From Acaryochloris sp. IP29b_bin.137 (GTDB taxonomy: Bacteria > Cyanobacteriota > Cyanobacteriia > Thermosynechococcales > Thermosynechococcaceae): 45,083 bases of DNA. The stretch's first letter is position 1. Every line of letters starts with the position of its first letter. Of the stretch, positions 1 through 45,083 are shown one piece after another. The stretch spans positions 1 through 45,083 of the forward strand of contig NZ_JANQOP010000251.1 of the NCBI RefSeq assembly GCF_028285745.1, given 5' to 3'. Both the position numbers and the translations under genes were made by a program. Below the pieces are notes generated by a model. The model had not been told where the DNA came from. It worked only from the letters and a program-made list of their open reading frames with translations, and ran no database searches.

Positions 1-1
1 G

Positions 2-127
2 AATCAAGAAACGTCCTTTAAGAAAAGTACCCGTCAAAAACTAAAACGGGCGAGCATGGATGAAGCGTATATGCTCAAGGTTCTGGGCGCTTCTATTCCA
101 TTACAGTCTAGCCTTTCAGAGACGTAA
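2..127 (+). CDS. C-terminal end of an unidentified protein (cut by window edge)
   Basis: An open frame enters from the left edge and stops at TAA 125-127. It gives about 41 residues with a basic first half (KKSTRQKLKR) and a hydrophobic-polar tail ending in SLSET. I do not recognise the family from this fragment. It is followed by about 120 bases without a gene and then by the convergent nuclease gene. It could be a chance frame, because only its openness and basic composition support it. Confidence 0.35.
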   Translation, partial: NQETSFKKSTRQKLKRASMDEAYMLKVLGASIPLQSSLSET

Positions 128-251
128 TTTTCTTGCGTTTACCCTGGGCAGACCTTCGAGGGGCAAAACTTGAAGGAGCCATCGGTTTGAAATTAGCAAA
201 TAATTAGATTTATAAGTTTCCGACAAATAGTTTGCCAGACAGTCCGTTCCA

Positions 252-770
252 CTACTTCCGCTTTCTAAAGGCCCAAGGTGTCTGGTGATTTCCTAGCCAA
301 ACACCAACTTTTTTCTGTTTGGCCTGCTGCTCTGCCAGCCGAACGATATCAGCGCTGGGGCAATCTGAAAGATACTTGTGATAGACGTAGGCCATACCAT
401 TAGAGACTTGCTGAGATTGCACCAACTGACCATTAACAAATACCTCAGCGACCTGGCGACCGTACCGATCGGTAGAAATAAGATTTAAGGCTACTCGGTT
501 TCCACTGTTAGCGATGAGCTGTTTCAGATGGTCGCCACTGTCCCGGCCTAGCGGCTGCTTAAGTTCTGGTGCATCAATGCAAGCAAATCGAATGCGCTCA
601 GTTCGATTACCCTGACGGACACGAATGGTATCGCCATCATGAACGCTAATCACCGACCAGTCGGCGTCAAATCCGCCAGACTGTTTGGCGGACGATTGGG
701 CAGACGTATTTCGATCCAGATCGATGGCCAAGGATATCTCAGCGTTGAGTTTGTTATCGGTTTGTCCCAC
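252..770 (-). CDS. Thermonuclease (SNase/TNase-like) family protein
   Basis: This is a staphylococcal-nuclease-like OB-fold protein, a family that hydrolyses DNA or RNA phosphodiesters with calcium. The domain begins near residue 38 with DWSVISVHDGDTIRVR. It continues with IRFACIDAPELKQP, which carries the family Arg and Asp, and DRYGRQVAEV, which carries the second Asp-Arg pair, and it closes with the usual KVGVWLGNHQTPW tail. The core looks complete. The only standard start in frame is a GTG at 770. The frame stays open and protein-like for another 54 codons upstream without any ATG, GTG or TTG, so the true N-terminus is uncertain and the gene may have lost its original start and signal sequence. 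Catalytic residues are present, so activity is plausible if the protein is translated. Confidence 0.8.
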   Translation of the reverse strand: MGQTDNKLNAEISLAIDLDRNTSAQSSAKQSGGFDADWSVISVHDGDTIRVRQGNRTERIRFACIDAPELKQPLGRDSGDHLKQLIANSGNRVALNLISTDRYGRQVAEVFVNGQLVQSQQVSNGMAYVYHKYLSDCPSADIVRLAEQQAKQKKVGVWLGNHQTPWAFRKRK

Positions 771-932
771 CCATCGGATCGATTTGATGGTGCCGCTATA
801 GGGTGCCCGGACAATACCAGCATCGGCGAGTTGACTATCGATATCTTCAAACTTGGACTGATCGGCGTAGGCTTCAGCTGGAAATCCTTTTTGTTGCCCA
901 GCCTGCCGTAGTTCTACATAGGCACACGCTTC
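771..932 (-). other. In-frame, start-less 5' extension of the nuclease gene
   Basis: Directly upstream of the GTG start, the same frame is open back to a TAA at 933-935. It encodes ordinary-looking protein, including ACAYVELRQAGQQKGF and a beta-rich stretch VRAPYSGTIKSIRWVGQ that runs smoothly into the annotated N-terminus. No ATG, GTG or TTG lies in it. The simplest reading is a longer ancestral secreted or lipoprotein nuclease whose first codons were lost, possibly with TAA 933-935 as a nonsense change. The alternative is translation only from GTG 770. No function is claimed for this stretch. Confidence 0.4.
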
Positions 933-968
933 TTAATTCTCTCGCTGAACCGTATTGCTAAAGCTCAA

Positions 969-1763
969 CTACTGTTTCTGAGCAATCACGCCTACCGTCG
1001 CATAGTAAATGGCCCAAGAATTTGAATCTTCTGCAAATCGGCCATAATGATCGATATCCGCCTGGGTGACAGCACCCGTTGCAAGATATTTCTCCGCTAA
1101 TTGTCTGGTAGACATGTTCATCATGGTCGCAATGCCTGAACCACCCTGAGAAAGGTGAGTATCCACCTCTACAGCGAATGACTGTAAACCATAGGATTGC
1201 AATAGAGCAGGCAACTTCGCACCGAGGCCATAATCCATTCCCCGTGCCGTAAACATCTGCTCAATCGCCCGATTCACATTATTCACAGCCTGACAAGCAA
1301 AATCCTCGCCTGCAAGCGCCCGAGCAGCCGCAAAATCAGGTTCTTCTAGGACGATCCATCCCCCCGGTTTCACCAACTCCAACAGCTTCGAGAGGACTTT
1401 ATGCACATCGGGATTATGGATCAAAACATAGCGGGCGTGAACCAAATCAAAGGATTGTTTATCCAAAGGGAGGTGCTGGATATCGCCTTCCACAACCTCA
1501 ACATTACTGGCCTCAAGGTTAGCCACAAATCGCGTATCTAAATCAACGGCAACGACCTGGCCCTTCTCTCCAACAATGTCTGCCATCCATTGCGTGATTG
1601 ATCCTGCTCCCGCCCCAACTTCTAAGCATCTCCAGTTTGTGTTTATCCCTGTCGATTTCAGCCGTTGATGACTGGTTGGATCAAAGATCTTTTCAATGAC
1701 CTGAAGGCGTTCCAGTTCCTGAACATATTGAGTTTCGGTGAAGATGTATTGTGCAGTAGACAT
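969..1763 (-). CDS. Class I SAM-dependent methyltransferase
   Basis: A 264-residue methyltransferase of the Rossmann-fold class. Motif I is CLEVGAGAGSITQWMA near residue 46. An acidic end of strand 2 follows (VVAVDLD), then EGDIQHLPL and the post-motif region FDLVHARYVLIHNPD, and KPGGWIVLEEPDF corresponds to motif III. The substrate cannot be read from the sequence; the general shape fits small-molecule methylation. The ATG at 1763 is preceded by GGAGG at a good distance, which fixes the start. Its stop lies 37 bases before the open extension of the nuclease gene, in the same frame. The upstream neighbour pepP is on the same strand, 74 bases away, so cotranscription is possible. Confidence 0.85.
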   Translation of the reverse strand: MSTAQYIFTETQYVQELERLQVIEKIFDPTSHQRLKSTGINTNWRCLEVGAGAGSITQWMADIVGEKGQVVAVDLDTRFVANLEASNVEVVEGDIQHLPLDKQSFDLVHARYVLIHNPDVHKVLSKLLELVKPGGWIVLEEPDFAAARALAGEDFACQAVNNVNRAIEQMFTARGMDYGLGAKLPALLQSYGLQSFAVEVDTHLSQGGSGIATMMNMSTRQLAEKYLATGAVTQADIDHYGRFAEDSNSWAIYYATVGVIAQKQ

Positions 1764-1837
1764 TGATACCTCCGTCTTTTCCCATCGTCACCCATCACGC
1801 AGATCTTGCGCGCGGCTGCCAATATTGACTCATGTAG

Positions 1838-3148
1838 CTAGTTGGAAATAGCTGCGATCGCTTTGGGTACTGCTGCGGTTAAAACTTCATGCCCCGTTTC
1901 CGTCAGCAGCACATCATCTTCAATCCGAATGCCAATTCCTCGCCATTGCTCGGGGACTTCCGGCTGATCTTCGTCTAGCTGAATGTCTGGACCGATGTAG
2001 ATTCCGGGTTCTACCGTGACCACATGCCCTGCCTGAAGCGGCTGCCAGGTTTCCTTATCCTTTTTGTAGACCCCGACATCATGGACATCCAGCCCTAGCC
2101 AATGGCCTGTGCGGTGCATATAAAAGGGCTTATATTTTTCTTCTTCAATCAGCGTATCGACTTCGCCTTTCAGCAAGCCCAGATCGACTAAGCCTTGCGT
2201 CAGTACCTGAACGGCTGTGTCATGGAAGGCATTGTAGGGGTTGCCGGGTTGCACTTGTGCGATCGCAGCTTCCTGGGCAGCCAAGACCAGCTCATATAAG
2301 GTCTTTTGCTCAGCCGTAAACGTCCCGCTCACGGGAAACGTGCGGGTAATATCAGCGTTGTAATACTCATAGCTACAGCCCGCATCAATCAGCAGCAAGT
2401 CCTGTTCCCGGAGCTGACAGGTATTTTCGGTGTAATGCAAAATGCAGGCATTCACCCCCGCTGCCACAATCGAAGGATAGGCCGGACCCACACCGCCTCG
2501 TAGTCTAAAGAGCCGTTCCATCTCAGCCTGGATTTCGTACTCATAGCGACCGGGCTGGGCCATCTCGCGGGCGATATTATGGGCCTCTACCGAAATATCT
2601 ACGGCCTTCCGCATCAGCTCTAACTCGGCTTCGCTTTTGACCAACCGTTGGGGATGTAAGACCGTAATCGGATCTTCTAAAGCAATGGGGCCAATTCCCT
2701 CCTTGGGAATTTTCCTCAGGAGCCGTTGCCAGTGGTCCAGAATCGTTTGATTAAAGGTGCGATCGTGCCCCAAACGATAGTAAATTCGGTCAGCCCCGGC
2801 TAAATATTGGGGCAAATGCTCATCGAGTTCCGTAATAGGATAGACTTCATCCGCGCCATAGGTTTCTTTAGCCAAATCCACCCCAACTCGGTACCCTGTC
2901 CAGGTTTCCATTAGGGGATCTTTGGGTTGGACAAACAGCACAAACTGATGCTCCTCATGGTGAGGCGCAATCACGGCGACCGCATTGGGTTCGTTAAAGC
3001 CCGTCAGGTAGAAAAAGTCACTTTCTTGCCGGAAGTTATATTCCACATCACTATGCATCACCGCCATCGGGGCACTGCGGAAAATTCCGGTCCCCGAGCC
3101 AATGGTTTCCATTAGTTTTTGGCGGCGTTGGCGATATTCTGCTTGCAT
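1838..3148 (-). CDS. pepP: Xaa-Pro aminopeptidase (aminopeptidase P)
   Basis: A cytosolic metallopeptidase of family M24 that removes N-terminal residues preceding proline. The N-terminal AMP_N domain covers roughly residues 1-130. The pita-bread catalytic domain follows, with the five expected metal ligands visible: Asp255 in LIDAGCSY, Asp266 in NADITRTFP, His349 in MHRTGHWLGL, Glu380 in VTVEPGIYIG and Glu410 in RIEDDVLL. His345 and His356 are also present as in the family. The length of 436 residues matches bacterial PepP (about 440). The gene is intact. It lies upstream of a methyltransferase on the same strand. Divergent or regulatory features are not evident in the roughly 100 bases before the next gene. 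Confidence 0.95.
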   Translation of the reverse strand: MQAEYRQRRQKLMETIGSGTGIFRSAPMAVMHSDVEYNFRQESDFFYLTGFNEPNAVAVIAPHHEEHQFVLFVQPKDPLMETWTGYRVGVDLAKETYGADEVYPITELDEHLPQYLAGADRIYYRLGHDRTFNQTILDHWQRLLRKIPKEGIGPIALEDPITVLHPQRLVKSEAELELMRKAVDISVEAHNIAREMAQPGRYEYEIQAEMERLFRLRGGVGPAYPSIVAAGVNACILHYTENTCQLREQDLLLIDAGCSYEYYNADITRTFPVSGTFTAEQKTLYELVLAAQEAAIAQVQPGNPYNAFHDTAVQVLTQGLVDLGLLKGEVDTLIEEEKYKPFYMHRTGHWLGLDVHDVGVYKKDKETWQPLQAGHVVTVEPGIYIGPDIQLDEDQPEVPEQWRGIGIRIEDDVLLTETGHEVLTAAVPKAIAAISN

Positions 3149-3254
3149 AGGACGTTCAATCAGGGTGACGATCTTCTCTACTTATTGTGCAGCAAATTGC
3201 CTGAGAGATCGCTGAGTTCCTGATTGTGGGTGGCCTAGTTTGTGTGATTTAGCG

Positions 3255-3656
3255 TTAGCGAGTAGTGCAAACCCAACGCGTAATTCTACAGTTAGGACCA
3301 AATTGGCTACAAGATTGCAAGGCAAAAGATTCAGCGGTGGATCGATCAACCCCCCAACCTGAACCCGCAGAATTATCTGGGGTCTGTGCTAGCGCTCCAC
3401 AAGCATTCTTGAACACCACTAAAGACTCACAATCCCCTGTGCCGGAATAATTTTCACAGTACCTTAAGGCCGCATTCTTCGCGGCTTGAGGGGTGGCATA
3501 GTCATAGGAATAACCATGGCTTCCTGTTGCTGTAGAGTATGCGATCGCACCGTAGTTATTGCTATTGGCTGAGGCTTGTTGAACAGCGACAAAACTCACT
3601 GCAGGCATACTAAAGGCCGTTGCAATGAACAACTGAGTCAGCTTAGAACGAATCAT
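3255..3656 (-). CDS. Secreted DUF4189-family protein
   Basis: A 133-residue protein with a Sec signal peptide (hydrophobic residues 8-27 followed by QASA). The single small domain has the DUF4189 pattern: YGAIAYS near the start, a Tyr-rich loop, an A-x-x-A-A-x-x-YC helix, several cysteines (Cys-x6-to-10 spacing, probably disulphide-bonded in the periplasm), and a closing CRITRWVC. Members of this family are small exported proteins of unknown function. Nothing nearby suggests a partner. The ATG at 3656 follows a GGGGGATC stretch that could serve as ribosome binding site. Confidence 0.75.
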   Translation of the reverse strand: MIRSKLTQLFIATAFSMPAVSFVAVQQASANSNNYGAIAYSTATGSHGYSYDYATPQAAKNAALRYCENYSGTGDCESLVVFKNACGALAQTPDNSAGSGWGVDRSTAESFALQSCSQFGPNCRITRWVCTTR

Positions 3657-3948
3657 CGATCCCCCAATATTAATCTAAACGAATAAAAACATAAATAAAT
3701 CGCGCGCCGATTCAATCAACTTCTGACCAACCCGCGATTTTAGCCCATGATTAAATTGGGCTATACCTTCTAGGGTGCCCACTCCAGCGCCATGATCCAA
3801 AGTGCAAAGCAGTCCGTCTGCATTTGGGGATGGGCGAGTTGGCGTTTTATAGTGGGCAGGAGAGAATTGATGAGGGCAGAGAGTATAGAGGCACTCTTAC
3901 CGATGCAGATATTCTCCAGTTTCCAGGGTCGTCAATGGTCAGCAAGAA

Positions 3949-4782
3949 ATGAATCCACTCAGCTTAGGGTTATTTGCAATCTTGGGCATCGCTGCGGGAA
4001 CCTTAGCCGGACTATTGGGAATCGGGGGCGGCATGTTGATTGTGCCCGGGTTGTTTTACCTCTTTGATTTGATTCAACTCCCTCAAGACACGCTGATGCA
4101 TATGGCGGCAGGTAGCTCCATGTGCATTATGATTTGTACCGCCGCGTCTTCCACCTGGGCACATCACCGCCAAGATCATATTCAGTGGTCCATATTTCGC
4201 ACCATTATTGCGGGGATTGCGGTGGGCGTGGTGAGCGGCAATTTGCTCGCCAATCGAATGCCAACCCAAATTCTAGAATTGATTTTTGGCATTTTTCTGC
4301 TGGTGGTTTCCACCAAAATATTTTTTGGGAAAAAGTCTGAGGAAGAAGAGCAAACAGTGGGGGCTCCTGGCATCGTGGCGACGAGCGCGGTAGGCATGGT
4401 GATTGGCTTCAAGTCAGGAGTTTTGGGGATTGGGGGCGGAGCCCTGAGTGTTCCGTTCTTACTCTATTGCGGCCTCCCCATGAAAAAAGCAAGCGGGACC
4501 TCTGCGTCCTTTACCTTACCGATCGCCATTGTGGGGACGCTGTCATTTTTGCTCTTAAGCGGGAATCAAACTTCGATTCCTTGGTCAACGGGATATGTCT
4601 ATTGGCCTGCTGTGCTGTTGGTCGCCCCATTTACGATGCTAGGGGCACCCTTGGGCGCTAAATTTGCCGGTATCGTTGCTCCTGAAAAGCTGCGAACGAT
4701 TTTTGCCGGATTATTGCTGGTGATTAGTATGCGGATGTTATCGGGGACAGGCTTGATTACCTGGGATTTTCCGCTGGTTTAG
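3949..4782 (+). CDS. TauE/SafE family sulfite exporter-like permease
   Basis: An integral membrane protein of 277 residues. It has the internal duplication typical of the TauE/SafE (DUF81) family. The first glycine motif is LAGLLGIGGGMLIVP near residue 20 and the second is KSGVLGIGGGALSVPF near residue 155, each at the start of a four-helix half. The family moves small anions such as sulfite, sulfoacetate or taurine-derived compounds across the inner membrane; the substrate here cannot be inferred. The ATG at 3949 is preceded by AGCAAGAA. It stands alone, with psbQ convergent downstream. The 290 bases upstream contain no supported gene. Confidence 0.88.
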   Translation: MNPLSLGLFAILGIAAGTLAGLLGIGGGMLIVPGLFYLFDLIQLPQDTLMHMAAGSSMCIMICTAASSTWAHHRQDHIQWSIFRTIIAGIAVGVVSGNLLANRMPTQILELIFGIFLLVVSTKIFFGKKSEEEEQTVGAPGIVATSAVGMVIGFKSGVLGIGGGALSVPFLLYCGLPMKKASGTSASFTLPIAIVGTLSFLLLSGNQTSIPWSTGYVYWPAVLLVAPFTMLGAPLGAKFAGIVAPEKLRTIFAGLLLVISMRMLSGTGLITWDFPLV

Positions 4783-4977
4783 CCTGAAGGCTGAAGCGTT
4801 TTTGCACCTAATAAATTCATTGGAACTGACTTAAATTGAAATTTTAGGTAGAAAAAAAAGAGTGAATCGCAGCGATCGCATCGTTCAGCATGTAACCTGC
4901 AATTGATACGCTTGTGGATCTTCGCGAGCGCTGCGTAACACCCTTTAAAAGCAATTGGCTGAATAAGACGACTAGAT

Positions 4978-5427
4978 TTAGGACAAACCTAGAACAGCAT
5001 CAAAGGCAGACACAACCGCGTCATACTCTTTAGCAGCAGTCGTGGAATTACGCTTGGCAGCAGCAGCATCCAGCTTGTTGAGGTGATCGCTTAATAGTTT
5101 GATGGTGCGACGGCCACTCTTTTGAGTAGCAGCAGGCAATGAATCACCTAAACGACGAGAGAGGGGGCCAAGCTCACCGAGCGGACCTCGGATAAAGGTG
5201 CGAACGTTGTTCCAGTCGCCTTCAGAAACGTAGCCTTCTAACTCAGACAAACGTCCATACAAAGGCTGTAGTCCTTCTGTATATTTAGAGGCTTGAGCAA
5301 TAACAATACCAGTATCAGACCCAGCTAAAGCAGTAGGGGCAATCGTGCTAAAACTTGTCAAAACAAGGGCGGTGGCGAAAGCAACGGCCAATAGGGATTT
5401 ACAAAAACGTTTAAAATTTAAGATCAT
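4978..5427 (-). CDS. psbQ: Photosystem II extrinsic protein CyanoQ (PsbQ homologue)
   Basis: A 149-residue thylakoid-lumen protein. After an N-terminal signal peptide (basic FKRFCK, hydrophobic core, cleavage region PTALAG) it has the four-helix CyanoQ fold. The diagnostic segment NNVRTFIRGPLGEL sits near residues 75-88 and the terminal helix ends AKEYDAVVSAFDAVL. CyanoQ stabilises dimeric PSII and the Mn4CaO5 cluster on the lumenal side. Many cyanobacterial PsbQ proteins are lipoproteins with a lipobox cysteine. Here no cysteine follows the hydrophobic core, and the only Cys is in the basic N-region, so this copy is probably a soluble lumenal protein. The gene appears monocistronic. Confidence 0.85.
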   Translation of the reverse strand: MILNFKRFCKSLLAVAFATALVLTSFSTIAPTALAGSDTGIVIAQASKYTEGLQPLYGRLSELEGYVSEGDWNNVRTFIRGPLGELGPLSRRLGDSLPAATQKSGRRTIKLLSDHLNKLDAAAAKRNSTTAAKEYDAVVSAFDAVLGLS

Positions 5428-5617
5428 TGATTCACAGTCCTCTGCGCATCAGAAATGGGTTTGCCAAGATTTATTGTCGAATTTTCAGGGGCCTTTGTAA
5501 AGCTAATCACCTGTAAAGCCCTGCTTTAGGACTGTTGTTTGTAAAGGTTTGTATTTTTTGGCCCGTCTGCTCTTCTAAATGTCACTCTTCGTAAATTTGT
5601 CCATTTCAGCCCCAACC

Positions 5618-8224
5618 TTAGGGGGTTGACGGCTTGGATTTAGCTTCTAGATCGGCCAGCCGACTTTTCAGCTCTTGGTTCGCTTGTTGGAGTTGCTGCA
5701 CTTCTTCCTGTAAGGAGGTTAGGGCTTGATTCGATTTCACCTGGGCCTGCACTTTTTTAATCGATTCTTCCGCCATTCGGCGCACCCGACCATCGGGGGT
5801 TTGGTTGGCTAAGGTTTTGAGCAGCGCGATCGCTTTGGGCGTTTCCATCTGTCCCAAGGCGGTCGATACAGACACCTGCGTTAAAAAGAAACTTTCGCCT
5901 ACCAGTACCGATAATCGATCCAAAATACGCTGTAGTTGTTCAGGAGATTGACCCGTGGAAATACTGCCTAAAGCTCGAATGGCAGCGAGCCGCAACGGTT
6001 GCGGTGTTCCTGCTTCCGTGTAGGCCAAAATCAAATCGAGGGCGGCGGTGGAGGTTTTCATTTGGCTGAGGGCACCAATCGCACCAGAGCGCACCACTTC
6101 ATTCCAACCGGCCCGGTCTTTGAGGACAGATTTGAAGAGTTTAATGACTTTGGTCTCTTTGGGCTTGGTGGTGAGGGTAGAGGCTGCGATCGCACCCACG
6201 GCTCGTAGCGCACTCGCTTCCACGTAATAACTAGGGTCACCCTTTTCGGCCAGGGGTTTGATGGCTTTGTAGCTCTCATCAGTTTTAAAGGTCGCCATCG
6301 CTTCCACCACCGCTCGGCGGACTCTAGCCTCTTTATCCTTAAGGCCAAGCTTAAGGGCGACCAGCACCTGATCAAGCTTGATTTGAGCAAGCTGCTTCGC
6401 CACTTCGACCCGTACGCCCCAAAAGCCATCGGTGGTCAATGCTTCGCCTAAACTCTTGACGGCTTCTAACCCGCCTTTTTTTGCCAACGCCTGAGCGGCG
6501 TATATCCGAGACAGAGGATCGGGGTCTTGCTTCAGCTGAGCCTTGAGTTCTGGCACTGGATATTCGAGAGTGACCTGCTTGAGATAGTGATTGCCCTGAT
6601 CAAAGCTGATAAATAAGGGCTTTTCCGGTAGGCCAAAGTAAAAGCTCTGTTCCTGCTCATGGACTCGGACCGTAAAGGTTTGAAACTCTACGGGCTGCTT
6701 GCCCCGGTCATAGCCAAAGGCAATGGGCAGGTTCAAGTCAAATAGTCCCTTGGCGCTGTCCTTATCCTTCGGATCGGCCTGGGTCTGGGTCACCGTGACC
6801 TTGGCCATCTGATGATCGGTGTCCCAGCTATAAGCCAACTTATATTCGGGATGACCGCCGCGATAGACATACTGATCAAATAAGAAAAGCAGATTGCGAC
6901 CTGTCGCTTTTTCGATTGCCCGCAGTAAATCGATGGTTTCTACGGTTTGATGGGCATTGTCTTGAACAAAGGTATGGATGGCCCGCCAAAACAACTCATC
7001 CCCCAATTCGGCCCGAATCATATGGTAGATACAGGCCCCTTTTTCATAGAGATGACGGTCATATAGCTCAATCGCTTCTCGATAGACGTGGGTGACCACG
7101 GGCCGACGATAGCGGGTACTGTCCTCGTTGAAATAGTTGCGTGCTTCTCGCAGCCGATAATAGGCGGCGTCCTCAGCGCCATACTCATGATTGGTCCACA
7201 TCACCTCGGAGTAAGAAGCCATGCCTTCCTTAATCCAGGCATGGGACCAATGTTTGATCACGACTAAATCACCAAACCATTGGTGGGCCAACTCATGGGC
7301 CACCAGCATTTCTGAAAACCGATTATCAATCGCAGCTCGCTCATCTATTAGGCAGCGATCCGTTAATAAGGTGGTGGAAGTATTTTCCATACCCCCAAAG
7401 ATAAAATCATCGATGCAGACCTGCGCATACTTGGGGTAAGCGTAGGGGTAGCCATAATATTCGCTAAAAAACTCGATCATGCGGGGCGTTTTGCCCATGG
7501 TGAGTTGGGCCTGATCTTCCCGCCCTTTCTCCACATAGTAGGTAACGGGTTTGCCTTGCCACTGATCGATAATTTCTGCAAACTGACCCACCGCTAGGGT
7601 CATCAGATAAGTAGGATGGACTTCCCGCTGCAGCCAATGATAGATCTTTTGCTTGCCATCGACTTCAGTTTCGATCAGTTCTCCATTGGAGACAGCCATA
7701 TAGGCTTTGGGCACCCGCACCCGAATTTCTGAGGTGGCGAGCTGGCCGGGGTAATCAAAGCAGGGAAACCAAAACCGGGAGTCTTCATCTTCCCCTTGGG
7801 TCCACACCTGGGTGGGTTTATCGGGGTAATGTTCATCGGGCTGGACAAAATAGAGACCGCGTTGGGGTTGGTGAACGGCGTATGCGATCGCAACCGTAAA
7901 TACTTTCCCAGCCTTCGTCGGTTGCTTCAAGTGGATCTGTAACTGCTCACCGTCATAGTCAAAGAGCTGTTTGGCACGACCCACCTTCACCCCTTCAATC
8001 TGTAGATCGACAGCATCCAACACTAGAGTCTCAATCCCGCTGCGGACTGGGTTTAACCGAATCTGGCAGGTCCCATTAAAGGACTGAGCGGCAAGATCCA
8101 GAGCTAAGTCCAAAAAGATATGCTCGACTTGACCAGGGCGATCGGGATTGTAGTGAGGCCGTGCCCCTGCCATTTCAAAAGATTTATGCTTCTTGGTTTC
8201 AGAATCAAAGAAAAAATGGGACAT
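5618..8224 (-). CDS. M1 family zinc metallopeptidase with C-terminal HEAT repeats
   Basis: A large aminopeptidase of 868 residues. The N-terminal beta domain is followed by the exopeptidase motif GGMENTS at residues 277-283. The zinc site is HELAHQWFGD, with His310, Glu311 and His314, and the third ligand is Glu333 in WIKEGMASY, which is the canonical HExxH-x18-E of family M1. From about residue 560 to 800 the sequence becomes alpha-helical HEAT-like repeats (for example VRVEVAKQLAQI and VRRAVVEAMATF). The last 40 residues form a Leu/Gln-rich coiled coil ending KSKPSTP. No signal peptide is visible, so it is probably cytosolic. The start ATG at 8224 has an AAGG about 8 bases upstream. The HEAT region replaces the usual ERAP1-like C-terminal domain and suggests a docking role. 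Confidence 0.9.
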   Translation of the reverse strand: MSHFFFDSETKKHKSFEMAGARPHYNPDRPGQVEHIFLDLALDLAAQSFNGTCQIRLNPVRSGIETLVLDAVDLQIEGVKVGRAKQLFDYDGEQLQIHLKQPTKAGKVFTVAIAYAVHQPQRGLYFVQPDEHYPDKPTQVWTQGEDEDSRFWFPCFDYPGQLATSEIRVRVPKAYMAVSNGELIETEVDGKQKIYHWLQREVHPTYLMTLAVGQFAEIIDQWQGKPVTYYVEKGREDQAQLTMGKTPRMIEFFSEYYGYPYAYPKYAQVCIDDFIFGGMENTSTTLLTDRCLIDERAAIDNRFSEMLVAHELAHQWFGDLVVIKHWSHAWIKEGMASYSEVMWTNHEYGAEDAAYYRLREARNYFNEDSTRYRRPVVTHVYREAIELYDRHLYEKGACIYHMIRAELGDELFWRAIHTFVQDNAHQTVETIDLLRAIEKATGRNLLFLFDQYVYRGGHPEYKLAYSWDTDHQMAKVTVTQTQADPKDKDSAKGLFDLNLPIAFGYDRGKQPVEFQTFTVRVHEQEQSFYFGLPEKPLFISFDQGNHYLKQVTLEYPVPELKAQLKQDPDPLSRIYAAQALAKKGGLEAVKSLGEALTTDGFWGVRVEVAKQLAQIKLDQVLVALKLGLKDKEARVRRAVVEAMATFKTDESYKAIKPLAEKGDPSYYVEASALRAVGAIAASTLTTKPKETKVIKLFKSVLKDRAGWNEVVRSGAIGALSQMKTSTAALDLILAYTEAGTPQPLRLAAIRALGSISTGQSPEQLQRILDRLSVLVGESFFLTQVSVSTALGQMETPKAIALLKTLANQTPDGRVRRMAEESIKKVQAQVKSNQALTSLQEEVQQLQQANQELKSRLADLEAKSKPSTP

Positions 8225-8397
8225 TACATTACCTTGCTGAAGATAGTGCTAGCTGAAGAGAGTGGTCAGCAATGATGGGCTCTCGATCCAGCGTAGCGCT
8301 TTATCCAGAACTTAAGGGTTGAAGGCCTCATAAAAAACGCCTGCAGTGCTACTCATCGGCTGTGGATGATCGACCTTCGGAGGACAAACTAGGGAAA

Positions 8398-8511
8398 ATG
8401 GTTCAGCTAGTATCTCTCTGTATCGATTGCCAAAGTCGCATCAGTCCTAAATACTTCCGCATCGAACCCTTCACAACTGGGCATCCTGGGATTAGTGCGT
8501 CATTGATTTAA
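8398..8511 (+). CDS. Possible 37-residue small protein upstream of the DUF4034 gene
   Basis: A short frame begins at ATG 8398 after AGGGAAA, with a GGAGG further upstream. It ends at TAA 8509-8511, one base before the TTG start of the next gene. The peptide begins MVQLVSLCIDCQSR and contains a single Cys-x2-Cys. The close spacing and ribosome-binding-like sequence are the only support. It may be a leader peptide coupling translation to the downstream lipoprotein, or a chance frame. Confidence 0.25.
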   Translation: MVQLVSLCIDCQSRISPKYFRIEPFTTGHPGISASLI

Positions 8512-8512
8512 A

Positions 8513-9940
8513 TTGAACTCATTAAATAACCGTTTTCAGTTCCAGACTCTCAATTACTGTCTGGCTTTAGGGGTAGCAACCATACTGGTCAGTTGTCACT
8601 CTACTTCACCAACCTTAACGAACTTCATCGAGAGTCCTGCTTTTTCCAAGCCCTCTGTTGCAGCCTCCACTCCTCAAGACCCAGAGTTGGTCCCGGAGCA
8701 GTATTTGCAACGGTACCAACATATTGCTGATGCCGATGCATGGCGGCATGAACTTTACGAACAAAAGAATTTCGCCAAAATTGAAACACGAGTCAATGAA
8801 TATCTACGAGCAGAAAAACAAGATGAGCATAAGTCGAACTTTGTGACACGCCTGTATGGGACTCTTGGCACATTTCCCAATCCCAAAAATGAATATACGC
8901 CCCAGGACAAACAAGACTATCTGGCTCAAATAGCCATTTTGCAGGAATGGATGGACGCATACCCTCAATCCCATATTCCTTATGTCATCCGAGGGAAATT
9001 GAAGGTCAACTACGCCTGGAAATTCCGAACCGGGCAGGTCGCCCGTAAGGTCACTGAAGAAGGATGGCAGTTATTTCATTACTATCTGCAAGAAGCTGCA
9101 GGTGATTTCAGTACTGCTAGTCAGCTCAATCCAAATGATCCTAATATTTGGGATGAACTCCTTCACCTGGCTGCTAGAACCAACCTAGACCCTTATACTC
9201 CAGAATATTTCTTTGAACAGGGACTTAGCGTGAATCCTTACCATTCAGCGCTTCACACAACCTATCTGCAAACCCTATATCCTCAATGGGGAGGTAGCCA
9301 GAAGGAGATGCTGGCATTTGCTAGAGCGGTGCGAAAGAAGGGAAAGGCCGCCCAAAAGCCAATGCTAGGGAATGTTCTGCTCCTAGCAGCCCGAGAGATA
9401 GATCGGGATGATGCGGTTCATCCAATCGCCTGGCCAGAAATACAAACGGTCTATCAAGATATCTTTTCTCAATATCCTGATGCTTTACGCATGCGGTACT
9501 ACTATGCCCACGATGCAGTCGGGAGAAGAAAATTTGATGAGGCCATCCAACAATTTGAAATCATTGGTGATCGCTGGACCACTAACACCTTGTGGGACGA
9601 TCTCAATGAATTTCATCGTTCTCGCACTTTTGTTTATCTTGCAAAAGCTGCCCAACTGTATGATCAAGCTGCTCAGCAACATTATCAGGGCAATGAAATT
9701 AAAGAGCGCGAGCTAGGGGCTGCATCTGAGGAAATGGTGCTTAAATCTCAAGAGTTATGGCCTCACATCCAAGGCTATCTATTGCTTTGTGTCATTTATG
9801 GCAATATCTACAAGGATATCCCTCAAGCTATCAATTTCGCCCATCAAGCTTTGGAGCTAAACCCTACCCCAGCTACACGTGAGTATGCTGAGGGGTTTAT
9901 CAAGAAAGCCCGAGATGTATTAGCAAGTCAGCGTCAATAA
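8513..9940 (+). CDS. DUF4034-like lipoprotein with helical repeats
   Basis: A 475-residue protein with a lipoprotein signal: hydrophobic residues 16-27 end in the lipobox ILVSC at Cys28. It is then probably anchored in a membrane facing the periplasm. The body is helical, and it resembles DUF4034 proteins: an opening helix pair (WRHELYEQKNFAKIE), a W-x2-AYPQSHIPYVIRGK segment, then AW-x-RTGQVARKVTEEGW and a TPR-like A-S-x-LNPNDPNIWDEL segment. Further TPR-like helices follow, ending with ALELNPTPATREYA. The start is TTG 8513; a TGA lies three codons upstream and no other start gives the signal peptide. The specific role is unknown. Confidence 0.75.
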   Translation: MNSLNNRFQFQTLNYCLALGVATILVSCHSTSPTLTNFIESPAFSKPSVAASTPQDPELVPEQYLQRYQHIADADAWRHELYEQKNFAKIETRVNEYLRAEKQDEHKSNFVTRLYGTLGTFPNPKNEYTPQDKQDYLAQIAILQEWMDAYPQSHIPYVIRGKLKVNYAWKFRTGQVARKVTEEGWQLFHYYLQEAAGDFSTASQLNPNDPNIWDELLHLAARTNLDPYTPEYFFEQGLSVNPYHSALHTTYLQTLYPQWGGSQKEMLAFARAVRKKGKAAQKPMLGNVLLLAAREIDRDDAVHPIAWPEIQTVYQDIFSQYPDALRMRYYYAHDAVGRRKFDEAIQQFEIIGDRWTTNTLWDDLNEFHRSRTFVYLAKAAQLYDQAAQQHYQGNEIKERELGAASEEMVLKSQELWPHIQGYLLLCVIYGNIYKDIPQAINFAHQALELNPTPATREYAEGFIKKARDVLASQRQ

Positions 9941-10095
9941 GGTTTGCACTTGATTTTTTCCGGTAAGTCTTCAATAGCTTATTCAGTAAGGACTATAGAA
10001 TAAACAGAATATCGGGTTGCTGGCTACTTTTATCCCTGCCACACAACAAGCCGAATGGGGTCCGAATAGCAAATACAACGTGGGCAAGATTTCCG

Positions 10096-12408
10096 CTAAG
10101 ACTCAGCGGTTGCCAAAAGGGCTTGCAAAATATCGGGGTCGACGGTAATTGGATCGTCTCCCTCCGTCAAGGGCTCATCGCATTCCTCAAACGCCGCTTC
10201 ATTAATAAGCTCTAATGCGCCATCAAGCAACAGGCCTAACTCTGCAACGATCGAGTCTAAATCCTGTCGTGGCCATGTCAACTGTTGGCCGAGGTGTTGT
10301 AATAACCGCGAGTGAGGCTGATCAAGGCCCGCAATTCCTTGTATTACTTCCGGTTCCTCATTCGGAGGATCTTCAATAAACACGTCTGCAAGCAATGCAG
10401 AGACGGTTGCAGACTCAGATACTTTGGCATTAATTAAAGCTCGATCTAACTGGAGGGAGCTTGTGGAAGAGGGCACCGGGTTAGCCGCTGTAGGAATCGG
10501 TGTTTGAGGAGTTCCCTCTACCGTCATAGCATGGACATGGCTGAAGACCGCTTGGGTTTCCAGTCCCAAAAGCGGATAGAGTTTACTCAGAATAGAAATT
10601 TCCTTGGCGTTGATGTCACCATCTACGGCGGCTAAATGGATCAGGAACTTTGCGATCGCAAGTTTTCGTTCTGAAGTCAGTGTCTGTAATTTAGCTTTTA
10701 GCCCTCGCAACGACAGCTTATCCGCCAGCAAACCTTGCAAATGAGCATTTAGCCTAACTCGTTCACCATTGTGGAGGTGGGGCGTTGAGGCTAAATAGTT
10801 TTGCAAGCGCTGGGACTCTGCCACCGTCACTTCATCATCGGCAACCACCACCATCACCGCCAGATGGAGTAACAGCGTCGCTAATTGATATTTTTCAGAC
10901 AGTTCTGAGAGGGGTATGTCCGGTAGGCGGAATAAAACACAGGGTTGGTTGGCCGTAGGGGGCTTACCGCCCAATTGAACATCGGGTTCAATCCCAATTC
11001 CTAGACGGGTTAAATAGTCTGATAAAACCGTTGCTTCTGATTTTGTCAGCTTGCCTGTGGGTGAGTCTTGCCACTGCTGCAACAGGTCTTGCCCCATAAT
11101 AACGGCCATATCTTTTTCAGAGAGCCTGGTTTCCGTCCAGACTTGAAACGTTTGAACCTGTGCAGAGGCAAAGTCTGCCATTAATTCCTGCGGGAGCAAT
11201 AAGAGCGCACTGTAACTACCTCGCCCCTCTGGATTACGGCCTAGCCAACGACTATAGGGATCAAGGGTTTGCATCCCTGCTTCTAGCAACGGCAGGATAC
11301 GTCCTAGGATCTCCTCAGAATGGGTAATTTTGGGAAGTTCAGGAATGTCTAGCTTGATTGCTCCTCCAAAAGATACGCTCGTCGGCTGATAGGTAATTGT
11401 CTGGGCGGCTAACGTTTGTTCCTGATCCGGCTCTAGCAATAACCCTTCACCAAAAGTCTGATGATACTTGCGATTAAACCAAGCACATAATTCTGGAAAA
11501 CAGCGTGATGCAGGCGTTCGCAACCTAGTAGGAAAAGCATGCATTGCCCAAGATAAAGCCCAATCTGCTGGCAACGGTGTTTGAGTAGCGGCTAAGGTTC
11601 CTAGACCAACCTCTAAACTCAGGGGCATCTCTACAGATTCAAAGGTCCAGGGTGGGTATAAATCCGTGATTTGTTTGGGTCCAAGAAAACGACATATCTC
11701 TAAAAATTGCCGGGTCTCTTCCCCAAACGCCGCTTGATCGCCATACAGATTTTGGAGACGTTCTGTCTCTACCATGATGGTATGTAATTCTGCAAGGATA
11801 GGCCGTTTCGCCCTTCGTAAATCTCTGAGGACTCGGCGTTCTAGACCATAGAAGAAAAGATACACATACCCAATCGGAATGTGGGGGTCACACCGCCCAT
11901 CTGCTAGCCATTCTAAGTAGGCGGCTCGGCTGGCAGAAGGAATTTCACTATAGGACGGCCACTCGCTAATCCAATGGCCCTTGCGATCGGGTTTTGCTTC
12001 ATCGAGTTTGAGTTGCGGTCGAATTAAAGCTGGCTCAGTGCTGACATGGGTGCTAATCCCTTTGAGATGGTCACCGACATAAACGAAGCCAGGTAGGGAG
12101 TAACTTCCCACTTGAACCGTTTCACCTCCGGGGACCCAGGTGGCTCGGGATGGAGCAGTAATCTGAATATCGGGTTGTGGAACTTCTCGAACTAAGGGGG
12201 CAGGTTCCGCCAATACTGCCGTCGGCCCCGTCGTTGACTGGGCGTCCAGAATGGGTTCAACGGGACTAGCTTGAGGCGATTTAGCAAAATTCTCTGGGGA
12301 CGCGGATGTTGCTTCTGGGACTGGCGTTAAAGTCTGAGAAGACGAAGAAGGACTCGAACGAGGACGCTTTGGCTCTAGTACTCGCTTTAACCAGTTAACA
12401 ATCCCCAT
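10096..12408 (-). CDS. TerB-N / TerB / TerB-C domain protein
   Basis: A 770-residue multidomain protein. Residues 1-90 are Pro/Ser-rich and probably disordered after a short basic helix. Residues 92-300 match TerB-N: WVPGGETVQVGSYSLPGFVYVG, then a segment with WPSYSEIPSASR and GRCDPHIPIGYVYLFFYGLERR. Residues 508-620 form a TerB-like helical domain with two acidic metal-binding-type loops, VADDEVTVAE and AAVDGDINAKE. Residues 655-770 correspond to TerB-C, ending in an acidic tail. TerB-N/TerB-C proteins are predicted tellurium-resistance-linked or phage-stress proteins that often sit beside a helicase. Here no ter or helicase gene is adjacent; the divergent neighbour is an NfeD gene. The cellular role is unknown. 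Confidence 0.85.
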   Translation of the reverse strand: MGIVNWLKRVLEPKRPRSSPSSSSQTLTPVPEATSASPENFAKSPQASPVEPILDAQSTTGPTAVLAEPAPLVREVPQPDIQITAPSRATWVPGGETVQVGSYSLPGFVYVGDHLKGISTHVSTEPALIRPQLKLDEAKPDRKGHWISEWPSYSEIPSASRAAYLEWLADGRCDPHIPIGYVYLFFYGLERRVLRDLRRAKRPILAELHTIMVETERLQNLYGDQAAFGEETRQFLEICRFLGPKQITDLYPPWTFESVEMPLSLEVGLGTLAATQTPLPADWALSWAMHAFPTRLRTPASRCFPELCAWFNRKYHQTFGEGLLLEPDQEQTLAAQTITYQPTSVSFGGAIKLDIPELPKITHSEEILGRILPLLEAGMQTLDPYSRWLGRNPEGRGSYSALLLLPQELMADFASAQVQTFQVWTETRLSEKDMAVIMGQDLLQQWQDSPTGKLTKSEATVLSDYLTRLGIGIEPDVQLGGKPPTANQPCVLFRLPDIPLSELSEKYQLATLLLHLAVMVVVADDEVTVAESQRLQNYLASTPHLHNGERVRLNAHLQGLLADKLSLRGLKAKLQTLTSERKLAIAKFLIHLAAVDGDINAKEISILSKLYPLLGLETQAVFSHVHAMTVEGTPQTPIPTAANPVPSSTSSLQLDRALINAKVSESATVSALLADVFIEDPPNEEPEVIQGIAGLDQPHSRLLQHLGQQLTWPRQDLDSIVAELGLLLDGALELINEAAFEECDEPLTEGDDPITVDPDILQALLATAES

Positions 12409-12567
12409 AATGATCGTGTGTGAACTTCAGCTGGGGTGGATTCCAGCTCCGCTTTAATTTAGCGCCTTCAGGTATAAACTGCCTATATCCGCAACAGAAC
12501 GGGAACATCCTGGGTATACTGCGGGTAAAGCATACGACGGATCCAGCAATAGGTAAGGGAAAATATT

Positions 12568-13008
12568 TTGGCTTGGCTCTGGTTAGCACTTGGATTAGCG
12601 TTTTGTGTGTTTGAGGTCATTACACCAACCGCTTTGGTTGAACTGATGATGGGTATTAGTGCCTTCATCGTCGCGGCTATTTCTTTGGTGGTGCCTCAGT
12701 TTTATCTTCAGGCTTTAATTTGGCTAATCTTGTCAGTTCTGTTAATCGGATTTGTACGCCGATTTGTACCGAAAAGAACCGCTAGAATTTTGCAAGCTGA
12801 AGTGGAAGCAGAGACGTTAACCCAAATTCCGGCAGGCCAAACGGGTCGAGTGATCTATGAAGGGAGTTCGTGGCAAGCCCGCTGCGAAGATGAAAACCTC
12901 ACGATTGAAAGCAAGACCAAAGTGTACGTTGTGGGCCGGAAAGGAACGACCTTATTTGTCATTCCTACCGAATTTGGGGAAGGTCTGACCTTTCATCCAA
13001 AATCGTAA
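12568..13008 (+). CDS. Short NfeD-type membrane protein
   Basis: A 146-residue NfeD protein of the short class, without the serine-protease domain. Residues 1-65 contain two to three hydrophobic helices. The C-terminal part is an OB-fold, with the typical LTQIPAGQTGRVIYEGSSWQARCEDE opening and a closing VVGRKGTTLFV. NfeD proteins partner with SPFH/stomatin proteins in membrane microdomains, and the next gene, 42 bases downstream, is such a stomatin. The start is TTG 12568, with AAGGGA about 8 bases upstream; no ATG in frame precedes the first helix. It is divergent from the TerB-domain gene and shares a 159-base promoter region with it. Confidence 0.88.
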   Translation: MAWLWLALGLAFCVFEVITPTALVELMMGISAFIVAAISLVVPQFYLQALIWLILSVLLIGFVRRFVPKRTARILQAEVEAETLTQIPAGQTGRVIYEGSSWQARCEDENLTIESKTKVYVVGRKGTTLFVIPTEFGEGLTFHPKS

Positions 13009-13050
13009 AACAATTGAAAACCAATAAAACAACTCATTGGGGGTATGGCT

Positions 13051-14004
13051 ATGGAGCAATTTCTATTTTTCGTTTTTGTCGCATTGGGCGGTTCGGGCGT
13101 TGCCAGCTCTGTGCGTATTGTTAATCAGGGGAATGCGGCGCTCGTAGAAAACTTAGGGAGCTATAAGAAAAGGTTGGATCCTGGGCTGAACTTTATTGTG
13201 CCCCTACTCGACAAAGTCGTCTATAAAGACACCTTAAGGCTGAAAGTATTAGATATTGACCCTCAATCTTGTATTACGTGTGATAATGTCGCCATTACGG
13301 TAGATGCCGTGGTTTATTGGCAAATTATCGATATGGAGAAGGCCTATTACAAGGTTGAGAATCTTTCTTCTGCCATGGTTAATCTTGTCCAAACTCAAAT
13401 TCGCGCGGAGATGGGGAAACTAGAGCTGGATGAAACCTTTACGGCTCGCACCCAAATCAGCGAAATCTTACTGCAAGAGCTGGATAGTGCAACCGATCCT
13501 TGGGGCGTTAAAGTCACACGGGTTGAGTTACGGGATATCACCCCTTCTCAAGCCGTTCAAGATTCGATGGAACTGCAAATGGCTGCCGAACGGAAGAAAA
13601 GGGCAGCGATCCTAACGTCTGAAGGGGAACGAGAAGCCGCTGTTAACTCCGCCCGAGGTTCTGCCGAAGCGCAAGTCTTAGCAGCTGAAGCCCGCAAAAA
13701 ATCGGCTATTTTAGAAGCAGAAGCAGAGCAACAATCCATTGTCTTGCGGGCCCAAGGCGATCGCCAAGATCGTGTCCTCAGAGCCCATGCCACGTCCGAA
13801 GCCTTGCAGATTGTCACTCAAGCCCTGAAGCAAGATCCTAAAGCCCAGCAAGCGCTGCAATTTCTGTTGGCCCAGAACTATATGGATATGGGAGCCACGA
13901 TCGGTGAAAGTGATAGCAGCAAGGTGATGTTTATGGATCCGCGTTCAGTTCCGGCCTCCATCGAAGGAATTCGTTCGATCATTGATGACTCAAGCCATGC
14001 TTAA
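13051..14004 (+). CDS. SPFH/stomatin (band 7) family protein, QmcA-like
   Basis: A 317-residue membrane-anchored SPFH protein. A hydrophobic N-terminus is followed by [36 protein letters not shown], the typical band 7 opening. The SPFH domain runs to about residue 180, followed by the coiled-coil region rich in [22 protein letters not shown] and the usual C-terminal [11 protein letters not shown]. Such proteins form large oligomeric rings that organise membrane domains or restrain proteases such as FtsH. Pairing with the upstream NfeD gene is the standard arrangement. Two ATGs lie six bases apart. I prefer the second (13051), because GGGGG is then 7 bases upstream; the first (13045) has the purine run touching it. 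Confidence 0.92.
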
Positions 14005-14073
14005 AGTTAGGGTTGGCATTCTCGTCCAAATTGCCTAGGCTGAGGGCAATGCCAACTCCGACTAAATCAACCG

Positions 14074-14271
14074 ATGAAACTGGATCAATTTTTGAAATAC
14101 CAGGGAATAACCCTGACTGGAGGCCAAGCCAAGTCCCTGATTCAGTCGGGATTGGTTGCGGTCAATGGCGACACTGAAACTCGCCGGGGTCGGCAACTCA
14201 AAGTGGGTGATATTGTCACCGTTGAAGACGAGTCTTTTGAAGTGCAGCTAGCGCCAGATGCTACGCCTTAA
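14074..14271 (+). CDS. Small S4-domain RNA-binding protein (YbcJ type)
   Basis: A 65-residue protein that consists of little more than one S4 RNA-binding fold. It reads MKLDQFLKYQGITLTGGQAK, then IQSGLVAVNGDTETRRGRQLKVGDIV, which are the two helices and the beta-hairpin of the domain. The YbcJ/YaaA group binds RNA, but its target is not established. It lies 69 bases downstream of the stomatin gene on the same strand and may be cotranscribed with it. A small opposite-strand frame ends five bases after its stop. Confidence 0.88.
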   Translation: MKLDQFLKYQGITLTGGQAKSLIQSGLVAVNGDTETRRGRQLKVGDIVTVEDESFEVQLAPDATP

Positions 14272-14275
14272 TTCC

Positions 14276-14473
14276 CTAAATCCGAGGTTGCTGGGTCACT
14301 GTAACCGTCTCCGTAAACTGAGAAGGAAGCGGCAATTGACGCATTGAGGAATAATAGGTCGTCACATAAAGCGGCATAGCCAAGGTCAGACATGCGATCG
14401 CAGTTCCAGCAATTTTTGATAAAACATCGAAGCTACGTTCAGGGGGTTCGTCAGCCTGATCATGCAATTCCAT
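14276..14473 (-). CDS. Small single-span membrane protein of unknown function
   Basis: A 65-residue frame on the minus strand between two plus-strand genes. It has an acidic N-terminus (MELHDQADEPPERS), one hydrophobic helix around residues 21-40 (IAGTAIACLTLAMPLYV) and a short polar tail. I do not recognise the family. The convergent position next to the S4 gene and the clean one-helix topology argue for a real small gene; a weak ribosome site is the argument against. Confidence 0.45.
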   Translation of the reverse strand: MELHDQADEPPERSFDVLSKIAGTAIACLTLAMPLYVTTYYSSMRQLPLPSQFTETVTVTQQPRI

Positions 14474-14580
14474 AGGATTTCTGAAAGAATAAACGAGAAT
14501 ATCTAAACTAGCATTACTAGCCTAGCATTCCCAGCTTAATTCGGTTGTCCGTCAAGAACTGTATTTGACAAAACATAATC

Positions 14581-15525
14581 ATGACTACACCTACTCTCGC
14601 CCATAAAAAGATCCTAGTCACTGGTGGTGCAGGTTTCCTGGGCCGCCAAGTCATTGCCCAACTGCAAAAAGCTGGGGCTCAACTCGACAATATTTCCATC
14701 CCGCGCTCGTCCACCTGCGATCTGCGTATCTTAAGTGCTTGTCAAGACGTCGTCAAAGACCAAGATATCGTTATTCATTTAGCCGCCCATGTGGGCGGAA
14801 TTGGATTGAATCAAATCAAGCCAGCAGAGCTGTTCTATGACAACTTAATGATGGGGGCTCAGCTGATTCATGCAGCCTATGAAGTCAAGGTCGAAAAGTT
14901 CGTTTGCGTTGGCACAATCTGCGCCTATCCCAAATTTACGCCCGTCCCCTTTCTAGAAGAAGCCTTATGGGACGGCTATCCCGAAGAGACGAATGCCCCC
15001 TACGGCGTCGCCAAGAAAGCCTTACTCGTTCAATTACAAGCTTACCGCCAACAGTATGGCTTTAATGGGGTTTATTTGTTGCCTGTAAACTTGTACGGTC
15101 CCGAGGACAATTTCAACCCCCAAAGTTCCCATGTCATCCCAGCTCTCATTCGTAAGGTGCACGAAGCCCAACAATCTGGGGCGACCCAAATAGAAGTATG
15201 GGGAGATGGGAAGCCCACTCGTGAATTTCTGTACTCTGAAGACGCTGCGCGGGGAATAATAATGGCAATGGAGCATTACAACGAATCTGACCCCATCAAC
15301 TTGGGGACTGGATCCGAAGTTTCCATTCGCGATCTCGTCACTATCATTTGCCAGTTGATGGACTTTCAAGGTGAAGTGATCTGGTTAACCGATAAGCCAA
15401 ATGGCCAGCCTCGGCGTTGTTTAGATACAACTAAAGCCAAGGAAAAGTTTGGCTTTACTGCCAACTTTAGTCTAAAGCAGGGATTACAGAACACCATTGA
15501 TTGGTACCGACAACACCCCGAGTAA
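14581..15525 (+). CDS. fcl: GDP-L-fucose synthase
   Basis: A 314-residue short-chain dehydrogenase/reductase that converts GDP-4-keto-6-deoxymannose into GDP-L-fucose with NADPH, for polysaccharide or glycan synthesis in the cytosol. The nucleotide-binding motif VTGGAGFLGRQV is at residues 13-24. HLAAHVGGIG follows. The catalytic set is Cys in VGTICAYPK and the Tyr-x3-Lys in APYGVAKKALL, followed by PVNLYGPEDNFNP, which is diagnostic of GDP-fucose synthases. The length matches the family. No gmd (GDP-mannose dehydratase) is adjacent. The 3' end overlaps the next gene by 29 bases if that gene starts at its TTG. Confidence 0.92.
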   Translation: MTTPTLAHKKILVTGGAGFLGRQVIAQLQKAGAQLDNISIPRSSTCDLRILSACQDVVKDQDIVIHLAAHVGGIGLNQIKPAELFYDNLMMGAQLIHAAYEVKVEKFVCVGTICAYPKFTPVPFLEEALWDGYPEETNAPYGVAKKALLVQLQAYRQQYGFNGVYLLPVNLYGPEDNFNPQSSHVIPALIRKVHEAQQSGATQIEVWGDGKPTREFLYSEDAARGIIMAMEHYNESDPINLGTGSEVSIRDLVTIICQLMDFQGEVIWLTDKPNGQPRRCLDTTKAKEKFGFTANFSLKQGLQNTIDWYRQHPE

Positions 15526-16753
15526 CGCTAAGCAGAGACACCCTGCCAAGATTGGCAGGGAGGTTTCTGCACGTGAGACGATATCACTTCCCGATATTGG
15601 TGAGATATCGCCATCTTTTAATGCTCAAACTCTGACCGAATTCACTCGCGAGCAGCTCATTACGCTTATTCTTCAGCAGCAACAAGAGATAGCGCAGCTC
15701 CGAGATGGATTAGGCCATTCTTACTCCCAACTTGAGGGTTCGACGGAAGCATTATCCCGCCCCCTACTCTCCCCAACAAAGCGTGAAACCCACCATCCGT
15801 ACCTAGAGGTTCAATGCGAATCAGGACGTTATCAAGTAGACCTGGTCGGGAATTTGTATTGGACCATTGGTCGAGGATCAGACAATGCCATTGTTCTGCC
15901 AGACCAATGGATGTCTCGTAACCATGCCATGCTGCAGTCCATGGGAACGGGGGAGCTATATCTCATTGATTTAGGCAGTCACAATGGTTCTTTTGTCAAT
16001 GGTCGCCGAGTCAGTGTCCCCATTTCTTTGAAACATGGAGATAAGCTCACCTTCGGCCAAACAAACGTTGACTTTTACAACCCTGGTGCAGTTCGTCTAT
16101 CTACGGCGACTCAAGGCTTGCCAGACGCCCCAGTTACAGCTTTGCTGCATGTCCGGCGGTTGATTTCAGTCTTGGTGGTTGATATTCGAAATTTTACGGG
16201 CCTGACCCGTAAGTTAGATGAACGTCTGCTCTCCGAAGTGGTGGGAACTTGGTTTCGTAAAGCCGGGGATATTATCCGAGCCCATGGCAGTTGGGTCGAT
16301 AAGTATATTGGTGATGCCGTTATGGCGGTGTGGATGCATGGCACCCAAGAGGTGAGTCGTCAGGAACTTCAGCAACCCTTCCACGCCTTACATCAGCTCA
16401 ATGAAATGACCCAAAAGCTCCACTTGGTCTATCCATTACCCTTCCCCTTAAAAATTGGGGCTGGAGTTAATACAGGATATGGCATGGTCGGCAATACGGG
16501 TAGTGGGGATCGCCCCGACTATACTGTCTTGGGAGATACCGTTAATGCCGCGTTTCGCTTGGAAACCAGTACCAAACAAATTGGTCTCGATATCGCGGTC
16601 GGAGCGACCACCTTTCAACATATGCAAGCGTGGCAGAGCGAGGATTTGCCCTTACGCCAATTTACAGTGCAATTAAAGGGATATGAAAACCCCAAGCCAG
16701 CATATGCTTGCTCTTTTCCTGAACTCAAAACATTTTTAGAGACCAACCAGTAG
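15497..16753 (+). CDS. FHA domain - class III adenylate cyclase fusion
   Basis: A 418-residue signalling protein. A helical Gln-rich stretch lies near residues 48-70. The FHA phosphothreonine-binding domain is at about residues 108-180 (YWTIGRGSDNAIVLPD, MSRNHAML, LGSHNGSFVNGRRV). The class III cyclase domain is at about 218-400. The metal-binding aspartates are in LVVDIRNFTGLT and YIGDAVMAVW. The Lys of VDKYIGD and the Asp of PDYTVLGDTVNAAFRLE are the pair associated with adenine specificity, so cAMP is the expected product. The only start before the FHA domain is TTG 15497, inside the end of fcl, so translation may be coupled. Phosphorylation input through FHA is an inference from domain content. 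Confidence 0.88.
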   Translation: MIGTDNTPSNAKQRHPAKIGREVSARETISLPDIGEISPSFNAQTLTEFTREQLITLILQQQQEIAQLRDGLGHSYSQLEGSTEALSRPLLSPTKRETHHPYLEVQCESGRYQVDLVGNLYWTIGRGSDNAIVLPDQWMSRNHAMLQSMGTGELYLIDLGSHNGSFVNGRRVSVPISLKHGDKLTFGQTNVDFYNPGAVRLSTATQGLPDAPVTALLHVRRLISVLVVDIRNFTGLTRKLDERLLSEVVGTWFRKAGDIIRAHGSWVDKYIGDAVMAVWMHGTQEVSRQELQQPFHALHQLNEMTQKLHLVYPLPFPLKIGAGVNTGYGMVGNTGSGDRPDYTVLGDTVNAAFRLETSTKQIGLDIAVGATTFQHMQAWQSEDLPLRQFTVQLKGYENPKPAYACSFPELKTFLETNQ

Positions 16754-16892
16754 TAATATTGGTGTATTGAAAAGACAAATTTCAGAAAACGATACCCTAA
16801 CAAAAAATTTTTGTGGGTTGGAGTCTGTAGTTGATGATAGGCTCTACTAAGAGCTGTGTTGAAATCTCTGAGACAGGGAGGTACTTAAGGAA

Positions 16893-17324
16893 ATGCGTTC
16901 GTTTGTCCGTCGATTCGGTTTGATTGGTCTAGCTGTGGCCATTGGTCTCAGCTTCTTGGGTTGGTCTCAACCTGTAAATGCGTTGGGTTTACAAACTGGA
17001 CCGACAGTTGTGCTTGCAGGTGCTTACCGCAACCCGATTGATGCAAAGCTAGAAACTGACTTTGGTCAGAAAATTGATGTCAACAACACCAATGTTCTGG
17101 CTTTCATGAAGTATAAGGGTTTATACCCCACTGTTGCTGGTAAAGTAGTCCAAAATGCCCCTTACAGCAGCGTAGAAGAAGTTCTACAAATCGATGGTTT
17201 AACTGACCAGCAGAAGAAAGCTTTGCAAGATAACCTTGGCAACTTTACCATTACCGATCCCGATCCTTCTCTGGTGGGTGGTCAGGATCGTTATAATCCT
17301 GGAGTTTACAAGCCTTTTCGTTAA
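16893..17324 (+). CDS. psbU: Photosystem II extrinsic 12 kDa protein PsbU
   Basis: A 143-residue precursor of a lumenal subunit of the oxygen-evolving complex. A signal peptide (RRFGLIGLAVAIGLSFLGW, then PVNALG) precedes the mature domain. The mature part has the PsbU helix-hairpin-helix pattern: NPIDAKLETDFGQKIDVNN, FMKYKGLYPTVAGKVVQNAP, VEEVLQIDGLTDQQKKAL and a terminal segment ending GVYKPFR. PsbU stabilises chloride and calcium retention with PsbV. It is read from its own promoter region (139 bases) and followed by a strong intrinsic terminator, so it is probably monocistronic. GGAGG lies 14 bases and AAGGA a few bases before the ATG. Confidence 0.96.
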   Translation: MRSFVRRFGLIGLAVAIGLSFLGWSQPVNALGLQTGPTVVLAGAYRNPIDAKLETDFGQKIDVNNTNVLAFMKYKGLYPTVAGKVVQNAPYSSVEEVLQIDGLTDQQKKALQDNLGNFTITDPDPSLVGGQDRYNPGVYKPFR

Positions 17325-17394
17325 TTGTTTATTTTCGGTTGCTGATCGGTTGATGCAGGGTCAAACTGCTATCACTATCAGCGCTTAACATTCA

Positions 17395-17449
17395 GCTCTC
17401 TGCCTGAGCCGTTGTTGGATCAACGACTGTTGGGCAGAGAGCATTTTTT
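17395..17449 (+). terminator. Rho-independent terminator after psbU
   Basis: The arms GCTCTCTGCC (17395-17404) and GGCAGAGAGC (17433-17442) pair perfectly over 10 bases. An inner CGTTG/CAACG stem extends the hairpin. A run of six T follows at 17444-17449. It lies 71 bases after the psbU stop. Confidence 0.9.
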
Positions 17450-17492
17450 CAGAAACGATATTTGTTCTACTCACAACGAGTTATTTTGAACG

Positions 17493-19181
17493 TTGCCACA
17501 AGAGTTGCCTTCCCCTTTCTCGCAAAGATTTGATGTTTTGGTCGTGGGTGGCGGTGCTGCGGGCCTCTACACAGCCTTATCCTTACCCTCCCATTTTCGG
17601 GTGGGTTTAATCACCAAAGACACCTTGTCACGCTCCGCGAGTGATTGGGCACAAGGCGGCATTGCCGCTGCTTTTGATGATAACGATTCACCGGAACTCC
17701 ATGCGCAGGATACCTTGCAGGCAGGGGTAGGCCTCTGTGAGCGCAGTGCAGTCAATTTTCTCGTTCATCAGGCCCCGGCTCAAGTCCAAGCCCTACTTAA
17801 GATGGGCATTGCTTTTGACCGTCGCCAAGATCAGCAGCTGGCAATGACCTTAGAGGCCGCCCATTCTCGTCCTCGCGTCCTCCATGCTGCAGATACAACG
17901 GGAAGAGCGTTAATTAAGACCTTGACCGCACAGGTGTGGCAGCGGTCAAATATTGAAGTCTTAGCAGATACATTTACGCTAGACCTCTGGCTGCATCCCC
18001 AAGCTGATCGCTGTCAAGGGGTCTGCTTGCTGTCTGCCGGTCGAATTTTTTGGGTCGCGGCCCCAGTCGTTATCTTAGCGACGGGCGGAGGGGGGCAGGT
18101 TTTCGCTCAAACGACCAATCCTGCCCTCAGCACTGGGGACGGCGTTGCCATGGGCTGGCGGGCTGGGGTCCAACTTCGAGATCTAGAGTTTTTCCAATTT
18201 CATCCGACTGCTTTGAAACTATCGGGTGCCCCTAGATTTTTAATTAGTGAAGCGGTCAGGGGGGAAGGGGCACATTTACTCGATAGCACAGGCTATCGGT
18301 TTATGTTTGACTATCACCCTCAGGGAGAGTTGGCACCTAGAGATGTCGTCAGTCGCTCAATTTTTACCCATTTACAATCTCAACCAGACGCAGGTGTGGA
18401 GCATGTGTTGTTAGATTTGCGCCCGATTCCGCCTGAGCAGATTCAAAGACGATTTCCCAAAATTATTCAAGTCTGCCGGAAGTGGAGAGTGGATGTTTTT
18501 CAAGACCCTATTCCTGTATCCCCGGCGGCTCACTACTGGATGGGCGGGATTACAACGGATTTACACAGCCAAACCTCTGTCCCTGGTTTGTATGCAGTGG
18601 GTGAGGTCGCCAGTACGGGCGTACATGGCGCCAACCGACTAGCCAGCAATTCCTTACTGGAATGTCTCGTTTTCGCCGCCCAATTTGCGGATCTGCAACT
18701 GCCTAATCCCTCGGTAGAACCCCCACCATCGCTGCAGGACATCAATCGCGACTCACGGGACTGGCAGCAGCAAGAATTGGCTTGTGATCAACTGCGGCAT
18801 CAACTACCGGAGTTACTTTGGAAATGTGCAGGCATCTCTCGCACTGGAGACCAGATGCAAATGGCACTGAATCAAGTCGTCAGTTGGCGACAGGACTTTC
18901 TGGAGCTGCCGTTGTCGCAGCATCTGGTGAACCTAAAACCTGGCCAGGGAATGGACTTGGCGAAGGTTGATGTTTCTGATGTTATGGTTCGCAAGTGGGC
19001 TGAGACCCAAAATCTACTTGATATTGGTTATTTAATCTTAAAAAGCTCCGAATTCCGTACGGAAAGTCGGGGAGGACACTACCGAGCCGACTTTCCTGAC
19101 GCTGATCCTGCATGGCAAACCCATACGGTGATAGAAGGGGAAAACTGTATTCAGCGCCCCCTTGACTCATCCGTTAGCTAA
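17493..19181 (+). CDS. nadB: L-aspartate oxidase
   Basis: A 562-residue flavoprotein that oxidises L-aspartate to iminoaspartate, the first step of de novo NAD synthesis, passing it to quinolinate synthase NadA. The FAD-binding motif is DVLVVGGGAAGLYTAL near residues 14-29. The succinate dehydrogenase/fumarate reductase flavoprotein fold continues with SASDWAQGGIAAAF, ATGGGGQVF, FQFHPTAL, the substrate-binding SEAVRGEGAHL, and the C-terminal flavin segment GEVASTGVHGANRLASNSLLE. The C-terminal helical domain is present. The start is TTG 17493 and no ATG precedes the flavin motif. Its 3' end overlaps the convergent S4-domain gene by eight bases. nadA and nadC are not in the window. Confidence 0.94.
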   Translation: MPQELPSPFSQRFDVLVVGGGAAGLYTALSLPSHFRVGLITKDTLSRSASDWAQGGIAAAFDDNDSPELHAQDTLQAGVGLCERSAVNFLVHQAPAQVQALLKMGIAFDRRQDQQLAMTLEAAHSRPRVLHAADTTGRALIKTLTAQVWQRSNIEVLADTFTLDLWLHPQADRCQGVCLLSAGRIFWVAAPVVILATGGGGQVFAQTTNPALSTGDGVAMGWRAGVQLRDLEFFQFHPTALKLSGAPRFLISEAVRGEGAHLLDSTGYRFMFDYHPQGELAPRDVVSRSIFTHLQSQPDAGVEHVLLDLRPIPPEQIQRRFPKIIQVCRKWRVDVFQDPIPVSPAAHYWMGGITTDLHSQTSVPGLYAVGEVASTGVHGANRLASNSLLECLVFAAQFADLQLPNPSVEPPPSLQDINRDSRDWQQQELACDQLRHQLPELLWKCAGISRTGDQMQMALNQVVSWRQDFLELPLSQHLVNLKPGQGMDLAKVDVSDVMVRKWAETQNLLDIGYLILKSSEFRTESRGGHYRADFPDADPAWQTHTVIEGENCIQRPLDSSVS

Positions 19182-19953
19182 ACCGCTTGAGCTGAATCCG
19201 ATACCGTTCTTTTTTGGTGATCTGCACCTCACCTAGTTCTAGACGGCCTTTGCCTCGGATCGTGACGAGGTCGCCGGTTTTGAGGGCATAACTGGCTTGG
19301 GAAATTTCTTTCCAATTGACCCGGACGTCTCCGGTGTTGATCAGATTCACCATTTTGTTGCGAGAGAGCCCGAAACCCGCCGATGAGATCGCATCCAGCC
19401 TCATAGAGGCCTCTACCGTTGTCATCTCCTTACAGCGGGGTTCTCGTACCTTAAGCTGTTCAAAGGGAATGGGTTCTACTTGCACAGGGACAGTGCGCAC
19501 TTGGGTGAGGTGGGTTTCTAAAAATGGCACGAGTTGCGGGGCTGCGATCGCTTGGGCTCCTCGTTCCCCCAGCACCAAAATATCACCCACCTGATCTCGG
19601 ACAATCCCCGTTCCTAAAATCGCGCCCAAGAAATCTCGATGGGTCGCTGGATCGAACAGAAAATTACCTGAAATACTGAGGGCCGCAAGCTCAACCTGAG
19701 GGCGATCCAGCGGGAGATCAGAGCGTGCGATCGCTAGTCGTTTTCGCTCCGCTTGCGGATATCCCCCCCAAGCCAGGACAGATAATTCCGTCAAGGAACC
19801 CAGAAGGTGTTCAGCTTCCGCTAATTCTGGCGGTGAGAGGAAACTAGAAATCACAACCTCCCATGTTTTTAGGGCCTGGGTTGCCTGATCCAGAAGACGA
19901 GACATGCAGTCTGTATATTCCGTTCCTTGTAATAATTTTGCTTTGGGTAGCAT
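19174..19953 (-). CDS. Photosystem II S4-domain protein (YlmH-like)
   Basis: A 259-residue RNA-binding protein of the cyanobacterial and plastid PSII S4 group, named for a link with photosystem II assembly or repair. An N-terminal alpha/beta domain (residues 1-100) is followed by HRDFLGAILGTGIVRDQVGDILV, a motif shared with YlmH. The S4 domain is at about 180-245: SMRLDAISSAGFGLSRNKM, NLINTGDVRVNWKEI, LKTGDLVTIRGKGRLELGE. It overlaps the end of nadB tail to tail, so readthrough on either strand would give complementary 3' ends. The ATG at 19953 is used. Its RNA target is not known. Confidence 0.9.
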   Translation of the reverse strand: MLPKAKLLQGTEYTDCMSRLLDQATQALKTWEVVISSFLSPPELAEAEHLLGSLTELSVLAWGGYPQAERKRLAIARSDLPLDRPQVELAALSISGNFLFDPATHRDFLGAILGTGIVRDQVGDILVLGERGAQAIAAPQLVPFLETHLTQVRTVPVQVEPIPFEQLKVREPRCKEMTTVEASMRLDAISSAGFGLSRNKMVNLINTGDVRVNWKEISQASYALKTGDLVTIRGKGRLELGEVQITKKERYRIQLKRFS

Positions 19954-20185
19954 TCGTAAAAAATTGACTTAGAAATGGAAATGTCAAGAAAAGAACACGG
20001 TATTGTTATCCTAACAAGCCTGAACTTTAAGATTCCTCTAAAGGAAACTGCCGAAATCTCGCCAGACCTGCTAAGCTTTGAAAAAATATTTCAAACGTTT
20101 AGTTTACAAATAGACCTCATCTCTACCTTGTTGACGGGAGAGAATCGCTAGAATTGCAGAATTACGACACTTTGGGAGTTAGCAA

Positions 20186-20632
20186 ATGCGGCAGGTCAAC
20201 TTTACTCTGATCTTTGTGATTTGTCTGGCAGTGGTCTTATTTGCCATCGAAAATACTCAGCTAGTCAGTATCAAAGTCGTCAAGGGGGTCCAACTGACAG
20301 CTCCTTTATCAATTGAGCTGATCATTACCTTAGGTATTGGCGCTGTCTTGGCTTGGGTGTTTAGTGTGTGGACAACAGTGCAAGAACTTTTTGTCACCCG
20401 CCAAGCTTTACAGGCGAGAGAGGTAGAAATTGAATCCTTACAAACAGACCTCGAGCGCTATAAAGCTGAACTGGAAGAACAACGTTTACTCCTGCCAAGC
20501 CAGTCAACCAGAGTTCCCTCGACCGATTCCGTAGCAGTCCTATCTGAACCACAAATCGCCTCTGTGGTCACCCCTTCAGCCCCTCAGACTGCTGTGATTA
20601 CCCCCCCGCCATCCGATCTCGTTACAGACTAA
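20186..20632 (+). CDS. LapA-domain membrane protein
   Basis: A 148-residue protein with two N-terminal hydrophobic helices separated by a short loop: residues 5-21, then about 40-62 after ENTQLVSIKVVKGVQL. A coiled coil follows (LQAREVEIESLQTDLERYKAELEEQR), then a disordered Pro/Ser tail. This is the lipopolysaccharide assembly protein A (LapA/DUF1049) layout. Its precise role in cyanobacteria is unknown. The ATG at 20186 is preceded by GGGAG. The stop is seven bases before the scpA start, so the two genes are almost certainly cotranscribed. Confidence 0.85.
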   Translation: MRQVNFTLIFVICLAVVLFAIENTQLVSIKVVKGVQLTAPLSIELIITLGIGAVLAWVFSVWTTVQELFVTRQALQAREVEIESLQTDLERYKAELEEQRLLLPSQSTRVPSTDSVAVLSEPQIASVVTPSAPQTAVITPPPSDLVTD

Positions 20633-20639
20633 ATCACCG

Positions 20640-21395
20640 ATGAGCCATTCCTTCGCCCATAACGCCATTTCCATGTTGATCGATCTCGCCCAACGGGGTG
20701 AAATTGATCCGTGGGATGTGCAGGTGATCGATGTCTTTGATCGATTCTTGAGTCAGCTGTCCTACCAAGACTCGCAGGAACTGTCAGATTCAGGGCAAGC
20801 CTTTCTCTATGCCTCGATGTTGGTGTTGCTCAAGGCTGAAACCCTAGGTGACTTGATTGAAGAGCCCGAAGAACCCGACGAGATGGAGCTGTTTTTGTTT
20901 GACAATTCACAAGCTGAGGGAAATGGACTGCCCTCTCCTTTGGAGGGATGCTTGCTGCGTCGTCCAGTCGCTCGCCCACCCCAGCGACGGCGGGTAACCC
21001 TGACGGAGCTGATTAACCAACTAGAACTTATGGCGGTGGCGGTTGAGCGCCAAGCCCAGCGGCCTCGGGTACGCAAGGTGCGGCGAGTGTCTAAGGCGAA
21101 GTCCATGAAAGCCATTTCCCAACTTGCGCACCAAGAAAATTTATCTGAAGTTGCAGAACAGCTAGAAGAAATTTTTGCTCGCTTAGATCCCCATCAAGAT
21201 TGGCTAGATTTTGAAGAGCTACTGTCCTTTATGAATGATCGGGTTGGCGTATTCTGGGCATTGCTCTTGCTTTGCGCTCAATCCAAAGTAGAGTTAGAAC
21301 AAAATGAATTCTATGTGGATCTGAGGCTCAAACCCTTAAAGTCTTCGCCTGCTCCGGTAGAACTCTTGCCTAATCTCAAGTCTGCTGCTTCTTGA
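20640..21395 (+). CDS. scpA: Segregation and condensation protein A (ScpA)
   Basis: A 251-residue kleisin that bridges the SMC heads and ScpB in the bacterial condensin-like complex. The N-terminal helix-turn-helix region has FAHNAISMLIDLAQRGEIDPWDVQVIDV, a classical ScpA opening. It continues with FLYASMLVLLKAET, the helix that contacts SMC. The middle is acidic, then Arg-rich (residues 108-160). The C-terminal winged helix includes FLDLRLKPL-like NEFYVDLRLK. It follows lapA closely. scpB and smc are not in the window. Confidence 0.9.
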   Translation: MSHSFAHNAISMLIDLAQRGEIDPWDVQVIDVFDRFLSQLSYQDSQELSDSGQAFLYASMLVLLKAETLGDLIEEPEEPDEMELFLFDNSQAEGNGLPSPLEGCLLRRPVARPPQRRRVTLTELINQLELMAVAVERQAQRPRVRKVRRVSKAKSMKAISQLAHQENLSEVAEQLEEIFARLDPHQDWLDFEELLSFMNDRVGVFWALLLLCAQSKVELEQNEFYVDLRLKPLKSSPAPVELLPNLKSAAS

Positions 21396-21443
21396 AGTAC
21401 AAACCCATTGGCAAGCACTCTTGTCATAAGCCATAAACCGCTT

Positions 21444-21908
21444 ATGGATGTTAAAGATTTAGCAATTTGGCTCATCGCTTTCGCCATCATTATCCATACC
21501 TTTGAAGAAGGTTGGCTACCCGAATACCAAAAGGCAACCTCGAAGCTACAAGTAGTGCAATCGACTCGCTTTTTTATTCTGGAAAATTTCATTATCTTTG
21601 TCTTCGTTGTGGGCTTAGCCATTGTCGGCTGGCGATGGCCAATTCTGAGCGGTATCTTGCCTGCCATAGGGTTGACCCATCCATTCCTAGATCATGTGGG
21701 ATTGAGTTGGAAAAACCATAAGCTGCGACCTGGGATTTGGACAGGACTGTTCCTGATGGTACCTTTTAGCATCTGGGCCTACAGTCTAGCCAACACCCAT
21801 CACCTCTTCAAGTTATATGAGTTAGTCATTAGCGGGGCAATCGGATTATTGATCTCGATAGGGTTGTATTGGATGGTTGTGCAAGAGATGAACCGTCTAT
21901 CAAAGTGA
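21444..21908 (+). CDS. HXXEE-domain membrane protein
   Basis: An integral membrane protein of about 154 residues. The first helix carries IIHTFEEGWLP, the His-x2-Glu-Glu motif that names the family. A second histidine/aspartate motif, THPFLDH, lies at the start of a later helix. Four to five hydrophobic segments are visible. The conserved His/Glu/Asp suggest a metal site in the membrane, but no reaction is established for the family. I take ATG 21444 as start, giving MDVKDLAIW. A TTG at 21408 would add twelve unlikely residues. It lies about 50 bases after scpA, same strand. Confidence 0.75.
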   Translation: MDVKDLAIWLIAFAIIIHTFEEGWLPEYQKATSKLQVVQSTRFFILENFIIFVFVVGLAIVGWRWPILSGILPAIGLTHPFLDHVGLSWKNHKLRPGIWTGLFLMVPFSIWAYSLANTHHLFKLYELVISGAIGLLISIGLYWMVVQEMNRLSK

Positions 21909-22039
21909 TCCATCTCTATTCATCGGCGGTACCCAATAACGGCAAATACATCAAGCTTCCACCTCCTGCTCCTGCCAAGCACATCTGAGTAGAACGGTAG
22001 AGCGTTCAGCAGTGCCTATCTTTAGCTGATCAATAGCCT

Positions 22040-23044
22040 CTATTTCTTGAGGGCTTGTAAATCTAGCGCCAAAAAGCGGTCTAGGGGACGGTACATCCAA
22101 TACATTGAGCTGGTGGCATCTAGGCTTGTTTTTTGAAAGCCCAACATCGCCCCCATTTTCTCGTAGATGGGGTGAATAACTAAAGTGTGTAAATCACAGA
22201 GATTGGGAAAATCCTGCTGCATCCGCCGCAACGTTTCCTGCGTATCCAGTAGCAACGGAACTTGATATACGTCCCAGTAGAGGGGATCAATCATCCAACT
22301 CCGCACGTAAACCGACACACAGTTTGGATCACCTGGTGTTGCCATTTGAAATGGATCCACCTCCGTCAAGGTACTCAAATGCAGACCCTTACTCGGTGCC
22401 GAGAAGAAATTTACGTCGGAGCCACTGTCCGTCGGATAGAGCAAATAAAAGCCTACAGGATTCAGGGTAGTGACCTGTCGCAACACTCTCATCCCTGAGC
22501 CATACTGCCTAGCCCACTGCCGGAGTTTTAACGTAATGCAGTGCGGAGCCGTCTCAGAATTTTGGTTCATCCAGTTATAGTTGCGGGCTAACAAGTTAGC
22601 CACTGGAATAGCGTCGCAGCGAGGGTCAAAGTCATCGGTTTTTAACTCTACCATCTCCTCAGAGGCGTCCCACCCTTCCGGCATCGGCTGAATTTCGATC
22701 CAGGTGGTATTGCCGTCAAACTGCTTCTGGATCAGACCCAGGGCGGCTAGCTTATCTAGCATCATCCCGGCGGCGCGATCGCTGCCTTGATCCTTATCAA
22801 AGTAGAACAGATCTGCCGCTTGCCGATGGGTACAGATGACTGTTTGGGTGGGCAAGACCAGGGCCTCAAGGGGAGGCCGCAAACGAGGATTATTGGCTAG
22901 CTGCTCTGTTACAAGAGCGTAAATCCATAGACGCACAAAGCTCTCCGCTCGAATCCGAGTTAGCCCGACCCGCTGAATCAATTTCCCCACGGTTTGCTGC
23001 TGCCATTCAGGAGGCCACCATTGATCCAGCTCTTCAGTATTCAA
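22040..23044 (-). CDS. Protein of unknown function (334 residues)
   Basis: An intact 334-residue soluble-looking protein that I do not recognise. It opens with MNTEELDQWWPPEWQ. A helical segment LIQRVGLTRIRAESFVRLWIYALV follows, and then a possible winged-helix region (DRAAGMMLDKLAALGLIQKQ). The C-terminal half is mixed alpha/beta and rich in Tyr/Trp. No signal peptide or membrane helix is seen. The start is TTG 23044, supported by GAGGTG seven bases upstream. It is divergent from the YiaAB-like gene. Confidence 0.8.
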   Translation of the reverse strand: MNTEELDQWWPPEWQQQTVGKLIQRVGLTRIRAESFVRLWIYALVTEQLANNPRLRPPLEALVLPTQTVICTHRQAADLFYFDKDQGSDRAAGMMLDKLAALGLIQKQFDGNTTWIEIQPMPEGWDASEEMVELKTDDFDPRCDAIPVANLLARNYNWMNQNSETAPHCITLKLRQWARQYGSGMRVLRQVTTLNPVGFYLLYPTDSGSDVNFFSAPSKGLHLSTLTEVDPFQMATPGDPNCVSVYVRSWMIDPLYWDVYQVPLLLDTQETLRRMQQDFPNLCDLHTLVIHPIYEKMGAMLGFQKTSLDATSSMYWMYRPLDRFLALDLQALKK

Positions 23045-23184
23045 TTACTTCACCTCACTTCACCCTCTTTCAGTATAGTTCTTGGCCCTGATATTGCTTC
23101 AAAGCCTTACGGTGAAATCATTGTGGCCTCACCCGGACAGAAGCCAGAATGCAATTAATCTAATCAAGCCCTTCGGAGGCCATT

Positions 23185-23475
23185 ATGAGCGACAAACAAA
23201 TCACTACCCCCACGGTTCATACCAGCGCTTGGATTGCCCAAACCTGGATTTCCTTCACTGTTTCCATTGCCGCCACCGCTATTGGCATCGTCTATCTGCC
23301 CGTCAACCCTTGGATGAAGGGTTACTTGGGCATGGGAACCTTATTTTCCATCGGCTCCACGATCAGCTTGTCCAAGACCATCCGCGACGTTGAAGAGTCG
23401 AAGCGGGTGCTCAGCCGCCTGGATGAAGCCAAGTTAGAAAAACTGCTAGCCGAACATGACCCTTTCAACTCATGA
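23185..23475 (+). CDS. YiaA/YiaB-type two-helix membrane protein
   Basis: A 96-residue protein. After a polar N-terminus it has two membrane helices (TWISFTVSIAATAIGIVYL and YLGMGTLFSIGSTISLS) joined by a short loop NPWMKG, then TIRDVEESKR and a helical C-terminus. This is the YiaAB two-helix domain, including the closing KTIRD. Function is unknown in the family. The ATG at 23185 follows CGGAGG at a good distance. The last codons fall inside a 16-base tandem duplication that spans the end of the gene. Confidence 0.82.
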   Translation: MSDKQITTPTVHTSAWIAQTWISFTVSIAATAIGIVYLPVNPWMKGYLGMGTLFSIGSTISLSKTIRDVEESKRVLSRLDEAKLEKLLAEHDPFNS

Positions 23476-23486
23476 CCCTTTCAACT
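23455..23486 (+). repeat. Tandem duplication of a 16-base unit at the end of the YiaAB-like gene
   Basis: CATGACCCTTTCAACT occurs at 23455-23470 and again, without mismatch, at 23471-23486. The first copy encodes the last residues before the stop. With one copy the reading frame would end directly after the Asn (AAC TGA), so the duplication adds a single serine before the new stop. It also pushes the next gene's ribosome binding site away. Confidence 0.9.
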
Positions 23487-23498
23487 GAGGACAAAATT

Positions 23499-23951
23499 AT
23501 GCATCTGCAAACTAAACAGCTATCACCTCCTAAATTTTGGCTATATATGACAGCGTATATGCTGATCAGTTGTCTAGCTTTTGGGTTCTCTTCCGGTGGC
23601 TATTCAGCTCTATTGATCCTTTTTGTAGTAACTCATTTTTATCTCGTCGTCTGGATAATATTAACGATTATCTGCATCAAGGCACAACGGATGAAGTATT
23701 CTGCCAGATTGATGTATCCCGTCTTCAGTATTCAAACGCTTGCCATTCTTTTAAGCCCTGAAGATTCTGGATATTACGGCATCACTCAGTGCAGCAAGAA
23801 CTTTATTCAAAGATTTCTCCAGCCTGAGAATTGCAATGGCTTGTGGTTACATTGGGATACTTATCCATTCATTCTCGGCTTATACGGCTTACTGGTAACC
23901 CTTTTTCTGATTGATGTTCTCCGACTGCAATTCCAATCAGCAGCACAATAA
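23499..23951 (+). CDS. Multi-span membrane protein of unknown function
   Basis: About 150 residues with four hydrophobic helices (near residues 13-30, 36-60, 72-84 and 125-142). A cysteine-containing polar loop between helices 3 and 4 includes GITQCSKNF and PENCNG and could form a disulphide on one face of the membrane. I do not recognise a family. I prefer ATG 23499, because GAGGA lies seven bases upstream. An upstream ATG at 23472 overlaps the previous stop and lies inside the duplicated 16-mer. Likely cotranscribed with the YiaAB-like gene. Confidence 0.6.
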   Translation: MHLQTKQLSPPKFWLYMTAYMLISCLAFGFSSGGYSALLILFVVTHFYLVVWIILTIICIKAQRMKYSARLMYPVFSIQTLAILLSPEDSGYYGITQCSKNFIQRFLQPENCNGLWLHWDTYPFILGLYGLLVTLFLIDVLRLQFQSAAQ

Positions 23952-24249
23952 TGTCCCTAAAGACTTCTTCTGAAGCCACCCAACTCTATCTAGCTCAACG
24001 ATTTATCAGATCTGTTTTCGTTGAATAGCGGTATATCTACCCACTCAGTGCCAAAAATAATCTCAATCACAAAGTGATGATCCGCCAGCTTTCGAAATAT
24101 ATATCACCCAAACGCTTACAAGGTTTGTGATTGAGTTCGACTGAGATGACAGAGCTGCCAACACCAAAATGAGGGATCACTGGCCCAAAAAACAGGCTTT
24201 TCGAGTGTCCCTCGCGACTGAACCTTCTATACAAACCAGGACTTAGATC

Positions 24250-24906
24250 ATGCTTCTGACTCACCCTCTTACGACTTCCCGCAATGCCCTCAGCATTGGT
24301 AAAGGTGTTATTTCACTCCTCCGCAATCCCAGCAATACCGAATCGGTCTATGACATTGAAGATGGGCTCTACGGAACCCAAGCTATGCAACTCGCGGTGG
24401 ACTTTATTAATACCGATGTTGATACTGCTCAGCTGGTGCAAGATCGCTATATTGCCCCTTCACCCAATCTTGAAGCACTGCTGCAGTATCCCCAAGACTC
24501 ATTGGGCTATTGCTACGCCGCCTCATTGACGGAGGCGGGGTTTGACCCAGAGTTTTACCGTGCGATCTCAGTTCAAGACGATGCCAGCTACATCCTCCTC
24601 CGACTCCGCCAAACCCACGATATTTGGCATCTGATTACCGGATTTAGCACCGATGTGGCTGGAGAATTGGGCCTCAAAGCCTTTGAACTTGCCCAAACCC
24701 GCCGCCCAATGGCCTTGGTTTTGCTCACCTTTGGCTTACTCAAGGCCCTGTTAAAAACACCTGATACCCTTGCCACTCTGCTGCCAACGATTTCCCAGGG
24801 GTACCAGTTGGGACTGCGAACCCAGCCTTTACTGTCCCAAAAGTGGGAAGAGCAATGGGAAAAGCCATTGCAGCAATGGCAGCAAGAGCTGGGTTTCACA
24901 AGTTGA
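24250..24906 (+). CDS. COQ4 family protein
   Basis: A 218-residue protein of the COQ4 family. In mitochondria and some bacteria COQ4 acts on the C1 carbon of the quinone ring precursor (oxidative decarboxylation) within the ubiquinone-synthesis complex. The key metal-binding motif is intact: THDIWHLITGF followed by VAGELG, i.e. His-Asp-x2-His-x11-Glu. A hydrophobic, helical C-terminal half (ALVLLTFGLLKALL) fits membrane or lipid contact. Cyanobacteria make plastoquinone rather than ubiquinone, so a matching role there is an inference. The start ATG 24250 lacks a strong ribosome site. The next gene follows after 71 bases on the same strand. Confidence 0.85.
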   Translation: MLLTHPLTTSRNALSIGKGVISLLRNPSNTESVYDIEDGLYGTQAMQLAVDFINTDVDTAQLVQDRYIAPSPNLEALLQYPQDSLGYCYAASLTEAGFDPEFYRAISVQDDASYILLRLRQTHDIWHLITGFSTDVAGELGLKAFELAQTRRPMALVLLTFGLLKALLKTPDTLATLLPTISQGYQLGLRTQPLLSQKWEEQWEKPLQQWQQELGFTS

Positions 24907-24977
24907 GATCTGAGGCAGTCCACCCCCGATCCTGGACTGCCCTTTTCATTCAATCAAGACATAAGGAGCACAAGACG

Positions 24978-25748
24978 ATGAGATATATCGCCCTTGGATT
25001 ATTAGCCTTTCTAGCATTGATCGTTCTAGCCAGTTATGGCGTGGTGAGCTGGGCTGATATTGCCACCATTCAGTTTGTGGATTGGATAATGGGTCTCGCC
25101 ATCTTTGGATGGTTAGTCACCATTACCACGGTTCCCTGGAACGTCCATTTCCAAGCCCGAGAAGTGGTGGCAGAGATTAACCTGTCCCTAGAAAAAGGGA
25201 TTCAAGTTGATTCAGAGCAACGGCAGTATGCCGTGATGGTAGGCCGAAGAAGTTTATGGGTCGCATTAGCATTACATGGCACGTCCGCAGCAGGTCTTTT
25301 TGGTCTTGCTTGGTGGCATATTAGCGCTATTGGCTATTTTGGTTCCCTCGCTGCACTCCTGTTAACTGTATTGCGCCCTAGTATTCGCGCCTACTATTTT
25401 CTGGCCAAGCGCCTATCAATGATTCAACGCCAATGTAAGTATCCTCGTGAGGATATGCTGGAGTTAAGAGGCCGAGTAGCCATGCAGGAAAAGCTAACGG
25501 AGAGCCTGATCCAGCGCTTAAATCTAGAGGATCCAACCTCCTGGATAAGTGGACAACAGCGACAATGGGCGTCTGTTCGTCAAGATCTTAATCGCGTGAT
25601 GACGGCTCTCGAAACCCTCACAGTAAATAACCAGGTCGAGCATGATCAGATAGTGAAGGATGCGGAGAATGCGATCTCACAGCTTAGCGAAGATGCTCAA
25701 TTCTTAAATCAAGTGCGTGAGTTGCTCCGCTTTGTTAAAGCCGCTTAG
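24978..25748 (+). CDS. Membrane protein with C-terminal coiled coil, unknown function
   Basis: A protein of 256 residues. Four hydrophobic segments occupy the first half: YIALGLLAFLALIVLA, VDWIMGLAIFGWLVTI, LWVALALHGTSAAGLFGLAWW and GYFGSLAALLLTVL. A soluble helical half follows, with heptad-like spacing (residues 165-256, for example MTALETLTVNNQVEHDQIVK). I do not recognise a family. The ATG at 24978 is chosen because AAGGAG lies 10 bases upstream; a longer in-frame reading from 24843 would overlap the COQ4 gene and add a non-membrane arm. It sits between COQ4 and a glycosyltransferase gene. Confidence 0.75.
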   Translation: MRYIALGLLAFLALIVLASYGVVSWADIATIQFVDWIMGLAIFGWLVTITTVPWNVHFQAREVVAEINLSLEKGIQVDSEQRQYAVMVGRRSLWVALALHGTSAAGLFGLAWWHISAIGYFGSLAALLLTVLRPSIRAYYFLAKRLSMIQRQCKYPREDMLELRGRVAMQEKLTESLIQRLNLEDPTSWISGQQRQWASVRQDLNRVMTALETLTVNNQVEHDQIVKDAENAISQLSEDAQFLNQVRELLRFVKAA

Positions 25749-25796
25749 TCCAAACCAACACGCTATCCTAAACACCAATCCCCTAACAATCACAAT

Positions 25797-26738
25797 TTGT
25801 TCTTTAGTGTCATCATCCCCACCTACAATCGGCTGCCGATTTTGCAAAAATGCTTGGCAGCACTCTTTTCTCAGGACCTAATATCCCCACATATCTACGA
25901 AGTCATCGTGGTGGATGATGGCTCTACGGACGATACGATGCCCTGGTTACGAACTCAGTCAGTTCCTTATCTACGCCATAGCAACCAAGCCCACCAAGGT
26001 CCGGCGACAGCCCGCAATCTCGGTCTCCAAATGGCTCAAGGCGATACCATCGTCTTTATCGATAGCGATTTAGTCGTCACAGCCCAATTCCTCCAAGCCC
26101 ATGCCCAAGCACTCCAACAAGCCCAGCAGCGGTTAAAGCATGATCGCTTATTTACCTATGGCCGCGTGATTCAAACCCATAACTTTGCCGATCCAACCTC
26201 TGAACCCTATAAACTTTCAGACTATTCAGCCGCCTATTTCGCCACTGGAAATGTCGCCATTTCCCGTCGTTGGCTAGAGAAGGCTGGCGGATTTGACCCC
26301 AGTTTTCAGCAATATGGCTGGGAAGATTTAGAGTTAGGCGTAAGACTTCAACAGCTCGGCCTCAAGCTGATCAAGGCGCCGAACGCCATCGGCTATCACT
26401 GGCATCCCCCCTTTAGCCTGGATCAACTGCCCCACTTGATTCAACAGGAACAGCAACGAGGGCGAACGGGCGCTCAATTTTATCTCAAGCACCCTACGGT
26501 TAAAGTCAAAATGATGGTTCAACTGACGATTTGGCATTGGAGCCTCTGGGGACTGCTCACCCTCAATGGCAGGTTAAACGAACGGTCACTATTGCCTTTG
26601 CTGCGTTTTTGGGTGGACCATAATCGTCCACCCGTTGCCTTGGCAATTTCTCGCATCTTCCTCAACTGGTATCAGGTGCAAAGCACGCGCAGCGCCTTTA
26701 CCCAGCTTATGCAAACAGGGGCTAGCCCCCATGACTGA
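25797..26738 (+). CDS. Family 2 glycosyltransferase
   Basis: A 313-residue GT-A fold enzyme that transfers a sugar from a nucleotide donor to an unknown acceptor. Visible motifs are SVIIPTYNRLPILQKCL at the N-terminus, EVIVVDDGSTDDT, ATARNLGLQMAQGD, the metal-binding IDSDLVV, and the late acceptor/base motif YGWEDLELGVRLQQLG. The C-terminal region is helical without clear membrane spans. The start is TTG 25797; the family sequence begins immediately, so no long N-terminus is missing. It lies 48 bases after the membrane coiled-coil gene and may share its transcript. Confidence 0.9.
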   Translation: MFFSVIIPTYNRLPILQKCLAALFSQDLISPHIYEVIVVDDGSTDDTMPWLRTQSVPYLRHSNQAHQGPATARNLGLQMAQGDTIVFIDSDLVVTAQFLQAHAQALQQAQQRLKHDRLFTYGRVIQTHNFADPTSEPYKLSDYSAAYFATGNVAISRRWLEKAGGFDPSFQQYGWEDLELGVRLQQLGLKLIKAPNAIGYHWHPPFSLDQLPHLIQQEQQRGRTGAQFYLKHPTVKVKMMVQLTIWHWSLWGLLTLNGRLNERSLLPLLRFWVDHNRPPVALAISRIFLNWYQVQSTRSAFTQLMQTGASPHD

Positions 26739-26776
26739 TTTCAACTGTAGGACTAAACAAGAGCGAGCACCAAGGA

Positions 26777-26947
26777 GTGGCTTGCCGTGATCAGAACAAT
26801 TTGCGAGAGACAGATTTACGAGAAGCGGACCTTACCGGGGCTGACTTAATCAGACGCACAAGTCAAAATCCAGGCCCTAGAAGAGGCCATTTTAAACAAA
26901 ACGGTCTTCCCCGGTGGACGCATCGTCAGTCAGGAACAAGCCTAGGG
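26777..26947 (+). pseudogene. Frameshifted remnant of a pentapeptide-repeat protein
   Basis: The first frame reads NNLRETDLREADLTGADLI, which is three pentapeptide repeats (A/L-D/N-L-x-x). After that the frame loses sense. Switching frame at about 26850 gives AQVKIQALEEAILNKTVFP, then GGRIVSQEQA and TAG at 26945-26947, which is how such proteins commonly end. The two halves are separated by a single-base indel. No convincing start exists upstream. It is either a decayed gene or the tail of one. A fragment of this length cannot form a stable repeat helix. Confidence 0.5.
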
Positions 26948-27012
26948 GGTGTGGGTTAGGACGCTGGCAAAAGGTGCATTCGCTGCTCCCTTAGCAAAAA
27001 ACCAGGAAGCTT

Positions 27013-27627
27013 CTACCGCAGAAAGCTATCCACCAGCCACAGCATCACAAAGATCACACAACTCAAAATGGCTTGCGGCTGAACCGGATCGGTTTGTAAG
27101 CCTGTTTGCAAGAGGGCAGAGCCGATCAGGGCACCTAAGCCAATCGCAACTAAGGTTAACAGTAATGCGCGTCCTAATTTTTGTTCTTTTCGGTTGAGCC
27201 AGTAAAGACTAAATCCAACACCCAGTGCTAACAGAAAGGCTAATGTATCTACAGTTTGAGACAGGAGGGCAAACCCAGCCAAAGCCGTATAGCAGGCCCC
27301 GACAATGACCACTTCCTGCCTCTCTGGCTGATCGATGGATTGCTGGAGCCAGCTGGGAGATGGGTTGATTTGCGGCATACTGAGCTTGGGAGGCTTCTTC
27401 TCAGCCAATCGCTCGGCAAAGCGAATACCTTCGGGAACCTTGATTTTTCCTTCTTGCCGCTTCCGCAAGCGGTCCATCAAGACAGAGTCATAGGCCGCTT
27501 CCACCATTTGTCGGCATTTCTCATCTTCTTGATTCTTAGCAATGATGCGGTCTCGAGCATTTTGGATATCTTCGAAAGATGCGTTTTCAGCAACTTCCAG
27601 GATTTCATAAGGATTTTGCTCGCTCAT
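27013..27627 (-). CDS. CPP1-like DnaJ-related membrane protein
   Basis: A protein of about 204 residues. The N-terminal J-like region reads NPYEILEVAENASFEDIQNARDR and continues with AAYDSVLMDRLRKRQEGK, with no HPD tripeptide. At least three hydrophobic segments follow (VVIVGACYTALAGFALL, TLAFLLALGVGFSLYWL, ALLLTLVAIGLGALIGSALL) and a last helix near the C-terminus. This is the layout of the CPP1/DUF3353 group. The plant member is a chaperone-like partner of protochlorophyllide oxidoreductase POR. The role in this organism is inferred from that. I use ATG 27627 (MSEQNPYE), with GGAAGAAA upstream; a TTG at 27663 would add 12 residues. Confidence 0.82.
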   Translation of the reverse strand: MSEQNPYEILEVAENASFEDIQNARDRIIAKNQEDEKCRQMVEAAYDSVLMDRLRKRQEGKIKVPEGIRFAERLAEKKPPKLSMPQINPSPSWLQQSIDQPERQEVVIVGACYTALAGFALLSQTVDTLAFLLALGVGFSLYWLNRKEQKLGRALLLTLVAIGLGALIGSALLQTGLQTDPVQPQAILSCVIFVMLWLVDSFLR

Positions 27628-27840
27628 GCGTTTTTCTTCCATTGCCCTAAACTCTTCTGCCAACTCACATTCTGGGTTAGATTCGGAACGTTCAATGACG
27701 CTCTCCCTTTAGAATCTAACAATAAAGATTCACCTTTACACCCTAATATGCATAATTTACTCTTGCACATAACTTTCAGAATCTTTTCTAACTCCAGGGG
27801 TGAAAGCTGGCAATTTCATGTTAAAACTTAACATTTTAGG

Positions 27841-28527
27841 TTAGAACGGGGCTTCATCGATATTGGCTTGTGATTGCAAAAAATCGAGAAATTCCTGCAA
27901 TTCTTGATCCGTGAGATGCTGGCGGGAACGCTTGTTATAGGTTTGTTGCAAATGCCGCCGTCCCTCGGTGCTTGTCCATCCCAAACGCTTCAATTCAACA
28001 TCGGTTTGGGCAATAATATCCGACAGATCCAGGGGCGAGTCTAGGGCTGTAACCTCAGGTGAGGAGGCCCGAGAAGACTTACGTTTTGACGTAGCAGGTT
28101 TGGTTTTCGGTCGACGGCCCCCATTGCTAGAGCGCCGGGGTGGCGCAGCTTCTTCCACGAAATCAGATACGGGCATTTCTGACATTGGCAAGCTGGGATC
28201 ATCCCACTCTGCCGCATCAAGGGCCCGATTAGCGATAGTCTGTAGGTCTTCGGATAAGGATGCGGGCTGTAAACGAGCGGGATTCTGATCACCCATCAAG
28301 TGAGCTTGAGTTTCAAAGGGAGCAGCATCTATTCCCAAAACCACTAGGGCTCGAGCACGGGCATGGTCTTCTGCTTCCTCCACCGTGGGAGCAGCGGAGA
28401 GCCCAGTTGCTAGGATGGTTCCCCCCACCTGAATAAGTGCCCGCACAACATAGTGGTCTGGCTCCGCTTTTAGTAATTCAGAGATAAGACTCCCGGTGGG
28501 ATATTGAGACCGAAACTGCGAATACAT
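27841..28527 (-). CDS. Two-domain protein of unknown function
   Basis: A 228-residue protein I cannot assign. Residues 1-70 look like a small alpha/beta fold: PDHYVVRALIQVGGTILATGLSAAP and EEAEDHARARALVVLGI. A linker (about 95-160) is low-complexity, rich in Pro, Ser, Arg and Lys (RRSSNGGRRPKTKPATSKRK). The C-terminal 60 residues form a helical domain (LKRLGWTSTEGRRHLQQTYN, then LTDQELQEFLDFLQSQ). The layout of a folded N-domain, basic linker and small helical C-domain fits a nucleic-acid-associated protein, but this is inference. GGAAGG nine bases before ATG 28527 supports the start. Confidence 0.75.
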   Translation of the reverse strand: MYSQFRSQYPTGSLISELLKAEPDHYVVRALIQVGGTILATGLSAAPTVEEAEDHARARALVVLGIDAAPFETQAHLMGDQNPARLQPASLSEDLQTIANRALDAAEWDDPSLPMSEMPVSDFVEEAAPPRRSSNGGRRPKTKPATSKRKSSRASSPEVTALDSPLDLSDIIAQTDVELKRLGWTSTEGRRHLQQTYNKRSRQHLTDQELQEFLDFLQSQANIDEAPF

Positions 28528-28966
28528 AAACTGCCTTCCAGCAACTCTCTCGATCGAATCGATTGCACGTCAGTCAGCATAGTCCTCCAACGGGCTTATC
28601 TAGATGGCTCAGACAAACTGCTAAAGGCGGAATTTCTGTTCAGAGTGTGTTTTGAACTACTAACCAATACTCTGATTTTGCTTAGACTCGTGAGGAAGAT
28701 GATCCGTTTACAATCCATTGATTATATCTTTCTTGTGGTTAATCGCGAGGGTTCTTTATTGGCCGGTTTCTTCCTACTTTTTGATGAAAAAATCACCCGA
28801 ATGCTGACCGTCTGAGGGCCATTCCAATCCGCTAAGATTTTCCCCAATTGGGGGTCGATTATTTCCAAGCATCGGATGTTGGTTTAGATAGAATGAGTCG
28901 TCTAAATCCATAAAATATAAAGCACAAGATTCCTGAAGAAGTTTTAAACTAGAAGTAATTAAAGAA
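28528..28966. other. Intergenic region between two divergent genes (439 bases)
   Basis: It separates the unknown two-domain gene on the minus strand from phoU on the plus strand and must hold both promoters. It is AT-rich toward phoU. I looked for tandem Pho-box-like octamers (CTTAACCT type) before phoU and saw none that convinced me. Frames present here read as non-coding. Confidence 0.5.
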
Positions 28967-29638
28967 ATGTTAATCCAATCCACTTTACCCCGCGTGACCA
29001 AACCCATTAGAAGTCAGTTTGAGCGACAGGTACAAGCTATTCAAGGGGATGTCCTCCGTATGGGAGCTTTGGTTGAACAGTCCTGCCGTTATGCGCATGC
29101 AGCGTTGTTCAATCGTGATTTGTCGGTTGTTGATACCCTCTCGCGCCAAGATAAGCAAATCGATCAATTTTATAAGCAAATTGAGGTGCAATGCCTGCAA
29201 TTGATTGCCCTACAATCCCCAGTTGCAGGTGATTTGAGATTGATTGGTACATTGATGCAGCTGATTCGCGATTTAGAGCGAATCGGAGATTATGCCGAGG
29301 ACATTGGTGAAGTAGCCGTCAAGCTGTTTCCATATCCGGTTGCATCCTATATGCCTAAAATCGAGCATATGTCGGAACTCTGTCAGAGTATGTTGGCTTT
29401 GAGTTTGTCCGCCTTAACTCAACTGGATGCAAAGGTGGGTCTACAGGTCAAAGTGGAGGATGATGCGGTCGATGATTGCTACGAAAACCTATATGGGGTG
29501 CTAGCCAGTCAGTCTGCTACTGGTTCTACTGAGCCTTTATTGTTGTCAATGTTAGTGATTCGTTCTTTAGAACGAATGGCGGATCATGCCACTAATATTG
29601 GTCAACGGGTCGCGTTTATTGTAACGGGACAACGTTAG
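28967..29638 (+). CDS. phoU: Phosphate signalling protein PhoU
   Basis: A 223-residue cytosolic protein that links the Pst phosphate transporter to the phosphate sensor kinase. It has the two PhoU three-helix repeats. Each contains the metal-cluster motif: LIRDLERIGDYAEDI in the first half and RSLERMADHATNIGQRV in the second. GDLRLIGTL is the usual helix between. The length fits the family (about 220). The gene stands alone, without pst or sphS/sphR neighbours in the window. The ATG at 28967 follows AAAGAA. Confidence 0.94.
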   Translation: MLIQSTLPRVTKPIRSQFERQVQAIQGDVLRMGALVEQSCRYAHAALFNRDLSVVDTLSRQDKQIDQFYKQIEVQCLQLIALQSPVAGDLRLIGTLMQLIRDLERIGDYAEDIGEVAVKLFPYPVASYMPKIEHMSELCQSMLALSLSALTQLDAKVGLQVKVEDDAVDDCYENLYGVLASQSATGSTEPLLLSMLVIRSLERMADHATNIGQRVAFIVTGQR

Positions 29639-30143
29639 TGGCACTCCAAGGTTTTGCTGATGGGATGGGCCCCAGGAAAAAGATTGGCAATCAGCTATTT
29701 TGGTTAGAATCAGTTTTAGTTTGACAGTATGACCACTGTGAGAAACGATTAAGAGGTCATACAATACTTATAGGGTGTCCCAGGTTCCCACACTCAAGCA
29801 TTTGATGCTAACACTGTACTTTCTTTCAGTACCCCTTATCCTTTGGTCTTAGTGCTGCGATCGCAAACCTCTTCTCGAGGTCCATTGAAACCCTCGGCAC
29901 TTTGCGAACCAGTATCGCCCACCCGCATAAGCTTGATAGTTTATATGCTTATGGGACTGAGCAGCTAAGATCTTGTAGATGGATATGAGTGTGAGTAACC
30001 ATGACGGTTTGTTTCATGCTTAATCTCAAAGCGCAGGTCATACCAGACATACTGATGTCTCTAACGTTATGACCAGACCCCTGTCGCGAGATGAGCATCG
30101 TTACAGAATCGAGCCCTAGCCATCATGAAGGACAAAAAATTGC
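29639..30143. other. Long non-coding region between phoU and the RNB-family gene (505 bases)
   Basis: No supported gene lies here. It carries one HIP1 octamer (29857-29864), an inverted repeat with 7-base arms CATAAGC/GCTTATG near 29928-29956, and an interrupted two-step dyad at 30036-30074. The length and the repeats suggest a long structured 5' leader or a small RNA for the downstream gene. This has not been shown. Confidence 0.45.
30036..30074 (+). repeat. Two-step inverted repeat upstream of the RNB-family gene
   Basis: GGTCATA (30036-30042) pairs with TATGACC (30068-30074), and AGACAT (30045-30050) pairs with ATGTCT (30055-30060) inside it. The result is a hairpin with a 4-base loop and an internal asymmetric bulge. 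It starts 108 bases before the start codon and has no T-run, so it is more likely an RNA structural element or operator than a terminator. Confidence 0.6.
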
Positions 30144-32453
30144 ATGGAATTCTCGATTAGTGCTCTGTTGAACAACTTTGCAGATGATAAATTACTTGCT
30201 CCCAAGGCCTTAGAAAAAAAATTAGATTGTCAAGCCTCTGACAATAGTAGACAACTCCAGATTACATTGGATGCTCTGGAGAAAGTCGGTATCCTGACCA
30301 AAGAGCGGGGAAAATACAAGCGCCTTTCGGAAGATGGGGTTATAGAAGGAAAGCTGCGATGTTCAAGCAAGGGGTTTTGCTTCGCCATCCAAGATGAAGA
30401 CGATACCGAAGATATCTACATTCGAGAAAGTCAACTCAATACCGCCTGGAATGGTGACCGGGTGTTAGTCAAGGTGACGAAAGAGGGCCGTCGTCGTCGG
30501 AGTCCAGAAGGAGAAGTTCGACTGATCCTCGAGCGTTCAAATCCCTCCGTTATCGCTCGAGTCAAAAAGACAGACGAGAGCGAATTCCGGGCCGTTCCCC
30601 TTGATGATCGACTCCTCTTTGAATTGGTTTTGCATCAAGAAGAAGATGGACCTGAACTGGAAGCAGCCATCGATCAGCTCGTTCACGTTGAAATAGTTCG
30701 CTACCCCTTAGGTCAACGGTCACCTTTAGGGCGGGTCACACAAGTCCTTGGCAGTGATGCCCAATCGGCAGCAGATACTGAACTGGTCTTTTGCAAATAT
30801 GATTTGCCTCGCCGCTTCCCCGATCCTGTGATAGAAGCAGCTGAAGCCCTTCCCAAAAAACTACGCAAGACCGATCAAAAGAAACGATTAGCCCTTCAGA
30901 AAGTGCCCACCCATACCATTGGCGATGCGGATTCCCATCCCACCCAACTGGACCATGCGTTTTCTGTAGAAAAACTAAAAGGCAATCAGTGGCGGCTGGG
31001 AGTGCATGTGACCGACTTAGTATACTATTTCGACACCGATTCCCCCATCGACCGCCAGGCCAGACAGCGCAGCGCCGCCATGTTCTTGGGAGATACTGTC
31101 CTGCCTCTATTTCCAGAGATTTGTGTCGATCGCATAGGTGCCCTCACCCCTGGGAAAGAACATCTGACATTTTCAATCTTAATCACCCTGAGTGATGAAG
31201 GAGAGGTGTTAGAGTTTGAAATTCAACCATCCGTTATCCATGTCGATGGGCATATCTCCTATCAGCAAGTGCAGGAGATTCTGGAGGGTGATAATGCGCC
31301 TGGGAAGGACGTGATAACAGCTATCAGCCATCTCCAAACGGTTAGCGATAAAGTTCGTCACCACCGCTTTAGTCGTGGCAGTTTCGATTTGTGCTTACCG
31401 ACCAAACCGGCTCAAATGATTGGCGATGAAGGCGATTTAGGCACGGTTATCTTATCTCCCCCTGCTCAAGCTCACAGCATTGCGACCGAGTGTTTAGTCC
31501 TGGCGAATCAGCTGGTTATCTCGCATCTGCAAGCCCTGGCCATCCCCGCAATTTACCAAATTCAAGCGCCTCCTGATGCCCAGGATTTGCAAGATTTAAT
31601 CAAGCTAGCCGATAATATTCAACTCTCCCTGAGCCTACAACAGGAAGAAACGGTCCAACCTCAAGATTTCCAGACTTTTAGCCAGACGATCCAATCGTCA
31701 GAAATGGCTCCGATTCTGTTCGAACTCCTACAGACAACCCTCAAACCGGTCCAATACAGTGCGGTCTCCGGGCCTCATTTTGGGCTGGCGCTGGTCAATA
31801 ATTATGGGCACTTTACTGCCCCGCTGAATCGCTACAGTGATTTACTGAATCAGCGTATTCTCCAGGCTGTTTTAACTGAAGGTCGAGATCGGCGGACCTC
31901 ACGAGCCAAGGAAAAAGTAAACCTGCGACATAGTTCTTGCCATGGCCAAATTAGCTGGAATGTTCTCCCACCTGAAACACAGCGTCATCTTGAAGCGTTA
32001 ATCACAGATGCCATCTCCTACCTAAATGAGCAAGCAAACTTGGCACGGCAGGCCTCTCAAGATTTAGCAGGCTTGCAGAAAACGAAGCAGATGCAAACCC
32101 ATACTGGGGAAGTCTTACAGGGCATTATTACGGGTATCCAGTCCTATGGTTTCTTTGTTCGTATCGAAACGCTGATGGTGGAAGGACTCGTCCACGTTAG
32201 CTCCCTTAAAGATGATTGGTACGAATATCGCTCCCGCCAGCAAACCTTAGTGGGTCGCAAGAATCGATGCCAGTATCGTCTTGGCGATCGCGTAGATGTT
32301 GAAGTCAAGAGCGTAGATTATTATCGACAGCAAATTGACTTAATTGTTGTGGGAGGAGGCAGTGAAGCCTCAGAAGAGGATACAATTGAGCCCCCAGTAA
32401 AGATTGGGGACGAGGTTGAAGCTGAGATTGCCGAGGGGGCAGCAGAAGAATAG
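30144..32453 (+). CDS. RNase II/R-family (VacB/Zam-like) protein with degenerate catalytic site
   Basis: A 769-residue protein with RNase R architecture: an N-terminal winged helix (residues 1-62), a cold-shock-like segment IEGKLRCSSKGFCFAI, an RNB domain (about 250-640) and an S1 domain (about 652-740, GIITGIQSYGFFVRIE). RNase II/R enzymes degrade RNA 3' to 5' using four aspartates in a D-x5-D-x-D-D pattern. The equivalent here, TIGDADSHPTQLDHAF (residues 258-273), keeps only one, with Gly, Gln and His at the others. The later helix reads ARQASQD where active members have E-R-D. It is therefore probably an RNA-binding pseudoenzyme resembling the cyanobacterial Zam group rather than an active RNase. 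cpcS follows 37 bases downstream. Confidence 0.85.
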   Translation: MEFSISALLNNFADDKLLAPKALEKKLDCQASDNSRQLQITLDALEKVGILTKERGKYKRLSEDGVIEGKLRCSSKGFCFAIQDEDDTEDIYIRESQLNTAWNGDRVLVKVTKEGRRRRSPEGEVRLILERSNPSVIARVKKTDESEFRAVPLDDRLLFELVLHQEEDGPELEAAIDQLVHVEIVRYPLGQRSPLGRVTQVLGSDAQSAADTELVFCKYDLPRRFPDPVIEAAEALPKKLRKTDQKKRLALQKVPTHTIGDADSHPTQLDHAFSVEKLKGNQWRLGVHVTDLVYYFDTDSPIDRQARQRSAAMFLGDTVLPLFPEICVDRIGALTPGKEHLTFSILITLSDEGEVLEFEIQPSVIHVDGHISYQQVQEILEGDNAPGKDVITAISHLQTVSDKVRHHRFSRGSFDLCLPTKPAQMIGDEGDLGTVILSPPAQAHSIATECLVLANQLVISHLQALAIPAIYQIQAPPDAQDLQDLIKLADNIQLSLSLQQEETVQPQDFQTFSQTIQSSEMAPILFELLQTTLKPVQYSAVSGPHFGLALVNNYGHFTAPLNRYSDLLNQRILQAVLTEGRDRRTSRAKEKVNLRHSSCHGQISWNVLPPETQRHLEALITDAISYLNEQANLARQASQDLAGLQKTKQMQTHTGEVLQGIITGIQSYGFFVRIETLMVEGLVHVSSLKDDWYEYRSRQQTLVGRKNRCQYRLGDRVDVEVKSVDYYRQQIDLIVVGGGSEASEEDTIEPPVKIGDEVEAEIAEGAAEE

Positions 32454-32490
32454 CCTATCCTGCCTCTCTCAAAAGCAAAAGGAGTCACTC

Positions 32491-33105
32491 ATGGATGTTT
32501 TAGAATTTTTTCAAATGAGTGCAGGGATTTGGCACTCCCATCGAATTACCCACCATCTATTACTCAGACGGTCTGAGTCGGGCAACACCCAGATCGAAGT
32601 CAAGGTGTTAGGCCCAGCGGATCCTCAAGTCATTGAGATTTGCCAATTACACCAAGTTCCTGCTGATCAGGCCATCGGCGGCTGTTTTGTGCAATGGCAA
32701 GGAGCCATGGCCTGGGATCGAGACGAAGAGGGGGATCACCGTGGATCGACCGTATTTGTCTTAGTCCCCCATCCTGACCATCCAGATTCAGGACAACTCT
32801 TAAGAGAACGGGGTTATGCAGAAAATGTGCCAGTGGTGGGGCACTATCAAGTCGATCCCCAAAAGGGTTTAGTCTTAACCACTGAATACAACACCATCAG
32901 TTCTCAAGAATGCTTTAGGTTCGTGACCCCTAACCTGCGACTGCGGACCACTACCGTTAAGCGCTTTGGCGGATTCAATACAACATCCCTGTGCGCAGAA
33001 ACCAAACTCATGGGCGATGCCTTGCCCCTGAATCCCAAATCCGTTGTCAACTCAACTCCTTCTGAGCCCAGATCTGCACGCGCCCCATCTTGGTTAGGGT
33101 GGTAA
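32491..33105 (+). CDS. cpcS: CpcS/CpeS-type phycobiliprotein chromophore lyase
   Basis: A 204-residue lipocalin-fold lyase that attaches phycocyanobilin (or a related bilin) to a cysteine, usually Cys-84, of phycobiliprotein subunits. The family signature is clear: MDVLEFFQMSAGIWHSHRITHH at the N-terminus (split here only in my reading), then GGCFVQWQGAMAWDRD, LLRERGYAENVPVVGHY, GLVLTTEYNTISSQECFRF and LRLRTTTVKRFGGFNTTSLC. The ATG at 32491 follows AAAAGGAG at a standard distance. It is probably cotranscribed with the RNB-family gene. Its stop is only six bases from the end of the convergent nblS gene, whose product controls phycobilisome turnover. Confidence 0.92.
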   Translation: MDVLEFFQMSAGIWHSHRITHHLLLRRSESGNTQIEVKVLGPADPQVIEICQLHQVPADQAIGGCFVQWQGAMAWDRDEEGDHRGSTVFVLVPHPDHPDSGQLLRERGYAENVPVVGHYQVDPQKGLVLTTEYNTISSQECFRFVTPNLRLRTTTVKRFGGFNTTSLCAETKLMGDALPLNPKSVVNSTPSEPRSARAPSWLGW

Positions 33106-33111
33106 CCCTCC

Positions 33112-35046
33112 CTAGGAAGCAGGTATTTCTTGTGATTCTTCGATGCTCAGATCGGTGGCACTCGAGACTAAATCTTCACGGTAAATATTGAGATCGAACC
33201 AAAATGTTGTCCCGACCCCTGATTCGCTGACCAGGTTCACACTGGAATGGTGCTTATCCAAAATGTTTCTAACGATGGATAACCCTAAACCTGTTCCTTC
33301 TAAGGTATGGACTCGATTTTCGACGCGGTAGAAGCGATCAAAAATCGCGGCTTGATCGTCCGGTTCAATCCCGATTCCTGTATCAGCAACCTCTATACGA
33401 ATCCGATGAAGCTGTTCATCTGCTAGTGGGTAAGCGCGAATCACAACTTTACCCCCCTTTAAGGTAAATTTCAGGGCATTTCCGATCAAATTGGTCAGAA
33501 CTTGCAGCAGTAAATCATAATTCCCCCAAATGGGCGGTAGATTCGCCTGAATTTTATGACTGAGCTCAATCCCTTGATCACGAGCCGTAAGCTGATAAGT
33601 TCGGAGGGTTTGTTCAACGGGCTGAAGCAAATCGACCGCCTCAAAGCGATATTGCTTGCCAGATTCAAGCCTTGAAAGATCGAGGACGTCATTCACAAGC
33701 CGGGTCAGCCGATCCGTTTCCCGATTGGCAGTATCTAAGAATTCTTGGCGATCCTCTATGCTGAGATCCTCTCCATAGTCGTGCAAGGTTTCAATAAACG
33801 ATTTGATATTGAAAAGGGGGGTCCTGAGTTCATGGGAAATATTGCTAATAAACTGACTCTTAGCTTCATTCAACTCCACTTCACGGGTAATATCTTGCAC
33901 CGTCATCGCAATTCCCTTGACCTTATCTCGCTGTTGGTCCAAAACGGTGGTCAACAAAATTCTGACCGTGCGAGGTGTGGGGCCAGTTAAGGTAATTCGA
34001 AACTCGCTCCCTTCCTGACCTGCAGCACTTTGGTAGAGGGGGCGGGTTAACTCGATTTGAACCGGTTCAGGCAGATGACCCAAGACCTTTTGACCCACCA
34101 CTTCACTATCCCAATTAAATAGGCGTCGTGCGGTCGGATTAGCCAGGATCACCGCTAAGTCCGTATCCAGTAACACGGCTCCATCCGCAATGGTGGAGAC
34201 TAAGGTTTCTAACTTAGCTTTTTGGGCGGTCAGCTCTTCAATGTTTTGCTCTTGATAGCGTTCCAAACGCTTGGCCATGTCATTGAAGCTGAAAATGAGT
34301 TCACCCAATTCCCCGCCAAAGGGTAAATCGACGCGTTTCTTGAAATTCCCCGAAGCAATGGTTTTTACACCAACCACCAGCTCCTTAATCGGATTGGTGA
34401 TGATCAGAGCGTTAAAGACTGCGCCTAAAATAACCATGACCCAGATGGTGATAAAGACAGCAATGGTGACATCTCGCGTTAAGTGAGAGGAGGTGACAAC
34501 AGCGGGATTGGGATTAATACCAATTGCTAGGACGCCAAGATACTGATCTTCTTGCAAAAGGGGGATAAAGACATCGGTTACCTCTCCATCCGGTGTTGAA
34601 TGCTCCCGCACCGTCACCGAGCCTGAAGTCGGCAAGAAATTATCAGGGAGTTGCATGAGCCGCCTCAGGGTTAAGGAGCTATTCACTTGAGTCTCGGAAT
34701 AGGGAATCCCATAATAGATACTGCCCTCTTCATCTGCATAGATCATGTAGCGAATACTAGAGGTGCGGCTATAGAATTCACGGGAGAGTTTTGCTAAATC
34801 TCCATAGTTATGATCGGCCACTAAAGGGGCAACATTGGCGGACAACAGCAATCCTAAATCTCGTCCAAATCGGTTGTCTTGTAGGCGAGCATCTTGTTGA
34901 ATACTGTTAACTGCCCAGAAGGTCAAGCCACTCATCAGTAGGGACACCACCAATGTGGCTGCCACCATTAGCCGAGTTTGAATATTGGAATCGGCCCACC
35001 AACTGATAATAATTTTTCTGAATTTTTCAAACAAGAGCTGAATCAA
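33112..35046 (-). CDS. nblS: Sensor histidine kinase NblS (Hik33/DspA)
   Basis: A 644-residue membrane sensor kinase, the conserved cyanobacterial regulator of high light, cold and nutrient stress responses and phycobilisome degradation, acting through RpaB-type regulators. Two membrane helices (about 25-47 and 194-216) flank a roughly 145-residue external domain. A HAMP domain follows (217-268), then PAS (about 278-385), then HisKA with the phosphorylated His405 in ISNISHELRTPLFNIK. The ATPase domain has the N box (TNLIGNALKF), G1 (VADTGIGI) and G2 (EGTGLGLS). Length and start MIQLLFEKFRKIIISWW match known NblS proteins. It is transcribed divergently from the SirB1 gene, across a region holding a perfect inverted repeat. 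Confidence 0.88.
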   Translation of the reverse strand: MIQLLFEKFRKIIISWWADSNIQTRLMVAATLVVSLLMSGLTFWAVNSIQQDARLQDNRFGRDLGLLLSANVAPLVADHNYGDLAKLSREFYSRTSSIRYMIYADEEGSIYYGIPYSETQVNSSLTLRRLMQLPDNFLPTSGSVTVREHSTPDGEVTDVFIPLLQEDQYLGVLAIGINPNPAVVTSSHLTRDVTIAVFITIWVMVILGAVFNALIITNPIKELVVGVKTIASGNFKKRVDLPFGGELGELIFSFNDMAKRLERYQEQNIEELTAQKAKLETLVSTIADGAVLLDTDLAVILANPTARRLFNWDSEVVGQKVLGHLPEPVQIELTRPLYQSAAGQEGSEFRITLTGPTPRTVRILLTTVLDQQRDKVKGIAMTVQDITREVELNEAKSQFISNISHELRTPLFNIKSFIETLHDYGEDLSIEDRQEFLDTANRETDRLTRLVNDVLDLSRLESGKQYRFEAVDLLQPVEQTLRTYQLTARDQGIELSHKIQANLPPIWGNYDLLLQVLTNLIGNALKFTLKGGKVVIRAYPLADEQLHRIRIEVADTGIGIEPDDQAAIFDRFYRVENRVHTLEGTGLGLSIVRNILDKHHSSVNLVSESGVGTTFWFDLNIYREDLVSSATDLSIEESQEIPAS

Positions 35047-35182
35047 AACAGAACCTAAATGGACTTAAACTCTTAAAGCAAGGGGCATAAAAAATCAATT
35101 CATTTTTGGAGACATTGATTCTTGGGGACATTAATCATAATCAAGTGAATTAAGCTGGCACTGATCCCACTCATTATTTTGG

Positions 35183-35206
35183 CATGATCTGTGTTGGCAG
35201 ATCATG
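35183..35206. repeat. Perfect 9-bp inverted repeat between nblS and the SirB1 gene
   Basis: CATGATCTG (35183-35191) and CAGATCATG (35198-35206) are exact reverse complements around a 6-base spacer. It sits 137 bases upstream of the nblS start and 120 bases upstream of the SirB1 start, in their divergent promoter region. It has no T-run, so an operator or RNA hairpin is likelier than a terminator. Confidence 0.75.
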
Positions 35207-35326
35207 AGCTGGTAGCGTCAACACCCGTTATTGAGAGAATGGAGGCTTTTTACCAGGTGAGTCTTTCTCTATTCAATCCATTCTATTTCTGTCTAACGGC
35301 GATTACAGGGCATCATTACCATTGAG

Positions 35327-36148
35327 ATGAAGTTTTCACCCTCTCGGCAACAGCTCTATCATTTACTCCGGCACTCAACAGAGCCCGATTTGGCGCTGGC
35401 AGCACTGTATATTGCCCAAGAAGAATATCCAACCTTGGATATTTCCGCTTATCTCAATAAGCTGAATACCATGGCAATGGCAGTGGAGGAGCAGCTCGCC
35501 GCTGAGGCCTATCCACTCAAGGTTTTACAAACGATTAACCGATATCTTTACGAGGATCTGGGCTTTACAGGAAATACTCAATGTTATTACGATCCCCGCA
35601 ATAGTTTTCTCAATGATGTAATGGATCGAAGGCTGGGTATACCGATTACCTTATCTCTGGTGTACATGGAGGTTGCCCGTCGGGTCGGTTTCCCAATGGT
35701 CGGGATTAACTTTCCAGGACATTTCCTCATTCGACCGGATCGGGGCGACATGAGCATTCATGTCGATCCTTTCTTTCAGGGGGAACTGCTATTTGAGCAA
35801 GACTGTTGCGATCGCATCACCCAAGTCTTCGGTCAACCCATGGACCTCAGACCTGAATTCTTTGCTGTTGTGAGTCCCCAACAGTTTTTGATTCGGCTGC
35901 TGACCAATCTTAAGCAGATATATCTCAATGAGAACCAATTGGAAAAATGTCTGGGGGCTTCTGAGCAAATCCTTCTCGTTGATCCGAAGTATTATCGCGA
36001 GCTGCGAGATCGGGGTATCTTGTACTATCATGTAGGCCGTTGGTCCGAAGCCCAACAAGATTTACAAGAATATTTAGCCCAACACCCTTCCCCTGAGCAC
36101 ATTCCATTGGTTCGAAAGTTACTTAATCAAATGAATGATTTTTCCTAA
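35327..36148 (+). CDS. SirB1 family protein (transglutaminase-like core plus TPR)
   Basis: A 273-residue soluble protein. The N-terminal two thirds are the transglutaminase-like fold of the SirB1 family, with YLYEDLGFTGNTQCYYDPRNSF, LNDVMDRRLGIPITLSLVYME, GINFPGHFLIR and IHVDPFFQGELL. The C-terminal third holds TPR-like helices (LKQIYLNENQLEKCLGASEQ, LYYHVGRWSEAQQDLQEYL). Enzymatic activity is not established for the family, and the cysteine protease triad is not obvious. The start ATG 35327 has only a weak TTGAG before it. Divergent from nblS. Confidence 0.85.
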   Translation: MKFSPSRQQLYHLLRHSTEPDLALAALYIAQEEYPTLDISAYLNKLNTMAMAVEEQLAAEAYPLKVLQTINRYLYEDLGFTGNTQCYYDPRNSFLNDVMDRRLGIPITLSLVYMEVARRVGFPMVGINFPGHFLIRPDRGDMSIHVDPFFQGELLFEQDCCDRITQVFGQPMDLRPEFFAVVSPQQFLIRLLTNLKQIYLNENQLEKCLGASEQILLVDPKYYRELRDRGILYYHVGRWSEAQQDLQEYLAQHPSPEHIPLVRKLLNQMNDFS

Positions 36149-36249
36149 CATGGCGAAGTGTATTTTACAATAGGTATTGTTTCTTACTTTATGAATCGGT
36201 TCCCCTTCCTTTGGTTTTCAACGATTCACCTAACCTCTGACCTCCTCTG

Positions 36250-36585
36250 ATGCAACACGTTTGTTCTACCTCTCCCGAATTAGTTTTTGCTGGTTTTCAT
36301 GCCCTCGCTGACCCTCTCCGTACCCACGTTTTAGAGCTCTTACGCCATCGAGAGCTTTGTGTTGGTGAGTTATGTGAGTCTTTGGACATTAATCAGTCTA
36401 AGTTGTCATTCCACTTAAAAGTTCTCAAAGATGCCGAATTAGTCCATACGCGCCATGAAGGCCGATGGATTTACTACAGTCTCAACCTGCCGCAGTTCGT
36501 GGTCCTGGAGCAATATCTAGCAGAATACCGTCGCAATTCGGAAATTATGCCTCCCCGGATGTATGCTTCCCCCACGACTCCGTGA
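36250..36585 (+). CDS. ArsR/SmtB-family transcriptional regulator
   Basis: A 111-residue winged-helix repressor-type protein. The wHTH reads FHALADPLRTHVLELLRHRE, then LCESLDINQSKLSFHLKVLK as the recognition helix, and HTRHEGRWIYYSLN as the wing. In arsenite-responsive ArsR the metal site is ELCVCDLC (three cysteines). Here it is ELCVGELC with Cys37 and Cys42 but Gly39, plus an extra Cys5 near the N-terminus. The inducer may therefore be a different metalloid, or sensing may use Cys5. It lies 125 bases upstream of a methyltransferase on the same strand, a natural target, but no operator was identified. Confidence 0.88.
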   Translation: MQHVCSTSPELVFAGFHALADPLRTHVLELLRHRELCVGELCESLDINQSKLSFHLKVLKDAELVHTRHEGRWIYYSLNLPQFVVLEQYLAEYRRNSEIMPPRMYASPTTP

Positions 36586-36709
36586 GGATTTGCCCGGAGC
36601 TTAGAGTAGTCAAGCGCAGGCAGCCATAAAGCTGAGTCAGCCCATCCAGGCTAGAAACAGAATTGGCTGGCCTTAATCACGCTCTCCGTTTAGGCCTTTA
36701 TTCAAAACG

Positions 36710-37339
36710 ATGGTTAATCAGTGGACGACGGCTGATCACGCATTGGATTATCTCGCGAGAGCGGATCAAATTCCTCACCGCACAGAGGGGGAAGCAGTTT
36801 TACTTGCCCATGTCCCTAAAACGGCGCGACGACTGTTGGATTTGGGGACTGGCGATGGGCGCTTGTTGGCCCTGCTCAAACTTGATCGCCCTGAGGTTGA
36901 GAGCCTTGCCGTTGACTTTTCTCCAACCATGCTAGCAGCTGTCCGGCAGCGTTTTGCGGATGATCTGCGAGTCACCATTCTGGCGCATAATCTGGACAAT
37001 CCACTGCCACCTGTCGGAACATTCGATGGGATTGTCTCCAGTTTTGCGATTCATCATCTCTCCCATCCCCGTAAGCAGTCGCTTTATCAAGAAGTCTTTG
37101 ATCGCCTAGAGCCAGGTGGAATTTTTTGTAATTTGGAGCATGTCGCTTCGCCCACCCTGAGACTACATCAACAGTTTTTACAGGCGATTGGCTACACTCT
37201 GGCAGAAGAAGATCCGTCTAACCAGCTCTTAGACGTTGAAACTCAACTCGGATGGCTCAGGAGTATTGGCTTTGAGGATGTGGACTGCTACTGGAAATGG
37301 CTGGAGATGGCTTTGTTAATTGGGGTAAAACCTCTATGA
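36710..37339 (+). CDS. Class I SAM-dependent methyltransferase
   Basis: A 209-residue methyltransferase. Motif I is RRLLDLGTGDGRLLALL, motif II region VESLAVDFSPTML, motif post-II DGIVSSFAIHHLSHPRK, motif III LEPGGIFCNLEH. The C-terminus (LLDVETQLGWLRSIGFEDVDCYWKWLEM) matches small-molecule methyltransferases such as those acting on carboxylates. It lacks the cysteine set expected of arsenite methyltransferase ArsM, so arsenic chemistry is unlikely. Its stop overlaps the start of the next gene (ATGA), indicating translational coupling. It follows an ArsR-type regulator. Confidence 0.85.
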   Translation: MVNQWTTADHALDYLARADQIPHRTEGEAVLLAHVPKTARRLLDLGTGDGRLLALLKLDRPEVESLAVDFSPTMLAAVRQRFADDLRVTILAHNLDNPLPPVGTFDGIVSSFAIHHLSHPRKQSLYQEVFDRLEPGGIFCNLEHVASPTLRLHQQFLQAIGYTLAEEDPSNQLLDVETQLGWLRSIGFEDVDCYWKWLEMALLIGVKPL

Positions 37340-38037
37340 AGCTGCCTGCCCAGCGAGTTAGGTCTGGGGCTCCATGGGAGGCACAGGTGGGATATTGTCG
37401 TGCGATTCGAGTTGGTAACCAGATTTATCTTTCAGGGACAGCTCCTGTGGATGCTCAGGGACAGGTCGTTTCTACGGATGGTTATGCTCAAGCTAAACGG
37501 TGCCTAGAGATCATCCAAACAGCATTGCAGGAGTTAAAAACAGATACTCATGCGATTGTGCGAACTCGCATGTTTGTCACCGATATTTCTCAATGGGAGG
37601 CATTTGCGCAGGCGCATCAAGAATTTTTTGGGGCCCATCCTCCAGCAACCACGATGGTTCAGGTTAGTGCGTTGATTGATCCAGCCATGCTGATTGAAAT
37701 TGAAGCAGATGCAATTTTCCCTGAAGATAGGTCTGCGTCAATGGTTACGGCCCAAGCGTGTCAGAACATGGCCGATATTCGAGCTGCCATTGATCAGCTT
37801 GATGCCCAGGTGATTAAGCTGCTGGGGCAGCGGTTCGAGTATGTGAAAGCAGCGACCCAGTTCAAAAGCAATGCCCAAAGTGTCCGAGCGCCTGAGCGTC
37901 TGCAGGCAATGATGCAACAGCGACGGCAATGGGCTGAGGCTGTTGGATTAGATCCAGATGTTATTGAAAAGCTTTATCGAGATTTAGTGCAATATTTTAT
38001 TGAGCTTGAATTAGCCGATTGGCATTCGTCTCAGTAG
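37336..38037 (+). CDS. RidA-like domain fused to a type II (AroQ) chorismate mutase / PchB-like domain
   Basis: A 233-residue fusion. Residues 1-130 are RidA/YjgF: VRSGAPWEAQVGYCRAIRVG, NQIYLSGTAPVDAQG, HPPATTMVQVSALIDPAMLIEIEADAIF. The residue corresponding to the catalytic Arg of active RidA (PARS) is Thr. Residues 144-230 match AroQ-type mutases, closest in pattern to isochorismate-pyruvate lyase PchB: MADIRAAIDQLDAQVIKLLGQRFEYVKAA, QFKSN, SVRAPERLQAMMQQRRQWAEAVGLD, and FIELELADW. Arg and Lys residues matching PchB Arg14, Arg31 and Lys42 are present, while the equivalent of Gln90 is Glu. The ATG overlaps the stop of the upstream methyltransferase, so they are translationally coupled. The expected chemistry involves chorismate or isochorismate, which is inference. 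Confidence 0.85.
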   Translation: MKLPAQRVRSGAPWEAQVGYCRAIRVGNQIYLSGTAPVDAQGQVVSTDGYAQAKRCLEIIQTALQELKTDTHAIVRTRMFVTDISQWEAFAQAHQEFFGAHPPATTMVQVSALIDPAMLIEIEADAIFPEDRSASMVTAQACQNMADIRAAIDQLDAQVIKLLGQRFEYVKAATQFKSNAQSVRAPERLQAMMQQRRQWAEAVGLDPDVIEKLYRDLVQYFIELELADWHSSQ

Positions 38038-38080
38038 TACTTTTATTCAAAAGTGAAGATGTTTGAAAATGTTATGGGTA

Positions 38081-39634
38081 TTATCCTGTGATGACAGGTT
38101 GGGCATGAGACTTGGATAGATTTCGGAGGTGAGTTTGGAACTGCCATACCAATAGGACGATCACACAAAGTTGGGCAACCAATCCAACCAGAGCACTGCT
38201 CACTAACATGGGTTTAGAAAAATCACTAAAGGGATAGCCCAAAAAAGTCCAAATCATCATGGAAGCAGGCATCTCATCGGGTAGGATTTGCAAAATTGCC
38301 AACATAATGGGTGGAACCAGCATCCAAATCCCCAGCCCCCCCATGGTCCAGGTATAAGGGTTGCGTATTTTGAGGGCAAAAATTTGTTGGACGACGGTTG
38401 TATAGATCAGCAATACCCCGGTCAGGGATAGAACCACAATCGCAGCGATCGTTGGGTTTTCTTTGCCAATCCCGACTAAAAAGAGCCAGGGAACATACAG
38501 CGCATTGATAATCAACAGATTAATTGCGATCGCAACGATGGCTGGACTCTTATCTGCCCAAACTAAATCTCGGAGAATCCCTTGGGGGTTCTGTTGAAAC
38601 CGTAACCAATCTAGAAGAGACGCTCGCTGTGGACAGAGGGCTAACATAATCACTAGGGTCATCCCGAAATTAAAGGCATAAAGCAGCCATGTTCCAGCCG
38701 CTTCAGAAAAATCTGCGACACCAACATTGTCAGATGTAACCACGAAAAAGCCAATGACTAGGGCTTCTAGAAACGCCACAATTGCGTAACTTTGCCATTT
38801 ACTCATCACCGTCGTGTTGGGATTGCGGAATAGGCGGGCTAGCATTAACCAAATCAGACCGGTAGCGATAGCCAAAGCCAATAACGTAAACCCGTGAGAA
38901 AACCCTGCAGACTGGTTGATCGTTTGCCCAAACCATTGAATGGGATTGTTTGCATAGGTATAGGGGTAATCCTTCCATTGGGCAGACCAAGCTTCAAATC
39001 CTAATGGATTCCAGGTAACCGCAAAATTCCAGGCAAAGTAAAGGGGGGAGAGGAAGAAGAGGGTTAAGCCCGCAAAAGCAACAGCAACAACCGATTGCTG
39101 GCCGACAGCAAGGGTCCGTGAACTACTCAATAACCCGTACAAGATTGCTAAGCTAAATAGGGCAAAACATCCAGCGATTAACATCAAGTAGTAGCTGATT
39201 AAAAACAAGAATGGCATCTCCGAATTTAGCCCTGCAATAACGTGCAAGGGAATGGCGAGCCCAATCGCCATGTAGGGCAAGATCGGTACTCCCAACATTT
39301 TTCCGAGTAAAATACCTCGACTGGGGCGGGGGCTAAGCCGAATAAAATTGAGCGTGCCTCGTTTCTCTTCTTGATTCAAATCACTGACTAGATAGTAGCT
39401 CCCTGCAGTAAACAGTGCATAGGGCAAGATCCAGGTCATTGTTTCCGCTAAACCGGCCCAACGTTCTATCACAGGGTTATAGGTTTGCTGAGAAAAACTC
39501 AGTCCTAGTAAGGTTTGACCGACGAGCGAGATCACAATCGTTGCCGTAATACTTCGAGGTTTTAAACGACCTCGAAATTCTCGCAACAACTGGGGATTCC
39601 AATTGCCCAATCGATTAATAAAAGTGGATGTCAT
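38081..39634 (-). CDS. ABC transporter permease
   Basis: A 517-residue polytopic membrane protein with about twelve hydrophobic segments. It opens with a cytosolic amphipathic segment (NWNPQLLREFRGRLKPRS), as in ABC-2-type permeases, and contains EKRGTLNFIRLSPRPSRGILLGK, the coupling-helix region that contacts the ATPase. The partner gene lies directly upstream with a 15-base gap. Substrate unknown. It converges with the RidA-mutase gene, 43 bases away. Confidence 0.88.
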   Translation of the reverse strand: MTSTFINRLGNWNPQLLREFRGRLKPRSITATIVISLVGQTLLGLSFSQQTYNPVIERWAGLAETMTWILPYALFTAGSYYLVSDLNQEEKRGTLNFIRLSPRPSRGILLGKMLGVPILPYMAIGLAIPLHVIAGLNSEMPFLFLISYYLMLIAGCFALFSLAILYGLLSSSRTLAVGQQSVVAVAFAGLTLFFLSPLYFAWNFAVTWNPLGFEAWSAQWKDYPYTYANNPIQWFGQTINQSAGFSHGFTLLALAIATGLIWLMLARLFRNPNTTVMSKWQSYAIVAFLEALVIGFFVVTSDNVGVADFSEAAGTWLLYAFNFGMTLVIMLALCPQRASLLDWLRFQQNPQGILRDLVWADKSPAIVAIAINLLIINALYVPWLFLVGIGKENPTIAAIVVLSLTGVLLIYTTVVQQIFALKIRNPYTWTMGGLGIWMLVPPIMLAILQILPDEMPASMMIWTFLGYPFSDFSKPMLVSSALVGLVAQLCVIVLLVWQFQTHLRNLSKSHAQPVITG

Positions 39635-39649
39635 AATGCGACCCGAGGA

Positions 39650-40600
39650 TTATGAGGTTTGCCGATAGCCCATTTTGATAAAGATATCTTCTAGGCTTTC
39701 TTGGGTACGGTGGAAATCAATGATGGGGAAATTATGGGAGACGAGCGATCGCAACAACGCCACAATCTCGTCATCAGTGCCAGTGAAGGTGACGGCAATT
39801 TGATGTTTATCCGGTAACACTTTGCATTCATGGACTAACCCATGGTCCTGTAGAAAGGCTTCAACCGGGGCTAACTCTGCCACGGTAGAAATGATCAGCT
39901 GTTGCGTCTGATCGCGATTGTATAAAGCGCGCAACTCTGAACTCTCAACCAGCTGGCCCGTCTGCATAATGCCGATGGAAGTACAGAAATCTTCCAAATC
40001 GCTGAGGATATGGGATGAGATAAGAATGGTCAAGCCTTGCTGCTGCAAGATTTTTAAGGTTTGACGAAACTGTACCCTAGCCACTGGATCTAAGCCCGAA
40101 ACGGGCTCATCCAGCAACAACAATGTCGGTTTATGAATGATGGTTCGGGCCAAACTGAGCCGCTGCTTCATCCCCCGTGATAGGGTGCTAATTGGGCTAT
40201 AGCGCTTATTCTCCAGATCCACCAAAGCCAACACTTCATTCAATCGCTGACTCAGGTCTGGCTCTTGCAGATAATACAATCGGGCAAAATAATCCAGATA
40301 ATCCCAGACCAATAAATCATCGTATAGGGGAAAATCATCCGGCAAAAAGCCAATGCGTCGCTTGATGTCAGGGTTGGGTTGATTCTGAATAAGAGTCTGT
40401 CCACCGATGGAGATGCTGCCTAGCGTGGGTTCTTCCGCCGTCGCCAACATGCGGATCAGTGTTGTTTTGCCTGCTCCGTTGGGGCCAATCAAACCATAAA
40501 TTTCACCTTGCTGGACTTGCAAATCCACTTGGCTAACGGCAATGCTGTCACCAAACTGTTTTGTCAGTTGCTGCGTGGCAATGACTGGGAGACGAGCCAT
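39650..40600 (-). CDS. ABC transporter ATP-binding protein
   Basis: A 316-residue ATPase of the exporter-type (DRA/CcmA-like) class. Walker A is GPNGAGKTT at residues 39-47, the Q-loop region RRIGFLPDDF is near 81-90, the signature LSRGMKQR is at 140-147, and Walker B LLLLDEP is at 160-166, followed by the D-loop and the switch histidine in ILISSHIL. A C-terminal regulatory extension of about 85 residues follows. It forms a two-gene operon with the permease. The cargo is not predictable. Confidence 0.93.
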   Translation of the reverse strand: MARLPVIATQQLTKQFGDSIAVSQVDLQVQQGEIYGLIGPNGAGKTTLIRMLATAEEPTLGSISIGGQTLIQNQPNPDIKRRIGFLPDDFPLYDDLLVWDYLDYFARLYYLQEPDLSQRLNEVLALVDLENKRYSPISTLSRGMKQRLSLARTIIHKPTLLLLDEPVSGLDPVARVQFRQTLKILQQQGLTILISSHILSDLEDFCTSIGIMQTGQLVESSELRALYNRDQTQQLIISTVAELAPVEAFLQDHGLVHECKVLPDKHQIAVTFTGTDDEIVALLRSLVSHNFPIIDFHRTQESLEDIFIKMGYRQTS

Positions 40601-40917
40601 TTATTCACTGACCTTTACGAGTACGAGAACGATGCCATTATGACATCATCTTTGTCGGTCAAGACGCAACCGAAGGGGATATTGGCGATGATTCTCGATC
40701 TGAGGCCAAGCTGGACCATAAGGGGAGGGGGCTGGAAGATCAGACCTGTGATCGTAAACGGCATAGCTATTTACATCATCAAAATAAAAATACTAAGCGC
40801 CAAGGAAAGGAGATTCAAATTAGGAGAAACCTCGATATGACTAGCAATTGTATTCACTCTATCTTCACTGGGGGAGTGTTAGCATCGCTCCCGATGAAAT
40901 AAGAGAAGATAGCTAAT
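40601..40917. other. Intergenic region upstream of the CAP/RTX gene (317 bases)
   Basis: It lies between the divergently transcribed ATPase and CAP/RTX genes and holds their promoters. A 21-codon frame at 40837-40902 has AGGAGAAA upstream and is read toward the CAP gene. It is too short and unsupported to call. Otherwise nothing distinctive is seen. Confidence 0.4.
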
Positions 40918-42024
40918 ATGGCAATCCTTGAACAGGATCGTTTTGATCAACAACTCCTAGACCTTGTAAACCAGGAACGCGAATCTCGCGGGCTGAGACC
41001 CTTACAACTCAGCCAGAATCTTGATCAAGCTGCTGATCAGTATTCAGCTCGCATGGCGACGGGTGACTTTTTTGCTCATAGAGATCCAGAAACGGGGACT
41101 AGCGCTGGAGATCGCATTGAAGCGGCAGGGTATACTGGCTGGTCCACATGGGGGGAGAATATTGCTGCAGGGCAGACAACCCCAGAGGAAGTTTTCAATG
41201 CTTGGATGGGCAGCTCTGGGCATCGGGCCAATATTCTAAATCCTAATTTCACGCACATGGGCATTGGCTATGATTTGCTTGAAAACGATACTGGCAATCA
41301 GCGCTACTCCCACTACTGGACTCAAGTGTTTGGTGCCGGGGGGGTAACAGGTACCTATGTTGCTCAGACCGATGGCAATACGACCGCAGATAACCCCTCC
41401 AATCCGAATACCCCGCCTGCCCCTGTTAATCCCCCACCGACCGAACCCGTTGATGAACCGCTGGTGGGGACTCCGGGCAACGACCGACTCACGGGTACAG
41501 GCAGCAATGACAACATGTTTGGTCGTGACGGGAATGATATCCTGCGGGGACAATCAGGCGGCGATATGCTTTACGGAGAAGCTGGACGGGATAGGCTCTA
41601 TGGGGATGCTGGTGCCGATCAGCTATATGGCGGACTTGATAATGACACCCTTTGGGGTGGTGCCGGAAAAGATACCTTGACGGGCGTAGATACAAATTCA
41701 CCCAATTCAGCTTCCCAGGTAGATGTGCTAGTGGGTGGACAGAATGCAGATACGTTTGTCTTGGGAGATGCATCAACAGTTTTCTACGACGATGGCATCG
41801 ACAACACCTATGGTACAGATGGTTATGCTTACATCTATGACTTTCAGGGTGCCCAAGGGGATCAAATTCAATTGTCAGGGGGTGTGGGTGACTATCGTCT
41901 CCAATCCTACGGCTCAGGCCAGATCCTGTTTCTCAATACGCCGGGACTGGATGAAGTCATTGCTTTTATTGCTAATACCGATAGTCTGAGCTTGACCGAT
42001 TCAGCAGCATTCACGTTTGTGTAG
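40918..42024 (+). CDS. CAP (SCP-like) domain protein with RTX calcium-binding repeats
   Basis: A 368-residue protein. Residues 8-140 form a CAP/SCP domain with the conserved His and Glu residues in FFAHRDPETG, WGENIAAG, TPEEVFNAWM and GHRANILNP. A Pro/Asn-rich linker follows. Residues about 180-260 contain RTX nonapeptide repeats (GGxGxDxxx type), for example GRDGNDILRG, YGEAGRDRLY and GGAGKDTLTG, which bind calcium. There is no Sec signal peptide, and RTX proteins usually leave by a type I secretion system via their C-terminus, so extracellular location is likely. No secretion genes are adjacent. The function of bacterial CAP domains is mostly unknown. Confidence 0.88.
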   Translation: MAILEQDRFDQQLLDLVNQERESRGLRPLQLSQNLDQAADQYSARMATGDFFAHRDPETGTSAGDRIEAAGYTGWSTWGENIAAGQTTPEEVFNAWMGSSGHRANILNPNFTHMGIGYDLLENDTGNQRYSHYWTQVFGAGGVTGTYVAQTDGNTTADNPSNPNTPPAPVNPPPTEPVDEPLVGTPGNDRLTGTGSNDNMFGRDGNDILRGQSGGDMLYGEAGRDRLYGDAGADQLYGGLDNDTLWGGAGKDTLTGVDTNSPNSASQVDVLVGGQNADTFVLGDASTVFYDDGIDNTYGTDGYAYIYDFQGAQGDQIQLSGGVGDYRLQSYGSGQILFLNTPGLDEVIAFIANTDSLSLTDSAAFTFV

Positions 42025-42418
42025 GCTAACGTCGCCCTGACTGAGCTGAGAAGCGCGATATCAATACGTTTCAACCCGAATGTTGTTTAACGCTCTAACC
42101 CATGTCTGCTTCGGTGGACATGGGTTGCCCATTCCGAACTCCCCATAAACTCCCGTCACCACCCTTCCCAGACCCGGATGGATGGCAAGCTCAAGCCAGC
42201 ATCGAGTCAGTTGTGATCGCTTGTTGCTTAGTGATATACAGGCCCGTATGGAGCTGTACGTCTTTTTTCTATAGCCAGGCCCCTTGGTGTAACATCTCAG
42301 GGATGCTGTCAATGCTGTTGTGATGTCCGCTCCACAGAGAGAACGGTTGATCACGCTGAGGGAAAGGGAAGACTTTTACTAGAGTTCGTAAATTGTGCGT
42401 CAGGAGAGGTGGGCAATC
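42025..42418. other. Non-coding region with a strong hairpin (394 bases)
   Basis: It follows the CAP/RTX gene and precedes the DUF3352 gene on the same strand. It contains one strong hairpin (42097-42126) and C-rich stretches. A 97-codon frame on the minus strand crosses it but has no recognisable domain, and I do not call it a gene. The composition could fit a decayed mobile element or a structured small RNA. Confidence 0.45.
42097..42126 (+). repeat. 13-bp hairpin capped by a cUUCGg tetraloop
   Basis: AACCCATGTC (42097-42106) pairs with GACATGGGTT (42117-42126) without mismatch. Two G.U pairs and a C-G pair continue the stem to a TTCG loop, giving the exceptionally stable cUUCGg cap on plus-strand RNA. 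No T-run follows, so it is not a standard terminator. It lies 73 bases after the CAP/RTX stop. Confidence 0.75.
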
Positions 42419-44071
42419 ATGGCTAGAAATTGGAAGTACATTATTCCAGGGGTGATTGCAGGTGCACTGACGCTAGGGGGTGTTGCGGCCTATCTGTATC
42501 TAAAAATGATTCCAGCACAGCAGGGGACGAGCACAATAGCGATCGCAAAAATAGTACCCGATGAAGCATGGATGGCGGCCTCCATTAATCTCGATTTCGA
42601 CGCCTGGAAAAAGCTAGAGCAATTTGGGACACCAGAGGCTCAGAAACTCTATGCTGAGGGCTTAGACGCCTTAATCAAGGCCATTGATCAGGAATTAGCT
42701 GAAGAAAAACTGAGCTATAGCCAAGATCTAAAACCCTGGCTGGGGAATGCAATGATGGCATTTTTACCAGCGGAAAAGCCTGAAGGAACGCCTGGGATTG
42801 TGGTGGTGATTGGTATTAAGGACAAACTCGCGGCTTCAGATTTCTATAACAAGGTTAAAAAGCAGGATGGCTTAAAAATCCAAGAAACCAAGCAGTATAA
42901 AGGGGTGGAGATTGTCAAAATAGGGGCTGATCAAGCGGGCAAACCTGGATATGTCGCGATCCTGGACAATCACCTAGCGGCATCGGATCAGGTCGATACC
43001 GTCAAAAAAGCCATTGACGCCTCTCAAGGGGCTCCTTCTTTAGCAACAACTGGAGAGTCGGCTAAAGCCTTTCAATCTCTCAAGTTAGAAAATTCAGTCG
43101 CCCAGTTCCATCTGCTGGACTATGCCAAAGCCATTGAGCAACTGGATATTTTGGATGAAGCAGATGCGCCTGAGATCCCGCCAGAATTGGAAGATCAGCT
43201 CAAACAGGTGAAATCAATTTCCATGGGCATGGGGATTGACGAGCAGGGGATTCGCTTCAGGAGCGTGACTCAATTCGATCCGAAACTGTGGAAAGGACAA
43301 TTTGACCCGATTCCCGGCAAGATTATCTCGCGCTTCCCTGCCAACACGGTACTGTCGGTCAATGGGGCAAACATCAAGAAACGGTGGCCGCTTTTTGTGG
43401 AACAGTTTTCGGGCATTCCTGAATTTGCCTCTGCCATCGATGCGATGCGTATCTATGTGCGTCAAACGACTCGGCTGGATGTGGATCGAGACATTATTAG
43501 CTGGATGGATGGTGAGGTGGGTTTTGCCCTGATTCCTAGTAAGGAAGGTATTCTTGCACCCGTAGGCTTTGGGGGGGCGCTGGTGTTGGATACCAGCGAT
43601 CGCAAAAAAGCGACCGCCACGTTTGCCAAGCTGGATACCTTTGCCCAGCAAAATAAGATCAAGATCGCCAACAGTAAAATAGGCGACGTGCAGGTAACCC
43701 ATTGGCAACTCCCCTCCTTAGGACAAAACATTATTGGGCGGGGATGGTTGGATAACAACACGGTGTTTGTGACCGTTGGTCAACCCATGACTCAACTTAT
43801 GGCGAACCGTCCCAAAAAGACCCTTGATAAGAGCGATAATTTCCAATCTGTGACGCAATCTTTACCCCGAGACTCGGGTTATTTCTACGTCAATATGGAA
43901 GAGGTGAATCGCCTTTTGTTTAGTTATCCAGATGTGGCGAAGAGTGAGTTTAATACGCCTGAGGTGAAGGCTGTTATGAACTCGATCCGAGGTATTGGCA
44001 TAGCGAATGCCCAAACCGATTCATCCACTTTGACCAGCGAGTTTTTATTAGCCCTAAAGCCAAAGAAATAG
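42419..44071 (+). CDS. DUF3352-family membrane-anchored protein
   Basis: A protein of about 550 residues. A single N-terminal membrane anchor (WKYIIPGVIAGALTLGGVAAYLYLK) is followed by a large extracytoplasmic region. Family features include VPDEAWMAASINLDFDAWKKLEQFGTP near the start, WLGNAMMAFLP, GYVAILDNHLAASD and the late segment GYFYVNMEEVNRLL. DUF3352 proteins are common in cyanobacteria and of unknown function. I use ATG 42419, because AGGAGAGG ends eight bases upstream; a GTG at 42395 would add eight residues. The gene is intact and the last before the insertion sequence. Confidence 0.85.
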   Translation: MARNWKYIIPGVIAGALTLGGVAAYLYLKMIPAQQGTSTIAIAKIVPDEAWMAASINLDFDAWKKLEQFGTPEAQKLYAEGLDALIKAIDQELAEEKLSYSQDLKPWLGNAMMAFLPAEKPEGTPGIVVVIGIKDKLAASDFYNKVKKQDGLKIQETKQYKGVEIVKIGADQAGKPGYVAILDNHLAASDQVDTVKKAIDASQGAPSLATTGESAKAFQSLKLENSVAQFHLLDYAKAIEQLDILDEADAPEIPPELEDQLKQVKSISMGMGIDEQGIRFRSVTQFDPKLWKGQFDPIPGKIISRFPANTVLSVNGANIKKRWPLFVEQFSGIPEFASAIDAMRIYVRQTTRLDVDRDIISWMDGEVGFALIPSKEGILAPVGFGGALVLDTSDRKKATATFAKLDTFAQQNKIKIANSKIGDVQVTHWQLPSLGQNIIGRGWLDNNTVFVTVGQPMTQLMANRPKKTLDKSDNFQSVTQSLPRDSGYFYVNMEEVNRLLFSYPDVAKSEFNTPEVKAVMNSIRGIGIANAQTDSSTLTSEFLLALKPKK

Positions 44072-44159
44072 CCGGAGTACTCAATCTTTGTATCCAGTAG
44101 TTCAACCTGGAATTAAGCCTAAGAAGCTGTTTGCAAAGTCTTGGAAAACTCTTATCAAA

Positions 44160-44206
44160 TCTGGCTTTCAGCGATTTCAACTATTTTGACTGAAATCTTT
44201 GCCAGA
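44160..44206. repeat. Bulged inverted repeat between DUF3352 gene and insertion sequence
   Basis: TCTGGC (44160-44165) pairs with GCCAGA (44201-44206), and GATTTCA (44173-44179) pairs with TGAAATC (44191-44197), with an asymmetric bulge. It lies about 90 bases after the DUF3352 stop and just before the insertion sequence end. It could act as a weak terminator-like hairpin, but there is no T-run. Confidence 0.5.
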
Positions 44207-44289
44207 TAAGGCTTCCTTAGACCTCTTGCATAATTGAATTTGCGATATGGTATTGAGCCTAATGTTCTTTCTCTTCAGTACCATACCCA

Positions 44290-45083
44290 ATGAAATACGA
44301 AACAGCCCAACAGCTGAGTGCCAAGGACTTCAAGCGACGAACTGGAGTCTACAAGCAAACCTTCAAGCGCATGCTCCACGCATGACATACCTATCATCTG
44401 GGTCGCTCCAATGCAGGGCGACCTCCAAAGTTGTGTCGCCCTGATCAACTATTGGTGGCCCTTCAATATTGGCGAGAATATCGGACCTATTTCCACATTG
44501 CAGGAGATTGGGAGGTCTCTGAATCAACCGTCTGCCGTATTGTCCACCAGGTCGAGAGTGCTCTGATAAACTCAGGACTCTTTCGCTTACCCGGTCAGAA
44601 ATCTCTGCTACAAGGGTTGGAGCGACCGGATGTCGTTGTGATGGATGTGACTGAAATGCCCATTGAACGTCCCCAGAAAGGCCAAAAAGCGTATTATTCA
44701 GGAAAAAAAAGAGACATACCCTCAAATGCCAGATTATCGCTGAGCGCAGCACTTTAGAGATTATCTGCCTTAGCTTTGGCCCAGGTCGTCGGCATGATTT
44801 TCAGATATTCAAGGTTTCAGGTATCCATATCCATCCACATAACGAGAGTCTGCAAGATAGCGGATATCAAGGGATTGCAGCCTACCATGCCAACAGCTAT
44901 GTTCCCCTCAAGAAGCCACAACAAGGTGAACTGACTTCCCTGCAGCGAGAGTATAACCGTGCTCTGAGTCCAGAACGAATGGGCATTGAACACATTAATC
45001 GCAGCCTGAAGATTTTCAGAATTCTGTCGGAGCGCTATCGCAATCGTCGTCGCCGTTACGCGCTGCGGTGTAACTTGATTTCA
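44290..45083 (+). pseudogene. IS5-family DDE transposase, interrupted and partial
   Basis: Translation starts at ATG 44290 (MKYETAQQLSAKDFKRRTG) and meets an in-frame TGA at 44383-44385, probably a CGA-to-TGA change, since the same frame continues with GRPPKLCRPDQLLVALQYWR and EYRTYFHIAGDWEVSESTV. The first catalytic Asp is in VVMDVTEMPIERP. At an A8 run (44703-44710) the reading shifts by -1 to give SGKKKRHTLK. The second Asp (LQDSGYQGI) and the Glu (MGIEHINRSLKIFRIL) follow. The C-terminus is cut by the window edge. The shift is likely programmed; the TGA probably disables this copy. Confidence 0.8.
44703..44710 (+). other. A8 slippery site for -1 frameshift in the transposase gene
   Basis: Codons GGA AAA AAA AGA in the upstream frame become AAA AAA AAG AGA CAT after slipping back one base. 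This restores the expected SGKKKRHT sequence exactly. Without slippage the frame ends at TAG 44755-44757. Either ribosomal slippage or transcriptional slippage on A8 could produce the fused protein. Confidence 0.65.

Follow-up and report, generated by a model that had tools for sequence, protein, structure and literature searches.

A Conserved Rid-AroQ Fusion Protein in Acaryochloris and Its Possible Isochorismate Lyase-Like Reaction

The window considered here, namely, the whole stretch of 45,083 nucleotides (positions 1 to 45,083 of contig NZ_JANQOP010000251.1) from Acaryochloris sp. IP29b_bin.137, contains a forward-strand ORF (37336..38037 including the stop codon; coding to 38034) for a 233-residue protein in which a Rid domain is fused to a PchB-type AroQ domain, as supported by the ORF itself, by Pfam and NCBIfam matches and by three Acaryochloris orthologues. 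The Rid (YjgF/YER057c/UK114) domain spans residues 1-130 (37336..37725, + strand), contains a match to Ribonuc_L-PSP (PF01042; residues 15-127, 94.2 bits) and is related to the solved structure 3i7t. A poorly conserved linker (residues 131-136; 37726..37743, + strand), delimited by alignments and by a dip in model confidence, leads to the AroQ domain (residues 137-233; 37744..38034, + strand), which was assigned using NF005475, an alignment with PchB and a table of residues, and which matches CM_2 (PF01817; residues 148-225, 70.7 bits). Upstream lies a gene encoding a 209-residue class I SAM methyltransferase resembling CysG, BelI and MM_2633 and containing His115-His116 (36710..37339, + strand), assigned by Pfam (Methyltransf_25, 63 bits) and by its nearest structures. 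Its stop codon overlaps the start codon of the fusion gene in an ATGA stretch (37336..37339, + strand). Further upstream is a gene for an ArsR/SmtB-family regulator (36250..36585, + strand; 93.5 bits, NCBIfam cut-off 55), considered here as a neighbor only. The presence of the two domains in a single polypeptide and the ATGA overlap, both described in a first-pass annotation of this DNA, were confirmed.

An AlphaFold2 model of the fusion protein, generated from an input alignment of 36 sequences, returned a mean pLDDT of 90.0 and a pTM of 0.61, the pLDDT being lower around residues 131-140. As such, the protein is predicted to comprise two well-formed domains, the relative placement of which is unsure. 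The fusion is a new architecture built from two known families. No description of a Rid-PchB fusion was found in the open-access literature searched, although one may be in print elsewhere.

The full-length fusion was detected in three of the six other Acaryochloris genomes (G386, G389, and G390) at 76-81% identity, and hence in four of the 29 genomes of the order, that of the window included, all four being Acaryochloris. In the remaining three Acaryochloris genomes (82-92% complete), neither half was detected at E 1e-15, while G400, from the same family, encodes a free AroQ relative. No uninterrupted two-domain match was found in the 385 other sampled cyanobacterial genomes, such that the genome of the window was the only one among 386 to present one. 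Outside Acaryochloris, the two halves are encoded in the sampled cyanobacteria by separate genes, with a Rid relative in 16 genomes, an AroQ relative in 12 and both in only one (G308), where Rid matches of at least 43% identity over most of the domain and AroQ matches of at least 46% were counted (G203 by its AroQ part), with weaker matches, the partial matches of G280 and G101, and G103 at 34% being left out. Matches that run past the linker (e.g., G056 18-159, G002 20-145, and G203 114-231) cross stop codons. Given that relatives of the two halves co-occur in a single one of the 385 genomes, the identity of the fusion partner provides no independent functional link.

A pattern scan of genome_contigs, which retrieves close relatives only, yielded 10 loci, two of them full-length and both from Acaryochloris. 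L040, where the match appeared to extend into the AroQ domain, was rejected as a fusion, since the ORF stops after the Rid domain. The corresponding scan of viral_contigs, again for close relatives only, revealed no fusion, nor did any of 560 matching plasmid records contain one place covering at least 80%. For the Rid half, dN/dS (Nei-Gojobori) was 0.05-0.14 in all six pairs; for the AroQ half, it was 0.06-0.15 in five of six pairs, the sixth (L047-L048) being saturated at synonymous sites. These 11 of 12 domain-by-pair values (0.05-0.15) point to purifying selection on both halves, and are rough, as several pairs are near synonymous saturation. Since three further genomes carry the undisrupted fusion (76-81% identity) and dN/dS is low, neither chance nor an assembly accident accounts for its existence. 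The fusion is thus real, conserved and, among the genomes sampled, found in the genus Acaryochloris only. The search for the same domain order across cyanobacteria, as proposed in the first-pass annotation, accordingly revealed conservation within the genus and not in the 385 genomes beyond it.

The AroQ half passed the cut-off of the NCBIfam isochorismate lyase model NF005475 (133.6 bits; cut-off 126). Among the matches listed, the best chorismate mutase equivalog model reached 49.9 bits (cut-off 273) and the second, TIGR01799, 49.6 bits (cut-off 95.9), while TIGR01803 ("chorismate mutase family protein") was narrowly missed (72.4 vs. 73.35). Pseudomonas aeruginosa PchB (2h9c, 2h9d, 3hgw, 3rem, and 3ret) aligns with fusion residues 137-231 (81.5 bits). 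The two share Arg14, Arg31, Lys42, and Arg53 (PchB numbering), kept in the fusion as Arg149, Arg166, Lys177, and Arg188, the first three of which are ligand-binding residues in PchB, together with a pocket presenting Ala51, an aliphatic residue at position 55 and an aromatic residue at position 87. Indeed, Ala185, Leu189, Phe221, and Ile222 of the fusion are of the lyase type, positions 51, 55, and 87 being Ala, Leu, and Phe in the fusion vs. Ala, Val, and Tyr in PchB, and the positions of Asp48 and Glu52 of the Escherichia coli AroQ chorismate mutase are taken by Ala and Leu. According to a 2025 study (PMC12329711), positions 51, 55, and 87 are connected with mutase vs. lyase activity, mutases mostly presenting Asp at 51 and Glu at 55, and selection for mutase activity having favored a small residue at 87. 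In the same study, activity was confirmed for PchB alone among six annotated lyases.

Where PchB contains Gln90 (Gln91 in the numbering of PMC12329711), the fusion contains Glu225. In a table of 20 aligned and distinct sequences, comprising the window, the three other fusions and 16 free AroQ relatives, Arg14, Arg31, Lys42, and Arg53 were present in all 20, as was Glu at the Gln90 position. Likewise, all 20 contained Ala or Ser at position 51, an aliphatic or aromatic residue at position 55 and Phe or Tyr at position 87, with no acidic residue at 51 or 55. The first-pass annotation was therefore right in noting that the mutase half keeps its Arg/Lys contacts and bears Glu at the Gln90-equivalent position. 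Because this Glu is fixed, the replacement marks a clade rather than decay; because Gln90 (91) is replaced, the AroQ half would be said to work like, and not to be, a PchB. Moreover, unlike the fusion, PchB has no N-terminal Rid domain, and no pyochelin-type cluster was seen in the window. Judged by these residues and profiles, the AroQ half resembles an isochorismate lyase more closely than a chorismate mutase.

The genome itself encodes an AroH-type mutase (CM_1, 148.2 bits), as do all six other Acaryochloris genomes, such that phenylalanine and tyrosine synthesis does not require an AroQ mutase. It also encodes four chorismate-binding enzymes, two of which lie above the TIGR00543 isochorismate synthase cut-off, with one of these being followed by menD. 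Given this arrangement, the isochorismate substrate should exist in the same genome. The second isochorismate synthase (L099, L103; G000:C204) scored 345.7 bits against a cut-off of 224.75. The possibility that this enzyme is dedicated to the fusion was rejected, since the six other Acaryochloris genomes match it at 33-36% at best. The other genes on its 8-kb contig, named by eye, look efflux-type.

Turning to the Rid half, the best sequence match among solved structures was Mycobacterium tuberculosis Rv2704 (3i7t; 80.9 bits), which was also the closest fold (TM 0.96 by target length) among the best 50 of 777 matches. As these 50 were Rid proteins, the fold search did not confirm the AroQ half. 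Like the Rid half, Rv2704, which the PDB names by family only, has Thr aligned at the position of the catalytic Arg; unlike the fusion, it is a stand-alone protein. The Rid half shares its fold and an EIE stretch with the RidA imine/enamine deaminases. However, where these contain catalytic Arg105, the fusion contains Thr105, aligned with the Arg of PARSCVEV in the YabJ chain (5yu2), and the Rid half falls below the TIGR00004 cut-off (68.1 bits; cut-off 106.25). The first-pass annotation had recognized this Thr correctly, and the Arg associated with imine hydrolysis is thus missing from the Rid half. In a report addressing this family, an Arg-to-Ala change in RidA nearly abolishes imine hydrolysis, subfamilies Rid4-Rid7 lack the catalytic Arg and are separated from predicted imine hydrolases, and Rid proteins are typically trimers (PMC4433059). 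By description and alignment, the Rid half is a candidate for Rid5/Rid6, portrayed there as presenting a variable residue at the Arg position and a kept Glu.

Rid domains are also fused to aldo/keto reductases on two Rhodobacterales plasmids (L112:2885-4372 and L113:2900-4375), where the genes follow those for branched-chain amino acid ABC permeases. There, as in the Acaryochloris protein, a Rid domain (41-42% identical) is joined to a metabolic enzyme, suggesting that such fusion recurs; by contrast, the Rid domain is C-terminal and the partner is an aldo/keto reductase. The nearest free Rid relatives (67-69% identical) are found in two bacterial MAG records (L039 and L040), behind an HpcH/HpaI-type aldolase gene named by eye.

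In the most likely reading, one that still falls somewhat short of an even chance, the AroQ half is predicted to catalyze an isochorismate lyase-like reaction. The enzyme would take isochorismate from the MenF-type synthase encoded in this genome and eliminate pyruvate to yield salicylate, with protonated Glu225 standing in for the Gln of PchB. The replacement of Gln by Glu suggests that the reaction would be favored at lower pH, as is that of the yeast chorismate mutase, which contains Glu at the same position. The Rid half would serve not as an imine deaminase but rather as a trimerizing module able to bind small carboxylates. AroQ proteins form intertwined dimers, and as Rid trimers would here be combined with AroQ dimers, a hexamer, in which two Rid trimers are bridged by three AroQ dimers, or a larger assembly would be expected. 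The methyltransferase could well act on a substrate other than the fusion product. Near the fusion, no gene for the use of salicylate was identified. Against a lyase reaction stand this negative result, the Glu-for-Gln replacement, a change at a catalytic position, the narrow miss of TIGR01803, the low identity of the second isochorismate synthase to its counterparts in the other Acaryochloris genomes, and the genomic contexts of most stand-alone AroQ relatives, which point to NAD genes. The fusion offers a natural test of what Rid proteins lacking the catalytic Arg do and of whether lyase-type AroQ proteins outside the pseudomonads make salicylate, while the Glu-for-Gln clade provides further candidate lyases with one telling active-site change.

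The recurrence of free AroQ genes beside nadE represents a second lead. Within the phylum sample, 12 genomes contain a free AroQ gene, which lies directly before nadE in eight of them; in seven of these eight, it is immediately preceded by nadD and a Nudix-regulator-like gene, all on one strand (NAD-cluster loci: L051, L053, L056, L057, and L058, also L012, L015, L023, L025, and L027-L030). These eight represent two genera belonging to different families, with the other seven AroQ proteins being 58-83% identical to the L051 member. At L051, the annotated genes encode nicotinate phosphoribosyltransferase, nicotinate-nucleotide adenylyltransferase, isochorismate lyase (129.1 vs. 126 bits) and NAD+ synthase, while the product of the Nudix-regulator-like gene matched an ADPR-responsive repressor only weakly (122 bits; cut-off 400). 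Siderophore salicylate does not explain the place of AroQ beside nadE, such that a role other than this is conceivable.

One could accordingly propose that the AroQ half, as a member of a clade in which Glu is fixed (20 of 20), acts on a different substrate or in the sensing of NAD supply, with the fusion being the Acaryochloris form. This is rather unlikely, given the isochorismate-type pocket of the AroQ half and the fact that NAD neighbors were absent from the flanks, some of them short, in the other four of the 12 genomes, in G400, at three Bacteroidota loci (L044, L046, and L114) and around the Acaryochloris copies. Furthermore, AroQ-type enzymes are not known to be required for any step of an NAD pathway. 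The more elaborate version, in which a Glu-for-Gln clade of lyase-type AroQ proteins would serve NAD supply rather than siderophore salicylate and would, in Acaryochloris, form part of a putative trimer-times-dimer cage, where a non-hydrolytic Rid domain holds a keto-acid product, seems distinctly improbable.

Similarly improbable is an auxiliary chorismate mutase, in which the AroQ half would generate prephenate and the Rid half would protect from reactive by-products. Such a role would agree with the AroQ family match in Pfam and with the weak mutase activity reported for PchB itself (PMC12329711). It would also agree with the Glu at this position in the yeast enzyme. It is, however, at odds with the lack of an acidic residue at position 51 or 55 in all 20 sequences, with the listed chorismate mutase equivalog models all being under their cut-offs, with the AroH mutase of the genome and with the absence of the catalytic Arg from the Rid half.

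Slightly less probable again is that the protein arose by neutral read-through of two neighboring genes, with the halves still acting independently. Met136 (codon 37741-37743), which closes the linker, occupies the start position of stand-alone AroQ relatives in the fusions of the window and G389, yet is absent from those of G386 and G390; both halves match free proteins in size, and no signal of Rid and AroQ co-occurrence was seen elsewhere. Nonetheless, each of the four copies found retains the two halves joined in one frame, and these copies fall to either side of a split in the methyltransferase tree that has weak support. While no fork in that tree reaches starred support, its shape hints at an early gain of the fusion followed by losses.

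The ATGA overlap is identical in all four fusion-bearing genomes (the window, G386, G389, and G390), and the two proteins are probably co-translated. At the same time, the methyltransferase is present in all seven Acaryochloris genomes, vs. four for the fusion, although its sequence is divided into two parts in both G387 and G388. In G388, it abuts the ABC permease gene at the same clpP/ABC locus with no fusion in between; the frame shift in the G388 methyltransferase, being accompanied by one in the ABC neighbor, may reflect an assembly error. The clpP side of this locus is likewise found in G387 and G391. Relatives (63-77% identity) occur in 19 of the 385 other cyanobacterial genomes, where the 1.5-kb flanks matched neither half; six of the 19, all from one genus, carry an AroQ relative elsewhere in the genome. 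The methyltransferase thus accompanies the fusion in all four genomes where the latter was found, yet a role as its dedicated partner is not supported, and this independent distribution makes action on the fusion product unlikely.

The nearest solved structures of the methyltransferase are the CysG/BelI carboxyl O-methyltransferases (9fcd and 9fce) and MM_2633 (3dtn). In 21 aligned methyltransferases, that of the window included, a His-His pair, PxR and an Asn are kept. The pair corresponds to His122-His123 of the CysG His122-His123-Asp191 metal site, a Ca site shared by CysG and BelI, and was found in all 21. By contrast, the CysG segment containing Arg187 and Asp191 is opposite a gap of 12 residues, and His167 aligns with a different residue. 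Numbers from the CysG paper were mapped onto the chain using a single offset of 14, which fits His122, His123, His167, Arg187, and Asp191. In that paper, CysG and BelI methylate a carboxyl group, and His167 and Arg187 of CysG are substrate contacts by docking (PMC11408123). The possibility that the methyltransferase is a CmoA-like Cx-SAM synthase using prephenate was rejected, as TIGR00740 gave only 30.3 bits against a cut-off of 193.3.

In G386, G389, and G390, gene order is two divergent clpP-type genes, the methyltransferase, the fusion and a convergent ABC-transporter permease gene (clpP and ABC named by eye), with G390 containing one further ORF before the methyltransferase. In these genomes, a search of the ~5 kb preceding the pair found neither ArsR nor the transglutaminase-TPR gene that lies before it in the window. 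As these two genes occupy the place of clpP in the window, ArsR is most simply a newer neighbor. The first-pass annotation had placed it just upstream of the pair, which is so in the window; however, it is judged not to belong to the unit, and control of the pair by ArsR was rejected, as ArsR was not found beside the pair in the three other fusion genomes. A further two ArsR-like genes, of 38-42% identity, are located in L050 and L052 but not next to the pair.

It is therefore very unlikely, and the least probable of the alternatives, that the fusion yields salicylate or a related acid for esterification by the coupled methyltransferase under ArsR, despite the constant ATGA overlap, the carboxyl-methylating nearest structures and the kept His-His pair, given the missing ArsR at three loci, the fusion-less methyltransferases of G388 and the 19 genomes, in six of which the AroQ relative lies elsewhere, and the unconserved CysG substrate contacts. 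As the methyltransferase belongs to a separate family found mostly without either half, the proposal that the cluster makes and methylates an aromatic acid is unsupported. The first-pass interpretation as a whole was thus partly supported, with its cluster-level elements, ArsR control and methylation, not borne out.

Among 22 fusion-less methyltransferase loci, the commonest neighbor is a cupin gene, found at seven (L074 and L080-L085); it lies before the methyltransferase relative at six loci from one genus and behind it in L074. Elsewhere in the window, positions 40918-42024 encode a CAP/SCP-like protein, the C-terminal part of which carries Ca-binding RTX-type repeats, as identified by eye.
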